NCBI RefSeq assembly: GCF_025231525.1
Contig: NZ_CP103057.1
Location: 372,001 to 436,000 of the forward strand
Source: Sphingomonas endolithica
GTDB lineage: Bacteria; Pseudomonadota; Alphaproteobacteria; Sphingomonadales; Sphingomonadaceae
DNA length: 64,000 bases
Direction: 5' to 3'
Shown here: piece by piece, positions 1-64,000 of the stretch
Numbering within the stretch: the first letter of the stretch is position 1
Layout: every line of letters begins with the position of its first letter
Position numbers and translations under genes: made by a program
Notes under the pieces: model-generated
What the model was told of the DNA's origin: nothing
The model's database searches: none
The model's input: only the letters and a program-made list of their open reading frames with translations

Positions 1-22
1 CGGTTGCCATCATTTTCTTCAT
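1..22 (-). CDS. Start of a gene running off the left edge (partial)
   Basis: Only about seven codons are visible on the minus strand, beginning MKKMMAT. An AGGGAAA ribosome-binding-like stretch sits just upstream of the ATG, and a CtrA-like box lies 38 nt upstream. The lysine-rich beginning would fit an exported or membrane protein, but there is too little sequence to name it. Confidence 0.35.
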
Positions 23-59
23 TAAAGTTTCCCTATCCTACCGTGAGCCAACTTGGCAA

Positions 60-74
60 TTAACCTGCTGTTAA
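60..74. promoter_or_regulatory. CtrA-like box TTAA-N7-TTAA
   Basis: The sequence TTAACCTGCTGTTAA is a perfect match to the known alphaproteobacterial CtrA full site (TTAA, seven bases, TTAA). It sits in an AT-richer stretch upstream of the minus-strand start at position 22, where it could act on that promoter. No gene on the plus strand within 130 nt would benefit. One match in 64 kb of GC-rich DNA is suggestive, not proof. Confidence 0.5.
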
Positions 75-209
75 TCTTTTCGGTACGCCGGGCCCGATTA
101 GCGGTCAACAAGCTGAGTTGTGGCGCCGTCCCTTTTTCGCACGATTTGCCAATGGATGGTAAAAAGGGGTTCAAGTGTCCCGTTTTGGGGCATCTTCTGT
201 TGCTCTTAA

Positions 210-386
210 TTGCGGCCAGATCAGAGGCTGATCAACGCCACGCCAGCCGCGCGCGACGTGTTGGGGCGCTTCCACATGATCGATGTCGAGACGACTTACA
301 CGATCGCTACGGCGAGCGGTGGGTCAGGAACGCGTGCAGGCGAGCTGATCGTGTCTAACTGTGCCGAGCCTCACCCGGCGACATAG
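210..386 (+). pseudogene. Fragment resembling the C-terminal end of a Hint/intein-like domain
   Basis: An open frame of about 58 codons reads with a pattern (FHMIDVETTYTIATASG, then GELIVSNC) that looks like the end of Hint/intein domains: a hydrophobic-acidic strand, a loop, a hydrophobic strand and a terminal Asn-Cys. Eight residues later there is a stop. The frame upstream is closed by TAA at 207-209 and there is no ATG, so this looks like the tail of a larger gene whose front is missing, possibly a phage tail-type protein. This is inference from pattern only. The tail overlaps the end of the convergent small gene at 371-613. Confidence 0.3.
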
Positions 387-613
387 GGGTGCGCAGCGCG
401 CACCACCTCTGCGGCCTTGTCGATCGCCGCCAGATCGGCAGGGCTGCCGGTCGGGTGTATCGCCCAGTTCGTTCGGATGTTGAACGCGAGGGACAGTTTC
501 TCGACCTCGCCAACCGCCTTCCGCCACTTGGCCGCCTTGCTACCAGCTGCGCCGGTGAGGATCTCGGCCAGGATGTCGCGCGGCGTCGAAGGGGTCGGAA
601 TGCTGTCGCTCAC
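371..613 (-). CDS. Small hypothetical protein, 80 aa
   Basis: A soluble 80-residue protein with no family I recognise; it has a Ser/Pro/Thr-rich beginning and then a helical body. It starts at GTG, and this GTG overlaps the TGA of the upstream gene (610-777) in a GTGA arrangement, so the two are probably translationally coupled. Start choice rests on that overlap. The product may be a partner of the small HTH-like protein encoded just before it. Codon use is ordinary for the region. Confidence 0.55.
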   Translation of the reverse strand: MSDSIPTPSTPRDILAEILTGAAGSKAAKWRKAVGEVEKLSLAFNIRTNWAIHPTGSPADLAAIDKAAEVVRAAHPYVAG

Positions 614-777
614 CGCGCGTCAATCGGTATGTCGAGTGCCCGCGCCTTGTATTTTACGCCGATCAAAGTTCGCCCCAGTTCGTCCGCGACATCCTCGATT
701 GTCGATCCCTCGGCAAGAAGCACACGAAGCATCGCAACCTCGTCATCGGTCCAGTTCCGGTAGTTCCGTCCGTCCAT
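610..777 (-). CDS. Small SANT/GcrA-like helix-turn-helix protein, 55 aa
   Basis: A 55-residue protein beginning MDGRNYRNWTDDEVAMLRVL. A Trp followed by acidic residues and a helix, then a Gly turn and a second helix (IEDVADELGRT), then a basic segment with VKYKARAL, looks like the single SANT/Myb-like or GcrA-N-terminal type DNA-binding fold found in many phage and alphaproteobacterial small proteins. DNA binding is inferred from this pattern. Its stop overlaps the GTG of the next gene by 4 nt, so the pair likely forms one transcript. Confidence 0.55.
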   Translation of the reverse strand: MDGRNYRNWTDDEVAMLRVLLAEGSTIEDVADELGRTLIGVKYKARALDIPIDAR

Positions 778-802
778 CTATCTTCAACCTCGACTTCGCT
801 CG

Positions 803-994
803 TTACGGTGCGGGTTGGTTTGGGTTCATGCTAGCAGCACGCGCGGGCAACGCTTGGCTTCCCTTCACCGGCACGTGTGGCTCTTTCCGGACAGCCCGAA
901 GGCCCATCCAAGCGAAATAGAGTGCCGTCGCTACGATCAACGCGAAGATGATCTTCGCGGCTGCGCTTGGGCGTTTATTTCCTCGGTTGCTCAT
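803..994 (-). CDS. Small single-pass membrane protein, 63 aa
   Basis: The 63-residue product has a basic N-terminus (MSNRGNKRPSAAAK), one hydrophobic segment at about residues 15-32 ending in aromatic residues, and a Pro/Ala-rich tail. This gives a likely inner-membrane anchor with the tail in the periplasm (positive-inside rule). No family is recognised. It lies on the same strand as the neighbouring small genes but with gaps, so operon membership is uncertain. Confidence 0.45.
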   Translation of the reverse strand: MSNRGNKRPSAAAKIIFALIVATALYFAWMGLRAVRKEPHVPVKGSQALPARAASMNPNQPAP

Positions 995-1072
995 CCCGAC
1001 CGCCTACGGGATTGACGATGCGGATTAAAGCCGCAACTTTGGCTCTAGGGGAGATCGAGCGACGTAGCCGAG

Positions 1073-1225
1073 CTAGCCAGCCAAGCCTGCAATCCAGTTG
1101 GTTACGTTACTGATTAGTTGGATCTGCAGGTGGTTGGCGACCAGCACCCCGACGATCGTCACAGCCAGGGCGCCAATTGCGACCTTTAACCAACGCCTTG
1201 TATTCTTCCGCTGGTTGTCGATCAT
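1073..1225 (-). CDS. Very small membrane protein, 50 aa
   Basis: Reading from ATG at 1225 gives a 50-residue protein: a basic start (MIDNQRKNTRRWLK) and one hydrophobic helix at about residues 15-33, then a short amphipathic tail. Its ATG overlaps the TGA of the YozE-like gene in an ATGA arrangement, which is the main support for it being a real gene. The pair is transcribed away from the LexA box at 1512-1526. Function unknown. Confidence 0.5.
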   Translation of the reverse strand: MIDNQRKNTRRWLKVAIGALAVTIVGVLVANHLQIQLISNVTNWIAGLAG

Positions 1226-1464
1226 CGCGGTTCCTGGCTTTGCCAATCGTTCTCGGCGTCTTCCACGGCCTGAAAGGTGTCGCCATCCGCCTGCTGCCTA
1301 CGCAGGTGCGATCGCACCGCTTCCGGGTCACCGTTCTTTGGGAACGTGCGATCGGCCCGCGCGGCGTCGGCTAGGCCATCGACCCAGTCACCTCGGTCTC
1401 GTTGATCGAGTAGCCATCGCCCGAACGCTACCGTTGGCTCCGAATCGGGTGCGTTGTCATTCAT
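1222..1464 (-). CDS. YozE SAM-like domain protein, 80 aa
   Basis: The sequence carries FGRWLLDQRDRGDWVDGLA followed by ARADRTFP and a helix ending in an EDAENDW segment, which matches the layout of the YozE SAM-like family (PF06855), small helical proteins of unknown role. The ATG at 1464 was chosen over the longer open frame because an AAAGGG ribosome-binding stretch precedes it and the family begins there. It is coupled by ATGA overlap to the small membrane gene downstream. Its start lies 48 nt from a LexA box, so SOS control on this side is possible. Confidence 0.65.
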   Translation of the reverse strand: MNDNAPDSEPTVAFGRWLLDQRDRGDWVDGLADAARADRTFPKNGDPEAVRSHLRRQQADGDTFQAVEDAENDWQSQEPR

Positions 1465-1511
1465 TGGATTGCCCTTTTTGATCCACCGCGCTCCCTTCGC
1501 ACCGCTCGCCT

Positions 1512-1526
1512 GTTCCTGCAATGTTC
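1512..1526. promoter_or_regulatory. LexA (SOS) box GTTC-N7-GTTC
   Basis: GTTCCTGCAATGTTC exactly fits the established alphaproteobacterial LexA operator (GTTC, seven bases, GTTC). It lies between the divergent starts of the YozE-like gene (1464, minus) and the 67-aa gene heading umuD-umuC (1601, plus). The context of umuDC makes a real SOS operator very likely. A GTTC-N4-GAAC inverted repeat overlaps its right half (1523-1534). Confidence 0.8.
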
Positions 1527-1600
1527 TTGCGAACCGGACGGCGATGCGCGTAGCTGGGGCACGCCGCCGACGCGGTGATAGGACATTGCTGGAGGATTAC

Positions 1601-1804
1601 ATGCAGCACGATCTGCAACTGCGCGCGGCTGCGCGCGCGATTTACGATGCCTGCTATCCAACTGAGGAATGGGCGCCTGTGCGCTTCGATGAAGCAGAGC
1701 GGTTCGGCACGGTGCATTATCGCCAGGCTGTCGGCGCTGCCCAGGAAGCACGAAGCGCTCTCGGTGCACAGCACGATCAGCTCCTATTCGCGTCGATCCT
1801 CTAG
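1601..1804 (+). CDS. Hypothetical protein heading the umuDC operon, 67 aa
   Basis: A 67-residue protein beginning MQHDLQLRAAARAIYDAC, with a conserved-looking middle (W-x-P-V-x-F-D-E-A-E-R-F). GGAGG at 1591-1595 sits 5 nt before the ATG, which fixes the start. It is the first gene after the LexA box and is followed within about 50 nt by umuD, so it should be induced by DNA damage along with it. Similar small proteins occur in sphingomonad accessory DNA, but I know no function. It could be an adaptor or regulator of the translesion polymerase, which is speculation. Confidence 0.65.
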   Translation: MQHDLQLRAAARAIYDACYPTEEWAPVRFDEAERFGTVHYRQAVGAAQEARSALGAQHDQLLFASIL

Positions 1805-1853
1805 GGTGGACCCGCTTAATGGCCGCCGACTGACCCGCCCAGCACACGTTCGC

Positions 1854-2282
1854 TTGTCGAATGGCCTGAAGCTCCACGAGATCCCATACGAGCTGGTGCC
1901 GCGCGAGGTGCCGCTATTCCTCTGCCGAACCCCGGCGGGCTTCCCCTCACCTGCCCAAGACGACATGGAGGAGCCGATCGATCTCGGTGCTTGGCTGGTC
2001 GAGCATCCCGCTGCCAGCTACATCATGCGAGTGGATGGCGTGTCGATGGCTGGTGCCGGCATCAACGACGGCGACCTGATCGTCGTGAATCGGGCCAAGA
2101 GACCTCGATCGGGCGCCATTGTCGTTGCGCTGGTTCACGGTGACCGAACCTTGAAGCGCCTGCAATTCGTCGATGGCCGCCACTGGCTCGTGCCCGAAGC
2201 AGAGGGCTTCGCGCAGATCCTGGTCGACGAGGATGTGGAGATCTGGGGCGTCGTCGTCGGCGTGGCCCGCAAGATGGCATGA
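1854..2282 (+). CDS. umuD: UmuD-like self-cleaving subunit of DNA polymerase V
   Basis: Translation gives a complete S24-type UmuD: cleavage site Ala-Gly in AGFPSPA (Ala28-Gly29), nucleophile Ser64 in DGVSMAGAG and Lys101 in RTLKRL. Distances from the cleavage site to Ser (36) and Lys (73) equal those of E. coli UmuD. RecA-stimulated self-cleavage would give UmuD' that joins UmuC for error-prone synthesis. The start is uncertain: TTG at 1854 gives 142 aa, close to the usual 139; GTG at 1806 would add 16 residues. The ATG of umuC overlaps its stop (ATGA). Confidence 0.85.
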
Positions 2283-3547
2283 GCGCCCCGATCGCGCTGA
2301 TCGACTGCAATAACTACTATGTCTCGTGCGAGCGGGCGTTCGACTCCAGCCTAATCGGTGTGCCGGTGATCGTCCTGTCGAACAACGACGGGTGCGCCAT
2401 AGCCAGGTCAGCTGAAGCGAAGGCGCTGGGGATCAAGATGGGCGATCCGATCCACCATCTGCGCGACAAGGTGCGCGAGCACAGCATTCGCGTCCTATCG
2501 TCGAACTACACCCTGTATGGCGACATGCAGCGCCGGGTAGTCGCGGCTTGTGCCGCGTTCGCCCGTGACAGCGAGATATACTCGATCGACGAGACGTTCC
2601 TTGATCTTGGCGGGTTTGAGGACCGGGACTTGGTGGCACACGCCCACGCTATGCGCGACCAGGTGCGCTTGTGGACGACCATTCCAACCTGCGTAGGCAT
2701 TGCCGGAACGAAGACGCTGGCGAAGCTGGCCAATGCCGCGGCGAAGAAGGACCCGCGGTTCGACGGCGTCGCTGATCTACGTGGCGACGACATCCGACGG
2801 CTGGTGATGCACGCCTTCCCGGTCGAGGACGTGTGGGGGGTCGGCAGCGCGACCGCGCTCAAGCTGAAGGGCCTTGGCATCGCAACGGCCGGCGGCTTGC
2901 GCGACATGCCAATGAAGCAGGCGCGGGCGGTAGGCACGGTGGTGCTTGAACGGTTGGTGGCCGAACTACGTGGCGTGCCCTCTAATGCCGTTGAGACGGT
3001 CGGGCCCCAGCGGAAGGGCATGGCGGTGACGAGATCGTTCGGCGCGCCGGTGACGACGCTCGACGGCATGATGGGCGCGCTCAGCCAATATGCCATGCGG
3101 GCTGGCGAGAAGTTGCGTAATCACGGGCTTGTGGCGGCGCGGCTGACGGCGTTCTTCCACACCAACCGGCACAAGCCTGAGCGGCCGCAATATGGCGGAT
3201 CACGGACGGTGTCGCTGCACCCTATGACTAGCGATACCCTAGAGCTGATTGCAGCGGCGCGGCGAGCGGCTGAACGGGCTTGGCGTGACGGCTACGCGTA
3301 CACCAAGGCCGGCATCATGCTCGACGACCTGGTTGCTGAAGATATGCGACCGCGGACGTTGTTTGAGGATGATACGGGCAAGCGGGACCGGTTGATGGGC
3401 GCGCTGGACGAGATCAACGGGCGGTTTGGCAAGTGGACGGCGGTCACGGCGTCACAGGGGTTCAGGCGCGAGTGGAAGTTGCGATCGGAGATGCGCTCGC
3501 CGGCGTGGACGACGAGCATCGCTGAGGTGCCGATAGTCCGGGCTTAA
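2279..3547 (+). CDS. umuC: UmuC-type Y-family DNA polymerase
   Basis: A 422-residue Y-family polymerase. Catalytic acidic residues are seen at Asp9 (ALIDCNNYY) and Asp104-Glu105 ([10 protein letters not shown]). The palm/finger region is followed by a thumb with helix-hairpin-helix ([20 protein letters not shown]) and a little-finger domain to about residue 390. Length fits UmuC (E. coli 422). It performs translesion synthesis with UmuD'. ATGA overlap with umuD and the LexA box upstream of the operon indicate SOS induction. Nothing is truncated. Confidence 0.95.
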
Positions 3548-3587
3548 GTTACAGGAGGCTAATCTGACAGGCTCGCGATCATCGCGG

Positions 3588-4481
3588 CTATAGGAGGGGC
3601 ATTCCTGCTTTAGCACGCCGATCATTGATGAGGTCGACAACCATTCCCTGCATTGAATCGGCATAGTCCTCGGCCAACGTCGCCCCGAGCGACCGAAGGG
3701 CCTTCCTAGCATGAATATGGGTCCGCGCCGCGCGCTCGTCGCTGGTCATCAGGCCATTGAAGTACGTCGCATATGCAGCGTGGAATACGTCAACACGATC
3801 ATTCAGCGCCTGTTTTGCATTTCGAGTGACGGTTCCGCCCCCTGCCATATCGATCAAGTGGATGACATGGCACAGGGCTAGGCGGAATACGAAATGATCG
3901 TGAAGCGCTGGCGCAGTCGGCAGAGCCAATCCCGATGGATGGCCGGTAGCAAATGCCTCCGCCGTCGTTAGGATCGCAGCGTGGAAGAGACCCTGCATTG
4001 TGGTCGTAAAAGGCTCGCCGCGAGCGAACGTCTTCCATTGATCAGGACTGAAGAGTTTGCGCACGGTAGCCATCGTCTCGCGGCTATCTACTCGATCTGC
4101 CATCACACTCAGGTGGTCTTGCGCCCACTGCCGACGCTCTACAATTTGAGCAATAATCCCGGGATCGCCATGGTGGGCCATTGCCATCGCGATGCTGAAC
4201 GACGGAAATTGCGAGGTTTGCTCTAAGTCGATCATCCGATCAGAAACCGGTCCGTCGTTCGGATCTAAGGTCCCGATTAGTTGGGTGCCCAACAATATAA
4301 TAATCTGACGCGGAAAAGACGCAACGACTTTGAAGTGCTCGATTACGCTGTCAACGCTTTCCGCCTTGTAGCTCTCAACCGATGCAAAGTCGCTGATCAC
4401 AGCCCTATTGTTAGGGCTAAGCATTAAGTAGGCCATAAGCTCAGGCTTACGCATCCGATTGGTATCAATAACTACACGCAT
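3588..4481 (-). CDS. PIN-like domain protein with a large helical insert, 297 aa
   Basis: The N-terminus (MRVVIDTNRMRK: Asp6, Asn8) matches the first strand of PIN nucleases; Glu36 follows at a typical distance. Near the C-terminus DVFHAAYATYFNGLMTSDERA (Asp231, Asp248) matches the last PIN motif, where an Asp-His-Ala helix is followed by a strand ending in T/S-x-D. Between them lie roughly 170 residues, far more than in VapC toxins, so this would be a PIN core split by a helical insert. A role as an RNase, toxin or defence nuclease is inference. No antitoxin-like gene is adjacent. The gene is less GC-rich than the chromosome on the right, suggesting transfer. Confidence 0.55.
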   Translation of the reverse strand: MRVVIDTNRMRKPELMAYLMLSPNNRAVISDFASVESYKAESVDSVIEHFKVVASFPRQIIILLGTQLIGTLDPNDGPVSDRMIDLEQTSQFPSFSIAMAMAHHGDPGIIAQIVERRQWAQDHLSVMADRVDSRETMATVRKLFSPDQWKTFARGEPFTTTMQGLFHAAILTTAEAFATGHPSGLALPTAPALHDHFVFRLALCHVIHLIDMAGGGTVTRNAKQALNDRVDVFHAAYATYFNGLMTSDERAARTHIHARKALRSLGATLAEDYADSMQGMVVDLINDRRAKAGMPLL

Positions 4482-4530
4482 AACAGGCTTGCCTCAAATC
4501 GACAGTCGCGCACTCTCCCTTTCAAACCAA

Positions 4531-5157
4531 TCACCCTCGCGTCGGAAACACTGGCCCCCGCACCGTCATCTGCGCCGCGGGATATGGGCATTGCAGCCCT
4601 CTCACGTCATCATAGCTGCCAGTCAGCCATCGCTCGTGATCGTCAGGATGCAGGACCGTGATCATTGCCTTCGGGTGAATCGGCGCGACGAGCGCGTTCG
4701 CATCGCAGGTCACCATCGTGAAACCGGAGCCTTCCTTCGTGCGCTGCCAGAATCCGGCAACAGCGAACATCGGCTGATCGATAACCTGAAACCACATCTC
4801 GCCCTTAAGCGGCTTCTTGCCGTCTTGCAGGTCGTGTCTCTCCGGCGTCCATTCACAAAATTACGTCAGCGGCACGAGGCAGCGCTGCTTCGGTTTCGAA
4901 GCCAGCCCCTTCCATTGCGGCAACGTCAGGTTGCGGACGTTCGTCATCGTCCATCTCGCGGCGCCACCCAGCACGTCCCAGGGCATAACGTCTAGGCCGC
5001 GTTTACCCTCATGCTGGCGGATGACATACGCCCGTTCCGTGGGACGCAGCTCGACGGGATCAAACCGGTTATCCATCGGCTTGCCAGTGATCCACCCGGC
5101 TTTGAAGTGCTCGATGATCGTCTCCGCCTCGCCGAGCATACGGGCCCGGTTGCACAT
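4531..5157 (-). pseudogene. SRAP (YedK/HMCES) gene interrupted by an in-frame TAA
   Basis: The start MCNRARM gives the catalytic Cys2 of the SRAP family (PF02586), which forms a DNA-protein crosslink at abasic sites in single-stranded DNA. The reading continues through RCLVPLT, then TAA at 4861-4863 (codon 99), then in the same frame FCEWTPE, AVAGFWQR and a C-terminal part that includes the conserved His region (VLHPDDHERWL). Thus one nonsense codon separates two good halves of a roughly 208-residue protein, right where the family has its catalytic Glu (the CEW motif). No frameshift is needed. The front of the gene overlaps the preceding small gene as TAATG. A sequencing error cannot be excluded. 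Confidence 0.8.
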
Positions 5158-5291
5158 TACGAGAAGAAGCCGAAGAGTGGCACCGCGACGGCAAGTCCCG
5201 CGAGCGTGATTAGCGCGCCATAAAGCGCCCGCCGCCCGAACGTTGGTTCACGCCTCTCGACGGCGTGCAGCTTCTCCCCAGCGCGTGTCAT
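5157..5291 (-). CDS. Very small membrane protein, 44 aa
   Basis: From ATG at 5291 the frame gives 44 residues: a charged N-terminal half (MTRAGEKLHAVERREPTFGRR in pattern) and one hydrophobic helix at residues 24-43. Its TAA overlaps the ATG of the broken SRAP gene (TAATG), which suggests they were cotranscribed. No known family. Confidence 0.45.
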   Translation of the reverse strand: MTRAGEKLHAVERREPTFGRRALYGALITLAGLAVAVPLFGFFS

Positions 5292-5334
5292 TCGTGTATT
5301 GGCCTCGGCATCGGCGTTCCCCTATTATCCCGGC

Positions 5335-5466
5335 ATGACGAATCATGTTGAACAGACCTTGCCACACGATCTAGCGGGCTTCGAGGGCGATTGGTTGCTG
5401 CTGATTCAGGAGGAGGAACTGGAGCATACGCTCGTGCTACCGCCGGGGCAGCAACTCGGTAGCTGA
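5335..5466 (+). CDS. Very small acidic protein, 43 aa
   Basis: An ATG-started frame of 43 residues, acidic and Leu-rich, with the segment GFEGDWLLLIQEEELEHT. I see no close ribosome-binding site of full strength and no family match. It is listed because it fills the gap between divergent genes and has composition like a real protein. It may be spurious. Confidence 0.3.
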   Translation: MTNHVEQTLPHDLAGFEGDWLLLIQEEELEHTLVLPPGQQLGS

Positions 5467-5537
5467 GTTGATGTAAGCCCTACTCAATAGCCATTAAATC
5501 TTGGCCTGTTCGTGATTTCGGGCAAGCTCTCTCTGCG

Positions 5538-7640
5538 TTAATGGTACTGACGGTCGGCTAAATCGTATTTAGGCATTGTACGAATTGTTGCAGCGCCAAA
5601 TTTAGCCGGGTGTCCTATATAGTAGCCTTGTACTTGATTGCAGCCCCATTGGCGTAGCCTCTCCAGCTGGCCTTCTGATTCTACTCCTTCGGCTACGATA
5701 GTCAGTCCTAAGCTTTTTCCGAGGCCGATGGTTGCCTTGACGATGGAGGCGGAGGACGGCTGATCGAGCATCTCGGCGATGAAGCTTCGATCCAGCTTGA
5801 GCTTGTCAAAGCTAAAGTCCTTCAGGTTCCTTAAAGAAGAGTGGCCAGTTCCGAAGTCATCCATGACAATTCGGACGCCGACGGCCTGAAGGGTGCTTAG
5901 CGTTCTTAGTACGTTGCCTCGTTGTTGACCCAGAAGCGTCGCGCTTTCTGTGACCTCTAGCTCCAGACGGCTGAGTGGCACGTCCCAGGCATGGGCTGCA
6001 TTCACTATCTCAGCGGCCAAACCGTTCGATCGAAACTGTAGCGGGGAAAGATTGATCGCCAGTGACAGGGATTGATCCCAAGTCGAGGCCTCTGCGAGAG
6101 CCTGATCAATGACCCAGGATCCGATCGAGGGTATCAAGCCCGTGGCCTCTGCCACTGGAATAAAGATGTGGGGTGGGATTTCGCCCAAGGTTGGGTGATC
6201 CCAGCGGAGCAGTGCTTCGTATCCTACGATCGTCATTGATGCTGCGTTTGCGATCGGCTGGTATGCCAAGTGCAACTGCTTCGTCGAGAACGCTTCCTCC
6301 AGATCTCGCGCGAGCCGGCGCCGGACACTCTCCTCCTGTTTAAGGTGCTCGTTGAAAAAGCGCGCAGTGTTCCTGCCGTCGGCCTTGGCGCGATATAGGG
6401 CCAAGTCGGCTAGCTCGTGTAACTCCTCGCCAGTTTGCTTCGGTTCAGACAAAGCTACTCCAATGCTCATCTGAATGTGTATTTCGTCGGTCGAAGCGCT
6501 GAGCGCTTTAAAGACGCGGGCGATCAGCGCTTCAGCTGCCGCAGGCTGCGCATGAGCGACCTGGATAATGGCGAACTCGTCGCCGCCGATACGAGCTACG
6601 AGATCATCGCTGCGTACACAGCCCGACAGAAGTTCCGCCGCTTGCTTGAGCGCCCGGTCACCTCCGGCATGGCCCAGTTGATCGTTGATCGCTTTGAAGC
6701 CATCAAGGTCTATTGCCAAGACAGCCACTGTGTCACCCGTTCGTTCGCTGCGCGAGAGTTCGTGCGCAAGCCGGCTTTCAAAGAGCAGACGGTTGGCTAA
6801 GCCGGTCAGCATATCGTGATGAGCAAGAAACTCGGCTCGCCGTTCGGCAGCCCGACGATCGTTGACGGCGGCGTGATAGGCGAACAGCCCACGCGCAAGA
6901 TCTCCGAGTTCATCCGCTCGCTTTAGCCCGGGTACCTCACCATCGCCTCCGCCGAGTTTGAACTCACGGAGGCGCTCAGCGATCACGGTTATGGGGATCA
7001 GTAATTGCCGGCGCAGCCAGATCGTCATCGCGAATATGAGCGCCACAATGGCGAAGCCGCCCAAAAGTACTGCTATGATGTTCTGCCGGCTCTCTCTCCC
7101 GTTCCGTTCGGCAGCGAGACCGATTTCGGTCGCGAGTAGCTCCCGTGCACTGCTGCGGCTCGTCTCCAACTTCCTCAAGGAAGAAAGGAACTGCGGCATT
7201 GCAGCTTTTAGTCGGGCAGGGTTAGTGCGCGCGGTGCTTATTAGGCTTCTGGATTGGTGGACAAAAGCGACAGCGGCTCGCCGGGTCTCTCGGATTGCAA
7301 TCGATGCAGTGCCTGCTTCCGACCTTAGGCACAATGTGGTCATGGATGAGGATAGGCGCTCGAAGTCCGCTGCCTGCTGCCAGAGCCCAGCCCAGCGCGA
7401 TGCTGAAACCGGCGCACCGTGCTCAGCATCGCGCGTGGCTTCGCCGACGTTCAGGCGCAGGTTCCGTTGCGCCTGATCATGCTGGTCTTCGGTTTGAAGC
7501 GCCTGGCTAAGAAGGGTGACCCGCTGATTTGCGTAGTGGATTTCATTAGCGACTGAGAGGCCGATCGCGAGCAGCATCATGGACAGCAGGATGACCAGCG
7601 CACACGCCATCGAAACCCGCGCCGATATCGATAGTCGCAC
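5538..7640 (-). CDS. Membrane GGDEF-EAL protein (c-di-GMP turnover), 700 aa
   Basis: Domain order: first membrane helix at about residues 10-32, a periplasmic helical sensor region, second helix at about 188-210, a HAMP-like linker, GGDEF domain with intact RIGGDEF (about 350-356), and EAL domain with intact EALLRW (about 475-480), DDFGTG, LKLDRSF and EGVE. Both synthesis and hydrolysis of c-di-GMP are possible; in such hybrids one activity usually dominates. GTG at 7640 was chosen over an upstream ATG because GAGGAG lies 6-11 nt before it and the signal-anchor follows directly. It is transcribed on its own, beside the FecR/TpsB/CHASE2 block, and could set c-di-GMP for it. Confidence 0.9.
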   Translation of the reverse strand: MRLSISARVSMACALVILLSMMLLAIGLSVANEIHYANQRVTLLSQALQTEDQHDQAQRNLRLNVGEATRDAEHGAPVSASRWAGLWQQAADFERLSSSMTTLCLRSEAGTASIAIRETRRAAVAFVHQSRSLISTARTNPARLKAAMPQFLSSLRKLETSRSSARELLATEIGLAAERNGRESRQNIIAVLLGGFAIVALIFAMTIWLRRQLLIPITVIAERLREFKLGGGDGEVPGLKRADELGDLARGLFAYHAAVNDRRAAERRAEFLAHHDMLTGLANRLLFESRLAHELSRSERTGDTVAVLAIDLDGFKAINDQLGHAGGDRALKQAAELLSGCVRSDDLVARIGGDEFAIIQVAHAQPAAAEALIARVFKALSASTDEIHIQMSIGVALSEPKQTGEELHELADLALYRAKADGRNTARFFNEHLKQEESVRRRLARDLEEAFSTKQLHLAYQPIANAASMTIVGYEALLRWDHPTLGEIPPHIFIPVAEATGLIPSIGSWVIDQALAEASTWDQSLSLAINLSPLQFRSNGLAAEIVNAAHAWDVPLSRLELEVTESATLLGQQRGNVLRTLSTLQAVGVRIVMDDFGTGHSSLRNLKDFSFDKLKLDRSFIAEMLDQPSSASIVKATIGLGKSLGLTIVAEGVESEGQLERLRQWGCNQVQGYYIGHPAKFGAATIRTMPKYDLADRQYH

Positions 7641-7887
7641 AGAATTCTCCTCTGCGCCCGTCTGGCCGGAAAGCCTTACTGTAACGTTATAGAAGAAGGC
7701 TTTCCGGGGTGGGCGGTCGGTCCAAGTCGTTCCAAGGAGCGCGCGCTCGCGCTTCGACATGATTGTTGCCCATCCGGCTTACTACTAACGGCGTTATAGG
7801 GGGCAACTACGCCGTTCTTACGCCAGCCGACCTACCAGGACGTGATCTGCGTTAAGCAGTTCGTCATCCTGGTAGCACTTGCGTCGG

Positions 7888-9972
7888 TCACTTAGGCCCT
7901 TTTTTCAGGGCATCTTCGACGGCCTTTGACCCGTCGTCGGTCGCCTTTTTCGCAGCCTTGTCAGCGTCCTCGACCGCTTTCTGAGCAGCCTTCGCGGCAT
8001 CCTCCGCGCTCTTCTGCGCGTCCTTAGCGGCCTTGTCCTGTTGCTTCGCCGCTTCTGCAGCAGCCCTTGCAGCATCATCCGCTGCTTGTTTCGCGGCCCG
8101 CTCGGCGTCCTTGGAATCCTTATCGGAGGCCGCCTTGGCTGCTTCGTCGGCGGCCTTCGCTGCGTCCTTAGCGGCACGGTCAGCTTCTCTGTCCAACGCT
8201 ACTTTGGCTGCTTCCTTGTTCGCCTGCTCGGCCGCGGCTCGTGCAGCATCCTCAGATGCCTTAGCGGCATCCCTTGCAGCCTTCTCTGCCTCTCTAGCTG
8301 CATCCTTTGCGGCCTTATCCGCATCCCTGTTCGACTTATCGGCTGCTTCTCTTGCAGCTTTCTCAGCTGCCTTAGACGCTTCGGCCGCCGCACGGGCAGA
8401 CGCGTTTGCTGCTTCCTTAGCTGCCTTGTCGCTGTCTGCCTTCGCAGCTTCGCGGGCTGCCTTATCTGCGTCCTGCGCCGCTTTCGCTGCGTCCTTGGCG
8501 GCCTTGTCTGCGGCTGCAATCACGCCGGCATCTGTGCTCGATCGGGCATCTTCCGCTGCCTTTGCTGCATCGCGAGCAGCCTTCTCCGCTGCGGCTTGCG
8601 CAACTGCGTTAAGCGCGGCCTGATTGGCTCGCGCAACTTCCGCAGCAGCAGCATCCTCCGATGCTCTGGCGGCGGCAAGGGCGGCGGCGGTGGAAGCGTC
8701 AGACGCAGCTTTGGCTGCTTCTTCAGCAGCACTGTCTGTAGCAGCACTCGCTGCAGCCTCGGCTGCCCGTTGCGCTGCTGCTGCGGCTGCAACCGCGTTG
8801 GCCTGTGCGGTCGCCTTGGCAGCGCTCTCCTCTTGAGCACGTGCTGCTTGCGCCGCAGCAGCGGCAGCGGCTTTAGTGGCATCATCGGCCGTCGCTTTTG
8901 CCGCAGCTTCGGCCGCATCTCTTTGTGTCTTGTCGGACGCTGCCTTCGCGGCATCGTCCGCTGAGCGCTGTGCCGCGAGTGCTGCTTCTTGCGCGGCATT
9001 GTCCGCCTGAGTTTTAGCTGCTGCTGCCGTCTGGGCAGCAGCGGCGCTATCCCCCAGGGCTTGGCCGGCTGCCTGCTGCGTATCCTGCACCGCGATTACT
9101 GCCTGCGCGCTGGTGACAGATTTGACCGCGGATGTGGAAGCCTCCGTCGTCATGCGAGAGGCAACGGCGAGTTCTGGCAGGTCAGCAGCCGTGGCCGCGA
9201 TCTCGACTGGTGTGCCGATGCTTCCGGAGACTAGGCCGTTTGTGGTTTCGGAAAGTGACACAGGAGCTTCGAATACGGCCGGCAGGACCGTCTGTTGGCT
9301 TGCCACGGGGCTCGTGTCGGGTGTTGGCGTTATTCTATCTGCTGTTGGCGTTGGCCCCGACGAAGGAGGTGCTGGCGGGGCAGGGGTGTTGGGCGCGTCG
9401 GGCGAAACAAGCGTCTTTGTCACACCATTGGTTTCGATCTGCAGCCGATAGAGGTCGCCGGCCCCGATCAGCGCGATCCCGCCGGGCCGGACAAGATCGT
9501 GAGCGCCGCCGTCAATGGTGGCGACATCAACAGCGCCTTCCAGCACTTGGACGGAAGAACCCTTGCTGTTCACGCCGATCGAGAAGGTGGTGCCTTTCAC
9601 GACGGCAGCCAGGTACGGAGTTTTTACCTCGAAATGTGGGGTAAGTTTCTTTTTTATCATGAAGACAACGTTGCCGAAATCCTCCAACACCTGTGTCACG
9701 CCCGAGCGCGGCGGAGCTTGCGGAAGACGCAACTGCGTGGCTGGCGCGACCATCATGTACTCGGACCCGCGCACGAGCACCAAACGTCCGCCTTGGCCGG
9801 TTTTCACCGTATCGCCGGCTGCAACGGTGATGCCTCTGGTGGCGGTCTTAACAATGCCGCTTCGGAAAATTTGCACCGGGCCAGATGTTTCGCTGATTGT
9901 CCAGGCTGGCTGCTCAGCCATCGCCACGGTCGAACAGCTTGCGCCGAACAGAAAAACAAGGTGCTTGCGCAT
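7888..9972 (-). CDS. Exported FecR-domain protein with a long Ala/Lys-rich helical tail, 694 aa
   Basis: Signal peptide at residues 1-19 (ends VAMA). Residues about 30-190 form a FecR-type beta domain (GDTVKTGQGGRLVLV, then TPYLAAVVKGTTFSIGV, typical of the stand-alone exported FecR family, not the anti-sigma kind). A Pro/Ser/Thr linker covers about 195-235. From about 285 to the end there is an almost unbroken repeat of Ala-Ala-Lys-Ala/Asp heptad-like units, predicting one very long charged helix, as in TolA or filament/stalk proteins. The divergent neighbour encodes a TpsB-type outer-membrane transporter. I infer a surface or periplasm-spanning fibre; a substrate role for the transporter is possible but the usual TPS haemagglutinin domain is absent. 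The repeats make all six frames open here. Confidence 0.8.
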   Translation of the reverse strand: MRKHLVFLFGASCSTVAMAEQPAWTISETSGPVQIFRSGIVKTATRGITVAAGDTVKTGQGGRLVLVRGSEYMMVAPATQLRLPQAPPRSGVTQVLEDFGNVVFMIKKKLTPHFEVKTPYLAAVVKGTTFSIGVNSKGSSVQVLEGAVDVATIDGGAHDLVRPGGIALIGAGDLYRLQIETNGVTKTLVSPDAPNTPAPPAPPSSGPTPTADRITPTPDTSPVASQQTVLPAVFEAPVSLSETTNGLVSGSIGTPVEIAATAADLPELAVASRMTTEASTSAVKSVTSAQAVIAVQDTQQAAGQALGDSAAAAQTAAAAKTQADNAAQEAALAAQRSADDAAKAASDKTQRDAAEAAAKATADDATKAAAAAAAQAARAQEESAAKATAQANAVAAAAAAQRAAEAAASAATDSAAEEAAKAASDASTAAALAAARASEDAAAAEVARANQAALNAVAQAAAEKAARDAAKAAEDARSSTDAGVIAAADKAAKDAAKAAQDADKAAREAAKADSDKAAKEAANASARAAAEASKAAEKAAREAADKSNRDADKAAKDAAREAEKAARDAAKASEDAARAAAEQANKEAAKVALDREADRAAKDAAKAADEAAKAASDKDSKDAERAAKQAADDAARAAAEAAKQQDKAAKDAQKSAEDAAKAAQKAVEDADKAAKKATDDGSKAVEDALKKGPK

Positions 9973-10150
9973 GCAGAACTCTCCGGCGCCGAAACTGATT
10001 TCTCGCGTCGCCCATCCAGGGCCCTGTGACAGAGTATCTTCTCCGATTGATTTAACAGGTCGGTAAACAGAATCTTAGGCACATCAGCCAGATAACTATT
10101 TGCAAACGCTTAAAGCCTATCGCGTCCAGGTAGTGCGGAGAGACTAGTAG

Positions 10151-11815
10151 ATGCGTCGGCTTTTGAATGTAGTGCTGGTTGGTGCGGGGCTGATGCTTTC
10201 GCCTTCGCATGCCGCTGGGCAGGTAAGGCTGGACCGAGCGGACCCGACAATCGCTGAACAGGCGCTGCCGAATGTCGCTGAGAAAGTAGATCCGGCTCAA
10301 GCGCCCGCCACCATGACCCCGTCTTCACAGGAAACAAGGATCGGGATAGCGCCGACGGGGCCGCACGTCGCGTCCGCTATCGTAATTGGGGGCGCCGAGA
10401 GTGCAATTCCCTCACAGGTCTTTGCGGACATCATCGTAGATTACGTTGGTAAACCACTGCTAACGCAGGACTTCACCGATCTGTTGAGCCGAGTTTCGGC
10501 CAAGGCACGGAGCCGTGGCTTCTCTTTTGCCACCGCCTCGATCAGCTCTCAGGATATCGCTTCCGGCGTGTTGCGAGTAGCCTTGGACTTGGGCCGGATC
10601 GATGCCGTTCGTGTGATCGGCACAGCGAACCCCTACGCTGACAAGCTTCTGACAACCGCGCTGGCGGGGCAAGTGGTTCGAAAGGACACGCTGGAGCGGG
10701 CGATCGGATTGGTCAGTGACATTCCTGGCGTCACGGTCACGGATACCAAGTTCGTTCGCCAAGATGGCTTCGGCATCCTGCTAGTGACCATCGCTCAGGA
10801 TCGGGCGAGCGCGTACGTTCAGCTCGACAACCGTGGCAGTAAAGAAGTCGGCCCAATTCGGTCAACGATATTAGGCAACCTCCGCGGCGTGTTACGCTCA
10901 GGCGATGAAATTGGTGTGATCGCGGCGTTGACGCCTGTTCAGCCATCGGAGTTCGCCTTCCTGCGTGGGCGTTATACCAGCCCACTGGGTTCGGCAGGGT
11001 CGACCGTGACGGTATCGGGATCGTACGGCCGCGCGCATCCTGGAGCTTCGTTGAAGCCGCTGGATGTTATCGGCACGAGCTGGGATCTGGCGATGGGCTA
11101 CTCAGTGCCAATCTTGCGTAGCCGAACACGCAGTTTGTGGGCCAATCTTGAGGTTCGCACCCTGTCGAGCAGCCAGACCCTTCTCGGGACCAGGCTGCGG
11201 AGGGATAAGATCACGACGCTCACCGGAACACTGGGTGGTAATGCCCGCGCGGCAGGCGGCGTGGTCCGTAGCGAGTTAGCGATTATAGCTGGGCTACCAG
11301 TTGCAGGCGCTAGCCATCAAGAAGATGCCTTGCTGTCCCGCCGCGATGGTGACGCGCGTTTCGTAGCTGGTACCTACAGCGTCGACTGGTCGCGTAAGGT
11401 CACCAAGCGGATCAGCGTCGTGCTGGCTTCCGCTGGGCAGCTTGCTTCTCGCCCGCTGTTGGCATCAGCTGAGATCGGGGCAGGGGGCCCGGCCTTCGGG
11501 CGGGGCTACGACTATGCTGAGCGGACCGGCGACAGCGGTATTCTGGGATCTGCGGAAGTGCGCGCAGACCTTGGCCGCGTACTACCGACCGTGATCGACC
11601 GATTGCAGATCTACGGCTTCGTGGATGGCGGTTACGTGGGCAATCTGCGTCGAGGGTTTGGGGGCGGATCCTTGCTTTCCTCTGGAAGTGGCCTTCGCAT
11701 GGGGAAGGGCAGGTTAGACGGCATGATCGAGCTTGCGTTACCAATGAATGCCGACCGTTTCGATACCGGCAATCGACGTTCGCGGCTCTCCCTGCGCCTC
11801 TCAGTTAGTATTTGA
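10151..11815 (+). CDS. Two-partner-secretion type outer-membrane transporter (ShlB/FhaC/HecB family), 554 aa
   Basis: Signal peptide to about residue 24. Two POTRA-like domains follow (about 75-150 and 150-215), then a 16-strand barrel region. The conserved loop-6 motif appears as FGRGYDYAE and is followed by strands such as IYGFVDGGYV; the protein ends in a barrel-type strand (LSLRLSVSI). This is the TpsB architecture that exports a partner protein through the outer membrane. No classical TpsA is beside it: the divergent gene encodes a FecR-domain coiled protein instead. The downstream CHASE2-EAL gene begins 4 nt after its stop, so the two form an operon. Confidence 0.85.
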   Translation: MRRLLNVVLVGAGLMLSPSHAAGQVRLDRADPTIAEQALPNVAEKVDPAQAPATMTPSSQETRIGIAPTGPHVASAIVIGGAESAIPSQVFADIIVDYVGKPLLTQDFTDLLSRVSAKARSRGFSFATASISSQDIASGVLRVALDLGRIDAVRVIGTANPYADKLLTTALAGQVVRKDTLERAIGLVSDIPGVTVTDTKFVRQDGFGILLVTIAQDRASAYVQLDNRGSKEVGPIRSTILGNLRGVLRSGDEIGVIAALTPVQPSEFAFLRGRYTSPLGSAGSTVTVSGSYGRAHPGASLKPLDVIGTSWDLAMGYSVPILRSRTRSLWANLEVRTLSSSQTLLGTRLRRDKITTLTGTLGGNARAAGGVVRSELAIIAGLPVAGASHQEDALLSRRDGDARFVAGTYSVDWSRKVTKRISVVLASAGQLASRPLLASAEIGAGGPAFGRGYDYAERTGDSGILGSAEVRADLGRVLPTVIDRLQIYGFVDGGYVGNLRRGFGGGSLLSSGSGLRMGKGRLDGMIELALPMNADRFDTGNRRSRLSLRLSVSI

Positions 11816-11819
11816 GACA

Positions 11820-14204
11820 ATGGACAACCATTTGAATAAATGGGGAAATATTCGGAAGCGTTTTTCCGGCCTGATACTCCTTGGCGCCGCGTTCGTGAGT
11901 ATTACGACGGCGGCAACTCGCTTCGGCGCTGCTGCGGACCGCTCGCTTGACGGGCTTAGATCAGGAGTGGTCAGCCGGCAGGCAAGTGGCAATGTGGTGG
12001 TCGTCGAGCTTGATGCTGCGAGCACCGCCGCGATCAAGCGTTGGCCTTGGTCGCGCGACAATTACGCGCGTGTCGTTGATCGCCTTAGCAGTGCAGGTGC
12101 GGGATCGATCGTGTTCGACGTCGATTTCTCTTCCACCTCGGACGCGGCTGGGGACAGGGCATTTGCCGCTGCAATCTCAAATGCTGGCGGCCGGGTGGCC
12201 TTGCCGACCTTTGGTCAGCAACGCAGCGCGGATGACGTGCGAACAATCGACGCGTTGCCGCTGCCGCTTCTTCGACCACATGCCGCCCTCGTATCGGTGA
12301 GCATAGCGCCTGATCTGGATGGTTCGGTCCGAGACATGCCTTTCGCTACAATGACGGCCGGCGTGCCTCGCCCGTCGCTGTCCAGCTACATCGCAGGAAG
12401 ATCGGGGGTCGCTGACGCGCTGTTTCCCATCGACATGTCCATCGATCCCAAGACTATTCCACGCTTGAGCTTCGTCGCGGTGCGCGATGGCAAGTTCGAC
12501 CCCAAGCTCGTCCGCGGACGCGACGTTTTGATCGGCGCGACCGCAGTTGAGATGGGGGACCGGTACGGCACGCCCAGCTGGGGAGTGCTGCCCGGTGTGA
12601 TCGTGCAGGCGCTGGCGGCGGAGACGCTGATCCGCGGAATACCCGTACGGGGCAGCGTTGCAGTAGCGATTGTGCTTGCCCTGATGCTCGCCGGCTTGAT
12701 CGTGCGCCAACGTTCCACAGGGCGGATTATGCTCATCTCGGCCCTTGGCGCTGCGGTGTTGATCAGCGTGGCGTTGCTTGCTCAACACGCGTTCCAGGTG
12801 GTCTACCCAATAGCGGCTGCGCTGATGGCAATCGGAACAGCGTCGGCCGCTTGTCTCGGCCGCGATGTACTGCGCCGGTTCGATCTCCAGCGCACCACTG
12901 ACGATGCGACGAACCTACCCAATCGCCGCGCCTGGCAATACTCTGTTGACGATCAGCGGGCCATTGCCGTTGCGATAGCGGAGATCGGGAATTACGAGAG
13001 TCTCCACGCAGTCCTTGGGTCTCAAGCGGCAAGCGACGTAGTTGTCCGTCTGGCAGAGCGCCTCCGCCTATCCAGTGAAGACGCGCGGGTTTACCGCATC
13101 AGCAATCGTCAGCTTGGGGTCTCGCTATCGGCAGAGCAGCCGATCGAAGACTCGATGAGTTGCCTGCGAGCAATCCTCATCCAACCAGTAGAAGTCGCGG
13201 GCCGCAGGGTGGACGTCACCACGACGATCGGCGTGGCGCAAGGCGCTCGTCAAGGCTTGGACCGCTTGCTCGCAGATGCGGCAATGGCAGCTGACCAAGC
13301 ACAGGTTGAGGGCACCTTCTGGCGTCTTGCGACTACAGACCTTGCGGATGTGGAACGCTCGATATCGCTTATGGGTGAGCTCGACCAAGCCATTTCCGCC
13401 GGCGAGATAGACGTCTATTATCAGCCGAAGCTAAACCTGAAGGAGCAGCGCATCACCAGTGTGGAGGCGCTGGTGCGATGGAAGCACCCGATACGAGGCT
13501 TTATCGGCCCCGATCTTTTCATTCCCCTCGCCGAGCAGACCGACCGCATTGCGCCATTAACGATCTACGTCTTGAAGCGAGTGTTAGCAGACCTTCAAGT
13601 CTGGCGCGGGCGCGGACACAATGTCGCGGCGGCGATAAACATTTCCGCTAAACTGCTATCGTCTCAATCGTTTAATGCCGAAATTGAACGCGCCCTCGCA
13701 TCATTCGACGCGCCGACAACTTCGCTGATCTTCGAAGTCACTGAGTCTGCTACCATGTCGGATCCGGCTGCTGCGATCGCCGCACTGCGCCGCTATCGCG
13801 ACTTGGGGGTTGCGGTGTCTCTGGACGACTATGGTACCGGACAGTCGACCCTCACATATCTTCAGCAACTGCCGCTGAACGAATTGAAGATCGATCGGAG
13901 CTTCGTTCAATTTGCGCACCAGAACCATAACGACGCGGTGCTCGTTCGCTCCACCATCAAGCTGGCACATGATCTGGGCTTGAAGGTCGTTGCAGAGGGC
14001 GTGGAGGACGTCGCCTGCCGCGAATTCCTCGCGGCGTCTGATTGCGACCTTATTCAGGGGTATCTCATCAGTCGTCCAGTACCGCTTGGCGACCTGATCG
14101 GCCTTCTTGAAGCTGCTCAGGGGGGCTCAGCGGACGGGGCGGATCCGTACTCTAACGCCTCCGCTGAAGTAGCTGCGCACCACTTGCGGCGACAGGCCGG
14201 ATAG
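11820..14204 (+). CDS. CHASE2 sensor with degenerate GGDEF and intact EAL domain, 794 aa
   Basis: An N-terminal membrane helix (about 16-32) is followed by a periplasmic CHASE2 domain (to about 270), three helices (about 280-296, 303-321, 328-345), a GGDEF fold whose signature is replaced (RISNRQLG at about 427-433, so no cyclase site), and an EAL domain with EALVRW (549-554), EVTES, DDYGTG, LKIDRSF and EGVED all present. It should hydrolyse c-di-GMP under control of a periplasmic signal. The ATG at 11820 lies 4 nt past the transporter stop, so translation is coupled. CHASE2 proteins are often found beside exported FecR-domain proteins, as here. Confidence 0.88.
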   Translation: MDNHLNKWGNIRKRFSGLILLGAAFVSITTAATRFGAAADRSLDGLRSGVVSRQASGNVVVVELDAASTAAIKRWPWSRDNYARVVDRLSSAGAGSIVFDVDFSSTSDAAGDRAFAAAISNAGGRVALPTFGQQRSADDVRTIDALPLPLLRPHAALVSVSIAPDLDGSVRDMPFATMTAGVPRPSLSSYIAGRSGVADALFPIDMSIDPKTIPRLSFVAVRDGKFDPKLVRGRDVLIGATAVEMGDRYGTPSWGVLPGVIVQALAAETLIRGIPVRGSVAVAIVLALMLAGLIVRQRSTGRIMLISALGAAVLISVALLAQHAFQVVYPIAAALMAIGTASAACLGRDVLRRFDLQRTTDDATNLPNRRAWQYSVDDQRAIAVAIAEIGNYESLHAVLGSQAASDVVVRLAERLRLSSEDARVYRISNRQLGVSLSAEQPIEDSMSCLRAILIQPVEVAGRRVDVTTTIGVAQGARQGLDRLLADAAMAADQAQVEGTFWRLATTDLADVERSISLMGELDQAISAGEIDVYYQPKLNLKEQRITSVEALVRWKHPIRGFIGPDLFIPLAEQTDRIAPLTIYVLKRVLADLQVWRGRGHNVAAAINISAKLLSSQSFNAEIERALASFDAPTTSLIFEVTESATMSDPAAAIAALRRYRDLGVAVSLDDYGTGQSTLTYLQQLPLNELKIDRSFVQFAHQNHNDAVLVRSTIKLAHDLGLKVVAEGVEDVACREFLAASDCDLIQGYLISRPVPLGDLIGLLEAAQGGSADGADPYSNASAEVAAHHLRRQAG

Positions 14205-14299
14205 CTCCCTAGCGGCACTCCCCATCCCATAGTGCCGCCAGTAGCTATCCAGCCGGGCGCCTGAAGCGCGCCAGGGCCGATCACATATCGTTGCTGTAA

Positions 14300-14551
14300 T
14301 CAGTCCGGCAGGCTTGCAGCAAAACGAACGCCATCGCCGCCGTTAGACGACGTGTTTCCAGCGTTGATGAAGACGATTCCGGCTTTCGTGAATGTCGCAA
14401 TAATCGTCTGCTCGGACGCGGCGCTGACCAAGCGTCCGCCTTCCAACCTTTTAACGGTGATCGCGCTGATTTCGGCAGCAGCGGCAAGATCGGAAGCGGA
14501 CCAGCCGAGCAGCGCTCGGGCGGCGCGGCATTGTGCGACTGACAGACCCAT
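14300..14551 (-). CDS. XRE-family helix-turn-helix regulator, 83 aa
   Basis: The product begins MGLSVAQCRAARALLGWSA and carries a lambda-repressor-like HTH: DLAAAAEISAITVKRLEGG, followed by a short beta-like tail (KAGIVFINAG). This matches small one-domain regulators very common in rhizobia and sphingomonads. It is divergent to the exported protein gene at 14705; the 150-nt gap contains a direct repeat GAAC-N6-GAAC that could be its operator. Target unknown. Confidence 0.8.
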   Translation of the reverse strand: MGLSVAQCRAARALLGWSASDLAAAAEISAITVKRLEGGRLVSAASEQTIIATFTKAGIVFINAGNTSSNGGDGVRFAASLPD

Positions 14552-14704
14552 TCGCGCACCCTACCACTTATTTCGCCGCGAGCCACGGCGAACGCTTGCG
14601 AACGCCAGCGACTGGTGATACAAATAGTAACAGTCAACGGCCGGGCAAGGAGATTGAGCCCTCCGAACCCGGCCTGACCTCAACCGATCGTAAGGAGATC
14701 GACA

Positions 14705-15142
14705 ATGGCTGACACCACCCATAGCACCACTGCGTCCAGACGCGCCATACTCGGCGCTGCATTTGCCGCCCCTGCCTTGATTTCACTCGGCGCCAGCCCC
14801 GCAATTGCGACGTCTATGTCGAAGAGCGTACCCTGGGATGCTGCCATGAAGCGGTATATCGCGCTGAAGTTGCGCCAGGACACGGCATGGGCCCATTACA
14901 AGGCGCTGCCGTCCCTCCAACAGAAGGGCGCGGCCGACGATGAGATGGACCGTATCACCAACGAGTTCGTCGCGGCGCAAGACCTGCTTCTGGAGATGCC
15001 CGCTCCGCACAATCAAGCGCTTCTGTGGAAGCTGGAGCATGTGCTGGAGATCGAAGGAGACGGCTTCACAGCCTCGTGGGGCGGACCGTTCATCAAGCAG
15101 GTGATGGACGACATGCGACGGCTGCTGGCGGCGGGGGCTTGA
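14705..15142 (+). CDS. Exported hypothetical protein with Tat-like leader, 145 aa
   Basis: AAGGAG lies 8 nt before the ATG. The N-terminus has TASRRAILGAAFAAPALISL, a twin-Arg plus hydrophobic stretch resembling a Tat signal, with likely cleavage after AIA at about residue 35. The mature part (about 110 residues) is helical with a W/Y-rich start (WDAAMKRYIALK). No family recognised. First of a run of five closely packed small genes (to 16372), so probably an operon. Confidence 0.6.
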   Translation: MADTTHSTTASRRAILGAAFAAPALISLGASPAIATSMSKSVPWDAAMKRYIALKLRQDTAWAHYKALPSLQQKGAADDEMDRITNEFVAAQDLLLEMPAPHNQALLWKLEHVLEIEGDGFTASWGGPFIKQVMDDMRRLLAAGA

Positions 15143-15145
15143 GCG

Positions 15146-15520
15146 ATGGTCCTCCACACACCGCGCGGCGACGCTGCGATCGAAGCGGCTTGGGCGTGTC
15201 GCGAGCAGGCCTATGCCGCCTATAACGCCCTGCCGGATAACAACGGACCGGTAGTGAACGGCTACGGTCCGAGCGAACGTGAGATGTGGGCCATTATCGA
15301 CGAAGCGGAAGAAACAATCCGTGCCGCCGTTGCGACAACGGCACGTGGGGCCATGCTTCAGCTATGGTGCGCGATGTATAACAGCGTCTCCGGGCGCGAG
15401 GACGACGAAGCGGTCACTCAAGGCGACTTTGCCGCAATCGACCGGAAGGACAGCGGGCTGGACTGGAATGCTCGCCTGATGCTGGCCGCTATTCGGTCTC
15501 TCCAAGCGATGGAGGCGTGA
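15146..15520 (+). CDS. Hypothetical protein, 124 aa
   Basis: Starts 4 nt after the exported protein gene. It has the same overall plan as its neighbour's mature part (a helix with W..C..Q.YAAYNALP, then an acidic helix with IIDEAEETI), so the two may be distant relatives arisen by duplication; this is a visual impression only. No leader peptide. The stop overlaps the ribosome-binding region of the next gene. Confidence 0.55.
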   Translation: MVLHTPRGDAAIEAAWACREQAYAAYNALPDNNGPVVNGYGPSEREMWAIIDEAEETIRAAVATTARGAMLQLWCAMYNSVSGREDDEAVTQGDFAAIDRKDSGLDWNARLMLAAIRSLQAMEA

Positions 15521-15522
15521 GC

Positions 15523-15747
15523 ATGGCGACGCAACCCACCTTCGACCCCGCCGCATGGCTGCACGCCTTAGTCGCGATCGGCGGCGGCTACGCGCTCGCC
15601 TCCGGCCGCAAGCTGTGGCTGGTTGTGCAGGACTGCGCGGCGGACCAGCTCACCCCGGTCATGGCGCAGATCGTCGGCCAGCCTGATCGCGTTGAGGCGG
15701 TTCGATGGACTCTCGAGCGCCGGCAGAATGGGGAAACAGCGCTATGA
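15523..15747 (+). CDS. Hypothetical protein, 74 aa
   Basis: ATG at 15523 preferred over GTG at 15517 because GGAGG at 15511-15515 is 7 nt upstream of the ATG. The protein has FDPAAWLHALVAIGGGYAL, then a Trp-Leu-Val strand; no family known. The next gene overlaps its stop by ATGA, consistent with one operon. Confidence 0.5.
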   Translation: MATQPTFDPAAWLHALVAIGGGYALASGRKLWLVVQDCAADQLTPVMAQIVGQPDRVEAVRWTLERRQNGETAL

Positions 15748-16025
15748 GCGACTTCCGTTGGACGCTGGATGATCTACACAAAGCCGAAGCCGCACTGGAG
15801 CGTCGCCAGCGGAGGCTCAGCAGTGGCGAGATCACCCCGAAGCTGGTGTGTGCCGAGCCTGGGTGCGCAAAGGCGTGTCCTACTTGCGACTTCCAATGCA
15901 TGATCATGACTGGATCCGTCGCAGACATACGCCGGAGGATAGCAACCCAGGAGCAAGCTCGGGGGGCAACTTGGGAGTTACGGCATGGCGCCGATGTTTA
16001 CTCCACGACAGCTGGGAGGGCGTGA
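15744..16025 (+). CDS. Cys-rich hypothetical protein, 93 aa
   Basis: Begins MSDFRWTLDDLHKAEAALER, a helical region, followed by a cluster of five Cys (CAEPGCAKACPTCDFQC, residues about 34-50) that could bind a metal such as zinc. The C-terminal part is helical and basic. The start overlaps the previous stop (ATGA), which decided it over an earlier in-frame ATG. Function unknown. Confidence 0.55.
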   Translation: MSDFRWTLDDLHKAEAALERRQRRLSSGEITPKLVCAEPGCAKACPTCDFQCMIMTGSVADIRRRIATQEQARGATWELRHGADVYSTTAGRA

Positions 16026-16027
16026 CC

Positions 16028-16372
16028 ATGGCGCATCCCTCCATACCAGCACGCCTGCCAGCCCCGCCACGTGTCGGCTGGCGGCGCGCACGTCACCGCC
16101 GTTGGTCAAGACCCAACGACATGCCATCGGCTGCTGAGCTGCTGAGGATCATGCCATCTCTGCCGCGGGCGGCCCTGGCGCGGCTCACGGAGTGCATGAT
16201 CGACAGGATGGACGAGATCGACGGCGATCCTGATTTCGAGCTGCACGGAGACGAGTTGGACGGCTCAATGGGCGAAGACGACTTCCACAGCCAAAATAGC
16301 AGCTGGCTTGGTTATCCCGGTGACCCGGATGACGCCGAAGACAGCTTCGATCAGGAGAACGCCCACGACTAG
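16028..16372 (+). CDS. Hypothetical protein with basic front and acidic tail, 114 aa
   Basis: Starts 2 nt after the Cys-rich gene. The first 40 residues are Pro/Arg-rich (PPRVGWRRARHRRWSR), the middle is a short helix (PRAALARLTECMIDRMDEI), and the last 50 residues are strongly acidic with many Asp/Glu. No family recognised. Such charge asymmetry is seen in nucleic-acid-binding and DNA-mimic proteins, but no inference can be drawn here. Confidence 0.5.
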   Translation: MAHPSIPARLPAPPRVGWRRARHRRWSRPNDMPSAAELLRIMPSLPRAALARLTECMIDRMDEIDGDPDFELHGDELDGSMGEDDFHSQNSSWLGYPGDPDDAEDSFDQENAHD

Positions 16373-16484
16373 TCCCGCGACATGGCCGTCGGCATTGCCC
16401 CGGCGCCAGCAGCATTAACCCGTCGCTCGCAGATCGCGATCGGCGGGCTGGCCGCGTGTCCATCAGTTTCGGGACAGCCACGAA

Positions 16485-16952
16485 GTGTCCGCCGAGTATG
16501 GGCCTGATTGGTTGATCCCGATCTACCGTCAGGTTTTCCCGACATTGATGTCGGCGGTCGCGATCGCGCAGGATGGATGCGCTCAGCGTGCGGGGATCGA
16601 TCGGCTGCTAACCCTGGCTTGCGGGCGCACCTTCACGGTGGACGAGAAGATCCGCACGCAGGATTGGCCGGACGTGCTGTTGGAACGCTGGTCCGACGAG
16701 GGGCGGCAGTCGCCAGGCTGGGTGCAAAAGCCCCTCGCATGCGACTTCATTGCCTATGCGTATGCGCCAGCGGCGACGTGCGTACTGCTGCCTGTGCCTT
16801 CACTACAGCGCGCCTGGCGGCAGCATGGGCGGCAATGGATCGGGCTGTATGGGACGCGGCGGGCGGCGAACCAGGGCTACACGTCGGTGAGTGTACCAGT
16901 GCCGAGGGGTGTGCTGATGCAGGCGATCGTAGAGGCGATGTTCGTTTCGTGA
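16485..16952 (+). CDS. Hypothetical protein, possible PD-(D/E)XK nuclease fold, 155 aa
   Basis: The segment AGIDRLLTLACGRTFTVDEKIR has an Asp, a hydrophobic hairpin and then E-x-K (DEK), the usual layout of a PD-(D/E)XK active site; further on come a conserved-looking ILLERWSDE/PGWVQKPL block and ACDFIAYAYAP. The nuclease idea is inference from that pattern. GTG at 16485 is the first available start after a stop at 16416, although the upstream codons (VHQFRDSHE) read like protein, so the gene may have lost its original start. No methylase or partner gene is adjacent. Confidence 0.45.
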   Translation: MSAEYGPDWLIPIYRQVFPTLMSAVAIAQDGCAQRAGIDRLLTLACGRTFTVDEKIRTQDWPDVLLERWSDEGRQSPGWVQKPLACDFIAYAYAPAATCVLLPVPSLQRAWRQHGRQWIGLYGTRRAANQGYTSVSVPVPRGVLMQAIVEAMFVS

Positions 16953-17082
16953 ATGGCTTCGCTATTTCCCCGCGGCTCGCCGGATCCCAAAGCCGAACCG
17001 TTTGCCTTCGGAGGAAAAGTGTAGCATTCGCCATCAGTGGATCGCGTCGACTAAATCGCCACGGCACGCGCGCGGTCACACA

Positions 17083-17388
17083 TCAGTCGTTCGCGGAACA
17101 TTCAGTCACGAAACCGGTGACCACGTCGATGTCGTTCGCGGTCAGCCCACTTCCCTCGTCGATGACGTCGCCGGCATTCCGCGTGGCGCGGAACGCCTTG
17201 AGCCGGGCAAGCGCATCCTTGAGGTCGGGTGTGCGGGTCATGTCTGCTTCGTCGCGAACCTGGACTCGGTCATACTCACCGGTAGCGACCATGTCGTTTG
17301 CAAACGCCTGAGCGGCAGCCAAATTGACGTGGATCACCTCTCGGCCAATCTCAACCCCCGCCTTCTCGTAAATGATCGTGTGAGCCAT
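17083..17388 (-). CDS. Hypothetical protein, 101 aa
   Basis: ATG at 17388 is preceded by GGAGG at a good distance (within CAGGAGGCGGG). The protein starts MAHTIIYEKAGVEIGREVIHV and has a mixed alpha/beta character with several acidic residues; no known family. It stands alone on the minus strand, convergent with the putative nuclease gene. Confidence 0.5.
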   Translation of the reverse strand: MAHTIIYEKAGVEIGREVIHVNLAAAQAFANDMVATGEYDRVQVRDEADMTRTPDLKDALARLKAFRATRNAGDVIDEGSGLTANDIDVVTGFVTECSAND

Positions 17389-17748
17389 GTTCCCGCCTCC
17401 TGTTGTCTGACGTGGCATATGGGCCCTTGCAGTTCCTCGCCAAGAGCGTGAGCTGGCTACCCATGGAGGACGCCTTGCAGCACCGACAGTTGCTGAAGGG
17501 AGGAGAGCGACCATCACCTATCCCAACCGACATCGAGCGCGAAACCACCGGCGAACAGTACGTCGAGAGCACATGGAAACCCACGAGGATGTGGCTCCCG
17601 GTGGCGCCAAGCGTTGAGGATCTGGATGCCGTCACCGATGACACGCCGGGCCTCGGTCGTTTTGCAACCGATCGCCGCCTGGCCCTGTTCGGCGAGAATA
17701 GGCCGCCTGGGACGGGTAAAGCAAGGGATGGCGAGCAGATGGCAGCCG
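17389..17748. other. Gap without a supported gene
   Basis: About 360 nt. Open frames exist on both strands but have neither ribosome-binding sites nor protein-like composition. No repeat, tRNA or clear hairpin seen. Confidence 0.4.
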
Positions 17749-17934
17749 TTAGCTACCAGCCTTTGCGGCGGCGTTGACGACTGCCTTTGCCGCCGTGTCC
17801 TCAGTGTGCTCGGCCATCGCGTCCCAAGTCTCGGCCGAGCGGAGGTGCATATCGCGGCGGTTGGCCAGCGTAGCCTTTTCGGCAGCTGCTCGTTGTTCGG
17901 CGGCATTCGCACGGTAGGTTTCGGCTGCAGTCAT
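17749..17934 (-). CDS. Small Ala-rich helical protein, 61 aa
   Basis: The 61-residue product (MTAAETYRANAAEQRAAAEK at its start) is Ala/Glu-rich and should form one or two amphipathic helices, with an aromatic centre (ETWDAMAEH). Small proteins of this look are frequent in sphingomonads but have no assigned function. The 298 nt to its left of 18233 hold nothing I can support. Confidence 0.45.
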   Translation of the reverse strand: MTAAETYRANAAEQRAAAEKATLANRRDMHLRSAETWDAMAEHTEDTAAKAVVNAAAKAGS

Positions 17935-18232
17935 GTGGTCTTATCCAGCGTCTAATTCATGCGAAGCGTTCGCCGATAATCACCGGCCCAGTGAAAGCAA
18001 CGGCTCATGTGGACCCGCTGGGTATCGTAGGGGAGTATCCTGCCTGACCTATGACTAGAGGAGGTCGAGCAAACTCCAATAGCGGCCTGTGCCCCTGGGG
18101 AGCGAATGACGGCTACTTCCTCCGCTGACCTGCGCCGGCCGACCTATGACGTAACCAGCTCGGGTTTTCACGATCTTGCGGCACCCTAGTCTGAAGGCTA
18201 CCGCGTCGCCCTTCCCCCGCGAGTATCCTTTC

Positions 18233-18658
18233 ATGGCCGATTTACAGTTCGACATACCACACAGCTTGGGAAAGGCAGAGGCTCGGCGAAGGATCGACGG
18301 CGGGCTACCAAAGCTTGCGGCCCATATACCCGGCGGCGGCACGGTAGACCCGGAGTGGCTGAGCGAAGATCGGCTTACGCTATCGATCAAGGCCATGAGC
18401 CAGAAAATTGCCGCTGAGTTAGAGATCCATGACGAAACGGTGCGCGGGACCGTGAAGATCCCAATGATGCTGTCTATGATGGCCGGCCCAATCGGCGAAT
18501 TTGTGAAAACCAGCGCGGAGAAAATGCTGTCAAAGCCAACGGGATCATTTGGCCGTGCGACCGGAGTCGGCCATCGCCTGCCACGGCCCGGCTGGGATAG
18601 TGAATCGCCACGGACGCAAAGCGAGATGAACTCGCCTCTATCGACGCGAACGCTGTGA
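18233..18658 (+). CDS. Polyhydroxyalkanoate granule-associated type protein (PHA_gran_rgn family)
   Basis: Starting at MADLQFDIPHSLGKAEARRR, the first 105 residues match the family once named PHA system protein (PF09650): IPHSLG near the start, an amphipathic sheet (LTLSIKAMSQKIAAELEI) and a C-terminal helix (GEFVKTSAEKML). Its biochemical role is unclear; members are thought to interact with granules or membranes. The start was set by the family pattern. Residues past about 105 look unlike the family and may be an altered tail. It sits at the edge of the accessory region beside tRNA-Thr. Confidence 0.65.
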   Translation: MADLQFDIPHSLGKAEARRRIDGGLPKLAAHIPGGGTVDPEWLSEDRLTLSIKAMSQKIAAELEIHDETVRGTVKIPMMLSMMAGPIGEFVKTSAEKMLSKPTGSFGRATGVGHRLPRPGWDSESPRTQSEMNSPLSTRTL

Positions 18659-18771
18659 TTGTTCGCCATCATTCGCTCACGACCAGAACGATATGTGGGA
18701 GCGGGTGAGGGGACGCCGTAGTCGCGGAAAGCTAAAATCAGCGAAGTTTCAAGTGCTTAGCATGCGAGGGT

Positions 18772-18847
18772 TGGTGCCGGTTGCAGGAATCGAACCCGCG
18801 ACATCCAGTTTACAAAACTGGCGCTCTACCAACTGAGCTAAACCGGC
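18772..18847 (-). tRNA. tRNA-Thr (anticodon UGU)
   Basis: Full cloverleaf on the minus strand: acceptor GCCGGTT/AACCGGC, D arm with AGCTCAG, anticodon loop TTTGTAA between CCAGT and ACTGG, T arm GGGTTCGATTC, and encoded CCA. 76 nt. It marks the right border of the accessory-looking DNA and is a plausible integration site. Confidence 0.97.
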
Positions 18848-18936
18848 AGCCATCCGAAAGCCGCGTCACTCGGCGGGTTTGCTGATTATCGATCCGGTCC
18901 ATCCGGCGTCAAGGTAAAACCGGGCTTGGACGTATT

Positions 18937-18971
18937 GGCACACCGTCCGCTAGCACGGCGGACGGTGTGCC
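18937..18971. terminator. Strong hairpin, likely terminator of the DUF3617 gene
   Basis: A perfect 14-bp stem (GGCACACCGTCCGC / GCGGACGGTGTGCC) with a 7-nt loop, 22 nt beyond the stop of the DUF3617 gene on the minus strand. No long T run follows, so termination efficiency is uncertain. Confidence 0.65.
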
Positions 18972-18992
18972 TGCGCGGTCTGAGACCCGGCC

Positions 18993-19556
18993 TCAGCCCG
19001 CCTTCGGCGCGTCGCAGGCGCCCAGGCGTTTGCCGCTCACCTGGGTCTTGGTGGTCACCTTGCCGCCCGTGGCAGGTGCGCCCGGCGTTGCTGGCATGTC
19101 CATCGTCGCCTCGCTCGTCACGTCGTAGCTGGTGCTGGCGAACTTACCCGACATGGACGCGCGCATCTCGCCCGTCGGCATGCCCGGCATGTTCTTGCAC
19201 ACCAGCGAACCGCTCATCTTGCCGCCGCTCATCTCGAACTTCTCATAGGTGCAGTTCTTGGCCATGCCGAGCATGTCCTGCGGCGGCTTGGCCGCCTGTT
19301 CGGGGGTGAGGCAGGTTTCGACTTTCTGCGCTTGCGCCTGCTGCTTCATCGCCGCTGCCGCCTGCGGGGGCAGGCCGGGTGCCTCGATCGACAGGATCGC
19401 GACACTCGTCTCCCACTTGCCGGGTTCGAGCTTGACGGCATCCTTGGTCGCCGCCGCGACGTCGGCCACGGAGGCATTCTCCGCATGGACGGTCGGCTTC
19501 GAGTTGCAGGCCGCCAGCATCGCCATGGCCGGCAGAACGATCGTCAGACGCTTCAT
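18993..19556 (-). CDS. DUF3617 lipoprotein, 187 aa
   Basis: A lipoprotein leader ends in LAAC (Cys17). The mature protein has the DUF3617 pattern: KLEPGKWETSV near residue 42-53, then C in VETCLTPEQA, NCTYEKFEM, and a final KRLGACDA. These small exported proteins are common in sphingomonads; their role is unknown. The hairpin at 18937-18971 follows the stop. Confidence 0.9.
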   Translation of the reverse strand: MKRLTIVLPAMAMLAACNSKPTVHAENASVADVAAATKDAVKLEPGKWETSVAILSIEAPGLPPQAAAAMKQQAQAQKVETCLTPEQAAKPPQDMLGMAKNCTYEKFEMSGGKMSGSLVCKNMPGMPTGEMRASMSGKFASTSYDVTSEATMDMPATPGAPATGGKVTTKTQVSGKRLGACDAPKAG

Positions 19557-19679
19557 GCTTTTCTCTCCCTGTTGAAAGCGCGAGTAACGTGGATCGTTCT
19601 ACCTGCGTAACGCGGGGAGTATAGCCGTCATGCGCCGATCCGAGGCAGAATCCTCCGCGGCATGGATGCTCGGCGGACC

Positions 19680-20588
19680 TCAGGTCACGCCGAAGGTCCA
19701 GCCCTCTGTAGCGGCAATGTGCGCCGTCAATCCTGCGGGCTGCCAGAGTTCGGGACGCTCGGCGCTGACGCGCAGCCAGGCGGCAGTGAGGATGGCGTCG
19801 CTGCTATGGTCGTCGATCGCCCCGTCGCCTCTGAATGGGGCGCTGCCGAGGGCCGCCAGCGCGACGTTCAGTTCTGCGAACGTCTTCATCTTGGTGCGGC
19901 CCCGCGGCCGACCGGCGGCGAGCGCGGCAATGCTGGTATAGAGCTCGACCAGCAGCGAGCCGGTGTGGGACTCGTCGAACGGCCAGATCGGCAGCTTGCC
20001 GTCCAGCCGGTGGAGGACGCGCATGCCGGTCAGGCTGGATTTGCCGACCTGCGCCGCGCCGACCAGGTTGAGATTGCTATAGGGATTCAGCCCTTGGAGG
20101 CGCTGCGCTTCTTCCGTCGCGCGCAGGCGGCCGCGACCGTCGAAGAACTCGCCCTTGCGGCCGCCATGCCGGCGAAAGTGGCGCGATGCCTCGGGATGAT
20201 CGACGAAACTCGACGCGGCGAGATGCGGATCGTCCGCGCAAATGCGCTCGATCAGCGCCCATAAGGCGCGCGCATCGCCGGGACTATCCTGCCAGCCGGG
20301 GAAGAAGGCGCCGCGGTCGACGAACGGCAAAGACGGGCCGAGATCGAGCCCGACCAACGTGTCGGCCGGCAACTCGCTTAATATCCAGTCGAGCGCGGCC
20401 TGCCGCGACCAGCCACCGTCCGGCACCAGTAACGCCGGTGCTTCGTGGCCAAGGCCACATAAAGCGACGGCGATGCCCTTCTGACGCGGCCCGACCGCAC
20501 CCGACCAGTCGATCGCGGCGAAATGGCGGAAGCGCGTCAGGGACGCGCTCCGTAGCCGTTGCGTTGTGTCTTGGTCGCCCGGTCCCAC
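19680..20588 (-). CDS. Conserved hypothetical protein, DUF429-like RNase H fold, about 302 aa
   Basis: FAAIDWSGAVG near the start and LVGLDLGPSLPF give the Asp-bearing strands typical of RNase H-like/DUF429 proteins; VGAAQVGKSSLTGMRVL and DDHSSDAILTAAWL toward the C-terminus would complete the fold. Function unknown. The start is uncertain: GTG at 20588 overlaps the yjbR gene by 52 nt; a CTG at 20540, touching the yjbR stop, would begin close to the conserved region. Probably cotranscribed with yjbR. Confidence 0.7.
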   Translation of the reverse strand: MGPGDQDTTQRLRSASLTRFRHFAAIDWSGAVGPRQKGIAVALCGLGHEAPALLVPDGGWSRQAALDWILSELPADTLVGLDLGPSLPFVDRGAFFPGWQDSPGDARALWALIERICADDPHLAASSFVDHPEASRHFRRHGGRKGEFFDGRGRLRATEEAQRLQGLNPYSNLNLVGAAQVGKSSLTGMRVLHRLDGKLPIWPFDESHTGSLLVELYTSIAALAAGRPRGRTKMKTFAELNVALAALGSAPFRGDGAIDDHSSDAILTAAWLRVSAERPELWQPAGLTAHIAATEGWTFGVT

Positions 20589-20878
20589 CAGGCACGGCGG
20601 ATCACGTCTCTCACACGCTCCGCATCGGTAGCGCCGTAGCGCACGAGCAGGCCGGGCCAGTTGGCGTAATGCGGCGTCTGCCAGAAGGTGTCGGGATCGG
20701 TTTCCAGGAGGATCGCCTTTTCCTCGTGCGGCGACATGACGTGGAAGCTGCCGGCCTCCCCGCCAGGGGAGACGAACGCCTTCTTGTTCACCTTGGGGCA
20801 GGGGGTGCCGTAAAATGGATCCATGTACGTGTCGGGCAAGGTGAGCGCAAAGGCGACGACTTCCGCCCAGTCGTTCAC
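20537..20878 (-). CDS. MmcQ/YjbR family DNA-binding-like protein
   Basis: The 113-residue product shows the family layout: VVAFALTLPDTYMDPFYGTPC, KKAFV, a strand FHVMSPHEEKA, LLETDPDTFWQTPHY and a final VRDVIRRAWW helix. Members have a CyaY-like fold; molecular role is poorly defined. ATG overlaps the stop of the beta-lactamase-like gene region by 4 nt (20875-20878), so these genes form a unit. Confidence 0.88.
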   Translation of the reverse strand: MNDWAEVVAFALTLPDTYMDPFYGTPCPKVNKKAFVSPGGEAGSFHVMSPHEEKAILLETDPDTFWQTPHYANWPGLLVRYGATDAERVRDVIRRAWWDRATKTQRNGYGARP

Positions 20879-22239
20879 TTGATCGCTGCCGTCACGTCGA
20901 CGGCGAACTTGGCGATGTCAAAGCGCGCGGAACCGGAATCCTCGCCGCGACGCACGATGACGAGCTTCTTCGAGGGAATGACCATCACGTACTGACCGCG
21001 ATTGCCTTGGGCGGCGTAGCTGCCCTCGGGCAGGCCTTGCTTGGGCCCAAACAGCCACATCGTCGCGCCGTAGCCGGGGCCGCTCTCGGGCTGCGGGCCG
21101 CTGGGCGTGGTCATGTAGGTCATCCAGCCAGCGGGCAAGATGCGCTTGCCGGCCCATATGCCGTCCTGCAGCCAGAACTGCCCGAGCCGGGCAAGATCGC
21201 GCGCGGTGGACCAGATCTGACTGGAGATCACGAAATCGCCGAGCCAGTCGCGTTCCGCGACGGTATGGCTCATGCCGAGCGGCGCGAATAGCGCGCGCGC
21301 CGGGAACGCCGAGAAAGCCTCGCCACTTTCCACGACGTGCAGCGACAGCATCGCCAGCAGGATATCGTTGTTGGCATAGCGGAACCGGCTGCCCGGCTTA
21401 GCCTCAAGCGCCCAGGAGGGCACCTGTTCGCTGACGGCGGTGCCACCGAAATAGACCGCATCCGTGCGATTGCCCGCCGTATCGCTGTGCAGCCCGCTCG
21501 CCATGCGCAGAACATCGTCATAGGTGATCGCCCCGCGCGGGTCGCCCATCTTGTCCCATAGCGCCAGCCGTGTCGTGGGCGTCAGCGCGTGCCGCGCCAG
21601 TCCGATGCCGAGCAGGCTGCCGGCGATACTCTTGCCGACTGACCATGTACGGTTCGAAACGTAAGGGCCGAAGCCCTCGGCATAGCGTTCGGCAACGATC
21701 TTGCCGTCATTCAATACGACCACGCCGACGGTGTCGCCCTTGCCATAAGTCGCGTGATCGAACGCCGCGCCGACAGCGGTGCCCAGTGTCGGCGATGGCC
21801 GCGGCGCTATGCCGGCGTCACCCATCGGCCATGGGCGCGGATCGGCACCCTTTGGCTTTGGCGGTGTGGCATGGGTGAGGGGAACCACGGGTGGCGTGTA
21901 CCCGATCGGCCAAGTCGTGCAGCCGGCGCCCGAAGTCCAGGATGCCATACGTGGCGGCAGTATCGCATCGAAGGCGACGCTGACAGTGGCGGCGCGCGGA
22001 TCTATCTCGGCCTTGAGCGTCGGCACGATCTGATCGTACTCGGGGTAGATCCCACGTAATTCCTGACCATCGATCTGGGCAGGAGTGCGCCCTCCATTGA
22101 AGATGCCGGCACAATAAAGCGCCGCCTTGTAGCCGGCCGCGATTGCACGGTGGTACGGGGTTGGTGCGGGCGGGGCGATCTGTTGTGCCGTGGCGGGGGC
22201 GGCCACCACGAGTGCGATCAGGCTAAGTGTCTTGTGCAT
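20875..22239 (-). CDS. Exported serine beta-lactamase-like hydrolase (class C/esterase fold), 454 aa
   Basis: Signal peptide at about 1-18 (ends ATA-QQ). The catalytic SxxK appears as SVGK in TWSVGKSIAG; the Y-x-N motif as YANND. The third motif region is QGNRGQY, not the KTG of true beta-lactamases, so an esterase or peptidase-type role is more likely. About 110 residues precede the catalytic domain. ATG at 22239 fits the leader and is preceded by the end of rarA, overlapping it by 17 nt. Confidence 0.85.
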   Translation of the reverse strand: MHKTLSLIALVVAAPATAQQIAPPAPTPYHRAIAAGYKAALYCAGIFNGGRTPAQIDGQELRGIYPEYDQIVPTLKAEIDPRAATVSVAFDAILPPRMASWTSGAGCTTWPIGYTPPVVPLTHATPPKPKGADPRPWPMGDAGIAPRPSPTLGTAVGAAFDHATYGKGDTVGVVVLNDGKIVAERYAEGFGPYVSNRTWSVGKSIAGSLLGIGLARHALTPTTRLALWDKMGDPRGAITYDDVLRMASGLHSDTAGNRTDAVYFGGTAVSEQVPSWALEAKPGSRFRYANNDILLAMLSLHVVESGEAFSAFPARALFAPLGMSHTVAERDWLGDFVISSQIWSTARDLARLGQFWLQDGIWAGKRILPAGWMTYMTTPSGPQPESGPGYGATMWLFGPKQGLPEGSYAAQGNRGQYVMVIPSKKLVIVRRGEDSGSARFDIAKFAVDVTAAIK

Positions 22240-23539
22240 CCCGCATCTCCTGCCACCACGCCATGCGTTCGGCGATGCGCTTTTCCATGCCACGGCCGGT
22301 CGGTTCGTAGAAGGTCTGGGGCGACATTTCCGCGGGCCAGTAATTGGCGCCGGAAAAGCCTTCTTCCGTGTCGTGGTCATAGGCATAGCCCTTGCCGTAG
22401 CCGATATCCTTCATCAGCTTGGTGGGGGCGTTGAGGATGTTTTCGGGCGGCATCAGGCTGCCCGTCTCCTTGGCGGAGCGCCAGGCGGCTTTCTGCGCCT
22501 TGTACGCGGCGTTCGATTTGGGCGCGGTGGCGAGATACAGGCACGCTTGTGCGATCGCCAGTTCGCCTTCCGGGCTGCCGAGGAAATCATAGCTGTCCTT
22601 GGCGGCGATGCATTGAACCAGGGCATTGGGGTCGGCGAGACCGATATCCTCGACCGCGGCACGGATCAGGCGGCGGAGCAGGAACAACGGTTCCTCGCCG
22701 GCGGTGAGCATGCGCGCGAGATAATAGAGTGCGGCCTGCGGATCGCTGCCGCGGATCGATTTATGCAGCGCGCTGATGAGGTTGTAATGGCCCTCGCGAT
22801 CCTTGTCGTAGACGGCGACGCGGCGCTGCAGGAAATTGGACAGGCCGGCGGAATCGAGCGGCTCGGGCAGATCGACCGAAAACAGCGTTTCCGCCTGGTT
22901 GAGCAGGAAGCGGCCATCGCCATCGGCCTGGGCGACCATCGCGTCACGCGCTTCCCTGGTGAGCGGTAGCGGCCGGCCCTCGGCTTGCTCCGCGCGATCG
23001 AGCAGCAAAGTCAGCGCCGCGGCATCGAGGCGGTGGAGGATCAAGACCTGCGCGCGGCTGAGCACGGCGGCGTTCAGTTCGAACGACGGGTTTTCCGTGG
23101 TGGCGCCGACCAGGGTGACGGTGCCATCCTCGACATAGGGCAGGAACCCGTCCTGCTGCGCGCGATTGAAGCGGTGGATCTCGTCGACGAACAGCAGCGT
23201 GCGCTTGCCGATTTTGGCATGGTCGCGGGCTTCGGCGAAGGCCTTCTTGAGATCGGCCACACCCGAGAAGACGGCGGAGATGGCGACGAAGCGCAAGTCC
23301 ACCGCATCGGCGAGCAATCGTGCGATCGTCGTCTTGCCGGTGCCGGGCGGCCCCCACAGGATCATCGAGGACAGGCGCCCGGCCGCGACCATGCGGCCGA
23401 TCGCGCCTTCCGGGCCGGTGATGTGATCCTGGCCGACCACCTCCGACAGCGTGCGTGGGCGCAGGCGATCGGCCAGCGGCGCATTCTCGGGATGGGCCTC
23501 GCGGGCAGGGGGATCGAAGGGTGCGAACAGGTCGGGCAT
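22223..23539 (-). CDS. rarA: Replication-associated recombination protein A (AAA+ ATPase)
   Basis: Walker A GPPGTGKTT, Walker B FVDEIHRFN, sensor-1 region GATTENPSFELN and the MgsA-type C-terminal tetramerisation part (GYGKGYAYDHD, FSGANYWP) are all present. RarA/MgsA acts at stalled replication forks with SSB. ATG at 23539 was chosen since the slightly longer frame would start at TTG. Length 438 aa is usual. Confidence 0.96.
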   Translation of the reverse strand: MPDLFAPFDPPAREAHPENAPLADRLRPRTLSEVVGQDHITGPEGAIGRMVAAGRLSSMILWGPPGTGKTTIARLLADAVDLRFVAISAVFSGVADLKKAFAEARDHAKIGKRTLLFVDEIHRFNRAQQDGFLPYVEDGTVTLVGATTENPSFELNAAVLSRAQVLILHRLDAAALTLLLDRAEQAEGRPLPLTREARDAMVAQADGDGRFLLNQAETLFSVDLPEPLDSAGLSNFLQRRVAVYDKDREGHYNLISALHKSIRGSDPQAALYYLARMLTAGEEPLFLLRRLIRAAVEDIGLADPNALVQCIAAKDSYDFLGSPEGELAIAQACLYLATAPKSNAAYKAQKAAWRSAKETGSLMPPENILNAPTKLMKDIGYGKGYAYDHDTEEGFSGANYWPAEMSPQTFYEPTGRGMEKRIAERMAWWQEMRDAQDT

Positions 23540-23641
23540 TGCGCGCAAGATAGGGTTGTTTCGCGCCGCTCACCACCCGTCATGCTGGTGAAGCTCGGGA
23601 CGACGATTTTTGTCGAGCAAAGGTCTTGCACAAAATCATTC

Positions 23642-23653
23642 AAGATATATCTT
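23642..23653. promoter_or_regulatory. Palindrome upstream of the PadR gene
   Basis: AAGATATATCTT is a perfect 12-nt palindrome 33 nt before the chosen padR start, in an AT-rich patch. PadR proteins commonly bind such inverted repeats to repress their own genes, so an autoregulatory operator is likely but unproven. Confidence 0.45.
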
Positions 23654-23685
23654 GCGCATATCGTAATATGAAAAGGATGATCCAG

Positions 23686-24312
23686 ATGGTGATTTTTGAA
23701 AGAGGTGGCCGCGGCTGTCATGGCAATCACGATATGCGCCATGCGATGCGGCACGGCGGATTTGGTGGGCGCGGCTTTGGCGGCGGTGGCTTCAGCGTGC
23801 GCTGGGGCGGTGACGATGATGGCCGTGGCGGCGGACGCGGGGCGGGCCGGGGTCGGCGGATGTTCGATTCCGGCGAGTTGCGGCTGGTGCTGCTCAAGCT
23901 GATCGCGGAACAGCCACGCCACGGCTACGACCTGATCCGCGAGATCGAGACACGCACGCAGGGAGCCTATGCGCCAAGCCCGGGCGTGATCTATCCGACG
24001 ATCACCATGCTCGACGATATGGGCATGATCGAGGAGCAGAAGGCCGATGGCGCCAAGAAGCAGTTCGCCATCACCGCGGCCGGCCAGGCGCTGCTGACCG
24101 AGCGCGAGGTGGAGGTCGAGGCATTGTTCGCGCGGCTGGCCGAGGTCGGCGCCGAGCGGCAGCGCACCGATGGCGGGCCGATCCGGCGTGCGATGGGCAA
24201 TCTGCGGCAGGTGCTGCACCAGCGCCTCGCCACGGAGGACGATGCCGACACCTTGCACCAGGTCGCGGCCCTGCTCGACGAGGTCGCCCAGAAGATCGAG
24301 CGTCTGAAATGA
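23686..24312 (+). CDS. PadR-family regulator with Gly/His-rich N-terminal extension, 208 aa
   Basis: After a start at MVIFERGGRG (AAAAGGA 9 nt upstream), about 55 residues are Gly/Arg/His-rich, with GCHGNHDMRHAMRH that could bind metal. The PadR winged helix follows (ELRLVLLKLI, RHGYDLIREIE, PGVIYPTITMLDDMGMIE), then a C-terminal helix for dimerisation. A repressor responding to an unknown signal. Downstream DUF2218 overlaps by ATGA, so both are controlled together. Confidence 0.88.
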   Translation: MVIFERGGRGCHGNHDMRHAMRHGGFGGRGFGGGGFSVRWGGDDDGRGGGRGAGRGRRMFDSGELRLVLLKLIAEQPRHGYDLIREIETRTQGAYAPSPGVIYPTITMLDDMGMIEEQKADGAKKQFAITAAGQALLTEREVEVEALFARLAEVGAERQRTDGGPIRRAMGNLRQVLHQRLATEDDADTLHQVAALLDEVAQKIERLK

Positions 24313-24632
24313 GCGCGGTTCATGCCATCGCATCGGTGCCGACGACGCACGGAAGCAAATACCTCCAGCAATTGTGCAAACATTGGCAGCACAATCTGGC
24401 GGTCGACTTCACCCCCGAGCACGGCACGATAGTGTTTCCCAAGGATGCGCGCGGCGCCGACTTTCCGGGCGATGGGCTGGTGACGTTCGATGCCGGCACG
24501 GACGCGCTGGCGGTGCGGATCGATGCCTCGTCCGATGGGCAGCTGGAGGGGCTGAAAGGGGCGGTGGCGCGGCATCTGGATCGGTTTGCGTTCCGGGAGG
24601 CGCCGTTGGCGTTCGATTGGCGGGCGGGGTGA
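24309..24632 (+). CDS. DUF2218 protein, 107 aa
   Basis: Typical pattern: KYLQQLCKHW near residue 17-26, VDFTPEHGTI, and a C-terminal LDRFAFRE, as in DUF2218 proteins found beside PadR or siderophore-related genes. Function unknown. Coupled to padR by ATGA overlap. The 150 nt after it hold a fragment like the dispersed palindromic repeats (GGATCCCCGCGTTCGCTGGG). Confidence 0.88.
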   Translation: MSAVHAIASVPTTHGSKYLQQLCKHWQHNLAVDFTPEHGTIVFPKDARGADFPGDGLVTFDAGTDALAVRIDASSDGQLEGLKGAVARHLDRFAFREAPLAFDWRAG

Positions 24633-24781
24633 TCGGCGCGGTCGTGGGTTTGGACGGCGGGAGTCGGGTCATGACGGCCGATGTTTACTTTTGCCGCTCT
24701 GGATCCCCGCGTTCGCTGGGATGACGATTAGGGGTGGGGCGTCGTTTATGGGTGCGGGGTGATGTTCATGGAGTGCGGGTG

Positions 24782-25945
24782 CTAGCATGCCCGCCGCTTC
24801 AGCACCTCGAGATAGGCGTCGATCACGCTCGCATTCGCCTTGTCCCATTGATAGCCGGCCGCCTTGGCATGGCCCGCCGCGCCCGCCGCGCGGCGGGCTT
24901 CGTCATTCTCGACGAGCGCGGCGAGGGCGTCGGCATAGGCGTTCACGTCGCGTGGCGGGACGAGATAGCCATCAACGCCGTCCTCGATCAGGTCGACTGC
25001 GCCGGTCGCGCGCGCCGCCACCACGGGCACGCCGACCGCCATCGCCTCGGTCGTCACGTTGCCGAACGTCTCGGTCACGCTGGGATTGAAGAACACATCC
25101 ATCGAGGCGACCGCGCGGCCGAGATCATCGCCCGACAGGAAGCCGGCGAAGACCGCCTCGGGCACGCGCTCGGCAAACCAATCCTGTGCCGGGCCCTTGC
25201 CGACGATCAACACCCGGTGCGCGACGCCGCGTCGCTTGAGTTCGGTGACCACGTCGGCGAACACGTCGAGGCCCTTTTCCTTCACCAGCCGGCCGAGGAA
25301 CCCGATCACCTTGTCGTCGTCGGCAATGCCGAGCGACCGGCGCCAGGCGAGATCGCGGCGTTCGGGCTTGAAGCGATCGTGGTCGATGCCGCGCGACCAG
25401 ATTCGGATCGGCGTCCTCACGCCCCATTCGCGCAGCAAGGTGGCGATGCTCGGGCTGGGCACGACGATCTGGTCGACACGATTGTAGAAGCGCGTGAGCA
25501 GCCGGATCATCAATGGCACGACGAACCCCAGTCCATAATAACCGGGATACGTTTCGAACCGCGTATGCAGCGACGCGACCGAGCCGATGTTGTGCGCACG
25601 CGCGTAGCTGACCGCGCGGTGGCCGAGCATTTCCGGCGCAGAGACGTGGATGATGTTCGGCGCGAAGTCGGCGATGTCGCGCCGGATGCTGCGCGGCAGG
25701 CCGGGCGCCATCTTGTATTCGGCGCGGCCGGGCAGCTTGATCGCGGGCACCTTCACCAGGTCGCCGGTGGGTGCGAAGGCCGGGCGCTTGCTGGTCGGCG
25801 AATAGACGCGCACATGCACGCCCTGCGACAACAGGTAACCGACCAGCAGGTTCAGCGCCTGATTGGCGCCATCCCGCGTATAATTATAGTTGCCGCTGAA
25901 AAGAGCGATACGGAGGTCGGACGGTTGCATGGTGCGCGGGGGCAT
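24782..25945 (-). CDS. GT4-family glycosyltransferase, 387 aa
   Basis: GT-B fold: N-terminal half with ALFSGNYNYTRDGANQALN and HVSAPEMLGHRAV, C-terminal half with GFLGRLVKEKGLDV and the nucleotide-sugar E-x7-E motif within SVTETFGNVTTEAMA. Such enzymes (near the MgtA/SqdX group) add mannose or glucose to lipids or glycans. Start could be Met1 at 25945 or Met6 at 25930. Standing alone, divergent from the GST gene. Confidence 0.88.
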   Translation of the reverse strand: MPPRTMQPSDLRIALFSGNYNYTRDGANQALNLLVGYLLSQGVHVRVYSPTSKRPAFAPTGDLVKVPAIKLPGRAEYKMAPGLPRSIRRDIADFAPNIIHVSAPEMLGHRAVSYARAHNIGSVASLHTRFETYPGYYGLGFVVPLMIRLLTRFYNRVDQIVVPSPSIATLLREWGVRTPIRIWSRGIDHDRFKPERRDLAWRRSLGIADDDKVIGFLGRLVKEKGLDVFADVVTELKRRGVAHRVLIVGKGPAQDWFAERVPEAVFAGFLSGDDLGRAVASMDVFFNPSVTETFGNVTTEAMAVGVPVVAARATGAVDLIEDGVDGYLVPPRDVNAYADALAALVENDEARRAAGAAGHAKAAGYQWDKANASVIDAYLEVLKRRAC

Positions 25946-25999
25946 AGCGAATGCGATGCGATGTGACTATCTTTGCGAAATCGCCGTGGAGAGTTGCTG

Positions 26000-26704
26000 A
26001 TGACCGACCTGTCCGCTTACCCGATCACGAAGCTTTGGCAGCCGGCCGATCCGACACGCATACAATTATATTCGCTGCCGACGCCCAACGGCGTGAAGGC
26101 ATCGATCATGCTGGAAGAGACCGGGCTGGCCTATGAGCCCCATCTGGTCGATTTCGCGAAGAACGATCAGAAATCGGAGGCGTTCGTCTCGCTCAATCCG
26201 AACGGCAAGATCCCGGCGATGATCGATCCCGACGGGCCGGGAGGCGAGCCGCTGGCGCTGTTCGAGAGCGGCGCGATCCTGCTGTATCTGGCCGAAAAGA
26301 CGGGCAAGTTCTTGGGCCAGGGCCCGGCGGATCGCTGGCACGTCGTGCAATGGGTGATGTTCCAGATGGGTGGGGTCGGCCCGATGTTCGGGCAGCTCGG
26401 CTTCTTCAACAAGTTCGCGGGGAAGGACTGGGAGGATAAGCGGCCGCTGGCACGCTATGTCGACGAGGCCAAGCGGCTGCTGGGGGTGATGGACGCGGCG
26501 CTGGCGGGCAAGACGTGGTTCCTGGGGGAGGATTATTCGATCGCCGATGTCTCGATGATCAGGTGGGTCAACAATCTGATCACCTTCTACGAGGCGCGGG
26601 AGCTGGTGAGGTTCGAGGATTTCGCGCATGTCGGCGCGTGGCTGGAGCGGGGGCTGGCGCGACCGGCGGTGCAGCGGGGGTTGAAGATACCGGCGCGGGC
26701 GTAG
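26000..26704 (+). CDS. Glutathione S-transferase, YghU/YfcG-like, 234 aa
   Basis: ATG at 26000 follows GGAGAG by 6 nt. Thioredoxin-fold half: QLYSLPTPNGVKASIMLEE, NPNGKIPAMIDPDG, then ES (SNAIL-like) in LFESGAILLYLAEK; helical half includes FLGEDYSIADVSMI with the conserved Asp. Close to the disulfide-bond oxidoreductase type GSTs. It would use glutathione for detoxification or thiol redox chemistry. Confidence 0.9.
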   Translation: MTDLSAYPITKLWQPADPTRIQLYSLPTPNGVKASIMLEETGLAYEPHLVDFAKNDQKSEAFVSLNPNGKIPAMIDPDGPGGEPLALFESGAILLYLAEKTGKFLGQGPADRWHVVQWVMFQMGGVGPMFGQLGFFNKFAGKDWEDKRPLARYVDEAKRLLGVMDAALAGKTWFLGEDYSIADVSMIRWVNNLITFYEARELVRFEDFAHVGAWLERGLARPAVQRGLKIPARA

Positions 26705-26718
26705 GCTTGCTGCGCTCG

Positions 26719-26753
26719 CACCCACCCCTAGCCCCTCCCTTTCAGGGAGGGGG
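26719..26753. repeat. REP-like palindromic repeat, copy 1
   Basis: CCCCTCCCT-TTC-AGGGAGGGG hairpin preceded by CACCCACCCCTAG. It sits just after the GST stop and forms an inverted pair with copy 2 at 26831-26866. Confidence 0.75.
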
Positions 26754-26789
26754 ATCGCGTTGCGCTGGCAGCTGCCGTTCGTTCTCCTT

Positions 26790-27215
26790 TTAGGAAGGGG
26801 AATTGCGTCGCGATCGGGGTGTTCTTGGTCTCCCCTCCCTGGAAGGGAGGGGCTGGGGGTGGGTGCCGCCGAGGCACTCGGCGGCGACACGCAGGATATG
26901 CTCCGCGGCTCCTTCCGGATTGGCGAGGACGTCGCTGTTCCAGAGCCGGATGACGCGCCATCCTCGCGCTTCAAGATAGGCGGTACGTTCCGCGTCGTAG
27001 TCAGCTTGGTCGAGATGCTGGCTGCCATCGAATTCGATCGCCAGCTTCGCCGTGCGGTTGGCGAGATCGATGATGTAGCGCTCGTCGATTGAGAGCTGCC
27101 GTGTGAAGGCCGGGCGGTAGTGCGAGATCAAGCGCCAGATCGCGCGCTCTGCAGGAGTGGCCTCGCGGCGTAGCTCCCGGGCCCGGGCCGTCATCTGTTT
27201 CGATACGCGCCGCAT
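26790..27215 (-). CDS. DUF559 (VSR-like endonuclease fold) protein with REP-encoded tail
   Basis: The core carries ARELRREATPAERAIWRLI, then IDLANRTAKLAIEFDGSQH with the acidic residues of the DUF559/very-short-patch-repair-like nuclease fold, and WRVIRLWNSDVL. Biological role is unknown. Start chosen at MRRVSKQM (27215); an ATG at 27194 is also possible. The last about 25 residues (from GTHPQPLPSREG on) are read from a REP repeat and the following repeat-flanking DNA, so the C-terminus has been extended by a repeat insertion. Confidence 0.8.
   Translation of the reverse strand: MRRVSKQMTARARELRREATPAERAIWRLISHYRPAFTRQLSIDERYIIDLANRTAKLAIEFDGSQHLDQADYDAERTAYLEARGWRVIRLWNSDVLANPEGAAEHILRVAAECLGGTHPQPLPSREGRPRTPRSRRNSPS
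26831..26866. repeat. REP-like palindromic repeat, copy 2 (inverted)
   Basis: CCCCTCCCT-GGA-AGGGAGGGG hairpin followed by CTGGGGGTGGGTG; the reverse complement of copy 1 with few changes. It lies inside the coding end of the DUF559 gene. Confidence 0.75.
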
Positions 27216-27249
27216 CGAACAAGCGTAGAGGGGCAAGCTTCGCTCGCCA

Positions 27250-27282
27250 ACCCACCCCTAACCCCTCCCTTTCAGGGAGGGG
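27250..27282. repeat. REP-like palindromic repeat, copy 3
   Basis: Same unit as copy 1 (ACCCACCCCTAACCCCTCCC then TTTCAGGGAGGGG), located between the DUF559 start and radA. The DUF559 gene is thus bracketed by these repeats. Confidence 0.75.
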
Positions 27283-27342
27283 AACAGGAAGAGTGCGTTG
27301 CGGGTGTTCCCCTCCCGTTCTCTTTCTGCTACGTCGCTCCGC

Positions 27343-28719
27343 ATGGCAAAACCTCAGAAGCGCTATGTCTGCCAATCCTGCGGGTCGGTGTCGCATCGCT
27401 GGGCGGGGCAGTGCGCCGATTGTTCCGAATGGAACACGCTGGTGGAAGAGGCGGGCGGCGGGAATGTCACGCCGTTCCAGGCCAAGCATAACCTGCAATC
27501 AGGCGGGCGATCGTTCCAGCTGGTCGGGCTGGATGCCGAGATCGCGCTGCCCGAGCGGATGGCGAGTGGGATCGCCGAGCTCGATCGCGCACTGGGTGGT
27601 GGGTTCGTCGAAGGGTCCGCGACGCTGATCGGCGGCGATCCGGGGATCGGCAAGTCGACATTGTTGCTGCAGGCGGCAGCGAAGATGGCGCTTGCCGGGC
27701 TGTCGGTCGCCTATGTCTCGGGCGAGGAAGCGGCGGACCAGGTGCGGTTGCGGGCGCGGCGGTTGGGGCTGGGGAATGCGCCGGTGCAATTGGCGGCGGC
27801 GACCTCCACGCGCGATATCCTCACCACGCTCGGGCAGGGCAATCCGCCCGCTTTGCTGGTGATCGACTCGATCCAGACGATGCATTCCGACCTGATCGAA
27901 GGCGCGCCGGGCACCGTCAGCCAAGTGCGCGCTTCGGCACAGGAACTGATCCGCTTCGCCAAGGAACGTGGCACCGCGGTGGTGCTGGTCGGTCATGTCA
28001 CCAAGGACGGATCGATCGCGGGACCCCGCGTGCTCGAACATATGGTGGATACCGTGCTGAGCTTCGAGGGCGAGCGCAGCCATCAATATCGCATCCTGCG
28101 CGCGATCAAGAACCGCTTCGGCGGGACGGACGAGATCGGCGTGTTCGCGATGGTCGCGGAAGGCTTGGCCGAGATCGCCAATCCCTCGGCGCTGTTCCTG
28201 ACGCAGCGCGACGAGAGCGTGACGGGCACGACGGTGTTCCCGGCGCTGGAAGGCACGCGACCTGTGCTGGTCGAGATCCAGGCACTGGTCGTGCGGCTGG
28301 CGAGCGGCGCGACGCCCAGGCGGGCGGTGGTCGGCTGGGATGCGGGGCGGCTGGCGATGGTGCTGGCGGTGCTCGAGGCGCGCTGTGGCCTCAGTTTCTC
28401 GACCTCGGAAGTGTATCTCAACATCGCCGGCGGATATCGCGTGCAGGATCCGGCGGCCGATCTGGCGGTGGCGGCGGCGTTGGTATCTGCGCTCAGCGAG
28501 CGGCCGGTGCCGGTCGATGCGGTGGCTTTCGGCGAGATCGCGCTGTCGGGCGAGCTGCGGCCGGTGGCGCATGGCGCGCTCAGGCTCAAGGAGGCAGGCA
28601 AATTGGGGTTCGAGCGCGCCCTGGTGCCCTCGGCGCTGGTGGGGGAGAAGACGTCGCTCAGCCTGACCGGGTTCCGGACGCTCGGCGCTTTCGTCGATCA
28701 CATGCTCGGGCGTGGGTAG
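27343..28719 (+). CDS. radA: DNA repair protein RadA (Sms)
   Basis: N-terminal zinc finger (YVCQSCG and CADCSEW), Walker A GGDPGIGKST, Walker B LLVIDSIQT, the RadA signature KNRFG and a C-terminal Lon-protease-like domain. It aids branch migration in recombination. ATG at 27343 fits the family start MAKPQKRYVCQ; longer frames upstream run into repeat DNA. First gene of a likely operon with cvpA. Confidence 0.96.
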   Translation: MAKPQKRYVCQSCGSVSHRWAGQCADCSEWNTLVEEAGGGNVTPFQAKHNLQSGGRSFQLVGLDAEIALPERMASGIAELDRALGGGFVEGSATLIGGDPGIGKSTLLLQAAAKMALAGLSVAYVSGEEAADQVRLRARRLGLGNAPVQLAAATSTRDILTTLGQGNPPALLVIDSIQTMHSDLIEGAPGTVSQVRASAQELIRFAKERGTAVVLVGHVTKDGSIAGPRVLEHMVDTVLSFEGERSHQYRILRAIKNRFGGTDEIGVFAMVAEGLAEIANPSALFLTQRDESVTGTTVFPALEGTRPVLVEIQALVVRLASGATPRRAVVGWDAGRLAMVLAVLEARCGLSFSTSEVYLNIAGGYRVQDPAADLAVAAALVSALSERPVPVDAVAFGEIALSGELRPVAHGALRLKEAGKLGFERALVPSALVGEKTSLSLTGFRTLGAFVDHMLGRG

Positions 28720-28779
28720 CGCGTTCGCGCTCTCGCCTCTATCTGTCTGCCACTTGGCTCGGGGCTTTAAGGCAGACGC

Positions 28780-29346
28780 ATGGGACTATCCGCACTCGAC
28801 ATCCTTGTCCTGATCGCCGTGCTGGGCGCAGCGGGGATGGGGCTGATGCGCGGCTTCGTCAGCGAAGTGCTGTCGCTGTTCGCCTGGGTGGCGATCGTGT
28901 TCGCGATCAAGCTGTTCCACACGCCGGTGTCGTCCGCGCTGTCGGGTGTGGTCGGCACCGTATCGGGCGCGGCGGTGCTGGCCTTCGCGCTAATCGCGGG
29001 CATCACCTATTTCGGCGGCCGGATGGTGGCGTCGGCAATCGGTGACCGCACGCGGACCTCGGTACTCGGGCCGCTCGATCGCGCGCTTGGCTTCGGCTTT
29101 GGGGCAATCAAGGGGCTGATCCTGTCCAGCCTGCTGTTCCTGCTCGTCGTGCTGGTGACCGATACGGTGAGCGGCGGTCCGGCGAAACGCCCCTTCTGGC
29201 TGACGCAATCGCGGACCTATCCGTTGCTCAACTGGACCAGCGCGAGCATCGCCGATTTCGTCGATCGACGGCGCAAGGGTCAGCCGGTGTTCGGCCCGCG
29301 CGACAATGCGATCGAGGCGGACAATGTCACGGAGGATCGGCCATGA
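28780..29346 (+). CDS. cvpA: CvpA family membrane protein
   Basis: Four hydrophobic helices in about 188 residues with the family start LSALDILVLIAVLGAAGMGL, followed by RGFVSEVLSLFAWV and FGAIKGLILSSL. CvpA is linked to colicin V production in E. coli and to membrane stress; its molecular job is unclear. The next gene overlaps its stop by ATGA. Confidence 0.9.
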   Translation: MGLSALDILVLIAVLGAAGMGLMRGFVSEVLSLFAWVAIVFAIKLFHTPVSSALSGVVGTVSGAAVLAFALIAGITYFGGRMVASAIGDRTRTSVLGPLDRALGFGFGAIKGLILSSLLFLLVVLVTDTVSGGPAKRPFWLTQSRTYPLLNWTSASIADFVDRRRKGQPVFGPRDNAIEADNVTEDRP

Positions 29347-29780
29347 ACGCGCCGCTCTACAATAAAGAGATCCTGCGGCTGGCGGCGACGATCCCGTATC
29401 AGGAGCGACTGGCCGAGCCGATGGGATCGGCCGAGAAGCGCTCGCCGATTTGCGGCAGCCGCGTGACCGTGGACATCAACCTGGGCGATGACGGGCGGGT
29501 GAGCGAGGTCGGCATGCTGGTGCGCGCCTGTGCGCTGGGGCAGGCTTCGTCGTCGCTGCTGTCGGCGGATGTGATCGGCAAGACCCCCGAGGAGCTGGCC
29601 GCGGCACGCGACGCTCTGACCGCGTGGCTGGCGGGCGAGGGGGCGCTGCCCGATTGGGCGGGGTTCGACCTGTTCCAGCCGGCGCTGCCGCATAGCGCCC
29701 GCCACGCCTCGATCCGGCTGGCGTTCGAGGCCGCGGCGGAGGCTGCCGCGCAGGCGCAGACGCCACGGGCGGTTTCCTGA
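29343..29780 (+). CDS. IscU/NifU-like iron-sulfur scaffold protein
   Basis: The 145-residue product has the IscU-like core: a Cys in SPICGSRVTVD (about residue 37), a second Cys in RACALGQASSSL (about 62), and RHASIRLAFEA where the third ligand Cys is replaced by His. This variant is common in sphingomonads and rhizobia. It likely holds or transfers Fe-S clusters, though with His the site differs from true IscU. Overlaps both neighbours by 4 and 1 nt. Confidence 0.85.
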   Translation: MNAPLYNKEILRLAATIPYQERLAEPMGSAEKRSPICGSRVTVDINLGDDGRVSEVGMLVRACALGQASSSLLSADVIGKTPEELAAARDALTAWLAGEGALPDWAGFDLFQPALPHSARHASIRLAFEAAAEAAAQAQTPRAVS

Positions 29781-31549
29781 TGGATCATGCGACGACGTCA
29801 CTGTTGCGCGATGCGGTCGTCCTGCTCGGCGCGGGGCTCGTGTTCGTGCTGATCTTCCGTCGCCTGGGGCTGGGTGCGACGCTGGGCTATCTGGTGGCGG
29901 GCGCGGTGGTCGGTCCGCACGTGCTCGGCCTGGTTGGCGATGCCGAGGCCAAGATCGGCGTGGCGGAGCTGGGTATCACGCTGCTGCTGTTCATCGTCGG
30001 GCTGGAGCTGAACCCGACGCGGCTCTGGCGGATGAAGCAGGAGATTTTCGGGCTCGGCGCGCTGCAGGTCGTGCTGTGCGGCGTGGCCGTGTCGCTGGTG
30101 GTGTGGCTGGCGACCAGCTCGTCGATCGCCGCGGCGCTCGCTTTGGGGCTGCCGCTGGCATTGTCGTCGACCGCGCAGGTGCTACCGATGCTGCAATCCG
30201 CCGGCCGCATGCGCACGCCGTTTGGCGAGCGGGCTTTCTCGATCCTGCTGTTCCAGGATCTGTCGATCGTGCCGCTGATCACCATCGTCGCGGTCATGTC
30301 GCGCAATCCGGCGGATGCCGCGGGGCCGCCGGGTTGGCTGCTGTTCATCTATACCCTGCTCGCGGTCGGCGGGCTGATCCTGGCCGGACGGTATTTGCTG
30401 CGGCCCTTGTTTGGCGTGATCGGCAATCTCGGTGAGCGCGAGATGTTCGTGTTCGCCGGGCTGTTCACGGTGATCGCCGCCGCGGCGATCATGGAAGCGC
30501 TGGGGCTGTCGACTGCTTTGGGCGCTTTCGTCGCCGGCGTGATGCTGGCCGACAGCCCGTACCGGCACGAACTGGAGGCGGATGTCGAGCCGTTCCGTTC
30601 GATCCTGCTCGGCCTGTTCTTCCTGGCGGTGGGCATGATGCTCGATCTGCAGGCGATTGCCGACCGGCCGTTGTTCGTCGCCGGCATGGCGCTGGTGCTG
30701 ATCGCGACCAAGGCGTTGATCATCTTCGGCATCGGCATGGCGTTCAAGATGAAATGGCGCGCCGCACTGGCGCTGGGGCTGCTGCTCAGCCAAGGCGGCG
30801 AATTCGGCTTCGTGCTATTCGCGCAGGCGCAGAATGCGCTGCTCATTCGTCCGGAGGCGGCAAGCCTGTTCGGGGCGATCGTCACACTGTCGATGGCGAC
30901 GACGCCGTTCCTGATGACGATCACGCAACGCATCCGGGCCGAACCGATCGACACCAGCGACCGCGAGGGGCCGGTGGCGGACGGCGCCAACGCGCTGATC
31001 GTAGGCTATGGGCGGTTCGGGCAGACGGTGGCGCAGATGCTGATCGCGCAGGGCATACCAGTGACGCTGATCGACACCGATATCGAGATGATCGACATTG
31101 CCGGCGGGTTCGGCGCCAAGGTCTATTATGGCGATGGCACGCGGATGGACCTGCTGCGCCAGGCGGGGGCGGCCGAGGCCGAACTGATCATGTTCTGCAT
31201 CGACGGCGATCAATTGTCGCCCGACCTGATCGATGCGGTGCACGAAGCCTTTCCCAAAGCGGGCATCTTCGTGCGGGCGTTCGACCGGCGGGCGTTGGTG
31301 AAGCTGCGCGGCGCGCATGCCGATGGGGTGGTGCGCGAGGTGCTGGAATCGGCAATCAAGATGGCGCGCATGGCGATGAAGAGCATCGGCATCGATGGAG
31401 CCGAGATCGACCGTACCGAGGATCATTACCGTGCGCGCGACAAGGAGCGGCTGAAGGCGCAATCCGAGAGTGGCGATCTGCATGCGGCACGCGACCGCAT
31501 CATCACGCAGGATAGGCGGCCCGATCTGACGGAAGAGGCTTCGACATGA
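29780..31549 (+). CDS. CPA2-family cation:proton antiporter with TrkA-N domain (KefB-like)
   Basis: Twelve or so hydrophobic segments over residues 8-380, with the CPA2 pattern (GYLVAGAVVGPHVLG, LELNPTRLW, ALSSTAQVLP, GAFVAGVMLADS), then a cytoplasmic RCK/TrkA-N domain with ALIVGYGRFGQTV and later VYYGDGTRMDLL, GAAEAEL. Exports K+ or Na+ in exchange for protons, probably gated by nucleotide or glutathione adducts. Its ATG uses the last base of the upstream stop (TGATG). Confidence 0.93.
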   Translation: MDHATTSLLRDAVVLLGAGLVFVLIFRRLGLGATLGYLVAGAVVGPHVLGLVGDAEAKIGVAELGITLLLFIVGLELNPTRLWRMKQEIFGLGALQVVLCGVAVSLVVWLATSSSIAAALALGLPLALSSTAQVLPMLQSAGRMRTPFGERAFSILLFQDLSIVPLITIVAVMSRNPADAAGPPGWLLFIYTLLAVGGLILAGRYLLRPLFGVIGNLGEREMFVFAGLFTVIAAAAIMEALGLSTALGAFVAGVMLADSPYRHELEADVEPFRSILLGLFFLAVGMMLDLQAIADRPLFVAGMALVLIATKALIIFGIGMAFKMKWRAALALGLLLSQGGEFGFVLFAQAQNALLIRPEAASLFGAIVTLSMATTPFLMTITQRIRAEPIDTSDREGPVADGANALIVGYGRFGQTVAQMLIAQGIPVTLIDTDIEMIDIAGGFGAKVYYGDGTRMDLLRQAGAAEAELIMFCIDGDQLSPDLIDAVHEAFPKAGIFVRAFDRRALVKLRGAHADGVVREVLESAIKMARMAMKSIGIDGAEIDRTEDHYRARDKERLKAQSESGDLHAARDRIITQDRRPDLTEEAST

Positions 31550-31878
31550 ACTGGATCGTGATTCTCGCTGCGCTTTCGGGTGCGCTGGCGGTCGGGGCGG
31601 GGGCGTTCGGCGCGCATGGGGCGAGCGGGGCGGCGCAGGAATGGTTGAAGACGGGCGCGCAATACCAGCTGTTGCATGCGGTCGCGGCGCTTTCTGTGCT
31701 GCGGTTAGAAGCGCGTGGGCCGGCGTTGTTGTTCCTGGCCGGCGGCGCGATCTTTGCCGGCACCTTGTACCTGATGGCGCTGGGACTGCCGCGCTGGCTG
31801 GGGGCGGTTACCCCGATTGGCGGCGCGTTGCTGATTGGCGGATGGCTGTGGCTCGCCTGGATTGCCGCGCGGGGCTGA
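31546..31878 (+). CDS. DUF423 membrane protein, 110 aa
   Basis: Four hydrophobic helices; family features GALAVGAGAFGAHGA at the start and KTGAQYQLLHAVAAL. Coupled by ATGA to the antiporter gene and last of the five-gene operon. Function unknown. Confidence 0.9.
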   Translation: MNWIVILAALSGALAVGAGAFGAHGASGAAQEWLKTGAQYQLLHAVAALSVLRLEARGPALLFLAGGAIFAGTLYLMALGLPRWLGAVTPIGGALLIGGWLWLAWIAARG

Positions 31879-31921
31879 CGTCGGATGATCTTGAAGCAAC
31901 GGATTATATCGGAATAGCGGT

Positions 31922-32080
31922 TTAAGCCGCCGGTGCGCTGTTGCGCGTGCGGCGGCAGCGTTCCGAGCAATAGACGACATTGTCCCAGTCACGTTCCCAC
32001 TTCTTGCGCCACGCAAAGGGTCGCTGACAGGCCGGGCACATCTTGGTCGGCAGATCGGCCTTGGCGACGCCGCGCGGCAT
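31922..32080 (-). CDS. DUF2256 protein, 52 aa
   Basis: A 52-residue protein: [20 protein letters not shown], then [16 protein letters not shown], the two Cys pairs of the DUF2256 zinc-ribbon family. Its ATG overlaps the aroB stop (TGATG), so it is the last gene of the aroK-aroB unit. Confidence 0.9.
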
Positions 32081-33180
32081 CAGCGGGGTTGGCGATCGAG
32101 AAAGGCGGCGACGGTTGCGAGATCGACCTGCTTGTCGACATAGGTCCGACCGATTCCGCGTGCGAGCAGGAAGGGCAGCGTGCCGGCGTTCATCTTCTTG
32201 TCGTGCATCATGTGCGCGACCAGTTCGCCGCCGCTTTGCCGGCTGTTCGCCGCAGCAAGACCATCGGGCAGCCGGACCTCGGCCAGGTGCGTGCGCACGC
32301 GCGCGGCATCCTCTGGCGGGCAGATGCCCTGTTCGGCGGAGAAAGCGTAGGCAAGCGCCATGCCGGCGGCGACGCCTTCGCCGTGAAGCAGGCGATCGGA
32401 GAAGCCGGCTTCCGCCTCGAGCGCATGGCCGAACGTATGGCCGAGGTTGAGCAGCGCGCGTCGGCCCTTGGTTTCATATTCGTCCTCGCCGACGATCCGC
32501 GCCTTGGCGGCGATGCTTTGGGCGATCGCATGGTTGCGCGCCTGCGGATCCCCCGCGATCAGCGCCGGCGCGTTCGCCTCGCACCAGGCAAAGAAATCGG
32601 GATCGTCGATCAGCCCGTATTTGACCACTTCCGCATAGCCGGCACGTACCTGGCGCGGCGGCAGCGTGTCGAGCGTGGTGGGATCGACCAGCACCAGAGC
32701 GGGCTGGTGGAACGCGCCGATCAGGTTCTTGCCGGCGCGCGTGTTGATCGCTGTCTTGCCGCCCACCGAGCTATCCACCTGCGCCAGCAAGGTGGTGGGC
32801 ACCTGCACGAAGCCGCAACCGCGCTTGAGGATCGCGCAGGCAAAGCCGACCAGATCGCCGATCACGCCGCCGCCCAGTGCCACCACATGATCGCCGCGTT
32901 CGATGCCGAGCGCGAGCAGGCGATCGGTCAGCGTTTCCAGCATCGCCCAGCTCTTGGTGCCTTCGCCGGGCGGCAGCACGATCGCCTCGCTGGCCACCCC
33001 CGCATCGTGCAGCGCGGCTTGCAGCGTGGCGAGATGCGGCAAGACGTTCTCATCGGTGACGATCGCCATCGTGCGTCCGCGCGACAATGGCGCAAGGTGG
33101 TCGCCGGCGCGGGCGAGCAGGCCGTTCTCGACGATGACGGGATAGCTGCGATCGCCCAAGGCCACGGTGATGGTCGTCAT
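32080..33180 (-). CDS. aroB: 3-dehydroquinate synthase
   Basis: Second step of the shikimate pathway. NAD-binding [15 protein letters not shown] and the [11 protein letters not shown] metal/substrate region are present, with zinc ligand His in HTFGHALE. 366 residues, full length. Start ATG at 33180 overlaps the aroK stop (ATGA), so the two are translated together. Confidence 0.96.
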
Positions 33181-33728
33181 AGCCCGAGCGCCTTCAGAAT
33201 CGCGGTCACGGTTTGGTCGTGCGGCGCGTGGTGGCTGGAAACGCGGATCGGTGCCAGCGCATAGACCGGGTTGCGCTTGCGGGCGAGCTCCAGCAGCACT
33301 TGCTTGGCATCCTTGCCGCGCAGCAATGGGCGGGTATCGCGGCGCTTGACGCGGTCGGCCAGCACCGCGGCATCGGCATCGAGCCAGATCGCCACCGCTT
33401 GCTCCAGGATCAGCGCGCGTGTGTCATCGTTGATGAACGCGCCGCCGCCGGTCGCGATGACCTTCGGCGTGCCGTCGATCAGCCGCGCGATGACGCGGCG
33501 TTCGCCATCGCGGAAATGCGCTTCGCCGAAGCGCTCGAAGATATCGGCGATCGACATTCCGGCGGCCGCCTCGATCTCGTTATCGGCATCGACGAACGGC
33601 AGGCGGAGCCGCGCTGCCAGGCGTCGGCCGACGGTCGATTTGCCCGCACCCATCAGGCCGATCAGCACGATCGGGCGGGCGGCCACCGCATCCTTGGCAG
33701 GCCGGGGAGGGGGATTGCTTTGCAACAT
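33177..33728 (-). CDS. aroK: Shikimate kinase
   Basis: Walker A GLMGAGKSTVG, shikimate-binding DADNEIE, and GGGAFIND with the R-x-P-L-L lid (RDTRPLLRG). Phosphorylates shikimate. ATG at 33728 gives 183 aa, the usual size; the longer open frame upstream lacks family similarity. Operon with aroB and the DUF2256 gene. Confidence 0.95.
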   Translation of the reverse strand: MLQSNPPPRPAKDAVAARPIVLIGLMGAGKSTVGRRLAARLRLPFVDADNEIEAAAGMSIADIFERFGEAHFRDGERRVIARLIDGTPKVIATGGGAFINDDTRALILEQAVAIWLDADAAVLADRVKRRDTRPLLRGKDAKQVLLELARKRNPVYALAPIRVSSHHAPHDQTVTAILKALGL

Positions 33729-33849
33729 CGCGCCGGGGCTATACAGGCACCCTGCCTCTGCGGCAAAAGGCTTGGGCGCGGCGGCCGCATAATTGTCGAT
33801 CCGCCATCTATCCTGTTCGCTCGTCGTGTCCGTCTCATAGGGTTTTGTC

Positions 33850-33987
33850 ATGTCTCGTTTGGTGGTTACGCTGATCGTCGTTCTGGTTGTGGTCATCGGC
33901 GGGCTGTTCGTGCTGTCCGGTATGGCCAATGAAAAGCCGCCGGTGCGCGTCGAGAAAGTGGTGCCGCTTGCGAATCTTTCGAACTAA
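33850..33987 (+). CDS. Small membrane protein, 45 aa
   Basis: MSRLVVTLIVVLVVVIGGLF begins a 45-residue protein with one strongly hydrophobic N-terminal helix and a short charged tail (NEKPPVRVEKVVPL). Divergent from aroK and overlapping the start of the next gene. Unannotated type, but composition is clearly that of a membrane peptide. Confidence 0.6.
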   Translation: MSRLVVTLIVVLVVVIGGLFVLSGMANEKPPVRVEKVVPLANLSN

Positions 33988-35779
33988 GACTGCGGCGGCG
34001 GCGATTGCCGTCTGCGTGCTCGGTGCCGGCATCGCGCTGGCGCAGGACAGTCCCGAATCACTGTTGCCGCCGGGGTTCAACGAGCCCGTTGCGCCGCCCG
34101 CGCCGCAGCCCACCACAGCACCGGGGCCGCGCGCGCCCGGTGGGCTGACTCTTGCGCCGACGACACTCGGCCGACCGGCGGCACCTTCCGCGCCGGAGGC
34201 CGGCGGTGACGACGCGCCTGCCGATCCCGCCGCCGACGCGTTGCTGGCCGAAGCACAGGCAGCGGCGCTGGCTCAGGCCAAGGCGCGCTACGAGGCTGCC
34301 TTGTCCGCACGGCGATCGCTGACCAGGGTCGGCCCTGCCGGGCCGGCCGAGGGGGCTTTGGGCCCGGATGCGTTCCGCGGTGTGAACGGTGTGTTCGCCG
34401 AGACGTTGATGCGCCGCCTGGATGCGCCGATCGCCTCGCGCTGGCTGTCCATCGCACTGCGCAAGACATTGATGTCGCGCGTCGATACGCCGGCGGATGT
34501 CGGGGGTGCGGATTTCGCGGCCGAGCGTGCATGGCTGCTGCTGCGGATGGGCGAATCGGTGGCCGGCCGGGCCGTGGCGGAGTCGGTCGATCCCGAGCAT
34601 TACACGCCGAAACTGTACCAGGTCATGATGCAGGCGGCACTCGCGACCGGCGATCCGGGCGCATTGTGCCCGGCGGTGAACGGCGGCGCGGCGCTGGCGG
34701 GCGAACGCGGCTGGGTGTTGGCCAAGGGCATGTGCGCGGGGCTTGCCGCGCAACCTTCCGCGCCGATCATGAAGGCGCTGGAACGCAAGGGTGTCGCGCG
34801 CGGCATCGACATGCTGCTCGCGCGCAAGGTCGCCGGCATGGGAGCGAGCGGGCGGCAGGCGATCACGGTCGAATGGGCCGGCGTCGATCAGCTGACGGCA
34901 TGGCGCTTCGGTCTGGCGCTGGCGACCGGCACAGCAATCCCGGAGACCCTGCTCGGTACGGTCGCGCCGCACGTACAATCGTGGCGCGCGCTGTCGCCGA
35001 TGCTGTCCGTGCGCGATCGCATTGCGCCGGCCGACTATGCAGCGGCGCGTGGGGTTCTCTCGAGTGCAGCCTTGGTCGATCTGTATGGCGCGATCGATGC
35101 CGATGACGATCAGTCGCTGGCCGAGATCAGCGTCGCGCGCGATCTGCGCACGGCCTATGCGGCAGGCACGCGCGCCGAGCGGATGACCGCGCTGCGCGGC
35201 TTGTGGGACGAACCCAAGACCGCCGATGGCCGCTATGCCAGGCTGATCCTGACCGCCCGCGCCGCCGCGCGCGTGCCAGTGGACACCGCCGAGGCAGATG
35301 TCGGGCGGCTCGTGGGCTCGATGCTCGCGGCGGGCCTCGATCGCTCGGCATTGCGCTGGCGCGAGCGGGCCGAGCAGGGCAGCGATGCCTGGGCGATGCT
35401 GTTGCTGGCCAATCCGGACGTCGCGCCGCAAATGCCTTATCGGCAGGTGAGCGCCTATTCCGACGATGCGCTGAAGCAGCGGATGCTGTTTGCCGGGCTC
35501 GCCGGGCTCGGGCGATTGTCTCGTGACGATATTTCGCGTGGCGCCGAGGCACTCGACGTCAAGGTCGGTGCGGAGAATGGCTGGACCAGGGCGATCGATC
35601 GCGCGGCCCGGCTGGACCAGCCGGGCTTGGTCGTGCTGCTGGCGGCAATTGCCATGCAGACGAGCGACTGGCGCGGCGTGCCGCCCGAGGCGCTATACCG
35701 CATCATCGGCGCGATGCGCGCCGTGGGGCTGGGCGGGCAGGCGCGGATGATCGCCGCCGAGGCGATCGCGCGGCTTTGA
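33968..35779 (+). CDS. Exported hypothetical protein, alpha-helical repeat type, 603 aa
   Basis: The TTG at 33968 starts a leader (basic RIFRTKT, then AAAAIAVCVLGAGIALA) with cleavage before QDSPE. A Pro/Ala-rich linker (about 30-75) leads to about 520 helical residues with no motif I recognise, resembling a periplasmic solenoid. The position between aroK/aroB and xerD is often kept in sphingomonads. The start overlaps the small membrane gene and the end overlaps xerD by 4 nt. Confidence 0.7.
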   Translation: MRIFRTKTAAAAIAVCVLGAGIALAQDSPESLLPPGFNEPVAPPAPQPTTAPGPRAPGGLTLAPTTLGRPAAPSAPEAGGDDAPADPAADALLAEAQAAALAQAKARYEAALSARRSLTRVGPAGPAEGALGPDAFRGVNGVFAETLMRRLDAPIASRWLSIALRKTLMSRVDTPADVGGADFAAERAWLLLRMGESVAGRAVAESVDPEHYTPKLYQVMMQAALATGDPGALCPAVNGGAALAGERGWVLAKGMCAGLAAQPSAPIMKALERKGVARGIDMLLARKVAGMGASGRQAITVEWAGVDQLTAWRFGLALATGTAIPETLLGTVAPHVQSWRALSPMLSVRDRIAPADYAAARGVLSSAALVDLYGAIDADDDQSLAEISVARDLRTAYAAGTRAERMTALRGLWDEPKTADGRYARLILTARAAARVPVDTAEADVGRLVGSMLAAGLDRSALRWRERAEQGSDAWAMLLLANPDVAPQMPYRQVSAYSDDALKQRMLFAGLAGLGRLSRDDISRGAEALDVKVGAENGWTRAIDRAARLDQPGLVVLLAAIAMQTSDWRGVPPEALYRIIGAMRAVGLGGQARMIAAEAIARL

Positions 35780-36717
35780 GCGCCGCCATCGAGGGGCTGC
35801 AGGATCGCGCGCTGATCGAGCGCTTTCTCGAGATGATGGCGGCCGAAGCCGGCTCGGCGAAGAACACGCTGGCGGCGTATCGTAGCGATCTGACGCTGGC
35901 ATCGGACTTTCTGGACCGCCGGCTGGGGGCGGCATCCGTTGCCGACCTGTCGCGGCTGGGCGAGCATTGGCTGGCGCTGTCACGCTCCAGCGTGGCGCGC
36001 AAGTCGGCGGCGCTCAGGCGTTTCTTTGCGTTCCTGGCAGACGAGGGCCTGCGCGCCGACGATCCGGGCAGCGCGCTACCCCGGCCGGGCACTGCCCGCG
36101 CGCTGCCCAAGACGCTGGAGCATGCGGATGTCGATCGGCTGTTCGCGGCGATCGCCACACGGCTGGCGCGCGATCCGCTCGACCCTAACGACCTGCGGCT
36201 CGCTGCTCTTGTCGAGCTGCTGTACGGTTCGGGGCTGCGCGCGACGGAACTCGTCTCCTTGCCGCGCAACGCGATCGCGCCCGACCGGCCGTATCTGATC
36301 CTGCGCGGTAAGGGCGGGCGCGAGCGGCTCGTGCCGATCTCCGATCGCGCGCGGGCGGCGGTGGCGGCTTGGCGGGATACGCTCGCGCAGGACCGGGCAT
36401 GGCTGTTTCCGTCCGGTAAGGCGCATCTGTCGCGCGTGCGGCTGTATCAGTTGATGAAGGCATTGGCGGCGGAAGCGGGGATACCGCCCGAGCGCGTCAG
36501 CCCGCACGTGCTGCGCCATGCCTTTGCCACGCATCTGCTCGAAGGTGGGGCGGATTTGCGCGCGCTGCAATCGATGCTGGGCCATGCCGATATCGCCACG
36601 ACCGAGATCTACACGCATGTCGACAGCGCGCGATTGGTCGAACTGGTCAACACGCGCCACCCATTGAGCGATGCGCAGCGCATGCCACGCGTTGACGGCA
36701 CCAAGGGAGAGGCTTAA
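35776..36717 (+). CDS. xerD: Tyrosine recombinase XerD
   Basis: N-terminal SAM-like core-binding domain ([18 protein letters not shown]), catalytic Arg in [13 protein letters not shown], Lys in [11 protein letters not shown], His-x-x-Arg in [12 protein letters not shown], His in LGHADIATT and Tyr in IYTHVD. Resolves chromosome dimers at dif with XerC. Starts at TTG, overlapping the previous stop. 313 aa, full length. Confidence 0.93.
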
Positions 36718-36730
36718 CCGCCTGCGGCTT

Positions 36731-37678
<948 letters not shown>

Positions 37679-37724
37679 CGCCGGCCAGACTACAATCGGC
37701 AGCATCTGTCAGTCACCAACAAAA

Positions 37725-37751
37725 GGGCGGCGGAACCTGGTTCCGCCGCCC
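37725..37751. terminator. Bidirectional intrinsic terminator between accA and the Flp pilin gene
   Basis: Stem GGGCGGCGGAA / TTCCGCCGCCC with a 5-nt loop. On the minus strand it is followed by TTTT, which makes a good terminator for the pilin gene; it also lies 47 nt past accA. Confidence 0.75.
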
Positions 37752-37776
37752 CGATCGTTTGCGACGTGCGCTTGTC

Positions 37777-37953
37777 TTACGACGGCGCGGTACCGCCCAT
37801 CGACGTGTTGACCTTCGTGAAGGTCGCCTTGAGCTGGTTGCCCAGGCCCTGCATCGCGGCAATCGCGGCAACCGCGATCAGTGCGGCGATCAAGCCGTAT
37901 TCGATGGCGGTCGCGCCCTTGCTGTTCTTGATGAAGTTACGAATCTTCTGCAT
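37777..37953 (-). CDS. Flp-type IVb pilin, 58 aa
   Basis: MQKIRNFIKNSKGATAIEYG, followed by a hydrophobic helix (LIAALIAVAAIAAM): the prepilin peptidase site lies after the Gly of SKG, with Glu at position 5 of the mature pilin. It would form Flp (Tad) pili used in surface attachment. The Tad machinery is outside the window. Confidence 0.93.
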   Translation of the reverse strand: MQKIRNFIKNSKGATAIEYGLIAALIAVAAIAAMQGLGNQLKATFTKVNTSMGGTAPS

Positions 37954-38065
37954 TTCCGGTCTCCAGTTTTATGTCTTCAGTACCCGGCCGAACCGGAAGA
38001 CCGGATCGACAGGGTCGGCGTAGCGGCCGAACGTTGACAAAGGCTTAAGCCGCAATGCGGCAGGT

Positions 38066-38251
38066 TCAGCGGTAGGTGACTGCTCGGTCGACTTTCGTAT
38101 TAACGCCGTTCCACATCGTGGTGGTCGTATTGGCGACCTCTGCTAACGACGCGATCATGGCGATCACAATCAGTGCCGCAATCAGCCCGTATTCGATCGC
38201 TGTGCCGCCGCTGTGGTCGCGCGCCAGCTTTTTCATGAAACGCGCGATCAT
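38066..38251 (-). CDS. Second Flp-type IVb pilin, 61 aa
   Basis: From MIARFMKKLARDHSGGTAIE on, the pattern G-GTAIEYGLIAALIVIAMIA matches Flp pilins, with the mature Glu5. The start at 38251 gives a leader shorter than the longer in-frame ATG at 38263. It differs in its C-terminal half from the neighbouring pilin (MWNGVNTKVDRAV), so it may be a minor or alternative pilin. Confidence 0.88.
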   Translation of the reverse strand: MIARFMKKLARDHSGGTAIEYGLIAALIVIAMIASLAEVANTTTTMWNGVNTKVDRAVTYR

Positions 38252-38307
38252 CTGGTGCCCCAAGCCCGGTACTTCTTTTTGGGGAGGTAATGTGGAAGGG
38301 TTAAGGC

Positions 38308-38721
38308 ATGTCTAAAGCACCCACGCACCTGTTCCCCGTCGTGGCGGCCGCGTTGATCGACAATGAGCGTCGCGTTCTGGTGCAGCAGCGGCCGCCCGGA
38401 CGACAGCTGGCTGGACTGTGGGAATTCCCCGGGGGCAAGATCGAGCCGGGTGAAACGCCGGAGGCGGCATTGTCCCGCGAGTTGATGGAGGAACTGGGCA
38501 TCGTCGTCGCGCCCCAGGACCTGATGCCGCTGACGTTTGCTAGCGCCGCGCATGGCGAGGGGCACCTGCTGCTTCTGTTATATGCATGTCGCAAATGGTC
38601 GGGCGAGCCAGTGGCGCTGGATGCGGTCGCGCTGCGCTGGACGAGTGCGGCGGCGTTGCGGACGCTGCCGATGCCGCCTGCCGACGCGCCGTTCATCCCG
38701 GTGATCGAAGCCTTGATGTGA
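38308..38721 (+). CDS. mutT: 8-oxo-dGTP diphosphatase MutT (Nudix)
   Basis: The complete Nudix box is seen: GKIEPGETPEAALSRELMEE followed by LGI. The rest is MutT-like (RRVLVQQRPPGRQLAGLWEFPGG in pattern). Hydrolyses oxidised dGTP to avoid mutation. 137 aa. Divergent from the second pilin. Confidence 0.9.
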   Translation: MSKAPTHLFPVVAAALIDNERRVLVQQRPPGRQLAGLWEFPGGKIEPGETPEAALSRELMEELGIVVAPQDLMPLTFASAAHGEGHLLLLLYACRKWSGEPVALDAVALRWTSAAALRTLPMPPADAPFIPVIEALM

Positions 38722-38724
38722 GGC

Positions 38725-39468
38725 TCAGTCGGCCTTGTTCACGGTGAAATCGAAGCGGATGCGCACCCACGCACCGATCAGCGTCTTGCCGCCGACGCGC
38801 GGCGGTCGGACGAGGAACTGCCACGAGGCCAGTCGCAGCGTCCGGGCCAGGCCGGACCCGACGGGTGATTCGCCGAGCGCCCGACAATTCTCGACATGGT
38901 ATCGCTCCACCGTGCGGCAGGCGATCAGCGCCCAGCCGGATTGGCGCGTGCCGGGGGGCATGTAGAAGGCCAACTCGGCGCTCGTCGGCTCGCGATACCA
39001 TTCGGCATTGTATAGCCGCTCGCCGCCCGGGCCTTCCCCAGGCCCATAGGCAGCGCCACTATCCTTGCCCTCACCGGTGCCGCTGGCGGCGCTGCCCTTG
39101 CCCGCTGCGATCTTCGAGACGTCGGCTGCCTGGAACATTTCCTTGCCGCCGATCAGTTCCGGGAAGGGCGGGGTCGGGGGCACGGGTGCGGTCGAGGCTG
39201 GGGCATCGGGCGTCTTGGGAGCAGGACGCGGCGCGCCACCGCTCGGGCGCTTGACCTTTTCCACGGCGCCCGGCGACGGCGTCTTCACCGCGCGCGGTTC
39301 GGGCAGGACCTGGAAGGTGGAGAGCGGACGATCCGCATCACGCGGGCGATCAGGGTCCGGCGCGAGCTTCAGCATCAGCAGCAGCACGATGAGATGCGCA
39401 GCAACGGCCAAAGCGATCGACGTCGCGCGACGCCGGGGGGAGGATGGTTGGAAGGACGCCGCGGACAT
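38725..39468 (-). CDS. TonB-like protein with Pro-rich linker, about 247 aa
   Basis: N-terminal membrane anchor (TSIALAVAAHLIVLLLML, about residues 16-33), a Pro/Lys-rich linker (about 45-95), and a C-terminal domain where GWALIACRTVERYHVENC and LVRPPRVGGKTLIGAWVRI resemble the TonB C-terminal repeat. It might energise an outer-membrane receptor or act as a periplasmic scaffold. No ExbB/D in view. The 4th-codon ATG (39468) was preferred over 39477. Confidence 0.6.
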   Translation of the reverse strand: MSAASFQPSSPRRRATSIALAVAAHLIVLLLMLKLAPDPDRPRDADRPLSTFQVLPEPRAVKTPSPGAVEKVKRPSGGAPRPAPKTPDAPASTAPVPPTPPFPELIGGKEMFQAADVSKIAAGKGSAASGTGEGKDSGAAYGPGEGPGGERLYNAEWYREPTSAELAFYMPPGTRQSGWALIACRTVERYHVENCRALGESPVGSGLARTLRLASWQFLVRPPRVGGKTLIGAWVRIRFDFTVNKAD

Positions 39469-39536
39469 CGGAGGCACGCCTAGCTGGTGCGATTGTGCGC
39501 CGCAACGCGCCGGTGAACTTGGCTATAGTAATCGCT

Positions 39537-39610
39537 TGGAGGCCCGACCGGGAATCGAACCCGGGTGCGAGGATTTGCAGTCCTCTACGTCACCACTCCG
39601 CCATCGGGCC
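39537..39610 (-). tRNA. tRNA-Cys (anticodon GCA)
   Basis: Minus strand: acceptor GGCCCGA/TCGGGCC, anticodon loop with TGCAA between GAGGAC and GTCCTC-type pairing (GAGGACTGCAAATCCTC), T arm GGGTTCGATTC, U73 and encoded CCA. 74 nt. Confidence 0.95.
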
Positions 39611-39774
39611 ATGCCAAGCGAGGCGGCGCAATGCACAAGGCACGGGCTTGCTGTCAACCATTGCCGCGTTTTTTGACGTATCGGTCGCTTGGCGCGGCGG
39701 CGGCGGCGCGATACATGTTGCGCGGACATAATAGTGTATTGCACGACTAAAACAGTTATGCGACAGATAGGCCG

Positions 39775-40443
39775 ATGATGATGACGACCGAGAATTTTGC
39801 CGATCAGGCTGCCATGCGCCACGCGATGGTTGCCAGCCAGCTGCGTACCAATGCGGTGAGCGACGCGCGCGTCGTGGCGGTCATGGCCCGCGTGCCGCGC
39901 GAGCAATATCTGCCCGAGGCGGCGCGGGACATGGCCTACCGCGACACGGCGTTGCCGCTCGGCCGCGGCCGGTACCAGAACCTGCCGATCGCCACCGGCC
40001 GGATGCTGACCGAGGCGCAGTTGCTGGCGACGGATCACGTGCTGGTGGTGGGTGCAGCGGGGGGCTATACCGCCGCGGTGCTGGCGCAGATCGTCGCCTC
40101 GGTGGTCGCGCTGGAAAGCGATCCCGCGCTTGCGGCGCTCGCGCGGACGGCGTTGGAGCATGAGCGACGGGTCGAGATCGTCGAGGGATCGCTTGAGGTT
40201 GGCCACGCCGAAAGCGGGCCGTACGATCTGATCTTCGTCGATGGCGCGATCGAACAGGTGCCGGACGCACTGATCGCCCAGCTCAAGCCAGAAGGGCGGA
40301 TGGTCGCTGGCCTCGCCGAAGCTGGCATCTCGCGGTTGGCGGCGGGGCGCCGGTCTGCGGGCGGTTTCGCGTTGCTGCCCTTTGCCGATATCGATTGCGT
40401 ACCGCTACCGGGCTTTGCCCACGTCAAGACGTTCACCTTCTGA
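39775..40443 (+). CDS. Protein-L-isoaspartate O-methyltransferase-like protein
   Basis: The length (222 aa) and order of motifs fit the PCMT family: an N-terminal helix, RVPREQYLPE, LPLGRGRYQNLP, then motif I VLVVGAAGGYTAAVLA and LESDPALAAL. Motif I has AAGG where repair enzymes usually have GTGSG, a change seen in the divergent alphaproteobacterial branch beside tolC, so activity on isoaspartate is uncertain. Starts MMMTT; any of three ATGs is possible. tolC follows 3 nt later. Confidence 0.8.
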   Translation: MMMTTENFADQAAMRHAMVASQLRTNAVSDARVVAVMARVPREQYLPEAARDMAYRDTALPLGRGRYQNLPIATGRMLTEAQLLATDHVLVVGAAGGYTAAVLAQIVASVVALESDPALAALARTALEHERRVEIVEGSLEVGHAESGPYDLIFVDGAIEQVPDALIAQLKPEGRMVAGLAEAGISRLAAGRRSAGGFALLPFADIDCVPLPGFAHVKTFTF

Positions 40444-40446
40444 AAG

Positions 40447-41961
40447 ATGCCGATGCGACGGACCCAATTGCTTGCCGGATCGGCTTTGTTGTTGATCGCC
40501 GCCCCGGTCAGCGCCGAAACGCTCAAGGATGCGTTGCTCAAGGCGTACAACACCAATCCCACGCTCACCGCCGAACGCGCGAACGTGCGCGCGATCGACG
40601 AGAACGTGCCGATCGCGCGCGCCGACGGCCGGCCCGCACTGAATCTGACCGGGGGGTATAGCGAGGCGCTGCTGCAGGGGCCGGGCACCAACAGCATCAA
40701 CTCGCCGGATCGGCGCACGAATGCCGATACGCAATTGACGGTCCCGATCTTCACCGGCGGCGCGGTACGCAATTCGATCCGCGCCGCGGAGACGCGCGTC
40801 GATGCCGGACGCTTCGGCCTGCGTGGTGCCGAATCCGATCTCTTCACCGCCGTGGTCGGCGCTTATATGGACGTCATTCGCGACGAGGCGATCGTCGGGC
40901 TCAACACGCAGAATGTGCGCGTGCTCGACGTCAACCTGCAGGCGAGCAACGACCGCTTCCAGGTCGGCGATCTGACGCGGACCGATGTTGCCCAGTCGCA
41001 GGCACGCCTGGCGCTTGCACGCGCGCAGTTGCAGACCGCGCAGGCGCGCCTGATCTCCAGTCGCGAAAATTATATCAGGCTGGTCGGCGATGAACCGGGC
41101 GTCCTGGACACGCCACCGCCGGTGCCTGGCACACCGGCCGGCGTCGACCAGGCGGTCGAGGTTGCGCTGCAGGACAATCCCTCCTTGCTCGCGGCGCAAC
41201 GGTCGCGCGATGCGACGGCGTTCGACATCAACGTGGCCCGCGCCAGCCGCTCGCCACGCGTCGGGGTCGTGCTGGGGGCGGGTTACTTCAACTATCTCGG
41301 ATCGCTCGGCGCCGGCAGTGGCGTGGATGTCGGCAGTCAGTCGGGCACGACCGGCACGGCCGGCCTGTCGCTGACGCTGCCGCTGTTCCAGGGCGGCCGC
41401 CCCGCCGCGCAGATCCGCCAGGCGCAGGCGCGACGCAGCCAATCGATCGAGCAGGTCACCGAAGCCGAGCGCGCAGTGGTCGCCAATACGCGCGCCGCTT
41501 ATGCGGTGTGGAAATCGTCCGAGCAGGTGATCGCATCGGCCGAAACCGCGGTCTCAGCCAACCGCCTGTCGCTGGAAGGCGTGCGGGCCGAGAACAGCGT
41601 GGGCAATCGCACGATCCTCGACATCCTCAACGCCGAGCAGGAGTTGCTCAACTCGCAAGTGACCTTGGTCACCGCACGACGCGATTCCTATGTCGCGCGC
41701 TTTGCGTTGCAAGCGGCGATGGGCCGCGCCGAAGCCGACGATCTCGGACTGGAGGGCGGCGCGCTCTACAATCCGGTGACCAATTACGACCGTGTGAAGA
41801 ACCGCTGGTCCGACCGTGGGCGTGATGTCGACCCGCAGCCGGTGGCTACCCGAACCAACGAATCAAAGCCGCAGGGTTCGGAAGTCACGCGCCCGCTCGA
41901 TCCCATTCTGGATACTCCGGTTGACAGGGACGCGGTAAACGCGCCAAGCAAACGTCCTTAA
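40447..41961 (+). CDS. tolC: TolC-family outer-membrane channel
   Basis: Signal peptide (ends VSA-ETLKDAL). Two internal repeats of helix/strand pattern: ETLKDALLKAYNTNPTL with FQVGDLTRTDVAQSQARLA, and the second with ENSVGNRTILDILNAEQELLN. This gives the trimeric channel for type I secretion or drug efflux. 504 aa, with an acidic/Pro tail. Cotranscribed with the PCMT-like gene. Confidence 0.93.
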   Translation: MPMRRTQLLAGSALLLIAAPVSAETLKDALLKAYNTNPTLTAERANVRAIDENVPIARADGRPALNLTGGYSEALLQGPGTNSINSPDRRTNADTQLTVPIFTGGAVRNSIRAAETRVDAGRFGLRGAESDLFTAVVGAYMDVIRDEAIVGLNTQNVRVLDVNLQASNDRFQVGDLTRTDVAQSQARLALARAQLQTAQARLISSRENYIRLVGDEPGVLDTPPPVPGTPAGVDQAVEVALQDNPSLLAAQRSRDATAFDINVARASRSPRVGVVLGAGYFNYLGSLGAGSGVDVGSQSGTTGTAGLSLTLPLFQGGRPAAQIRQAQARRSQSIEQVTEAERAVVANTRAAYAVWKSSEQVIASAETAVSANRLSLEGVRAENSVGNRTILDILNAEQELLNSQVTLVTARRDSYVARFALQAAMGRAEADDLGLEGGALYNPVTNYDRVKNRWSDRGRDVDPQPVATRTNESKPQGSEVTRPLDPILDTPVDRDAVNAPSKRP

Positions 41962-42016
41962 CGGGCCGCTGACGAGCGGTCGGCCGGATTGCGGCAATTG
42001 TTGATAGGGTTTGTCG

Positions 42017-42541
42017 ATGGGGGATGTCAGCGCCGAGCCTTCGATGGAGGACATCCTGTCCTCGATCAAACGCATCATCGCCGAAGAGGGTGATGCAGCG
42101 ACCGCCGCGGCGCGCGGCATCCGCAAGCCGGCGCGCATGTCCTCGGGGCCGCGCGCCGATATCGACCAGTTGCGTGACGATTTCGGGCATGACGAGATCC
42201 TCGAACTGAGCGATCCCTTTCGTGGCGAGGAGGACAGAATGCCGCAATCCCCGCCTGCTTACACGCCCGCCCAAGCCACGGCGCCCGTAGCCTCCGCCCC
42301 GCCGCCTGCACCATCGGTCGAGCCGATCCTGTCGCCCCAGGCGACACAGGCCACGCGGGGGCCGCTGGAAGCTTTGTCGCGGATGGTGGTGAAGCCCGAA
42401 GTGTCCGGATCGGATACGCTGGAGGGCTTGGTGCGCGAGATGATCCGACCGATGCTGCGCGACTGGATGGACGCCAATCTACCGAGCATGGTCGAGCAGA
42501 TGGTGGCGCAGGAAATCGCCCGGATTACCGGGCAGCAATAG
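42017..42541 (+). CDS. DUF2497 protein (PopZ-like polar organiser)
   Basis: N-terminal EPSMEDILSSIKRIIAEE and C-terminal EMIRPMLRDWMDANLPSMV with QMVAQEIARI are the two conserved parts of PopZ, separated by a Pro/Ala-rich, acidic disordered spacer. PopZ forms a condensate at the pole that anchors the chromosome partition system in Caulobacter. 174 aa, ATG at 42017 preferred over a TTG two codons before. Follows tolC by 55 nt. Confidence 0.88.
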   Translation: MGDVSAEPSMEDILSSIKRIIAEEGDAATAAARGIRKPARMSSGPRADIDQLRDDFGHDEILELSDPFRGEEDRMPQSPPAYTPAQATAPVASAPPPAPSVEPILSPQATQATRGPLEALSRMVVKPEVSGSDTLEGLVREMIRPMLRDWMDANLPSMVEQMVAQEIARITGQQ

Positions 42542-42575
42542 CCACGCCGACGGCTTCGTTCGAACGACACCTGGT

Positions 42576-42593
42576 CCCCCGCGAACGCGGGGG
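42576..42593. repeat. Short palindrome, REP-like unit A
   Basis: CCCCCGCG-AA-CGCGGGGG perfect hairpin preceded by CTGGT; with the next unit (42630-42647) it fills the gap between DUF2497 and the S9 peptidase. The first may also act as a terminator. Confidence 0.6.
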
Positions 42594-42629
42594 CTCATAG
42601 CCACCCGCGACACCGCTTGGAACCCTGGA

Positions 42630-42647
42630 CTCCCGCTTTCGCGGGAG
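42630..42647. repeat. Short palindrome, REP-like unit B
   Basis: CTCCCGC-TTTC-GCGGGAG hairpin preceded by CCTGGA, the same layout as unit A. Confidence 0.6.
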
Positions 42648-42709
42648 AACAGGTTAGCGAATTGACGCCCGTTGCTCCTTCGGCCCGATCCGTTCTACAC
42701 CTCCGATCC

Positions 42710-44755
42710 ATGAAGACGATCCTCTCCGCGAGTGTCCTCGCGATCGCTGCCGCCGCCACTCCAGCCGCTGCCCGCCAACTCACCATCGACGACGTGATTT
42801 CGTTGTCGCGCGTCTCGTCGCCGGTGGCCTCGCGCGATGGTCGCTGGCTGGTGTGGCAGCAGCGCGAGACGGATCTTGCGGCGAACAGGGGGAGGTTCGA
42901 TCTGTGGCGGCTGGATCTCTCCAGCAAGGGCGCCAAGCCGGAGAAACTCGCGGCCGAGGCCGACGCCAACGAGACCTCGCCGCAAATGTCCGCCGATGGT
43001 CGCACGATCTACTACCAATCCGACAAGGGCGGCGACGATGCGATCTGGTCGATCGGCGTGGATGGCAGCAACGCCAGGAAGCTGACCGGCTTTCAGGGCG
43101 GGTTCGGCGGCTTCAAGGTGGCGCCTGGCGGCGACAAGATCCTGGTCTGGGCCGACCGAAAGCCAGGCGCGCCCAGCCTGGCGCCGGCTCTGGTGAAGAA
43201 AGACCCGTTGGCGGGGGAGGGGCGGACGTACGATCAGTTGTTCGTGCGGCATTGGGACACGTGGAGCAATGGCGACCGCTCGCAATTGTTCGTGCTGCCG
43301 CTTGGTGCCGATGGTGCGCCGGGGGACGGCACAGCGATCGGCGGTGCGCTGATCGGCGATGCGCCGTCCAAGCCGTTTGGCGGTGCCGAGGAGGTCGATT
43401 GGAGCGCTGATGGCAAGACGGTGTATTTCGCCTTGCGCGAGGCGGGCCGCATCGAGCCGCTGTCGACCAATCTCGATATCTTTGCCGTACCGGCGGATGG
43501 CTCGGCGGCACCCGTCAACCTGACCGCGACGAACAAGGGCACCGACAATCTGCCGACGGTGTCGCCGGATGGCCGGTTCCTGGCCTATTTCGCGATGGCG
43601 CGCGCGGGCTTCGAAGCAGACCGGCAGGTGCTGATGGTGCGCGATCTCTCCAGCGGGCAGGTGCGTGCGCTGACGCAGGACTGGGATCGCTCGGTCGCGT
43701 CGATCGCCTGGAGCCAGAACGGCAAGACGATCTACGTCACCGCCGACGATACGCAGGAAACACCCGCCTTCGCCGTCGATACGGCGAGCGGCAAGGTGAC
43801 GCGGCTGACCCAAAGCGGGCATGTGTCGGGCGTAGTGCCGACGGCCAAGGGGGTGGTGTTCGCGATGAACAGCCTGACCGCGCCGGACGATTTCTACCGC
43901 CTGTCGGGCAAGAAGCCGGTGCGCCTGACCTCCGTCAACGCCGCCAAGCTGGCCGGGATCGAGATGCCGACGGTCACCCGCTTCAACTTCACGGGCGCCG
44001 ATGACGATACCGTGTGGGGCTATGCGGTGAAGCCGGCCGGCGGCACCGGTAAGGTCCCGGTCGCCTATATGGTGCATGGCGGGCCGCAAGGGTCGAGCAA
44101 CAACAGCTGGTCGTATCGCTGGAACCCGGCGGTGTTCGCGGGCGCCGGCTACGGCCTCGTCGCCGTCGATTTCCATGGCTCCACCGGCTATGGCCAGAAG
44201 TTCACCGATGCGATCAGCGGCAACTGGGGCGGCTGGCCGCTGGAGGACCTGCAGAAGGGCCTGAAGGCGGCGACGGACAAGTTCGGCTGGCTCGACGCCG
44301 ACAATGCCTGCGCCTTGGGTGCGTCCTATGGCGGCTATATGATGAACTGGTTCGAAGGCCAGTGGCCCGATCGCTTCAAGTGCATCGTCCAGCATGACGG
44401 CGTGTTCGATGCGCGCGCCATGGCCTACGAGACCGAGGAATTGTGGTTCGACGAGTGGGAACATGGCGGCAAGGCCTATTACGAAGATCCGGCGGCGTTC
44501 GAGAAATGGAACCCGGTGAATTACGTCGACAGGTGGAAGACGCCGATGCTGGTGATCACCGGCGAGAAGGATTACCGCATCCCCTACACGCAGGGGTTAG
44601 CGACATTCACCGCCTTGCAGCGCAAGGGCATTCCGTCACGGTTGCTGGTCAACCCGAATGAGAACCACTGGGTGTTGAAGCCGAACAACTCGCGGCAATG
44701 GTATGGCGAGGTGCTCGGGTGGATGGATCGGTATACCAAGGCCCCCGCGAAATAG
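42710..44755 (+). CDS. S9-family prolyl oligopeptidase-type serine peptidase, exported, 681 aa
   Basis: Signal peptide of about 22 residues (ends PAAA-RQ). An eight-or-fewer bladed propeller occupies about 40-410 (repeats such as [20 protein letters not shown]), then an alpha/beta hydrolase domain with nucleophile Ser in [11 protein letters not shown], Asp in [11 protein letters not shown] and His in NENHWVL. Would cleave short peptides in the periplasm, dipeptidyl-peptidase style. ATG at 42710 was set by the leader. Confidence 0.93.
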
Positions 44756-44760
44756 CATTC

Positions 44761-44855
44761 CGTCACCCCGGACTTGTTCCAGGGTCTACGGCGCCGCACG
44801 ATCTTCGGCCGTTTATTCGCGGCACGGTGGACCCCGGAACAAGTCCGGGGTGACG
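44761..44855. repeat. Inverted REP-like element before valS
   Basis: Arms CGTCACCCCGGACTTGTTCC (44761-44780) and GGAACAAGTCCGGGGTGACG (44836-44855) are perfect reverse complements around about 55 nt. Same family as the elements at 47591 and 49169. Confidence 0.8.
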
Positions 44856-44885
44856 AATGTGGGAGCCTTGGCTAAAGCCACCCGC

Positions 44886-47576
44886 ATGACCGAGCTCCCC
44901 AAGACCTTCGACCCCGCCGAAATCGAATCGCGCTGGTATGCGCATTGGGAGGAAAGCGGCAGCTTCCGCCCCGACCGGCCGGGGGCGGAGCCGTGGACCA
45001 TCGTCAATCCGCCGCCCAACGTCACCGGCAATCTGCATATCGGCCACGCGCTGGACAATACGTTGCAGGACATCCTCGCGCGCCACGCGCGGCTGAAGGG
45101 CAAGGATGCCTTGTGGGTGGTCGGCACCGATCATGCCGGCATCGCCACGCAGATGGTGGTCGAGCGGCAGATGGGCGCGGCGGGCCAGAAGCGTACCGAT
45201 CTCACGCGCGAAGAGTTCGTCGAAAAGGTGTGGGCGTGGAAGGAAGAGAGCGGCGGGACAATCACCCAGCAGCTCCGCCGGCTGGGCTGCTCGATGGACT
45301 GGAAGAACGAGCGCTTCACAATGGACGCGGGCTTCTCCAAGGCCGTGCTGAAGGTGTTCGTCGACCTGCACAAGGAAGGGCTGTTGTACCGCGACAAAAG
45401 GCTGGTGAATTGGGATCCAGGCCTCGGTACCGCGATCAGCGACCTCGAAGTCGAGACACGCGAGATCAAGGGCAGCTTCTGGAAGCTGCGTTATCCGCTG
45501 GAAGACGGATCGGGCTTTATCGAGGTGGCGACGACGCGCCCCGAGACGATGCTCGCCGATATGGCGGTGGCGGTGCACCCGACGGATGCCCGCTACACGG
45601 CGTTGGTCGGCAAGAAGGTCAAGCTGCCGATCACCGGCCGGCTGATCCCGATCGTGGCGGACGAGCATGCCGATCCGGCATTGGGTTCGGGTGCGGTGAA
45701 GATTACGCCAGGGCATGACTTCAACGATTTCGAAGTCGGCAAGCGCGCGGGGCTCAAGGCGGGCGAGATGCTCAACATGCTCGATGCCAAGGCGAGCGTG
45801 ACGCAGGTGTCGGACGGGCTGATCCCGGCCGAGCTGCTCGGCCTATCGACCGCGGACGCGCGCAAGGCGGTGGTCGCGCGGCTGAAGGAAGAGGGCTTCC
45901 TCGTTCCTTATGTCGACAAGGACGGCGCCGAGCACGACGCCGAGCCGCGCACGATCCAGACGCCCTATGGCGATCGCTCCGGCGTGGTGATCGAGCCGTG
46001 GCTGACCGACCAATGGTATGTCGACGCCAAGACGCTGGCGCAGCCGGCGATCGAGGCGGTGCGCTCGGGCGCGATTCGGATCGTCCCGAAGACGTGGGAG
46101 AAGACGTTCTTCAACTGGATGGAGAATATCCAGCCGTGGTGCGTCTCGCGCCAGCTCTGGTGGGGTCACCGGATCCCGGCCTGGTTTGGTGACGATGGCC
46201 AGATCTACGTCGCGTTGAGCGAGGCAGACGCGCAGGCGCAGGCCGGGCCGGACGTGACGCTCGAGCAGGATAGCGACGTGCTCGACACGTGGTTCTCCTC
46301 CGCGCTCTGGCCATTCGCGACGATGGGTTGGCCCGAGGACAGCAATCCGACGCTGCACGGCCGCTACCCTAATGACGTGCTCATCTCAGGCTTCGACATC
46401 CTGTTCTTCTGGGACGCCCGCATGATGATGCAGGGGATGCACTTCATGAAGGATGTGCCGTTCCGCACGCTCTACCTGCACGGCCTGGTCCGCGCCGCGG
46501 ATGGCGCCAAGATGTCCAAGTCGAAGGGCAATACGGTCGATCCGCTCGGGCTGATCGACCAGTATGGCGCGGATGCGTTGCGCTTCTTCATGGCGGCGAT
46601 GGAGAGCCAGGGCCGCGACATCAAGATGGATGAGAAGCGCGTCGAGGGCTATCGCAACTTCGCCACCAAGCTGTGGAACGCCGCGCGCTTCTGCCAGTCG
46701 AACGGCATTGGGGCCAGCACCACGCTGGAGGCGCCCAAGGCCGAGCTTGCCGTCAATCGCTGGATCATCGCCGAGACGATACAGACGGTGCAGGCGGTCG
46801 ATCTGGCGCTGGCCGATTACCGCTTCGACGGCGCGGCCAATGCGATCTACCAGTTTGGCTGGAGCCGTTTTTGCGACTGGTATATCGAGCTGATCAAGCC
46901 GGTGCTGGGCCAGATGGACGCGCCGGCGACCGGACCCGAGGCGAACGAGACACGTGCGGTGGCGGGCTGGGTGCTCGTTCAGCTGCTCGTGCTGCTGCAC
47001 CCGTTCATGCCGTTCATCACCGAGGAATTGTGGTCCAAGATGGGCCCGCGCGAGACGGACCTGATCGTGTCCAAGTGGCCGATGGCGGATGCGCGCGCGA
47101 TCGATCCGGCGGCGGCGCAGGAAGTGGACTGGCTGATCTCGCTGGTCAGTGACATCCGGGCGGCGCGCGTCGAGCTCAACGTGTCGCCGGGGGCGAAGCT
47201 GCCGATGCATGTCCGCGGCGCCGGCGATCTGACGCAGGGGCGCCTCGCGCGCAACGCGGCGGTGCTGTCGCGGCTCGCGCGGGTCGATCTGGCGGAAGGC
47301 GATTTTGCCGGGCAGGGCGGGATCCAGGTCGTCGCCGAGGAAGCGACGTTCATCATTCCGCTGGATGGCGTGATCGATCTCGACGCGGAGAAGGCGCGGC
47401 TGACCAAGGCGATCGCGGCGGTCGAGAAGGAGCGCGACACGCTGGCTGGGCGGCTGGGCAATGCCAGCTTCGTCGAGCGGGCCAAGCCGGAAGCGGTGGA
47501 GAAGGCCAAGGCCGACCATGCCGACAAGGCAGCGGAAGCGGAGCGGCTCGGCGCGGCGCTGGCGCGGCTGGGTTGA
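44886..47576 (+). CDS. valS: Valyl-tRNA synthetase
   Basis: HIGH motif as [16 protein letters not shown] as [10 protein letters not shown], editing domain in between, and the C-terminal coiled-coil arm ([20 protein letters not shown] in pattern). 896 residues, full length. ATG at 44886 fits the family start [10 protein letters not shown]; the longer frame upstream runs through repeat DNA. Confidence 0.97.
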
Positions 47577-47590
47577 GCCTGTTTTCAATG

Positions 47591-47676
47591 CCGTCATCCC
47601 AGCGGAAGCTGGGATCTTCGTGGGGTGAGCGGGGCGCGTGCCTCATTGATACCCCAGCTTCCGCTGGGGTGACGGT
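47591..47676. repeat. Inverted REP-like element between valS and the MATE gene
   Basis: CCGTCATCCCAGCGGAAGCT at the left and AGCTTCCGCTGGGGTGACGG at the right form long, nearly perfect inverted arms around about 46 nt. The left arm itself folds (CCCAGC..GCTGGG). Confidence 0.78.
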
Positions 47677-47699
47677 TCGGGATGGAGCGACGCGGTAAG

Positions 47700-49157
47700 A
47701 TGGCAACGGCTCCTACCTCCAAGCGCCAGCGCGACCTCACCGTCGGTCCGATCGGCGCGACCTTGCTTGCCTTCGCGCTGCCGACGCTCGCCTCCAACAT
47801 CCTGCAGTCGCTCAACGGCTCGATCAATTCGATCTGGGTCGGGCGCTTTCTCGGCGAGGGCGCGCTGGCGGCGACGTCGAACGCCAACATCATCATGTTC
47901 CTGATGTTCTCGGCCGTATTCGGCTTCGGCATGGCGGCGACGATCCTGGTCGGCCAGTCGGTTGGGCGCGGCGATATCGAGGGCGCCAGGCGGGCGTTCG
48001 GCTCGGCGATTGGGCTGGTGGTCGGCGGCGCGCTCGTCATTACTGTGCTCGGCTGGCTGTTCGCGCCCCAAATCCTGCATCTACTGGCCACGCCGCCCGA
48101 GGCGCAGCCGCTGGCGCTGGCCTATCTGCGCGTGATCTTCCTCGGCCTGCCGCTGTCGATGCTGGGCGTACTGATCCAGATGGGGCTGCGCGGCACGGGT
48201 GATTCGGTGACGCCGCTCTGGTTCATGGTGCTGAGCGTCATCATCGATTCGAGCCTCAACCCATTGTTGATCGACGGCATCGGGCCGTTCCCCAAGATGG
48301 GCATCGCCGGCTCCGCCACCGCGACGTTGGTCGCAGCCCTGATCTCGACCGTCGGGTTGATCGTCTATGTCTATGCCCGCGACCTGCCGATCCGACTGAG
48401 GGGTGCGGAACTGCGCTATTTGCTGCCCGAGGGCGCGCTGGTGCGGACGATCGTCAGCAAGGGTCTGCCGATGGGCGCGCAGATGCTGGTCATGTCGACC
48501 GCCGGGCTGACGATGGTCGGGCTGGTCAACCGACTGGGCGTGGATACCGCCGCGGCCTATGCCGTGTCGCAGCAATTATGGACCTATATCCAGATGCCGG
48601 CGATGGCGATCGGCGTCGCCGTCTCGAGCATGGCGGCGCAGAATATCGGTGCAGGCAAATGGGAGCGGGTGGATTCGATCACGCGCTCGGGCATCCTCTA
48701 CAATACGATCATCACCCTGGTGGTGATCGCCGCGATCATCCTGTTCGACCGTCCGGTAATGGCCTTGTTCGTCGGCGCGGACAGCGCGGCGATCCCGATC
48801 GCACGGCATATCCAGCTGATCGCCAGCTGGACCTTCGTGATGTTCGGCGCGACGATGGTGTTGTTCTCGACCGTGCGCGCCAATGGATCGACGCTGGCAC
48901 CGCTGATCATCCTGGCGATCGCTTTGTACCCGGTGCGGATCGGCTTCGCGCTACTGGCGCGTCCGGCAATGGGGGCGGATGCCTTGTGGTGGGCGTTCCC
49001 GATCGGCTCGGCCGTATCTTTGGTGTGCGCGATATGGTTCTACCGGCGTGGGAGCTGGCGGCGCGAGACGTTGATCGTGCCGCCCGACGATGGTGACGGC
49101 GAGGAAAATGCGCATGCCGTGGGCGAGCCGGCGGGCCGGCTGCAGCCCACGGGCTGA
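47700..49157 (+). CDS. MATE-family multidrug efflux transporter
   Basis: Twelve membrane helices over 485 residues; typical features are TLLAFALPTLASNILQSLN at the front, VGQSVGRGDIEGARRAF in the loop after helix 2, and the related loop QNIGAGKWERVDSI in the second half. Expels cationic drugs using Na+ or H+. ATG at 47700 preferred; an in-frame ATG lies six codons earlier. Confidence 0.92.
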   Translation: MATAPTSKRQRDLTVGPIGATLLAFALPTLASNILQSLNGSINSIWVGRFLGEGALAATSNANIIMFLMFSAVFGFGMAATILVGQSVGRGDIEGARRAFGSAIGLVVGGALVITVLGWLFAPQILHLLATPPEAQPLALAYLRVIFLGLPLSMLGVLIQMGLRGTGDSVTPLWFMVLSVIIDSSLNPLLIDGIGPFPKMGIAGSATATLVAALISTVGLIVYVYARDLPIRLRGAELRYLLPEGALVRTIVSKGLPMGAQMLVMSTAGLTMVGLVNRLGVDTAAAYAVSQQLWTYIQMPAMAIGVAVSSMAAQNIGAGKWERVDSITRSGILYNTIITLVVIAAIILFDRPVMALFVGADSAAIPIARHIQLIASWTFVMFGATMVLFSTVRANGSTLAPLIILAIALYPVRIGFALLARPAMGADALWWAFPIGSAVSLVCAIWFYRRGSWRRETLIVPPDDGDGEENAHAVGEPAGRLQPTG

Positions 49158-49168
49158 CCTTACCAACT

Positions 49169-49276
49169 CGTCATCCCGGACTTGATCCGGGATCCATCAA
49201 GCCGCTGGGGAAGGGGCAAGAGGGGCGAGCGTCGCTTGGCCTGCACGCTGGATCCCGGATCAAGTCCGAGATGACG
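49169..49276. repeat. Inverted REP-like element between MATE and the lipid kinase gene
   Basis: CGTCATCCCGGACTTGATCC (49169-49188) and GGATCAAGTCCGAGATGACG (49257-49276) are inverted arms with one mismatch, separated by 68 nt. It lies between convergent genes and may help stop transcription from both. Confidence 0.8.
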
Positions 49277-49285
49277 GAATGGGGG

Positions 49286-50179
49286 CTACGAAGCCGGCGC
49301 CATCACCTCGATCACGCCCGCGGCGACCTTGGCGGTGATCGGCGTGATTGCCAGCACCTCGCCGTCAATCGAGATCGGCATCGGCGGCTCGGTGGCGATG
49401 CGCAGGCTCTTGCCCTTGAAATCGCGGGTATCCTCATGACGTGCTTCGAGCCGGAAGAAGCTCGCCGCCCAGTTCTTCACGAGACGCCTTTTCACGTGGC
49501 CGCAGACCGCCTGAACGACGATCTCCCCCGAATCGACCGCGGCTGCATCCACCATCTCGGTGCCGCCGTGGAACGGTCCGTTGGATATCCGCACTTCGAC
49601 GACGCGCAGCCGCTCGGCACTGGCGCCTTCGCCGACGATCAGCGTGAAAGGCTTGAAGCTGGCGAATTGCCATGTAGCCCAGCCGAGATAGCCGACCTTG
49701 CCGAGCACCTTCTTCAGGTTGTGCGGGATCGTCTTGGCGATTTGCGGCGACAGGCCGAGCGCCGCGGCGTTGGCAAAGTAATCGTCGTCGATCATGCCGA
49801 GGTCGATGCGTTTCGGCGCGCCGGACTTCAGCACCTCGACCGCGCCCGGGATGTCGAGCGGAATGCCCAGCGTGCGCGCGAAGCTGTTGGCGGTGCCTAG
49901 CGGCAACACGCCCAGGATCACGTTCTGGCCGACCAGCAGGTCGACCAGGCCGCTGACCGTGCCGTCGCCGCCGCCAAGGATGACCAGATCGGGCTTTTGC
50001 GACAATACGTCGCGCACGACGTCTTCCAACTTGTCCGGGTCGGGCACGGCGCGGGCATCGACCGGGTAGGGGAGCGCATCCATCGCCTTGCATGCCGCGG
50101 CGAACTGCGCCTGGCCTTTGCGAGACTTGGTGTTGACGATCATGGCGGCGGAACGGATGGTAGCAGGAGCGGATGTCAT
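49286..50179 (-). CDS. Diacylglycerol kinase-family lipid kinase (YegS/DgkB-like)
   Basis: The catalytic domain shows GGGDGTVSGLVDLLVGQ and LPLGTANSFARTLG, the nucleotide-binding features of the DAGK catalytic family; AMIVNTKSRKG at the front is the first strand. A soluble kinase that phosphorylates diacylglycerol or a related lipid. 297 aa. ATG at 50179 was chosen by family start. Confidence 0.92.
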   Translation of the reverse strand: MTSAPATIRSAAMIVNTKSRKGQAQFAAACKAMDALPYPVDARAVPDPDKLEDVVRDVLSQKPDLVILGGGDGTVSGLVDLLVGQNVILGVLPLGTANSFARTLGIPLDIPGAVEVLKSGAPKRIDLGMIDDDYFANAAALGLSPQIAKTIPHNLKKVLGKVGYLGWATWQFASFKPFTLIVGEGASAERLRVVEVRISNGPFHGGTEMVDAAAVDSGEIVVQAVCGHVKRRLVKNWAASFFRLEARHEDTRDFKGKSLRIATEPPMPISIDGEVLAITPITAKVAAGVIEVMAPAS

Positions 50180-50255
50180 GCGGTGGTAACGCCCAAGGTT
50201 CGGTTTCGGGGGCGTAACGCTTGCGCGTTTTGCAGCGCGCGCGCAAAAGCCCGGC

Positions 50256-51248
50256 ATGACCGCTGCTTACCCCGCTTTACGCCTGCGCCGCTCGCGCGCT
50301 TCCACCTGGAGCCGCCGGCTGCACGCCGAGACCGTCCTGACGCCGGCCGACCTGATCTGGCCGCTGTTCATTTCCGAAGGGCAGGGAGTGGAGGAGCCGA
50401 TCGCCTCGTTGCCGGGCGTGTCGCGCTGGTCGGTCGATCACATCGTGGCGCGGGCGAAGGAAGCGCGTGATCTGGGTATTGCGTGCATCGCGCTGTTCCC
50501 CAACACGCCACCGCAGCTGCGCACCGATCGCGGCGACGAGGCGCTCAACCCCGACAATTTGATGTGCCGTGCGATCCGCGCGCTCAAGGATGCGGTGCCC
50601 GAGGTCGGGGTGCTGACCGATGTCGCGCTCGATCCCTATACCGCGCACGGCCATGACGGCCTGCTCGACGACGCCGGCTATGTGCACAATGATTCGACGG
50701 CCGAGATGCTGGTCGGCCAAGCGCTCAACCAGGCGGCCGCCGGCGCCGATATCATCGCCCCGTCGGACATGATGGACGGCCGGATCGGCATGATCCGCGA
50801 CGCGCTGGAAGGTGCGGGCCACATCAATGTGCAGATCATGTCCTATGCCGCCAAGTACGCCAGTGGCTTTTACGGCCCGTTCCGCGACGCGGTCGGCTCG
50901 CGCGGTCTGCTCAAGGGCGACAAGAAGACCTATCAGATGGACTCTGCCAATGCCGAGGAAGCGTTGCGCGAGGTCGCACTCGACCTGGCGGAAGGCGCGG
51001 ACAGCGTGATGGTCAAGCCGGGGTTGCCCTATCTCGACATCATCTTGCGGGTGAAGAGCGAATTCAAGGTACCGGTGTTCGCATACCAGGTGTCGGGTGA
51101 ATATGCGATGATCGAGGCGGCTGTGGCGGCAGGCGCGGCGGAGCGCGACGCGGTCGTGTTGGAAACGCTGATGGCCTTCAAGCGCGCGGGTTGTTCGGGC
51201 GTGCTGACCTATCATGCGGCGCATGCCGCGCGCTTGCTCGGGCGGTGA
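50256..51248 (+). CDS. hemB: Delta-aminolevulinic acid dehydratase (porphobilinogen synthase)
   Basis: Joins two ALA molecules to porphobilinogen in haem synthesis. Schiff-base lysines are in MSYAAKYASGFYGPF and DSVMVKPGLPYLDI; DVALDPYTAHGHDG has no Cys cluster, so it is of the Mg-type rather than the Zn-type. 330 aa. Overlapped by the first GNAT gene (GTGA). Confidence 0.96.
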   Translation: MTAAYPALRLRRSRASTWSRRLHAETVLTPADLIWPLFISEGQGVEEPIASLPGVSRWSVDHIVARAKEARDLGIACIALFPNTPPQLRTDRGDEALNPDNLMCRAIRALKDAVPEVGVLTDVALDPYTAHGHDGLLDDAGYVHNDSTAEMLVGQALNQAAAGADIIAPSDMMDGRIGMIRDALEGAGHINVQIMSYAAKYASGFYGPFRDAVGSRGLLKGDKKTYQMDSANAEEALREVALDLAEGADSVMVKPGLPYLDIILRVKSEFKVPVFAYQVSGEYAMIEAAVAAGAAERDAVVLETLMAFKRAGCSGVLTYHAAHAARLLGR

Positions 51249-51775
51249 TCGAGACGGCGCGCCTGATCCTGCGCGCGCCGACGCCGGCGGACCGGCCTGC
51301 GCTGTATGCGATGTGGGGCGATCCCCGTGTGATGGAGAATTTGGCACCGGTATGCGACGCGGCCGGGGCCGAGGCGATCCTGGCACGCCACGATGCGGTC
51401 CGGCCCCAAGGACTTGGATTCTCGGTGGTTGAGCGGAAAGAGGATGATGCGATGCTCGGCTTTTGCGGCCTCAAGCGCGGCAATCCGGGATCGCCGATCG
51501 AGGGGCAGCTGGAGATCGGCTGGGTGTTCGCACGGCAATCCTGGGGCCATGGCTGTGCGACCGAGGCAGCGCAGGCGAGCCTGGACTGGGGTTGGGCGCA
51601 CCTGACGGAGAACCGCATCATCGCCATTACCGCAGCGCGTAACCTCGCCAGCCAGCGGGTGATGCACCGCCTTGGCATGATCCGCGTGGCGGACGGCGAC
51701 TTCGACCATCCCATGTTCGCGATCGGCGATCCGCTCCGCGCCACGGTCACCTACGAGATCACGCGCCCGGCATGA
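51245..51775 (+). CDS. GNAT acetyltransferase 1 (RimJ/RimL-like)
   Basis: Starts at GTG overlapping the hemB stop. RLILRAPTPADRPALYAM at the front, QLEIGWVFARQSWGHGCATEA (acetyl-CoA binding) and NLASQRVMHRLGM are GNAT motifs. Probably acetylates an N-terminus or small molecule; target unknown. Overlaps the second GNAT by ATGA. Confidence 0.85.
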   Translation: MIETARLILRAPTPADRPALYAMWGDPRVMENLAPVCDAAGAEAILARHDAVRPQGLGFSVVERKEDDAMLGFCGLKRGNPGSPIEGQLEIGWVFARQSWGHGCATEAAQASLDWGWAHLTENRIIAITAARNLASQRVMHRLGMIRVADGDFDHPMFAIGDPLRATVTYEITRPA

Positions 51776-52308
51776 TCGAGACCGGCCGGCTTACCCTGCG
51801 CGCCTGGCGCGACGACGATGTGCCATCCTATCATGCGATGGGTAGCGACCCCGCCTTCATGCGCTTTCTCGGCCCGGCCATGTCACTGGCGGATGCCGAA
51901 GCGGCGGCCGCGCGACAGAATGCGTATCTGGGGACGTTCGGTGCCTGTTTCTGGGTCATCGAGCATCGCACGAGCGGGGCGTTCGTCGGCTATTGCGGGA
52001 TCAAGCCCGGCCCGGCGGGTACGCCGATCGCAGGATTGCCTGAGATCGGCTGGGGGATCGCACCCGGCCATCAGCGCCGCGGCTATGCGCACGAGGGCGC
52101 TGCAGCCTGCCTCGACTGGGCCTGGACGACCACCGACTGGCCTAGCGTCTTCGCGATGACCGTGCCCGACAATACGGGCAGCCGGGGATTGATGGAGAAA
52201 CTCGGCATGACACGGCTTGTCGACGGCGACTTCGATCATCCAGCCCTTGCTGCCGGCCATCCGCTGCGGCGCCACATCCTCTATCAAATCGATCGGCCCT
52301 TTTTATGA
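51772..52308 (+). CDS. GNAT acetyltransferase 2 (RimJ/RimL-like)
   Basis: A tandem relative of the previous gene: both begin IET-x-RL-x-LRA and both end near LGM-x-R-DGDFDHP. Acetyl-CoA loop is GWGIAPGHQRRGYAHEG. Likely arisen by duplication and then divergence. ATGA overlaps on both sides tie it to hemB and the downstream gene. Confidence 0.85.
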   Translation: MIETGRLTLRAWRDDDVPSYHAMGSDPAFMRFLGPAMSLADAEAAAARQNAYLGTFGACFWVIEHRTSGAFVGYCGIKPGPAGTPIAGLPEIGWGIAPGHQRRGYAHEGAAACLDWAWTTTDWPSVFAMTVPDNTGSRGLMEKLGMTRLVDGDFDHPALAAGHPLRRHILYQIDRPFL

Positions 52309-54524
52309 TCGAAACCAAGCGTGGCACCAGCCGCGCCCCGTTCGTCGCCGCGATCCTGGCGGGATCGTTCCTGCTGTTCCTCGTCCAGCCGATGGTCGCG
52401 CGCATGGCGCTGCCCCGTCTCGGCGGCGCGCCGGCGGTGTGGAACTCGGCGATGCTCGTCTACCAGGCCTTGCTGCTCGGCGGCTACGCATACGCCCACT
52501 GGCTGGGGCGTCTCGCGCCCCGCACCCAGGGCTATGTCCATCTCGCCGTGCTCGTGCTGGCAATGTACTGGCTGCCGCTCGGGTTGCTCCAGATGCAGCT
52601 GCCGGTCGATGCGCAGCCGGCCGTGTGGGTGCCGTGGCTGCTCGCCGCATCGATCGGGCCATTATTCTTCGCCATCTCGGCCCAGGCGCCGTTGCTGCAG
52701 CGCTGGTTTAGCGTCTCGAGCGATGGCAGCGATCCGTACGCCTTATACGCCGCGTCCAATCTCGGCAGTTTCGGCGGGCTGATTGCCTATCCGCTGTTGG
52801 TCGAGCCCAGCTTGGCGCTCGACGGCCAGCGGCTGCTGTGGAGCGGTGGCTATGTGCTGGTCGTGATGCTGGTGGCGGTCTGCGTGTTCATGGTGCCCAA
52901 GCAAGCGGCCGCGGAGGCCCCCACGGCCCGGTCCAGCGAGGCGCCGCCGCGGTCGCGCGTGCTGTTGTGGATCGCGCTGGCCTTCGTGCCCTCGGGGCTG
53001 ATGCTGGCCACCTCGACCTATATCACCACGGATATCGTCGCGATGCCGCTGCTATGGGTGATGCCACTCGGCCTCTACCTGCTCAGCTTCACTGTCGCCT
53101 TTGCCGCCAATCGCGCCCTGGCCGACATCCTGACGCGCATCGCGCCGGTGACGATCCTGCTGTTCGGCGGCGTGATGATCGGCGGATACCAGGAGAAGCC
53201 GTATCAGAATGCCGGCTTGGCCCTGGTCCTGTTGTTCATGGCCTCGGTCGCGCTGCACACCGCGATGTACCGGCTGCGGCCGGCGGCTGACCGACTGACC
53301 GGTTTCTACCTCGCCATGTCGGTTGGCGGTGCGCTGGGTGGCGTTTTCGCCGCCCTGGTCTCCCCTTTGGTGTTCGACTGGACCTATGAATATCCCCTGC
53401 TGATCCTGGCATCCGGCGCGCTGGTGCCCCAGGGCTTCCTGATCGATCCCATCCGACGCTTGTGGGCCGGAACCGCACAGCGCCAGCGGATCATGACATT
53501 GGTCATCGCGCTCGTCATGGCACTGCTTCTGGCGTTCGTGATGCATCGCGCCGCAGTGTCGAGCGAGGATGCCATGCCGGCGCCCGGTTTCGTGTTCCTG
53601 GCGATCGTCGTGGCCGGGCTGCTGGTGATGGGCCAGCGCGCCGCGTTCGTGGTCGTGCTGGCGGGGGCGCTGATGCTGTTCGGCGGGTATCGCTCGCTCC
53701 AGATCTCGTTCCAGCCCGATGCACGCGTGCGCAGCTATTTCGGCGTCTATACCGTCAATAGCGACCGCAAGGTGCGGCAACTTGCGCACGGCACAACGGT
53801 TCATGGGACGCAGCTAATCGGCAGCGAGGCGCGCGAGCGTACGCCGACGACGTATTACGTGCACGGTTCAGGCGTGGGGCAGGCGATGCTCGCACTGCCC
53901 GAACTATACGGGCCGACCGCCCGGGTCGGGGTGGTCGGGCTCGGCTCGGGTACGCTTGCCTGCTATGCGCGGCCGGACCAGTATTGGCGCTTCTACGAAA
54001 TCGATCCGGCCATGGTGCGGATCGCGCGTGATACCGGTCAGTTCACCTTCCTCAAGCACTGCCTGCCCGATCCCAGGATCGTGATCGGCGACGCACGGCT
54101 CAACCTGCAGGCGACGCGCGCGGCATCGCTCGATCTGCTGACGCTGGATGCCTTTTCGTCGGATTCGGTGCCGATGCACCTCATGACCCAGGAGGCGTTC
54201 GCCACCTATGCCCGCGTGCTCGCGCCGCGCGGTGTGTTGCTGGTTCACATCTCGAACCGGTTCCTCGATCTCGAACCGGTGGTGTCGTCCGCCGCGGTCG
54301 CAGGCGGGTGGAGCGCGGCCAAGCTGGTCTACATTCCCGACGCGGGCGGGAGGGCTCTGGCGGAGACGGCGTCGGTGTGGCTGGCGCTGTCGCGCGACCC
54401 GGAGACGATCGCAGTGCTGAGACGCCGCAGCGCGCATTGGGAGCCGGTGCCGCGCTATCCGCATTTCACGCCGTGGAGCGACGATTATTCTACCATCCTG
54501 CCGCTGATGAAGGCGTTCCAGTAG
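52305..54524 (+). CDS. Fused MFS-like membrane / spermidine synthase-like protein, 739 aa
   Basis: Residues about 10-480 hold some 12 or more hydrophobic helices (AILAGSFLLFLVQPMVARMA at the start, the family signature), followed by a soluble methyltransferase-like part of spermidine synthase type with GVVGLGSGTLACYARPDQ, FYEIDPAMVRIA and LLTLDAFSSDSVPMHLMT. The family is widespread and unassigned; polyamine transfer is not shown. Last of the hemB overlap chain. Confidence 0.9.
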   Translation: MIETKRGTSRAPFVAAILAGSFLLFLVQPMVARMALPRLGGAPAVWNSAMLVYQALLLGGYAYAHWLGRLAPRTQGYVHLAVLVLAMYWLPLGLLQMQLPVDAQPAVWVPWLLAASIGPLFFAISAQAPLLQRWFSVSSDGSDPYALYAASNLGSFGGLIAYPLLVEPSLALDGQRLLWSGGYVLVVMLVAVCVFMVPKQAAAEAPTARSSEAPPRSRVLLWIALAFVPSGLMLATSTYITTDIVAMPLLWVMPLGLYLLSFTVAFAANRALADILTRIAPVTILLFGGVMIGGYQEKPYQNAGLALVLLFMASVALHTAMYRLRPAADRLTGFYLAMSVGGALGGVFAALVSPLVFDWTYEYPLLILASGALVPQGFLIDPIRRLWAGTAQRQRIMTLVIALVMALLLAFVMHRAAVSSEDAMPAPGFVFLAIVVAGLLVMGQRAAFVVVLAGALMLFGGYRSLQISFQPDARVRSYFGVYTVNSDRKVRQLAHGTTVHGTQLIGSEARERTPTTYYVHGSGVGQAMLALPELYGPTARVGVVGLGSGTLACYARPDQYWRFYEIDPAMVRIARDTGQFTFLKHCLPDPRIVIGDARLNLQATRAASLDLLTLDAFSSDSVPMHLMTQEAFATYARVLAPRGVLLVHISNRFLDLEPVVSSAAVAGGWSAAKLVYIPDAGGRALAETASVWLALSRDPETIAVLRRRSAHWEPVPRYPHFTPWSDDYSTILPLMKAFQ

Positions 54525-54575
54525 AGGAGATCCATTTGATCGGGATGGTCGTGGATCAATCCCGATCACTGGGCT

Positions 54576-55097
54576 CTAGGCCTCGGGTAGAGACGCTTGC
54601 AGTCGCTGGATATGCGCAGATTCTGCATCAAGCTCCGCCTGTGCGGCGGCCTGTGCCGCCTCTAGTGCAGGGTAGGGTGGCTTCGCGTCGGCGGCGCGCC
54701 CGAGTGCTGCCTCCTCTAGGTCTGTGACCAGGCCGAGGCTCGTTGCGCGATACACGTCCAGTTCGGCCAGCGCGGTCTGCGCCTCGATCCACTGCTCACC
54801 GCCTACCTTATCGCCCTTCGCCCGCCTGGCTGCCGCGTCGGTCCGCGCGGCGGCAACGGCAAAGTCCCGCTTGGTAGTGGCGACAGCCGCCAACATCTTC
54901 GCGATCGTTGCATCCAGCGCCGGGTCCGGCGCGGCGACGGGTATCGCCACGACAGGCTCGGCGTCGCTGCGGCTTTCGATCGGGCGGGGCAGCAGCGACG
55001 GGAAGCGCCCACTGGCCTGCTCGGCGCAGGCGGTGGCGAGCAAAGGCAGGGTGCAAAGCGCTGCCAGGCGAAGGCGGAAGGACGGGCTGATCATCAT
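54576..55097 (-). CDS. Exported/lipoprotein-like hypothetical, 173 aa
   Basis: The leader (FRLRLAALCTLPLLATAC) has a lipobox-like LLATAC with Cys24. The mature protein is Ala-rich helical (IAKMLAAVATTKRDFAVAAA and TDLEEAALGRAA), suggesting a periplasmic coiled coil. No family. Start at 55097 or the adjacent ATG at 55094. Confidence 0.65.
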   Translation of the reverse strand: MMISPSFRLRLAALCTLPLLATACAEQASGRFPSLLPRPIESRSDAEPVVAIPVAAPDPALDATIAKMLAAVATTKRDFAVAAARTDAAARRAKGDKVGGEQWIEAQTALAELDVYRATSLGLVTDLEEAALGRAADAKPPYPALEAAQAAAQAELDAESAHIQRLQASLPEA

Positions 55098-55174
55098 AAA
55101 TCGCCTTATGCGTGCAGAAAGGTACAAGCAACGCTTGCGCCCATCGAAATCCGCTACTAGAGAACCGCCTCCAC

Positions 55175-55251
55175 GCACCCATAGCTCAGCTGGATAGAGC
55201 ATCAGACTACGAATCTGAGGGTCGGGCGTTCGAATCGCTCTGGGTGCACCA
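55175..55251 (+). tRNA. tRNA-Arg (anticodon ACG)
   Basis: Acceptor GCACCCA/TGGGTGC, D arm AGCTCAGCTGGATAGAGC, anticodon stem CAGAC/-GTCTG-like with loop TACGAAT and anticodon ACG, T arm GCGTTCGAATC, and encoded CCA. 77 nt. Confidence 0.96.
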
Positions 55252-55514
55252 CTTATTTCCGCGATCTCGCGGGCAAGGGCCGGGTCAGTGATGATCCGGC
55301 TTTTTTGCACCAGAAAACCACCATGCAAGCACCGGGTCGACGATCGGCGGCAGCGCGATAGTCTGGGTTGAAGGCCGCGACGTAAGGCGGCGAGTCCGTT
55401 CCGAGCAGACCAGCGCTGCGCGATCCATGCGCCCGTGCTGTGCAACGCGCCGATGGGGGCACTGAGCTCCGGCATTAAGTAGCGGTTGGACCTGAGCCGA
55501 GCAGAGAGTGAACC

Positions 55515-55907
55515 ATGACGAAGATGCTGACCATCATCGGCACCCATATTCATGATATCCCGTCTTTCTATGACGAGATCAACCGAGTTTTCATGTCCGG
55601 CGAGGGCTGGACACTCGGCGAAAGTCTCGACGCATTCGATGACATGCTGCGCGGCGGCTACGGAGCGATCAGCGGAGGCGAACCGATCAGGCTGGTTTGG
55701 CAGGACATCGATCAAAGCCGGGCGAGACTCGGTGTCGAGGTTACGCGCACCTTCCTCCAGGGGAAATTAGACCGACCGGAATTGTACAACGCCAAACTGG
55801 CTGCCGGTCAGCTCGAGGCGCTCGACGAAGGCCGCGGGAAGACCTATTTCGAGATCGTCGTGGCGATCATCGCTGAACACCCGAACATAGAACTCGTCGC
55901 TGCCTGA
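55515..55907 (+). CDS. Barstar-like (ribonuclease inhibitor) protein, 130 aa
   Basis: IPSFYDEINRVFMSGEGWTL then ESLDAFDDMLRGGYGAI matches the core of the barstar family, where a helix is followed by the acidic LDA-FDDML patch that blocks an RNase active site. A longer C-terminal half ends in GKTYFEIVVAIIAEH. No RNase toxin gene is adjacent, so it is an orphan immunity-type protein. The 263 nt between tRNA-Arg and this gene hold nothing I can support. Confidence 0.75.
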   Translation: MTKMLTIIGTHIHDIPSFYDEINRVFMSGEGWTLGESLDAFDDMLRGGYGAISGGEPIRLVWQDIDQSRARLGVEVTRTFLQGKLDRPELYNAKLAAGQLEALDEGRGKTYFEIVVAIIAEHPNIELVAA

Positions 55908-56113
55908 TGATGCGAAACGATCATCACTCCTCATGGTGAGATCCTGAGCCGCTGTACTCGCCGGCAAGCCGGACGGACGCAGTGCTGTCATCGGGCTTTC
56001 ACACCCCACCCGTAACGCCGCGCGGTGAACCGGCGCCAACCTCCGATCTGTGGGCATAACAACAAGCGTATGCCGAAGCGGCCGGCGCGGTCCTTGCCGC
56101 GGCGGTCGGTCTG

Positions 56114-56650
56114 ATGAACCAGGTCTCAGCGGTCACGGAACGGCGTGCGGCCACTGCGCAGGAAGTCGAACTGCGGCAGGCCTTGCATCGCTTCGTCAAC
56201 GGACGGTTGCGAGACCAGGCGTTGGGCGAGGATATCGTCCAGGAGACGTATCTCCGGATGTACGATTATCGCCGTACCCGTCCCGTTGCCGACGCGGCCG
56301 CCTTCTGCTTCGCCGTTGCACGCAACCTGGTGCGCGACCATTTTCGCGGGCTGCGCACGCAACCGGCGGGGGCCGAACTCGTCGAGGACATAGCGTGCCC
56401 GCTGCCGCGCGCGGAAGAGATGCTCGATTATCGGCAGCGGGTCGAGATACTGATCCGCGCGCTCAAGGTCATGCCGCCGCTGCGTCGCGAGATTTTCCTC
56501 CGGCGTCGGCTGGACGGGATGTCCGGCGCGGTCGTGGCGGCCGACCTCGGCATGACGATCGCCGCGGTGGACAAGCATTGCACGCGCGCATCAGCCGATC
56601 TGCGGCACGCGCTGGAGCGCCGTGGGTTGCCGGCAGGGGGCGCCGCATGA
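56114..56650 (+). CDS. ECF sigma factor, FecI type
   Basis: Region 2 (DIVQETYLRMYDYRRTR; FAVARNLVRDHFR) and region 4 (LPRAEEMLDYRQRVEIL, MPPLRREIFLRRRLDGMS, AADLGMTIAAVDKHCTRA) are present. 178 aa. Overlaps fecR by ATGA. It should be released by the FecR partner when the TonB receptor binds its ligand, and then transcribe the receptor gene. Confidence 0.93.
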   Translation: MNQVSAVTERRAATAQEVELRQALHRFVNGRLRDQALGEDIVQETYLRMYDYRRTRPVADAAAFCFAVARNLVRDHFRGLRTQPAGAELVEDIACPLPRAEEMLDYRQRVEILIRALKVMPPLRREIFLRRRLDGMSGAVVAADLGMTIAAVDKHCTRASADLRHALERRGLPAGGAA

Positions 56651-57540
56651 CACGCCGCGCCGCGCCGCACAAAACGGCAGATGCCGGGATTCTGGATGAC
56701 CCCGCCCTCGGTGAGGCGCTCGCAGCCGTAGCGGCGACAGGCCGCCTCTCGAATGAAGCGCTACGCGGGATGCGCGAGACGCGCCGACGCGTCGTCGGTA
56801 CCGGGATCAGTGCCGTGCTGGTGGCATCGGTGGGCCTCGGGTTCTGGCAGGGGCGGGTGCTTCAACCTGCAGCCGCCATCGTCCAGCATATCGAGACACA
56901 AAGGGGCGAACAACGCGCGGTCAACCTCGCCGACGGCTCGCGCGTGGACCTCGACGGCGCGACCAGCCTCGACGTCCGCATCAACGACGGGGCGCGTGTG
57001 GTCGATCTGCGCCGTGGCGCGGCGTATTTCGATGTCGCGCATGACCGTGATCGGCCCTTCGTCGTGCGGGCAGGCGCGTCGAGTACGAACGTGCTCGGCA
57101 CTGCCTTCTCGATCGACATCGGCGCGCGCGCCGTGAAACTTTCCGTCTATCGTGGCCGGGTTCGGTTTGGGGACAAGGCAAGCGGCAGTCGCGGCGTCGA
57201 CGTACCAGCCGGCTGGCGTTCGAGCTTCGTACAGGGCGCGGTCGCCGCACCAACGCGCTTCGATGCAACGCAGCAGGACCGGCGGCAGTCCTGGGTCGAT
57301 ACCGACGACATGCTGCTCGGCGAGCTGGTCGAGCAGCTCAACCGCCGGCGCGGGCCGCTGATTGAACCGCCACCGCCGCATCTTGCCAGCCTGCCACTGT
57401 CGGGCCGTTTCAAGCTCGACGATGCTGCTGACCTGCTCGAGGCCATCGGTGAGGTCTATGGCTTCGACGTCATCGGGGACGGCGGCAGTTTGCGCCTGGT
57501 CGCAGCGGGCAAGGGTGACGCGAAACTGCCTTCTAAATGA
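56647..57540 (+). CDS. FecR-family anti-sigma / signal transducer
   Basis: A cytoplasmic sigma-binding part (about 1-45), one membrane helix (TGISAVLVASVGLGFW, about 52-67), and a periplasmic FecR domain with GEQRAVNLADGSRVDLDGATSL and VLGTAFSIDI, ending in an STN-like segment (LPLSGRFKLDDAADLLEAI). It carries the signal from the receptor to the sigma factor. 297 aa; coupled to fecI by overlap. Confidence 0.92.
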   Translation: MTRRAAPHKTADAGILDDPALGEALAAVAATGRLSNEALRGMRETRRRVVGTGISAVLVASVGLGFWQGRVLQPAAAIVQHIETQRGEQRAVNLADGSRVDLDGATSLDVRINDGARVVDLRRGAAYFDVAHDRDRPFVVRAGASSTNVLGTAFSIDIGARAVKLSVYRGRVRFGDKASGSRGVDVPAGWRSSFVQGAVAAPTRFDATQQDRRQSWVDTDDMLLGELVEQLNRRRGPLIEPPPPHLASLPLSGRFKLDDAADLLEAIGEVYGFDVIGDGGSLRLVAAGKGDAKLPSK

Positions 57541-57630
57541 CGCTGCAGTGCAACAAAATTCTTTTGTCCTGATCCGGCATCGCGCCCGTCTTCTGCTTCG
57601 TGGCGCATGTGCGTCGAGCGGAGGGAAAAC

Positions 57631-60600
57631 ATGACGTATCTTAAGGGGGTTTCGTTTCTGTCGCTGGCGGTCGCGCTGGCAATGCCGGTCGCTGCCCAGG
57701 CCCGACCCGAGCCTGTCGCCGGAAGTGCGATGCGCTTCGACATCGCGGCATCGGATCTGCGCGCAGCATTGTCGCAATTTTCGCGCGTCAGCGGAATGCA
57801 GGTGGTCGCCGCGCCGGCAGTGGTGGCCGGGCGGCGGACTGGCGGGGTGCGGGGCGCCTTCACCTCCCGCGAGGCGCTCAACCAGCTGCTGCGCGGCACC
57901 GATCTGGTGGTCGCAGTGCGGGGCAGCATGGCGGTGTTGAAACGCGCGCCCAAGCCGTTGGCTGCGCGTCCGATCGCGAAGCCAGCGGCGCTGGCGGCTG
58001 CGCCGGTGCAGGACGGGTCCTATGGGGGCAATGTCAATGCGGAAGAGGCCGGATCCGAGATCGTCGTCACCGGCTATCGTCAGAGCATCGCCGAGGCGCT
58101 GCAGCTCAAGCGCGGCGCGGTCGGCGCGCAGGATAATATCGTCGCCACCGATATCGCCGCCTTTCCGGATCTGAACCTGGCGGAATCGCTGCAGCGTATC
58201 CCCGGCATCACCATCACGCGCGACACCGGCGAGGGCCGCCAGATCGCGTTGCGCGGGCTCGGCGCCGATTTCACCCGCACGCAGCTGAACGGCATGGAAG
58301 TGCTGGGCAACACGGCATCGGGCATGGACAATCGCGGCAACGTCTCGCGCTCGCGCTCGTTCGACTATAGCCTGTTCGCGTCGGAATTGTTCAGCCGCGT
58401 CGCGGTGCAGAAATCCTATTCTGCCGAGCAGGACGAGGGCGGCATCGCCGGCACGGTGCAGCTCACCACCGCCAAGCCGTTCGATTATACGGGCAGCAAG
58501 TTCGTCGTCTCCGCCAAGGGGCAGACCAACACCAACACCAATGGCGTAACACCGCGGCTGGTCGGTCTGGCATCGGGCCGTTGGGGCGATCTCGGCGTTT
58601 TGGTCTCCGCCGCCTACAGCAACATCCGCAGCAACGAATATGGCTATCGCAACTGGGGCTGGGGACTGACCAAGTATAACGCCGCCAATATCGGCCCCGA
58701 GATCGATGCCGCGACGCGCACGAAGCTGCTCGGCGGCGTGTGGCAATCGACCGCCCAGTCGCCGTCGAGCTGGTATACCGATCGCAAGCGGCTCGGCGTC
58801 ACCTCGGCGCTGCAATATCATCCGGGCGACAATTTCAAGCTCGACGTCGATCTGCTCTACGGCCGGCTGTGGGACAGGCGCGACGATTATGCACTCGCCA
58901 CTGCGGGCGCCAATCCGCTCACCGGCACCTCGATCGGCGGCACGCAGATCATCCGCAGCGCGGTGATCGACGACAGCAACACGTTGCGCGCGGCGAGCTT
59001 CACCGGCATCGACCTGCGGTCGGAACATCACATCGTCAAGAACCACACCGACTTCTACCAGGCAGTCGCCAATGCCAGTTGGGACGTCAGCGATCGCCTG
59101 ACGATCCACGCGCTCGGCGGCTTCGAGGAATCGGACTTCGCGCAGCCGGTGTTCGACAAGGTGTTCATGGAGGCCAAGAACACGGCGTTCAGCTACGACG
59201 TCCGCCCGACCATTCCGGTCAACAGCTACGGCATCAACCTGACGGACCCCAACAATTGGGCGCTGCAGCGGCTGGACGTGCAGGAGAACGAAGTCACCAG
59301 TCGCTACAAGAATGGCAAGCTCGACGCTGCCTATCGCCTCGACGACGCGCTGACGTTCAAGATCGGCGGCGAATACAAGGCGTTCGTCAACAGCGGCTAT
59401 ACCTCGGCGAACAAGGTGTTCCACAATGTGCCCACGGTCACGCCGATCCCCAACGATCTCAAGCATACCGTGCCGGTCGACACGCTACTCCAATATATCG
59501 TGGGCAATGTCGACGGCACCTATGCGCTGATCGGCGACAAGCGTAATCTGACCGCGGCCAATCTGCAGGCCGGCAGCGATTATCGCGTGGACGAAGATAC
59601 CTGGGCCGGCTTCGCGCAGCTCGATCTCGACACGCAGGTGGCCGGTATGCGGCTGCGCGCCAATGCCGGCCTGCGCTATTATTCCACCGACCTGACCTCA
59701 TCGGGCAACCTTGCGACCGGCGCCGGCTTCGTACCGGTGGTGATCGAGACCAACAGCAAGGGTTGGCTGCCCGCAGCCAATGTCGCGCTCGACGTGGCCG
59801 AGGACGTGGTGGTGCGCCTCAGCGCCAGCCGCAACGTCAACCGTCCGGGCTTGGGCGATCTCGCCGCGGCGGGATCGATCACCACCCGGCCCAATGGCGG
59901 CTCGCTGACCCTCGGCAACCCATTCCTCAAGCCTTATAAGGCAACATCGGTCGAAGGGTCGGTCGAGTGGTATATGGGCCGGCACGGCTTCGCCTCGATC
60001 GGCGCGTTCTACAAGAGCATGGATAGCTTCATCACCTCCTCGTCGAAGCAGATCCCTTATGGCGAGAGCGGCCTGCCGCTGTCGCTGCTGATCCAGGGGC
60101 AGGACGCCAATACGCCATATGACGTGAGCCAGCCGATCAATGGGCCGGGCGCCGACATCAAGGGCGTCGAGGTAGCGTTTCAGCACGATTTCACGTTCCT
60201 GCCCGGCGCGCTCAAGAATCTCGGCGTCACTGCCAATGGCACGTGGTTCGAAGGGAAACGTACCGCGTTCTACACCACCGGCGGGGTGACCAGCTCGCGC
60301 GTGCTGCCGCTCGACAATCTCTCGAAATGGGCGTTCAACGCGACGCTGTATTACGAGAATCCGGTATGGGGCGCGCGCGTCTCCGATGCGTATCGCAGTC
60401 GCTACCTGACCGGGGCGGGCAATGCGCTGGCCAATTCGGGTGGCGGCATCAAGGCGACCAACAATGTCGACTTCCAGGCGCATTTCAACCTGCGCCCCGG
60501 CATCCGCCTGATCGCCGAGGGCATCAACCTGACGAACGAGCCGATCCAGCAGTTCGCCAACATGGATGCCATGCGCCCCGAGGTCTATACCACCAGCGGC

Positions 60601-60636
60601 CGCACCTTCACGTTCGGCTTCAGCGCGGAATTCTGA
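57631..60636 (+). CDS. TonB-dependent receptor with STN signalling domain, 1001 aa
   Basis: GGAGG precedes ATG at 57631. Signal peptide (about 1-24), STN domain (MRFDIAASDLRAALSQFSRVSG, about 37-100), plug with TonB-box-like EIVVTGYR and the Caulobacter/Xanthomonas-type signature (PDLNLAESLQRIPGITI, GRQIALRGLGADFTRTQLNG), then a large barrel closing in FTFGFSAEF. The STN domain means it signals to FecR/FecI. Ligand unknown; such receptors of this branch often carry sugars, phytate or other large molecules rather than iron. Followed by a strong hairpin. Confidence 0.93.
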   Translation: MTYLKGVSFLSLAVALAMPVAAQARPEPVAGSAMRFDIAASDLRAALSQFSRVSGMQVVAAPAVVAGRRTGGVRGAFTSREALNQLLRGTDLVVAVRGSMAVLKRAPKPLAARPIAKPAALAAAPVQDGSYGGNVNAEEAGSEIVVTGYRQSIAEALQLKRGAVGAQDNIVATDIAAFPDLNLAESLQRIPGITITRDTGEGRQIALRGLGADFTRTQLNGMEVLGNTASGMDNRGNVSRSRSFDYSLFASELFSRVAVQKSYSAEQDEGGIAGTVQLTTAKPFDYTGSKFVVSAKGQTNTNTNGVTPRLVGLASGRWGDLGVLVSAAYSNIRSNEYGYRNWGWGLTKYNAANIGPEIDAATRTKLLGGVWQSTAQSPSSWYTDRKRLGVTSALQYHPGDNFKLDVDLLYGRLWDRRDDYALATAGANPLTGTSIGGTQIIRSAVIDDSNTLRAASFTGIDLRSEHHIVKNHTDFYQAVANASWDVSDRLTIHALGGFEESDFAQPVFDKVFMEAKNTAFSYDVRPTIPVNSYGINLTDPNNWALQRLDVQENEVTSRYKNGKLDAAYRLDDALTFKIGGEYKAFVNSGYTSANKVFHNVPTVTPIPNDLKHTVPVDTLLQYIVGNVDGTYALIGDKRNLTAANLQAGSDYRVDEDTWAGFAQLDLDTQVAGMRLRANAGLRYYSTDLTSSGNLATGAGFVPVVIETNSKGWLPAANVALDVAEDVVVRLSASRNVNRPGLGDLAAAGSITTRPNGGSLTLGNPFLKPYKATSVEGSVEWYMGRHGFASIGAFYKSMDSFITSSSKQIPYGESGLPLSLLIQGQDANTPYDVSQPINGPGADIKGVEVAFQHDFTFLPGALKNLGVTANGTWFEGKRTAFYTTGGVTSSRVLPLDNLSKWAFNATLYYENPVWGARVSDAYRSRYLTGAGNALANSGGGIKATNNVDFQAHFNLRPGIRLIAEGINLTNEPIQQFANMDAMRPEVYTTSGRTFTFGFSAEF

Positions 60637-60660
60637 GCGCGCGTTCGATGACGTTCTGAT

Positions 60661-60690
60661 GCTCCCCTCCCTGATCGCAGGGAGGGGAGC
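60661..60690. terminator. Perfect 13-bp hairpin after the receptor gene
   Basis: GCTCCCCTCCCTG-ATCG-CAGGGAGGGGAGC, followed by TTGCTT. It should stop or weaken transcription from the receptor gene, so the next genes may get their own or reduced expression. The inner CCCTCCCT..AGGGAGGG is like the repeats near 26.7 kb. Confidence 0.75.
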
Positions 60691-60706
60691 TTGCTTGGAG
60701 ATGACC

Positions 60707-61768
60707 ATGCGTACCGCCCTCGGCAGCGTCGCGTTTCTACTCGCCGCGCCGGCCGCCGCCCAGGAGCAGCCACCTCCACGCATCAACGACATTGCCGTGA
60801 TCGGCACTCATAACAGCTACAAGCTGGCCATGCCGACGGAGACAATGGCGAAGCTGCGTGCGACCAATCCGCAGATGGCGGATGCGCTCGACTATGCGCA
60901 CCGCCCGCTCGCCGAGCAACTCGATGCCGGCGCCAGGCAATTGGAGCTCGATGTAAACTATGATCCTGCGGGCGGCCATTATGCGCGTGGATCGAGCGAT
61001 CCCAAACTGCGCCGGCGCGGCTTCAAGGTGCTGCACATTCCAGGCATCGACAACGGGTCGAGCTGCGTCCTGTTGACCGAGTGCCTGCAGGCGATCCGCG
61101 CGTGGTCCGATGCCCATCCGCGCCACGTGCCGATCCTGCTGATGTTCAATGCCAAGGACGAACAGAATGCCGCGCGGGGCGGCATCGACGCGCTGCCGTT
61201 CGACGCGGCTGCCTATGATGCGCTCGACGCCGAGATACGGTCGGTGCTGAAGCCGGACAAGCTGATCACGCCCGACGATGTCCAGGGCAAGTTTCCGACG
61301 CTGCGTGATGCGGTGCTGGCCGGTAATTGGCCGCTGCTAGAAGCGTCGCGCGGCAAAATCCTGTTCGCGCTCGACGAGCCGCCGGCCAAGGTCGCGGTTT
61401 ATCGCGGTGCGCGCAAATCGCTGGAGGGACGGGTGTTCTTCATCAACACGGACGAGCAATCGCCAGCCGCCGCCTATCTGACGCTCAACGATCCGATCGG
61501 CGATGCCGAACGAATCCGCCGCGACGTGACGGCAGGGTATCTCGTCCGCACCCGCGCCGACGCGAACACGAGCGAGGCGCGCGCCAACGACACGCGGCCA
61601 CGCGACGCAGCGCTGGCGGGCGGTGCGCAATTCGTGTCAACCGACTATCTCTGGGCCGATCCACGGTTCGCTGGCGGCTATCGCGTGCAGTCTCCCGGAG
61701 GCCTTGTGGCGCGCTGCAATCCCGTCCGGCGACCGGCCGGCTGTGGCAATCTGGAGGCCGGCAAGTGA
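60707..61768 (+). CDS. Exported Ca-dependent phosphoinositide phospholipase C-like enzyme (PI-PLC-C1), 353 aa
   Basis: Signal peptide (about 1-18). Catalytic pattern of the Ca-dependent bacterial PI-PLC: first His (His35) in VIGTHNSYK, acidic ligands in GARQLELDVNYDP, second His in VLHIPGIDN, and FPTLRDAV with ILFALDEPP further on. The enzyme would cut inositol phospholipids. ATG at 60707 gives GGAG at 6 nt; 60701 is too close. GTGA overlap with the phosphatase gene below means the two are made together. Confidence 0.88.
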   Translation: MRTALGSVAFLLAAPAAAQEQPPPRINDIAVIGTHNSYKLAMPTETMAKLRATNPQMADALDYAHRPLAEQLDAGARQLELDVNYDPAGGHYARGSSDPKLRRRGFKVLHIPGIDNGSSCVLLTECLQAIRAWSDAHPRHVPILLMFNAKDEQNAARGGIDALPFDAAAYDALDAEIRSVLKPDKLITPDDVQGKFPTLRDAVLAGNWPLLEASRGKILFALDEPPAKVAVYRGARKSLEGRVFFINTDEQSPAAAYLTLNDPIGDAERIRRDVTAGYLVRTRADANTSEARANDTRPRDAALAGGAQFVSTDYLWADPRFAGGYRVQSPGGLVARCNPVRRPAGCGNLEAGK

Positions 61769-62502
61769 AGGCGGCTGTGCTCTCGCTTGTGGCGCTGCTG
61801 CTGGCAGCGGCGGACCAGCCCCTGCCGGGTTATCTCGACGGCAAGCCGGTCCCGGACCTCCTGCAGGTGCTCCCGGCCCCGCCGCGTGTCGGATCACCGC
61901 GCGCCGCCGACGATCTGGCGACCTCTCGCGCAACGCGCGCGCTGCAGGGAAGCGACCGCTGGCGGCTGGCGAGCGACGACGTCACCGATGACCGCTTCAC
62001 GGTCTTTTCCTGTGCGCTGGGGATGAAGCTCGACGCCAGGAGCGCGCCCAAACTCGCAACGCTGTTTGCGCGCATGAATGATGGTGGCATGGTCGGCGGC
62101 GCAAAGAGCGGCTTTGCGGTGAGACGTCCCTATCTCGACCAGCCCGGCGCGATCTGCGAGGCAAAGACCGACCATCTGGCGCGCAATGGCGATTATCCCT
62201 CTGGCCACACCTCGACCGGCTGGTCGACGGCTCTCGTGCTTGCCGAACTCGTGCCCGAACGTGCAACCGCAATCCTGCGGCGCGGTCGGATCTATGGCGA
62301 AAGCCGTTTCATTTGTGGATCGCATAGCCGCAGCGCGGTGGAGGCGGGATTTTTAGCGGGTAGCTCATTGGTCGCCGCCTGGCATAGCACGCCGGAATTT
62401 CGCGCCGACGCGGGTGCCGCGCGCGCGGAGCTAGCGGCGCTGCGGGGCGTCGCATCGTCTCCGAACCCAGATCGCTGCTCTCGCGAGGCAAAGGCGGACT
62501 GA
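61765..62502 (+). CDS. Class A acid phosphatase-like protein (PAP2 superfamily), motif Asp missing
   Basis: GTG start overlaps the PLC stop. Leader to about residue 16. The PAP2/class A pattern is clear: K-x6-RP as KSGFAVRRP, PSGH in YPSGHTSTGW, and SR-x5-H as SRFICGSH. The family then has Asp three residues after the next two (H-x3-D); here it reads HSRSAVEAG, so the Asp is Ala. The Asp normally holds the nucleophilic His, so activity may be reduced or altered. It would otherwise release phosphate from esters in the periplasm. Confidence 0.85.
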   Translation: MKAAVLSLVALLLAAADQPLPGYLDGKPVPDLLQVLPAPPRVGSPRAADDLATSRATRALQGSDRWRLASDDVTDDRFTVFSCALGMKLDARSAPKLATLFARMNDGGMVGGAKSGFAVRRPYLDQPGAICEAKTDHLARNGDYPSGHTSTGWSTALVLAELVPERATAILRRGRIYGESRFICGSHSRSAVEAGFLAGSSLVAAWHSTPEFRADAGAARAELAALRGVASSPNPDRCSREAKAD

Positions 62503-62702
62503 GTGGCACGGGCATCCGGACTATCGCAGCGTCACGTCAGACGGGCAGTCACGGTTCCTGCGGCCGGTCCGCAAGCGGGACGCATTAGCCGGAAATCTCC
62601 GCGAATGAACGTCCGAACTTGGGAACTCAGAACTCCGCCGGTGGCGGCAAGTTGAGGACAGCGACAAGCCTGTCACTGTCGAATTGCGATAAGAGCTCAA
62701 GT

Positions 62703-63662
62703 TCACTTGTGATCCACTTTGCCGAGCTCGGCCGCCTCATCCTTCAGGGCTAGACATGCGTTCTGCCAAGCGGGGTCGCCGGGGTATAAAGCAGAACGCA
62801 GATATGCCCACGTCATGCGTTGCGTCGTGCCGAGACGATCAGGATCTTCATCGTCCGTCTCTTTGGCATCATAGCCGGCAATACCGCCCAGCCCGTGCTT
62901 GGCCCCGAACAAGGTAAGCAGGCTGTCGGCGCCGGGAGCATGAAAAGGATCGGCATGCCAGTCGGCGCCGCGGGTCGTCAGGTGCGGGCTGACGTCTTCG
63001 TCGCCGAACACGACGAGGGACTTGGTCGTCATGGGTGAAAAGCCGAGGCTCAGTGCGGGATAGCGCAGCCCCATGGGTCCATCGAGATCCTCCCCGCGGC
63101 CCAGCCCGGCGAGCAACACGCCGGCCTTGATGCGGGGCTCCCGCATGTCGCGCCCGGCAGCCGGTTCGTCGGGGGAGGTCAATCTCGCCCCGAGCAGCAG
63201 GCTGACAGTGTGGCTGCCCAGCGAGTGACCGACAGCGGCAATCCGCTCGCGATCCATTCGGCCAGTGAGCACCGGCACTGTCGCGTCGATGGCTTGCAGC
63301 TGATCGACGATGCAGGTCAGTTCCTCGACGCGTTCCTGCCAGAAAAGAGGGCCGCCATGACCGTCAGGGGCAAGGCCGCCGACCTTAGAATTGGCGTGGG
63401 TCGGCTGGATGACGACGAAGCCATGCTCTGCCAGGAAGTTCGCGAGCGGGCCATAACCGTCCTTCGACGCGATGTAGAGCGACGGACCATGGCCGTGCGA
63501 CAGCAGGATGAGGGGAAGGTCACGACCGGTCGCCGGCGCGGTGATCCGGAGCTCGAGTGGCTGGTCCCGCCCGGGCATCGGCAGCGTCACCGGACTGATC
63601 GAAATCGTGGCGACCGCTGCGTTGATGGGGAGATGCCGCGCCTTGTCGATAAGGTTGTTCAT
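62703..63662 (-). CDS. Alpha/beta hydrolase (dienelactone/PAF-acetylhydrolase-like), 319 aa
   Basis: Start MNNLIDKARHL at 63662. Oxyanion region LILLSHGHG, nucleophile Ser in AAVGHSLGSHTV, later Asp in VVFGDEDVSPH and His in FGAKHGLGG. No clear signal peptide. Substrate unknown; the family includes ester hydrolases. Divergent from the TetR gene, with two inverted repeats in the gap, so it is probably the repressor's target. Confidence 0.85.
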   Translation of the reverse strand: MNNLIDKARHLPINAAVATISISPVTLPMPGRDQPLELRITAPATGRDLPLILLSHGHGPSLYIASKDGYGPLANFLAEHGFVVIQPTHANSKVGGLAPDGHGGPLFWQERVEELTCIVDQLQAIDATVPVLTGRMDRERIAAVGHSLGSHTVSLLLGARLTSPDEPAAGRDMREPRIKAGVLLAGLGRGEDLDGPMGLRYPALSLGFSPMTTKSLVVFGDEDVSPHLTTRGADWHADPFHAPGADSLLTLFGAKHGLGGIAGYDAKETDDEDPDRLGTTQRMTWAYLRSALYPGDPAWQNACLALKDEAAELGKVDHK

Positions 63663-63719
63663 GGGTCGAATCTCGCTTCGTTGTTGGCAAGCCGGCAGGA
63701 GTTGGCTATCACGGCAAGT

Positions 63720-63732
63720 GGAGCGTTGCTCC
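63720..63732. promoter_or_regulatory. Inverted repeat 1 in the hydrolase/TetR gap
   Basis: GGAGC-GTT-GCTCC, a 5-bp-arm palindrome 58 nt before the hydrolase start. It matches the half-sites of the second repeat, which suggests one protein binds both. Confidence 0.6.
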
Positions 63733-63745
63733 GCATTTGCTATCT

Positions 63746-63762
63746 GCGGAGCAATGCTCCGC
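63746..63762. promoter_or_regulatory. Inverted repeat 2 in the hydrolase/TetR gap
   Basis: GCGGAGC-AAT-GCTCCGC, a perfect 7-bp-arm palindrome 21 nt before the TetR start. Length and spacing fit a TetR-family operator shared by both divergent genes. Confidence 0.65.
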
Positions 63763-63783
63763 ATGGCAAGTACTTTCTGACGG

Positions 63784-64000
63784 ATGGGTTTTTTGACGGA
63801 CATTGTGGAAGCCGGCGGTGATGCAGAAGCCGCGCCAAAGCGGCGGGTGCGTGCTGATGCTCAGCGTAATGAGGATGCCGTGCTGGAAGCAGCCAAATCT
63901 CTCTTTGCGGAGGAGGGCGTCGATGCGACCGTCAGGCAGATCGCGGATCGCGCCGGGGTTGGGATGGGGACGCTCTACCGCCGCTTTCCAAAGCGGTCTG
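63784..64000 (+). CDS. TetR-family regulator (cut by window end)
   Basis: ATG at 63784; after a 20-residue Gly/Ala/Lys-rich lead the DNA-binding helices are seen: EDAVLEAAKSLFAEEGVDAT, VRQIADRAGVGMGTLYRRFP. Seventy-two codons are visible and the ligand-binding half is outside the window. Likely represses itself and the divergent hydrolase via the two palindromes. Confidence 0.92.
   Translation, partial: MGFLTDIVEAGGDAEAAPKRRVRADAQRNEDAVLEAAKSLFAEEGVDATVRQIADRAGVGMGTLYRRFPKRS

Follow-up and report, generated by a model that had tools for sequence, protein, structure and literature searches.

A conserved unit of three genes—an exported protein with a FecR-domain head and a long low-complexity tail, a TpsB-type transporter and a receptor combining CHASE2 and EAL domains—can be recognized in the window, i.e., the 64,000-nucleotide stretch of Sphingomonas endolithica analyzed here (bases 372001-436000 of a single-contig 4.09-Mb genome). 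The constant core of this unit and its relatives is the FecR head plus CHASE2; in the trio lineage, a dedicated TpsB has come to partner the FecR protein as well. We therefore favor, tentatively and at a little below an even chance, a trans-envelope relay running from the outer membrane to c-di-GMP, in which TpsB would hold or thread the FecR tail and CHASE2 would read the head. The features on which this reading draws are:

5538..7760, minus strand: GGDEF-EAL neighbor, 740 aa; Pfam domains over their cut-offs
7888..9972, minus strand: FecR-headed exported protein, 694 aa; PF04773 at 38.6 bits against a cut-off of 24
9391..9906, minus strand: FecR head, residues 23-194, all-beta, with the fold of the PupR cell-surface signaling domain
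7897..9132, minus strand: Ala-rich helical tail (predicted), residues 281-692
9973..10150, no strand: intergenic gap of 178 bp from which the FecR and TpsB genes diverge; head-to-head layout kept in relatives
10151..11815, plus strand: TpsB-type transporter, 554 aa, POTRA_2 and ShlB, both past the Pfam cut-offs
11748..14204, plus strand: CHASE2-(degenerate GGDEF)-EAL receptor, a predicted phosphodiesterase, 818 aa as the longest ORF; domains by Pfam
11964..12695, plus strand: CHASE2 domain, residues 73-316, by Pfam
13377..14078, plus strand: EAL domain, residues 544-777, by Pfam

The first-pass annotation had described an exported FecR-domain protein with a long helical tail, divergent from a TpsB-like transporter that is coupled to a CHASE2-EAL gene, and this description stands: the FecR ORF has the extent given there, its domain exceeds the cut-off, its tail is an Ala-rich stretch of 412 residues, and the ORFs and Pfam domains of the other two genes are confirmed. 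Judging from relatives of about 765 aa, the CHASE2-EAL gene probably starts at 11820, just past the TpsB stop. Sigma-70-like sites in the region number 3 against a mean of 2.8 in shuffled sequences, i.e., there is no excess, and none falls in the divergent 178-bp gap. At 56050-61768 the window has another FecR-domain gene (496 aa) and, after it, genes for a TonB-dependent receptor bearing an STN domain and for a Ca-dependent phosphoinositide phospholipase C-like protein, a set that looks like ordinary cell-surface signaling or uptake; an equally ordinary UmuDC-like pair, peptidase S24 plus Y-family polymerase, lies at 1575-3547.

The transporter has both the ShlB-type POTRA and the ShlB barrel over the Pfam cut-offs, and its profile matches in the PDB are CdiB, TpsB4 and FhaC. 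Its structural model (pLDDT 75, pTM 0.72) displays two POTRAs and a 16-strand barrel, as counted from the DSSP line, with Pfam alone finding one POTRA; the best structure match is CdiB (6wim, TM 0.68). The window protein carries FGRGYDYAE and YGFVDGG, which we take to be the TpsB loop-6 RGY-type motif and the FxDxG strand motif, and R451, Y453, D492 and G494 are invariant in 25 aligned transporters. The adjacent TpsA with a TPS domain that marks classical two-partner secretion is absent from the locus: PF05860 has two matches genome-wide, each beside another ShlB gene, and none at the FecR/TpsB locus. Nor does a classical TpsA encoded elsewhere appear to serve this transporter, an objection raised at first pass, as both TpsA genes of the genome adjoin a TpsB of their own.

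In the FecR protein, a signal peptide at residues 1-19 (judged by eye) precedes the FecR domain (residues 54-148), which is the sole Pfam match, with neither TPS domain nor LysM found. The head adopts the fold of the FecR/PupR periplasmic domain: FecR-family signaling domains rank first in its fold searches, and no TPS beta-helix occurs among the best 50 and best 37 matches listed. The notion that the head shares a TPS-like beta-helix was dropped in view of this ranking, which is not proof of absence. The protein has no adjacent TonB-dependent receptor and no cytoplasmic anti-sigma part, its partner barrel being of the ShlB type, and no sigma factor is present among the neighboring genes scanned with Pfam.

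Between its CHASE2 and EAL domains, the receptor shows a weak match to GGDEF. Eight EAL positions, presumably the catalytic residues of EAL enzymes, are invariant in 58/58 trio proteins by an alignment check, which replaced an initial regex check of the motifs that was too strict (26/58 for one motif). Of these 58 proteins, 8 have a canonical GGDEF motif, with no sphingomonad among the 8. Since the EAL positions are invariant and the GGDEF motif is missing in sphingomonads, the trio EAL proteins are likely to possess the predicted phosphodiesterase activity, and cyclase activity is not likely for the sphingomonad versions. By Pfam, the outputs of trios across relatives are HisKA/HATPase, PAS-GGDEF-EAL or EAL, with sensors bearing a histidine kinase or PAS-GGDEF-EAL found in related trios of other alphaproteobacterial families. 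Thus, at the level of predicted domains, one envelope module is coupled to interchangeable receptor outputs.

Scanning genome contigs with the 25 aligned transporters recovered 43 TpsB loci (by record title 40 Sphingomonas, two Sphingobium and one Microvirga), and 39 of them have all three genes, which bears out the linkage of tailed FecR protein, TpsB and CHASE2-EAL expected across sphingomonads. The first-pass worry that the genes might be found apart is likewise not borne out in close relatives, the remaining four loci being cut by contig ends: two (L065, L071) lack FecR where the contig ends within TpsB, and in two (L050, L059) CHASE2-EAL is not seen, but the sequence stops on the FecR side, which is one of the two places it usually occupies, so that a true absence is not established. 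The same linkage appears from the receptor side: 33 of 100 relatives have CHASE2 matches (38 in all), and among the 35 of these 38 places that were fetched, 19 encode CHASE2-EAL, 18 with FecR and TpsB and one on a contig cut before FecR. The others comprise CHASE2-histidine kinases with LysM-FecR and without TpsB (6), CHASE2-cyclases without TpsB (4), CHASE2-cyclases with TpsB, TpsA and CHAT (3) and places with neither FecR, TpsB nor a known output (3). Clustering of the trio is far beyond chance. One trio, L036, groups with Sphingomonas though its record is titled Microvirga, reflecting either a mislabeled genome or gene transfer. A second, different CHASE2-TPS linkage is encountered in three Sphingomonas loci (L107, L108, L109), in which consecutive genes encode a classical TpsA, a TpsB, an adenylate cyclase with CHASE2 and a CHAT protein; L107 additionally encodes a 248-aa secreted protein without a Pfam match, and a small protein similar to it accompanies a CHASE2 cyclase near the trio of L174.

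The GGDEF-EAL gene, which the first-pass annotation had drawn into the system, is indeed adjacent in the window, but it does not seem to belong to the conserved unit because a GGDEF or EAL gene within 2.5 kb past the FecR end occurs in 0/34 relatives with at least 2.5 kb there; its membership was accordingly rejected. Nine of the 43 loci are too short on the FecR side for this judgment, one of which (L060) has a cut opposite-strand GGDEF frame. Separately, a GGDEF gene lies downstream of TpsB in L059 (3924-4754), where CHASE2-EAL is not seen and the contig is cut on the other side, and in L070 (11766-12914), where CHASE2-EAL is on the FecR side.

In the locus surveys, those of sphingomonads included, FecR, TpsB, TPS and other domains were called with HMMs built from seed proteins rather than Pfam models, with Pfam spot checks in agreement. 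CHASE2 matches occur in 195/387 alphaproteobacterial genomes, and the TpsB alignment matches 89 of the same 387. Among 40 class-wide TpsB loci, taken from the upper part of the match list with some places skipped, 13 have FecR only, 23 TpsA only, none both and 4 neither (Fisher p 2e-7, relatedness not corrected). Of the four, L167 contains a 2,529-residue frame missed by the TPS model that looks TpsA-like by inspection, and L155, L166 and L192 include short contigs. Because FecR and TpsA never occur together in this sample, the FecR protein can be said to fill the TpsA slot, but it is no TpsA, its head folding like a PupR signaling domain. A set of the 40 strongest-match CHASE2 loci has 23 with a FecR gene and one with TpsB (L137), in which FecR, TpsB, TpsA and CHASE2 are all present. 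Three loci (L159, L164, L169) have FecR and TpsB with no CHASE2 seen; these show a tandem order of FecR, a secreted 250-aa protein and TpsB, their FecR proteins end in a shared AGCGC or GCGC, and in trees neither FecR nor TpsB groups with the trio lineage.

A FecR-head alignment matched 71/397 genomes of the phylum, the 22 best places being all alphaproteobacterial; the 19 newly fetched of these (L194-L212; L197, L198 and L207 are short or cut contigs) include 14 with TpsB and 16 with CHASE2. By comparison, TpsB occurs in 0 of 21 weaker places (L213-L233), 7 of which are LysM-FecR with a CHASE2 receptor. Four of the better loci (L209-L212) pair FecR with CHASE2-GGDEF-EAL and have no neighboring TpsB, three of their FecR proteins passing the low-complexity threshold and L209 falling just short; a ShlB-family match is missing from three of these genomes, and in the fourth a single strong one lies on a different contig. 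The FecR-CHASE2 pair can therefore do without TpsB, at least once the latter has been lost. As to the earlier proposal that the FecR protein is the cargo of the transporter or a stalk held by it, the mutual exclusion of FecR and TpsA in the 40-locus sample agrees with it, but these four loci count against an obligatory link to TpsB.

Gene order was compared after 13 loci duplicating genome-contig loci had been left out, as was also done for the EAL-motif and mirror-tree counts. FecR and TpsB are head to head in 67/74 pairs and in tandem in four; L072, L078 and L160 also look head to head, with over-long ORF calls. CHASE2 lies downstream of TpsB in 34 loci and downstream of FecR in 27. In quick trees with SH-aLRT support only, the trio FecR and CHASE2 sequences form lineages of their own: 30 TpsB-linked and four TpsB-less CHASE2 domains group at 99% in one clade, in which histidine kinases are intermingled with EAL proteins, and the FecR heads recover the same clade (38 rows, 99%). 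The position of the four TpsB-less rows inside the FecR-head clade suggests that TpsB was lost in these loci; in the CHASE2 tree, three of the four are at the clade base. On the TpsB tree, the label of FecR partner requires 3 changes against 21.8 in shuffles. The free TpsB tree splits the FecR type into three groups; however, a tree holding 28 CHASE2-type TpsBs together is better by 30 log units, so a single clade is not rejected and separate origins are not claimed. The mirror-tree value for FecR-CHASE2 is 0.44, which is understated as it conditions on EAL, part of the same protein as CHASE2; hence, any ranking of FecR-TpsB against FecR-CHASE2 by this measure is suggestive only.

The 412-residue tail has 188 Ala, 63 Lys plus Arg, 72 Asp plus Glu, 5 Gly and no Pro, with a near-balanced charge. 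Local peaks of its autocorrelation, run without a shuffled control, fall at 4, 7, 11, 15, 19, 22 and 26 (the highest at 11), a periodicity as expected of a predicted long alpha-helix. Most sphingomonad tails are Ala-rich with Lys, Asp and Glu; non-sphingomonad tails beside TpsB are built of (GN)n, of (PE)n with poly-D, of K/D/G or of Gly/Asn/Ala repeats. What is mostly kept is thus length and low complexity, not helicity. The Ala/Lys coil, seen at first pass as an essential part, was given up as the conserved essence, the tails of relatives being chemically different in kind. For the following counts identical FecR sequences were counted once and matches below 35 bits dropped; L069 and L072 each contribute a short additional FecR gene to the TpsB/EAL class, and L174 is labeled by its cyclase neighbor. 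A low-complexity stretch of at least 60 residues is present in 70/78 FecR rows beside TpsB versus 16/47 beside CHASE2 without TpsB; the 8 of 78 without one include a full trio, L174. Beside CHASE2-histidine kinases, LysM is found in 12/14 FecR rows without TpsB and 0/10 with it, and a low-complexity stretch in 1/14 and 9/10, respectively. Beside CHASE2 adenylate cyclases without TpsB, such stretches occur in 12/26 rows. FecR proteins of about 1,000 to 1,800 residues are seen beside CHASE2 adenylate cyclases in L114, L122, L124, L126 and L138.

The conservation of the unit, the exclusion of TpsA within the sample, the intact EAL residues and the interchangeable outputs can be read directly from these comparisons, and a relay may be envisaged around them. 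The Sec route would export the FecR-headed protein to the periplasm, where a dedicated TpsB without a TpsA would bind it and hold the long tail, or thread it, through the outer membrane; the tail would thereby serve as an antenna or as a tether that bears load, with the head remaining on the periplasmic side. A change in the state of the tail or pore would then alter how the head contacts CHASE2, the periplasmic domain of the receptor in the inner membrane, and thereby the breakdown of c-di-GMP by the receptor's EAL domain; the envelope parts would be the same in relatives but feed a histidine kinase or a PAS-GGDEF-EAL protein. We infer the threading, the head-CHASE2 contact and the direction of the signal. 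For the tail, a position in or through TpsB is favored by analogy with RcsF, an envelope sensor that, in the available part of its account (PMC4942254), is threaded through beta-barrels. A more general version, which we regard as somewhat unlikely, is a new class of receptor: a TpsB-family channel would, rather than secrete a TpsA, hold a protein whose signaling head lies inside and whose tail, disordered or helical, lies outside, and a CHASE2 receptor with interchangeable outputs, such as c-di-GMP hydrolysis or a phosphorelay, would be informed by the head of tension, surface contact or occupancy of the pore. Against the relay's strict link between tail and TpsB are the four TpsB-less loci, the 12/26 cyclase-side FecR rows and the trio without a low-complexity stretch (L174); L137, with its TpsA, and the three FecR-TpsB loci with no CHASE2 seen are further points against it. 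Were the relay to hold, TpsB channels would have a likely job besides TpsA secretion, the CHASE2 domain would be offered a concrete input (the available text of a 2016 account states CHASE2 signals to be unknown; PMC5192318), and a small system would exist for the state of the outer membrane to reach c-di-GMP in alphaproteobacteria such as sphingomonads.

That three unrelated genes merely neighbor one another in one genome has a negligible probability: only the GGDEF-EAL gene resembles a chance neighbor, and such an explanation is refuted by the retention of the trio across numerous genomes and families in which the order of the genes has changed. A serious rival, albeit an unlikely one on balance, is that the FecR protein is a substitute TpsA, i.e., a secreted or displayed fiber or adhesin, with CHASE2-EAL controlling its display or release through c-di-GMP. 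It occupies the TpsA slot beside TpsB, and a conserved N-terminal head followed by a variable repetitive body is the layout of an exoprotein. At a rise of 1.5 Å per residue, a single alpha-helix of 412 residues would measure about 60 nm, more than the width of the periplasm. A precedent by analogy would be CdrA of Pseudomonas, a c-di-GMP-regulated two-partner adhesin in the available part of PMC2847200. However, the head has a signaling-domain fold, with the TPS beta-helix missing from the best matches listed, FecR-CHASE2 pairs are widespread without TpsB, and a receptor with interchangeable kinase and EAL outputs suits sensing better than control of one fiber. The idea that c-di-GMP sets display, also the first-pass reading, is weaker than a signal passing into c-di-GMP because the receptor has a periplasmic-type sensor domain and interchangeable outputs.

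The FecR protein may instead be wholly periplasmic, its tail serving as a spacer or ruler or binding peptidoglycan or a polymer, with TpsB a docking partner or the exporter of something else and FecR-CHASE2 the core; this we consider distinctly unlikely. LysM replacing both tail and TpsB in the CHASE2-histidine kinase class would fit such an arrangement, as would the tailed FecR and CHASE2 of the three genomes without any ShlB match, and the available parts of the S. meliloti (PMC5498481) and Burkholderia (PMC5192318) accounts of FecR-CHASE2 mention no TpsB, and neither text uses the terms ShlB or hemolysin. However, FecR and TpsB are the more tightly linked pair, staying head to head while CHASE2 switches ends, and the absence of TpsA beside these TpsBs would be left unexplained.

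Parallels may be struck with several known systems. As in two-partner secretion (FhaC/FHA, CdiB/CdiA, CdrB/CdrA), domains, PDB profile and fold mark the transporter as a TpsB, and one partner gene adjoins it; however, the trio's partner lacks a TPS domain and has a FecR/PupR-type head, and the unit includes a receptor gene. With FecA/FecR/FecI and PupB/PupR it shares the FecR head of the PupR signaling-domain fold and the outer-to-inner-membrane logic, but its barrel is of the ShlB type and not a TonB receptor, its FecR is exported as a free protein and its receptor is a CHASE2-EAL protein. IgaA is the inner-membrane reader of RcsF. The proposed relay would resemble RcsF/OMP/IgaA in having a barrel-threaded protein, a periplasmic signaling part and an inner-membrane reader, although, going by the available part of PMC4942254, that system has a lipoprotein, another barrel and another output, and the likeness is one of analogy with no homology claimed. 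The closest parallels are the FecR-CHASE2 pairs described in the available portions of the published accounts: the Burkholderia 'BiofilmReg' operon, whose FecR protein has LysM (PMC5192318), SMc02177 of S. meliloti, near which the CHASE2 cyclase CyaD1 is encoded (PMC5498481), and Campylobacterota clusters of a CHASE2 cyclase, PDE, FecR and TPR (PMC9239204). The trio is no BiofilmReg-type LysM-FecR/CHASE2-histidine kinase system, for it is without LysM, EAL replaces the kinase and the two belong to separate tree groups. The first-pass statement that no described system has this make-up therefore needs restricting, as such pairs are published; in the literature searched, mostly without subscription papers, none was found to join them to TpsB, and their union with it in a conserved trio looks undescribed. 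Both the trio and the published pairs, as far as the available texts go, place an exported FecR-domain protein beside a CHASE2 receptor; the latter have LysM (Burkholderia) or no tail, no TpsB and histidine kinase or adenylate cyclase receptors, to which the trio adds a dedicated TpsB, a long low-complexity tail and an EAL output.
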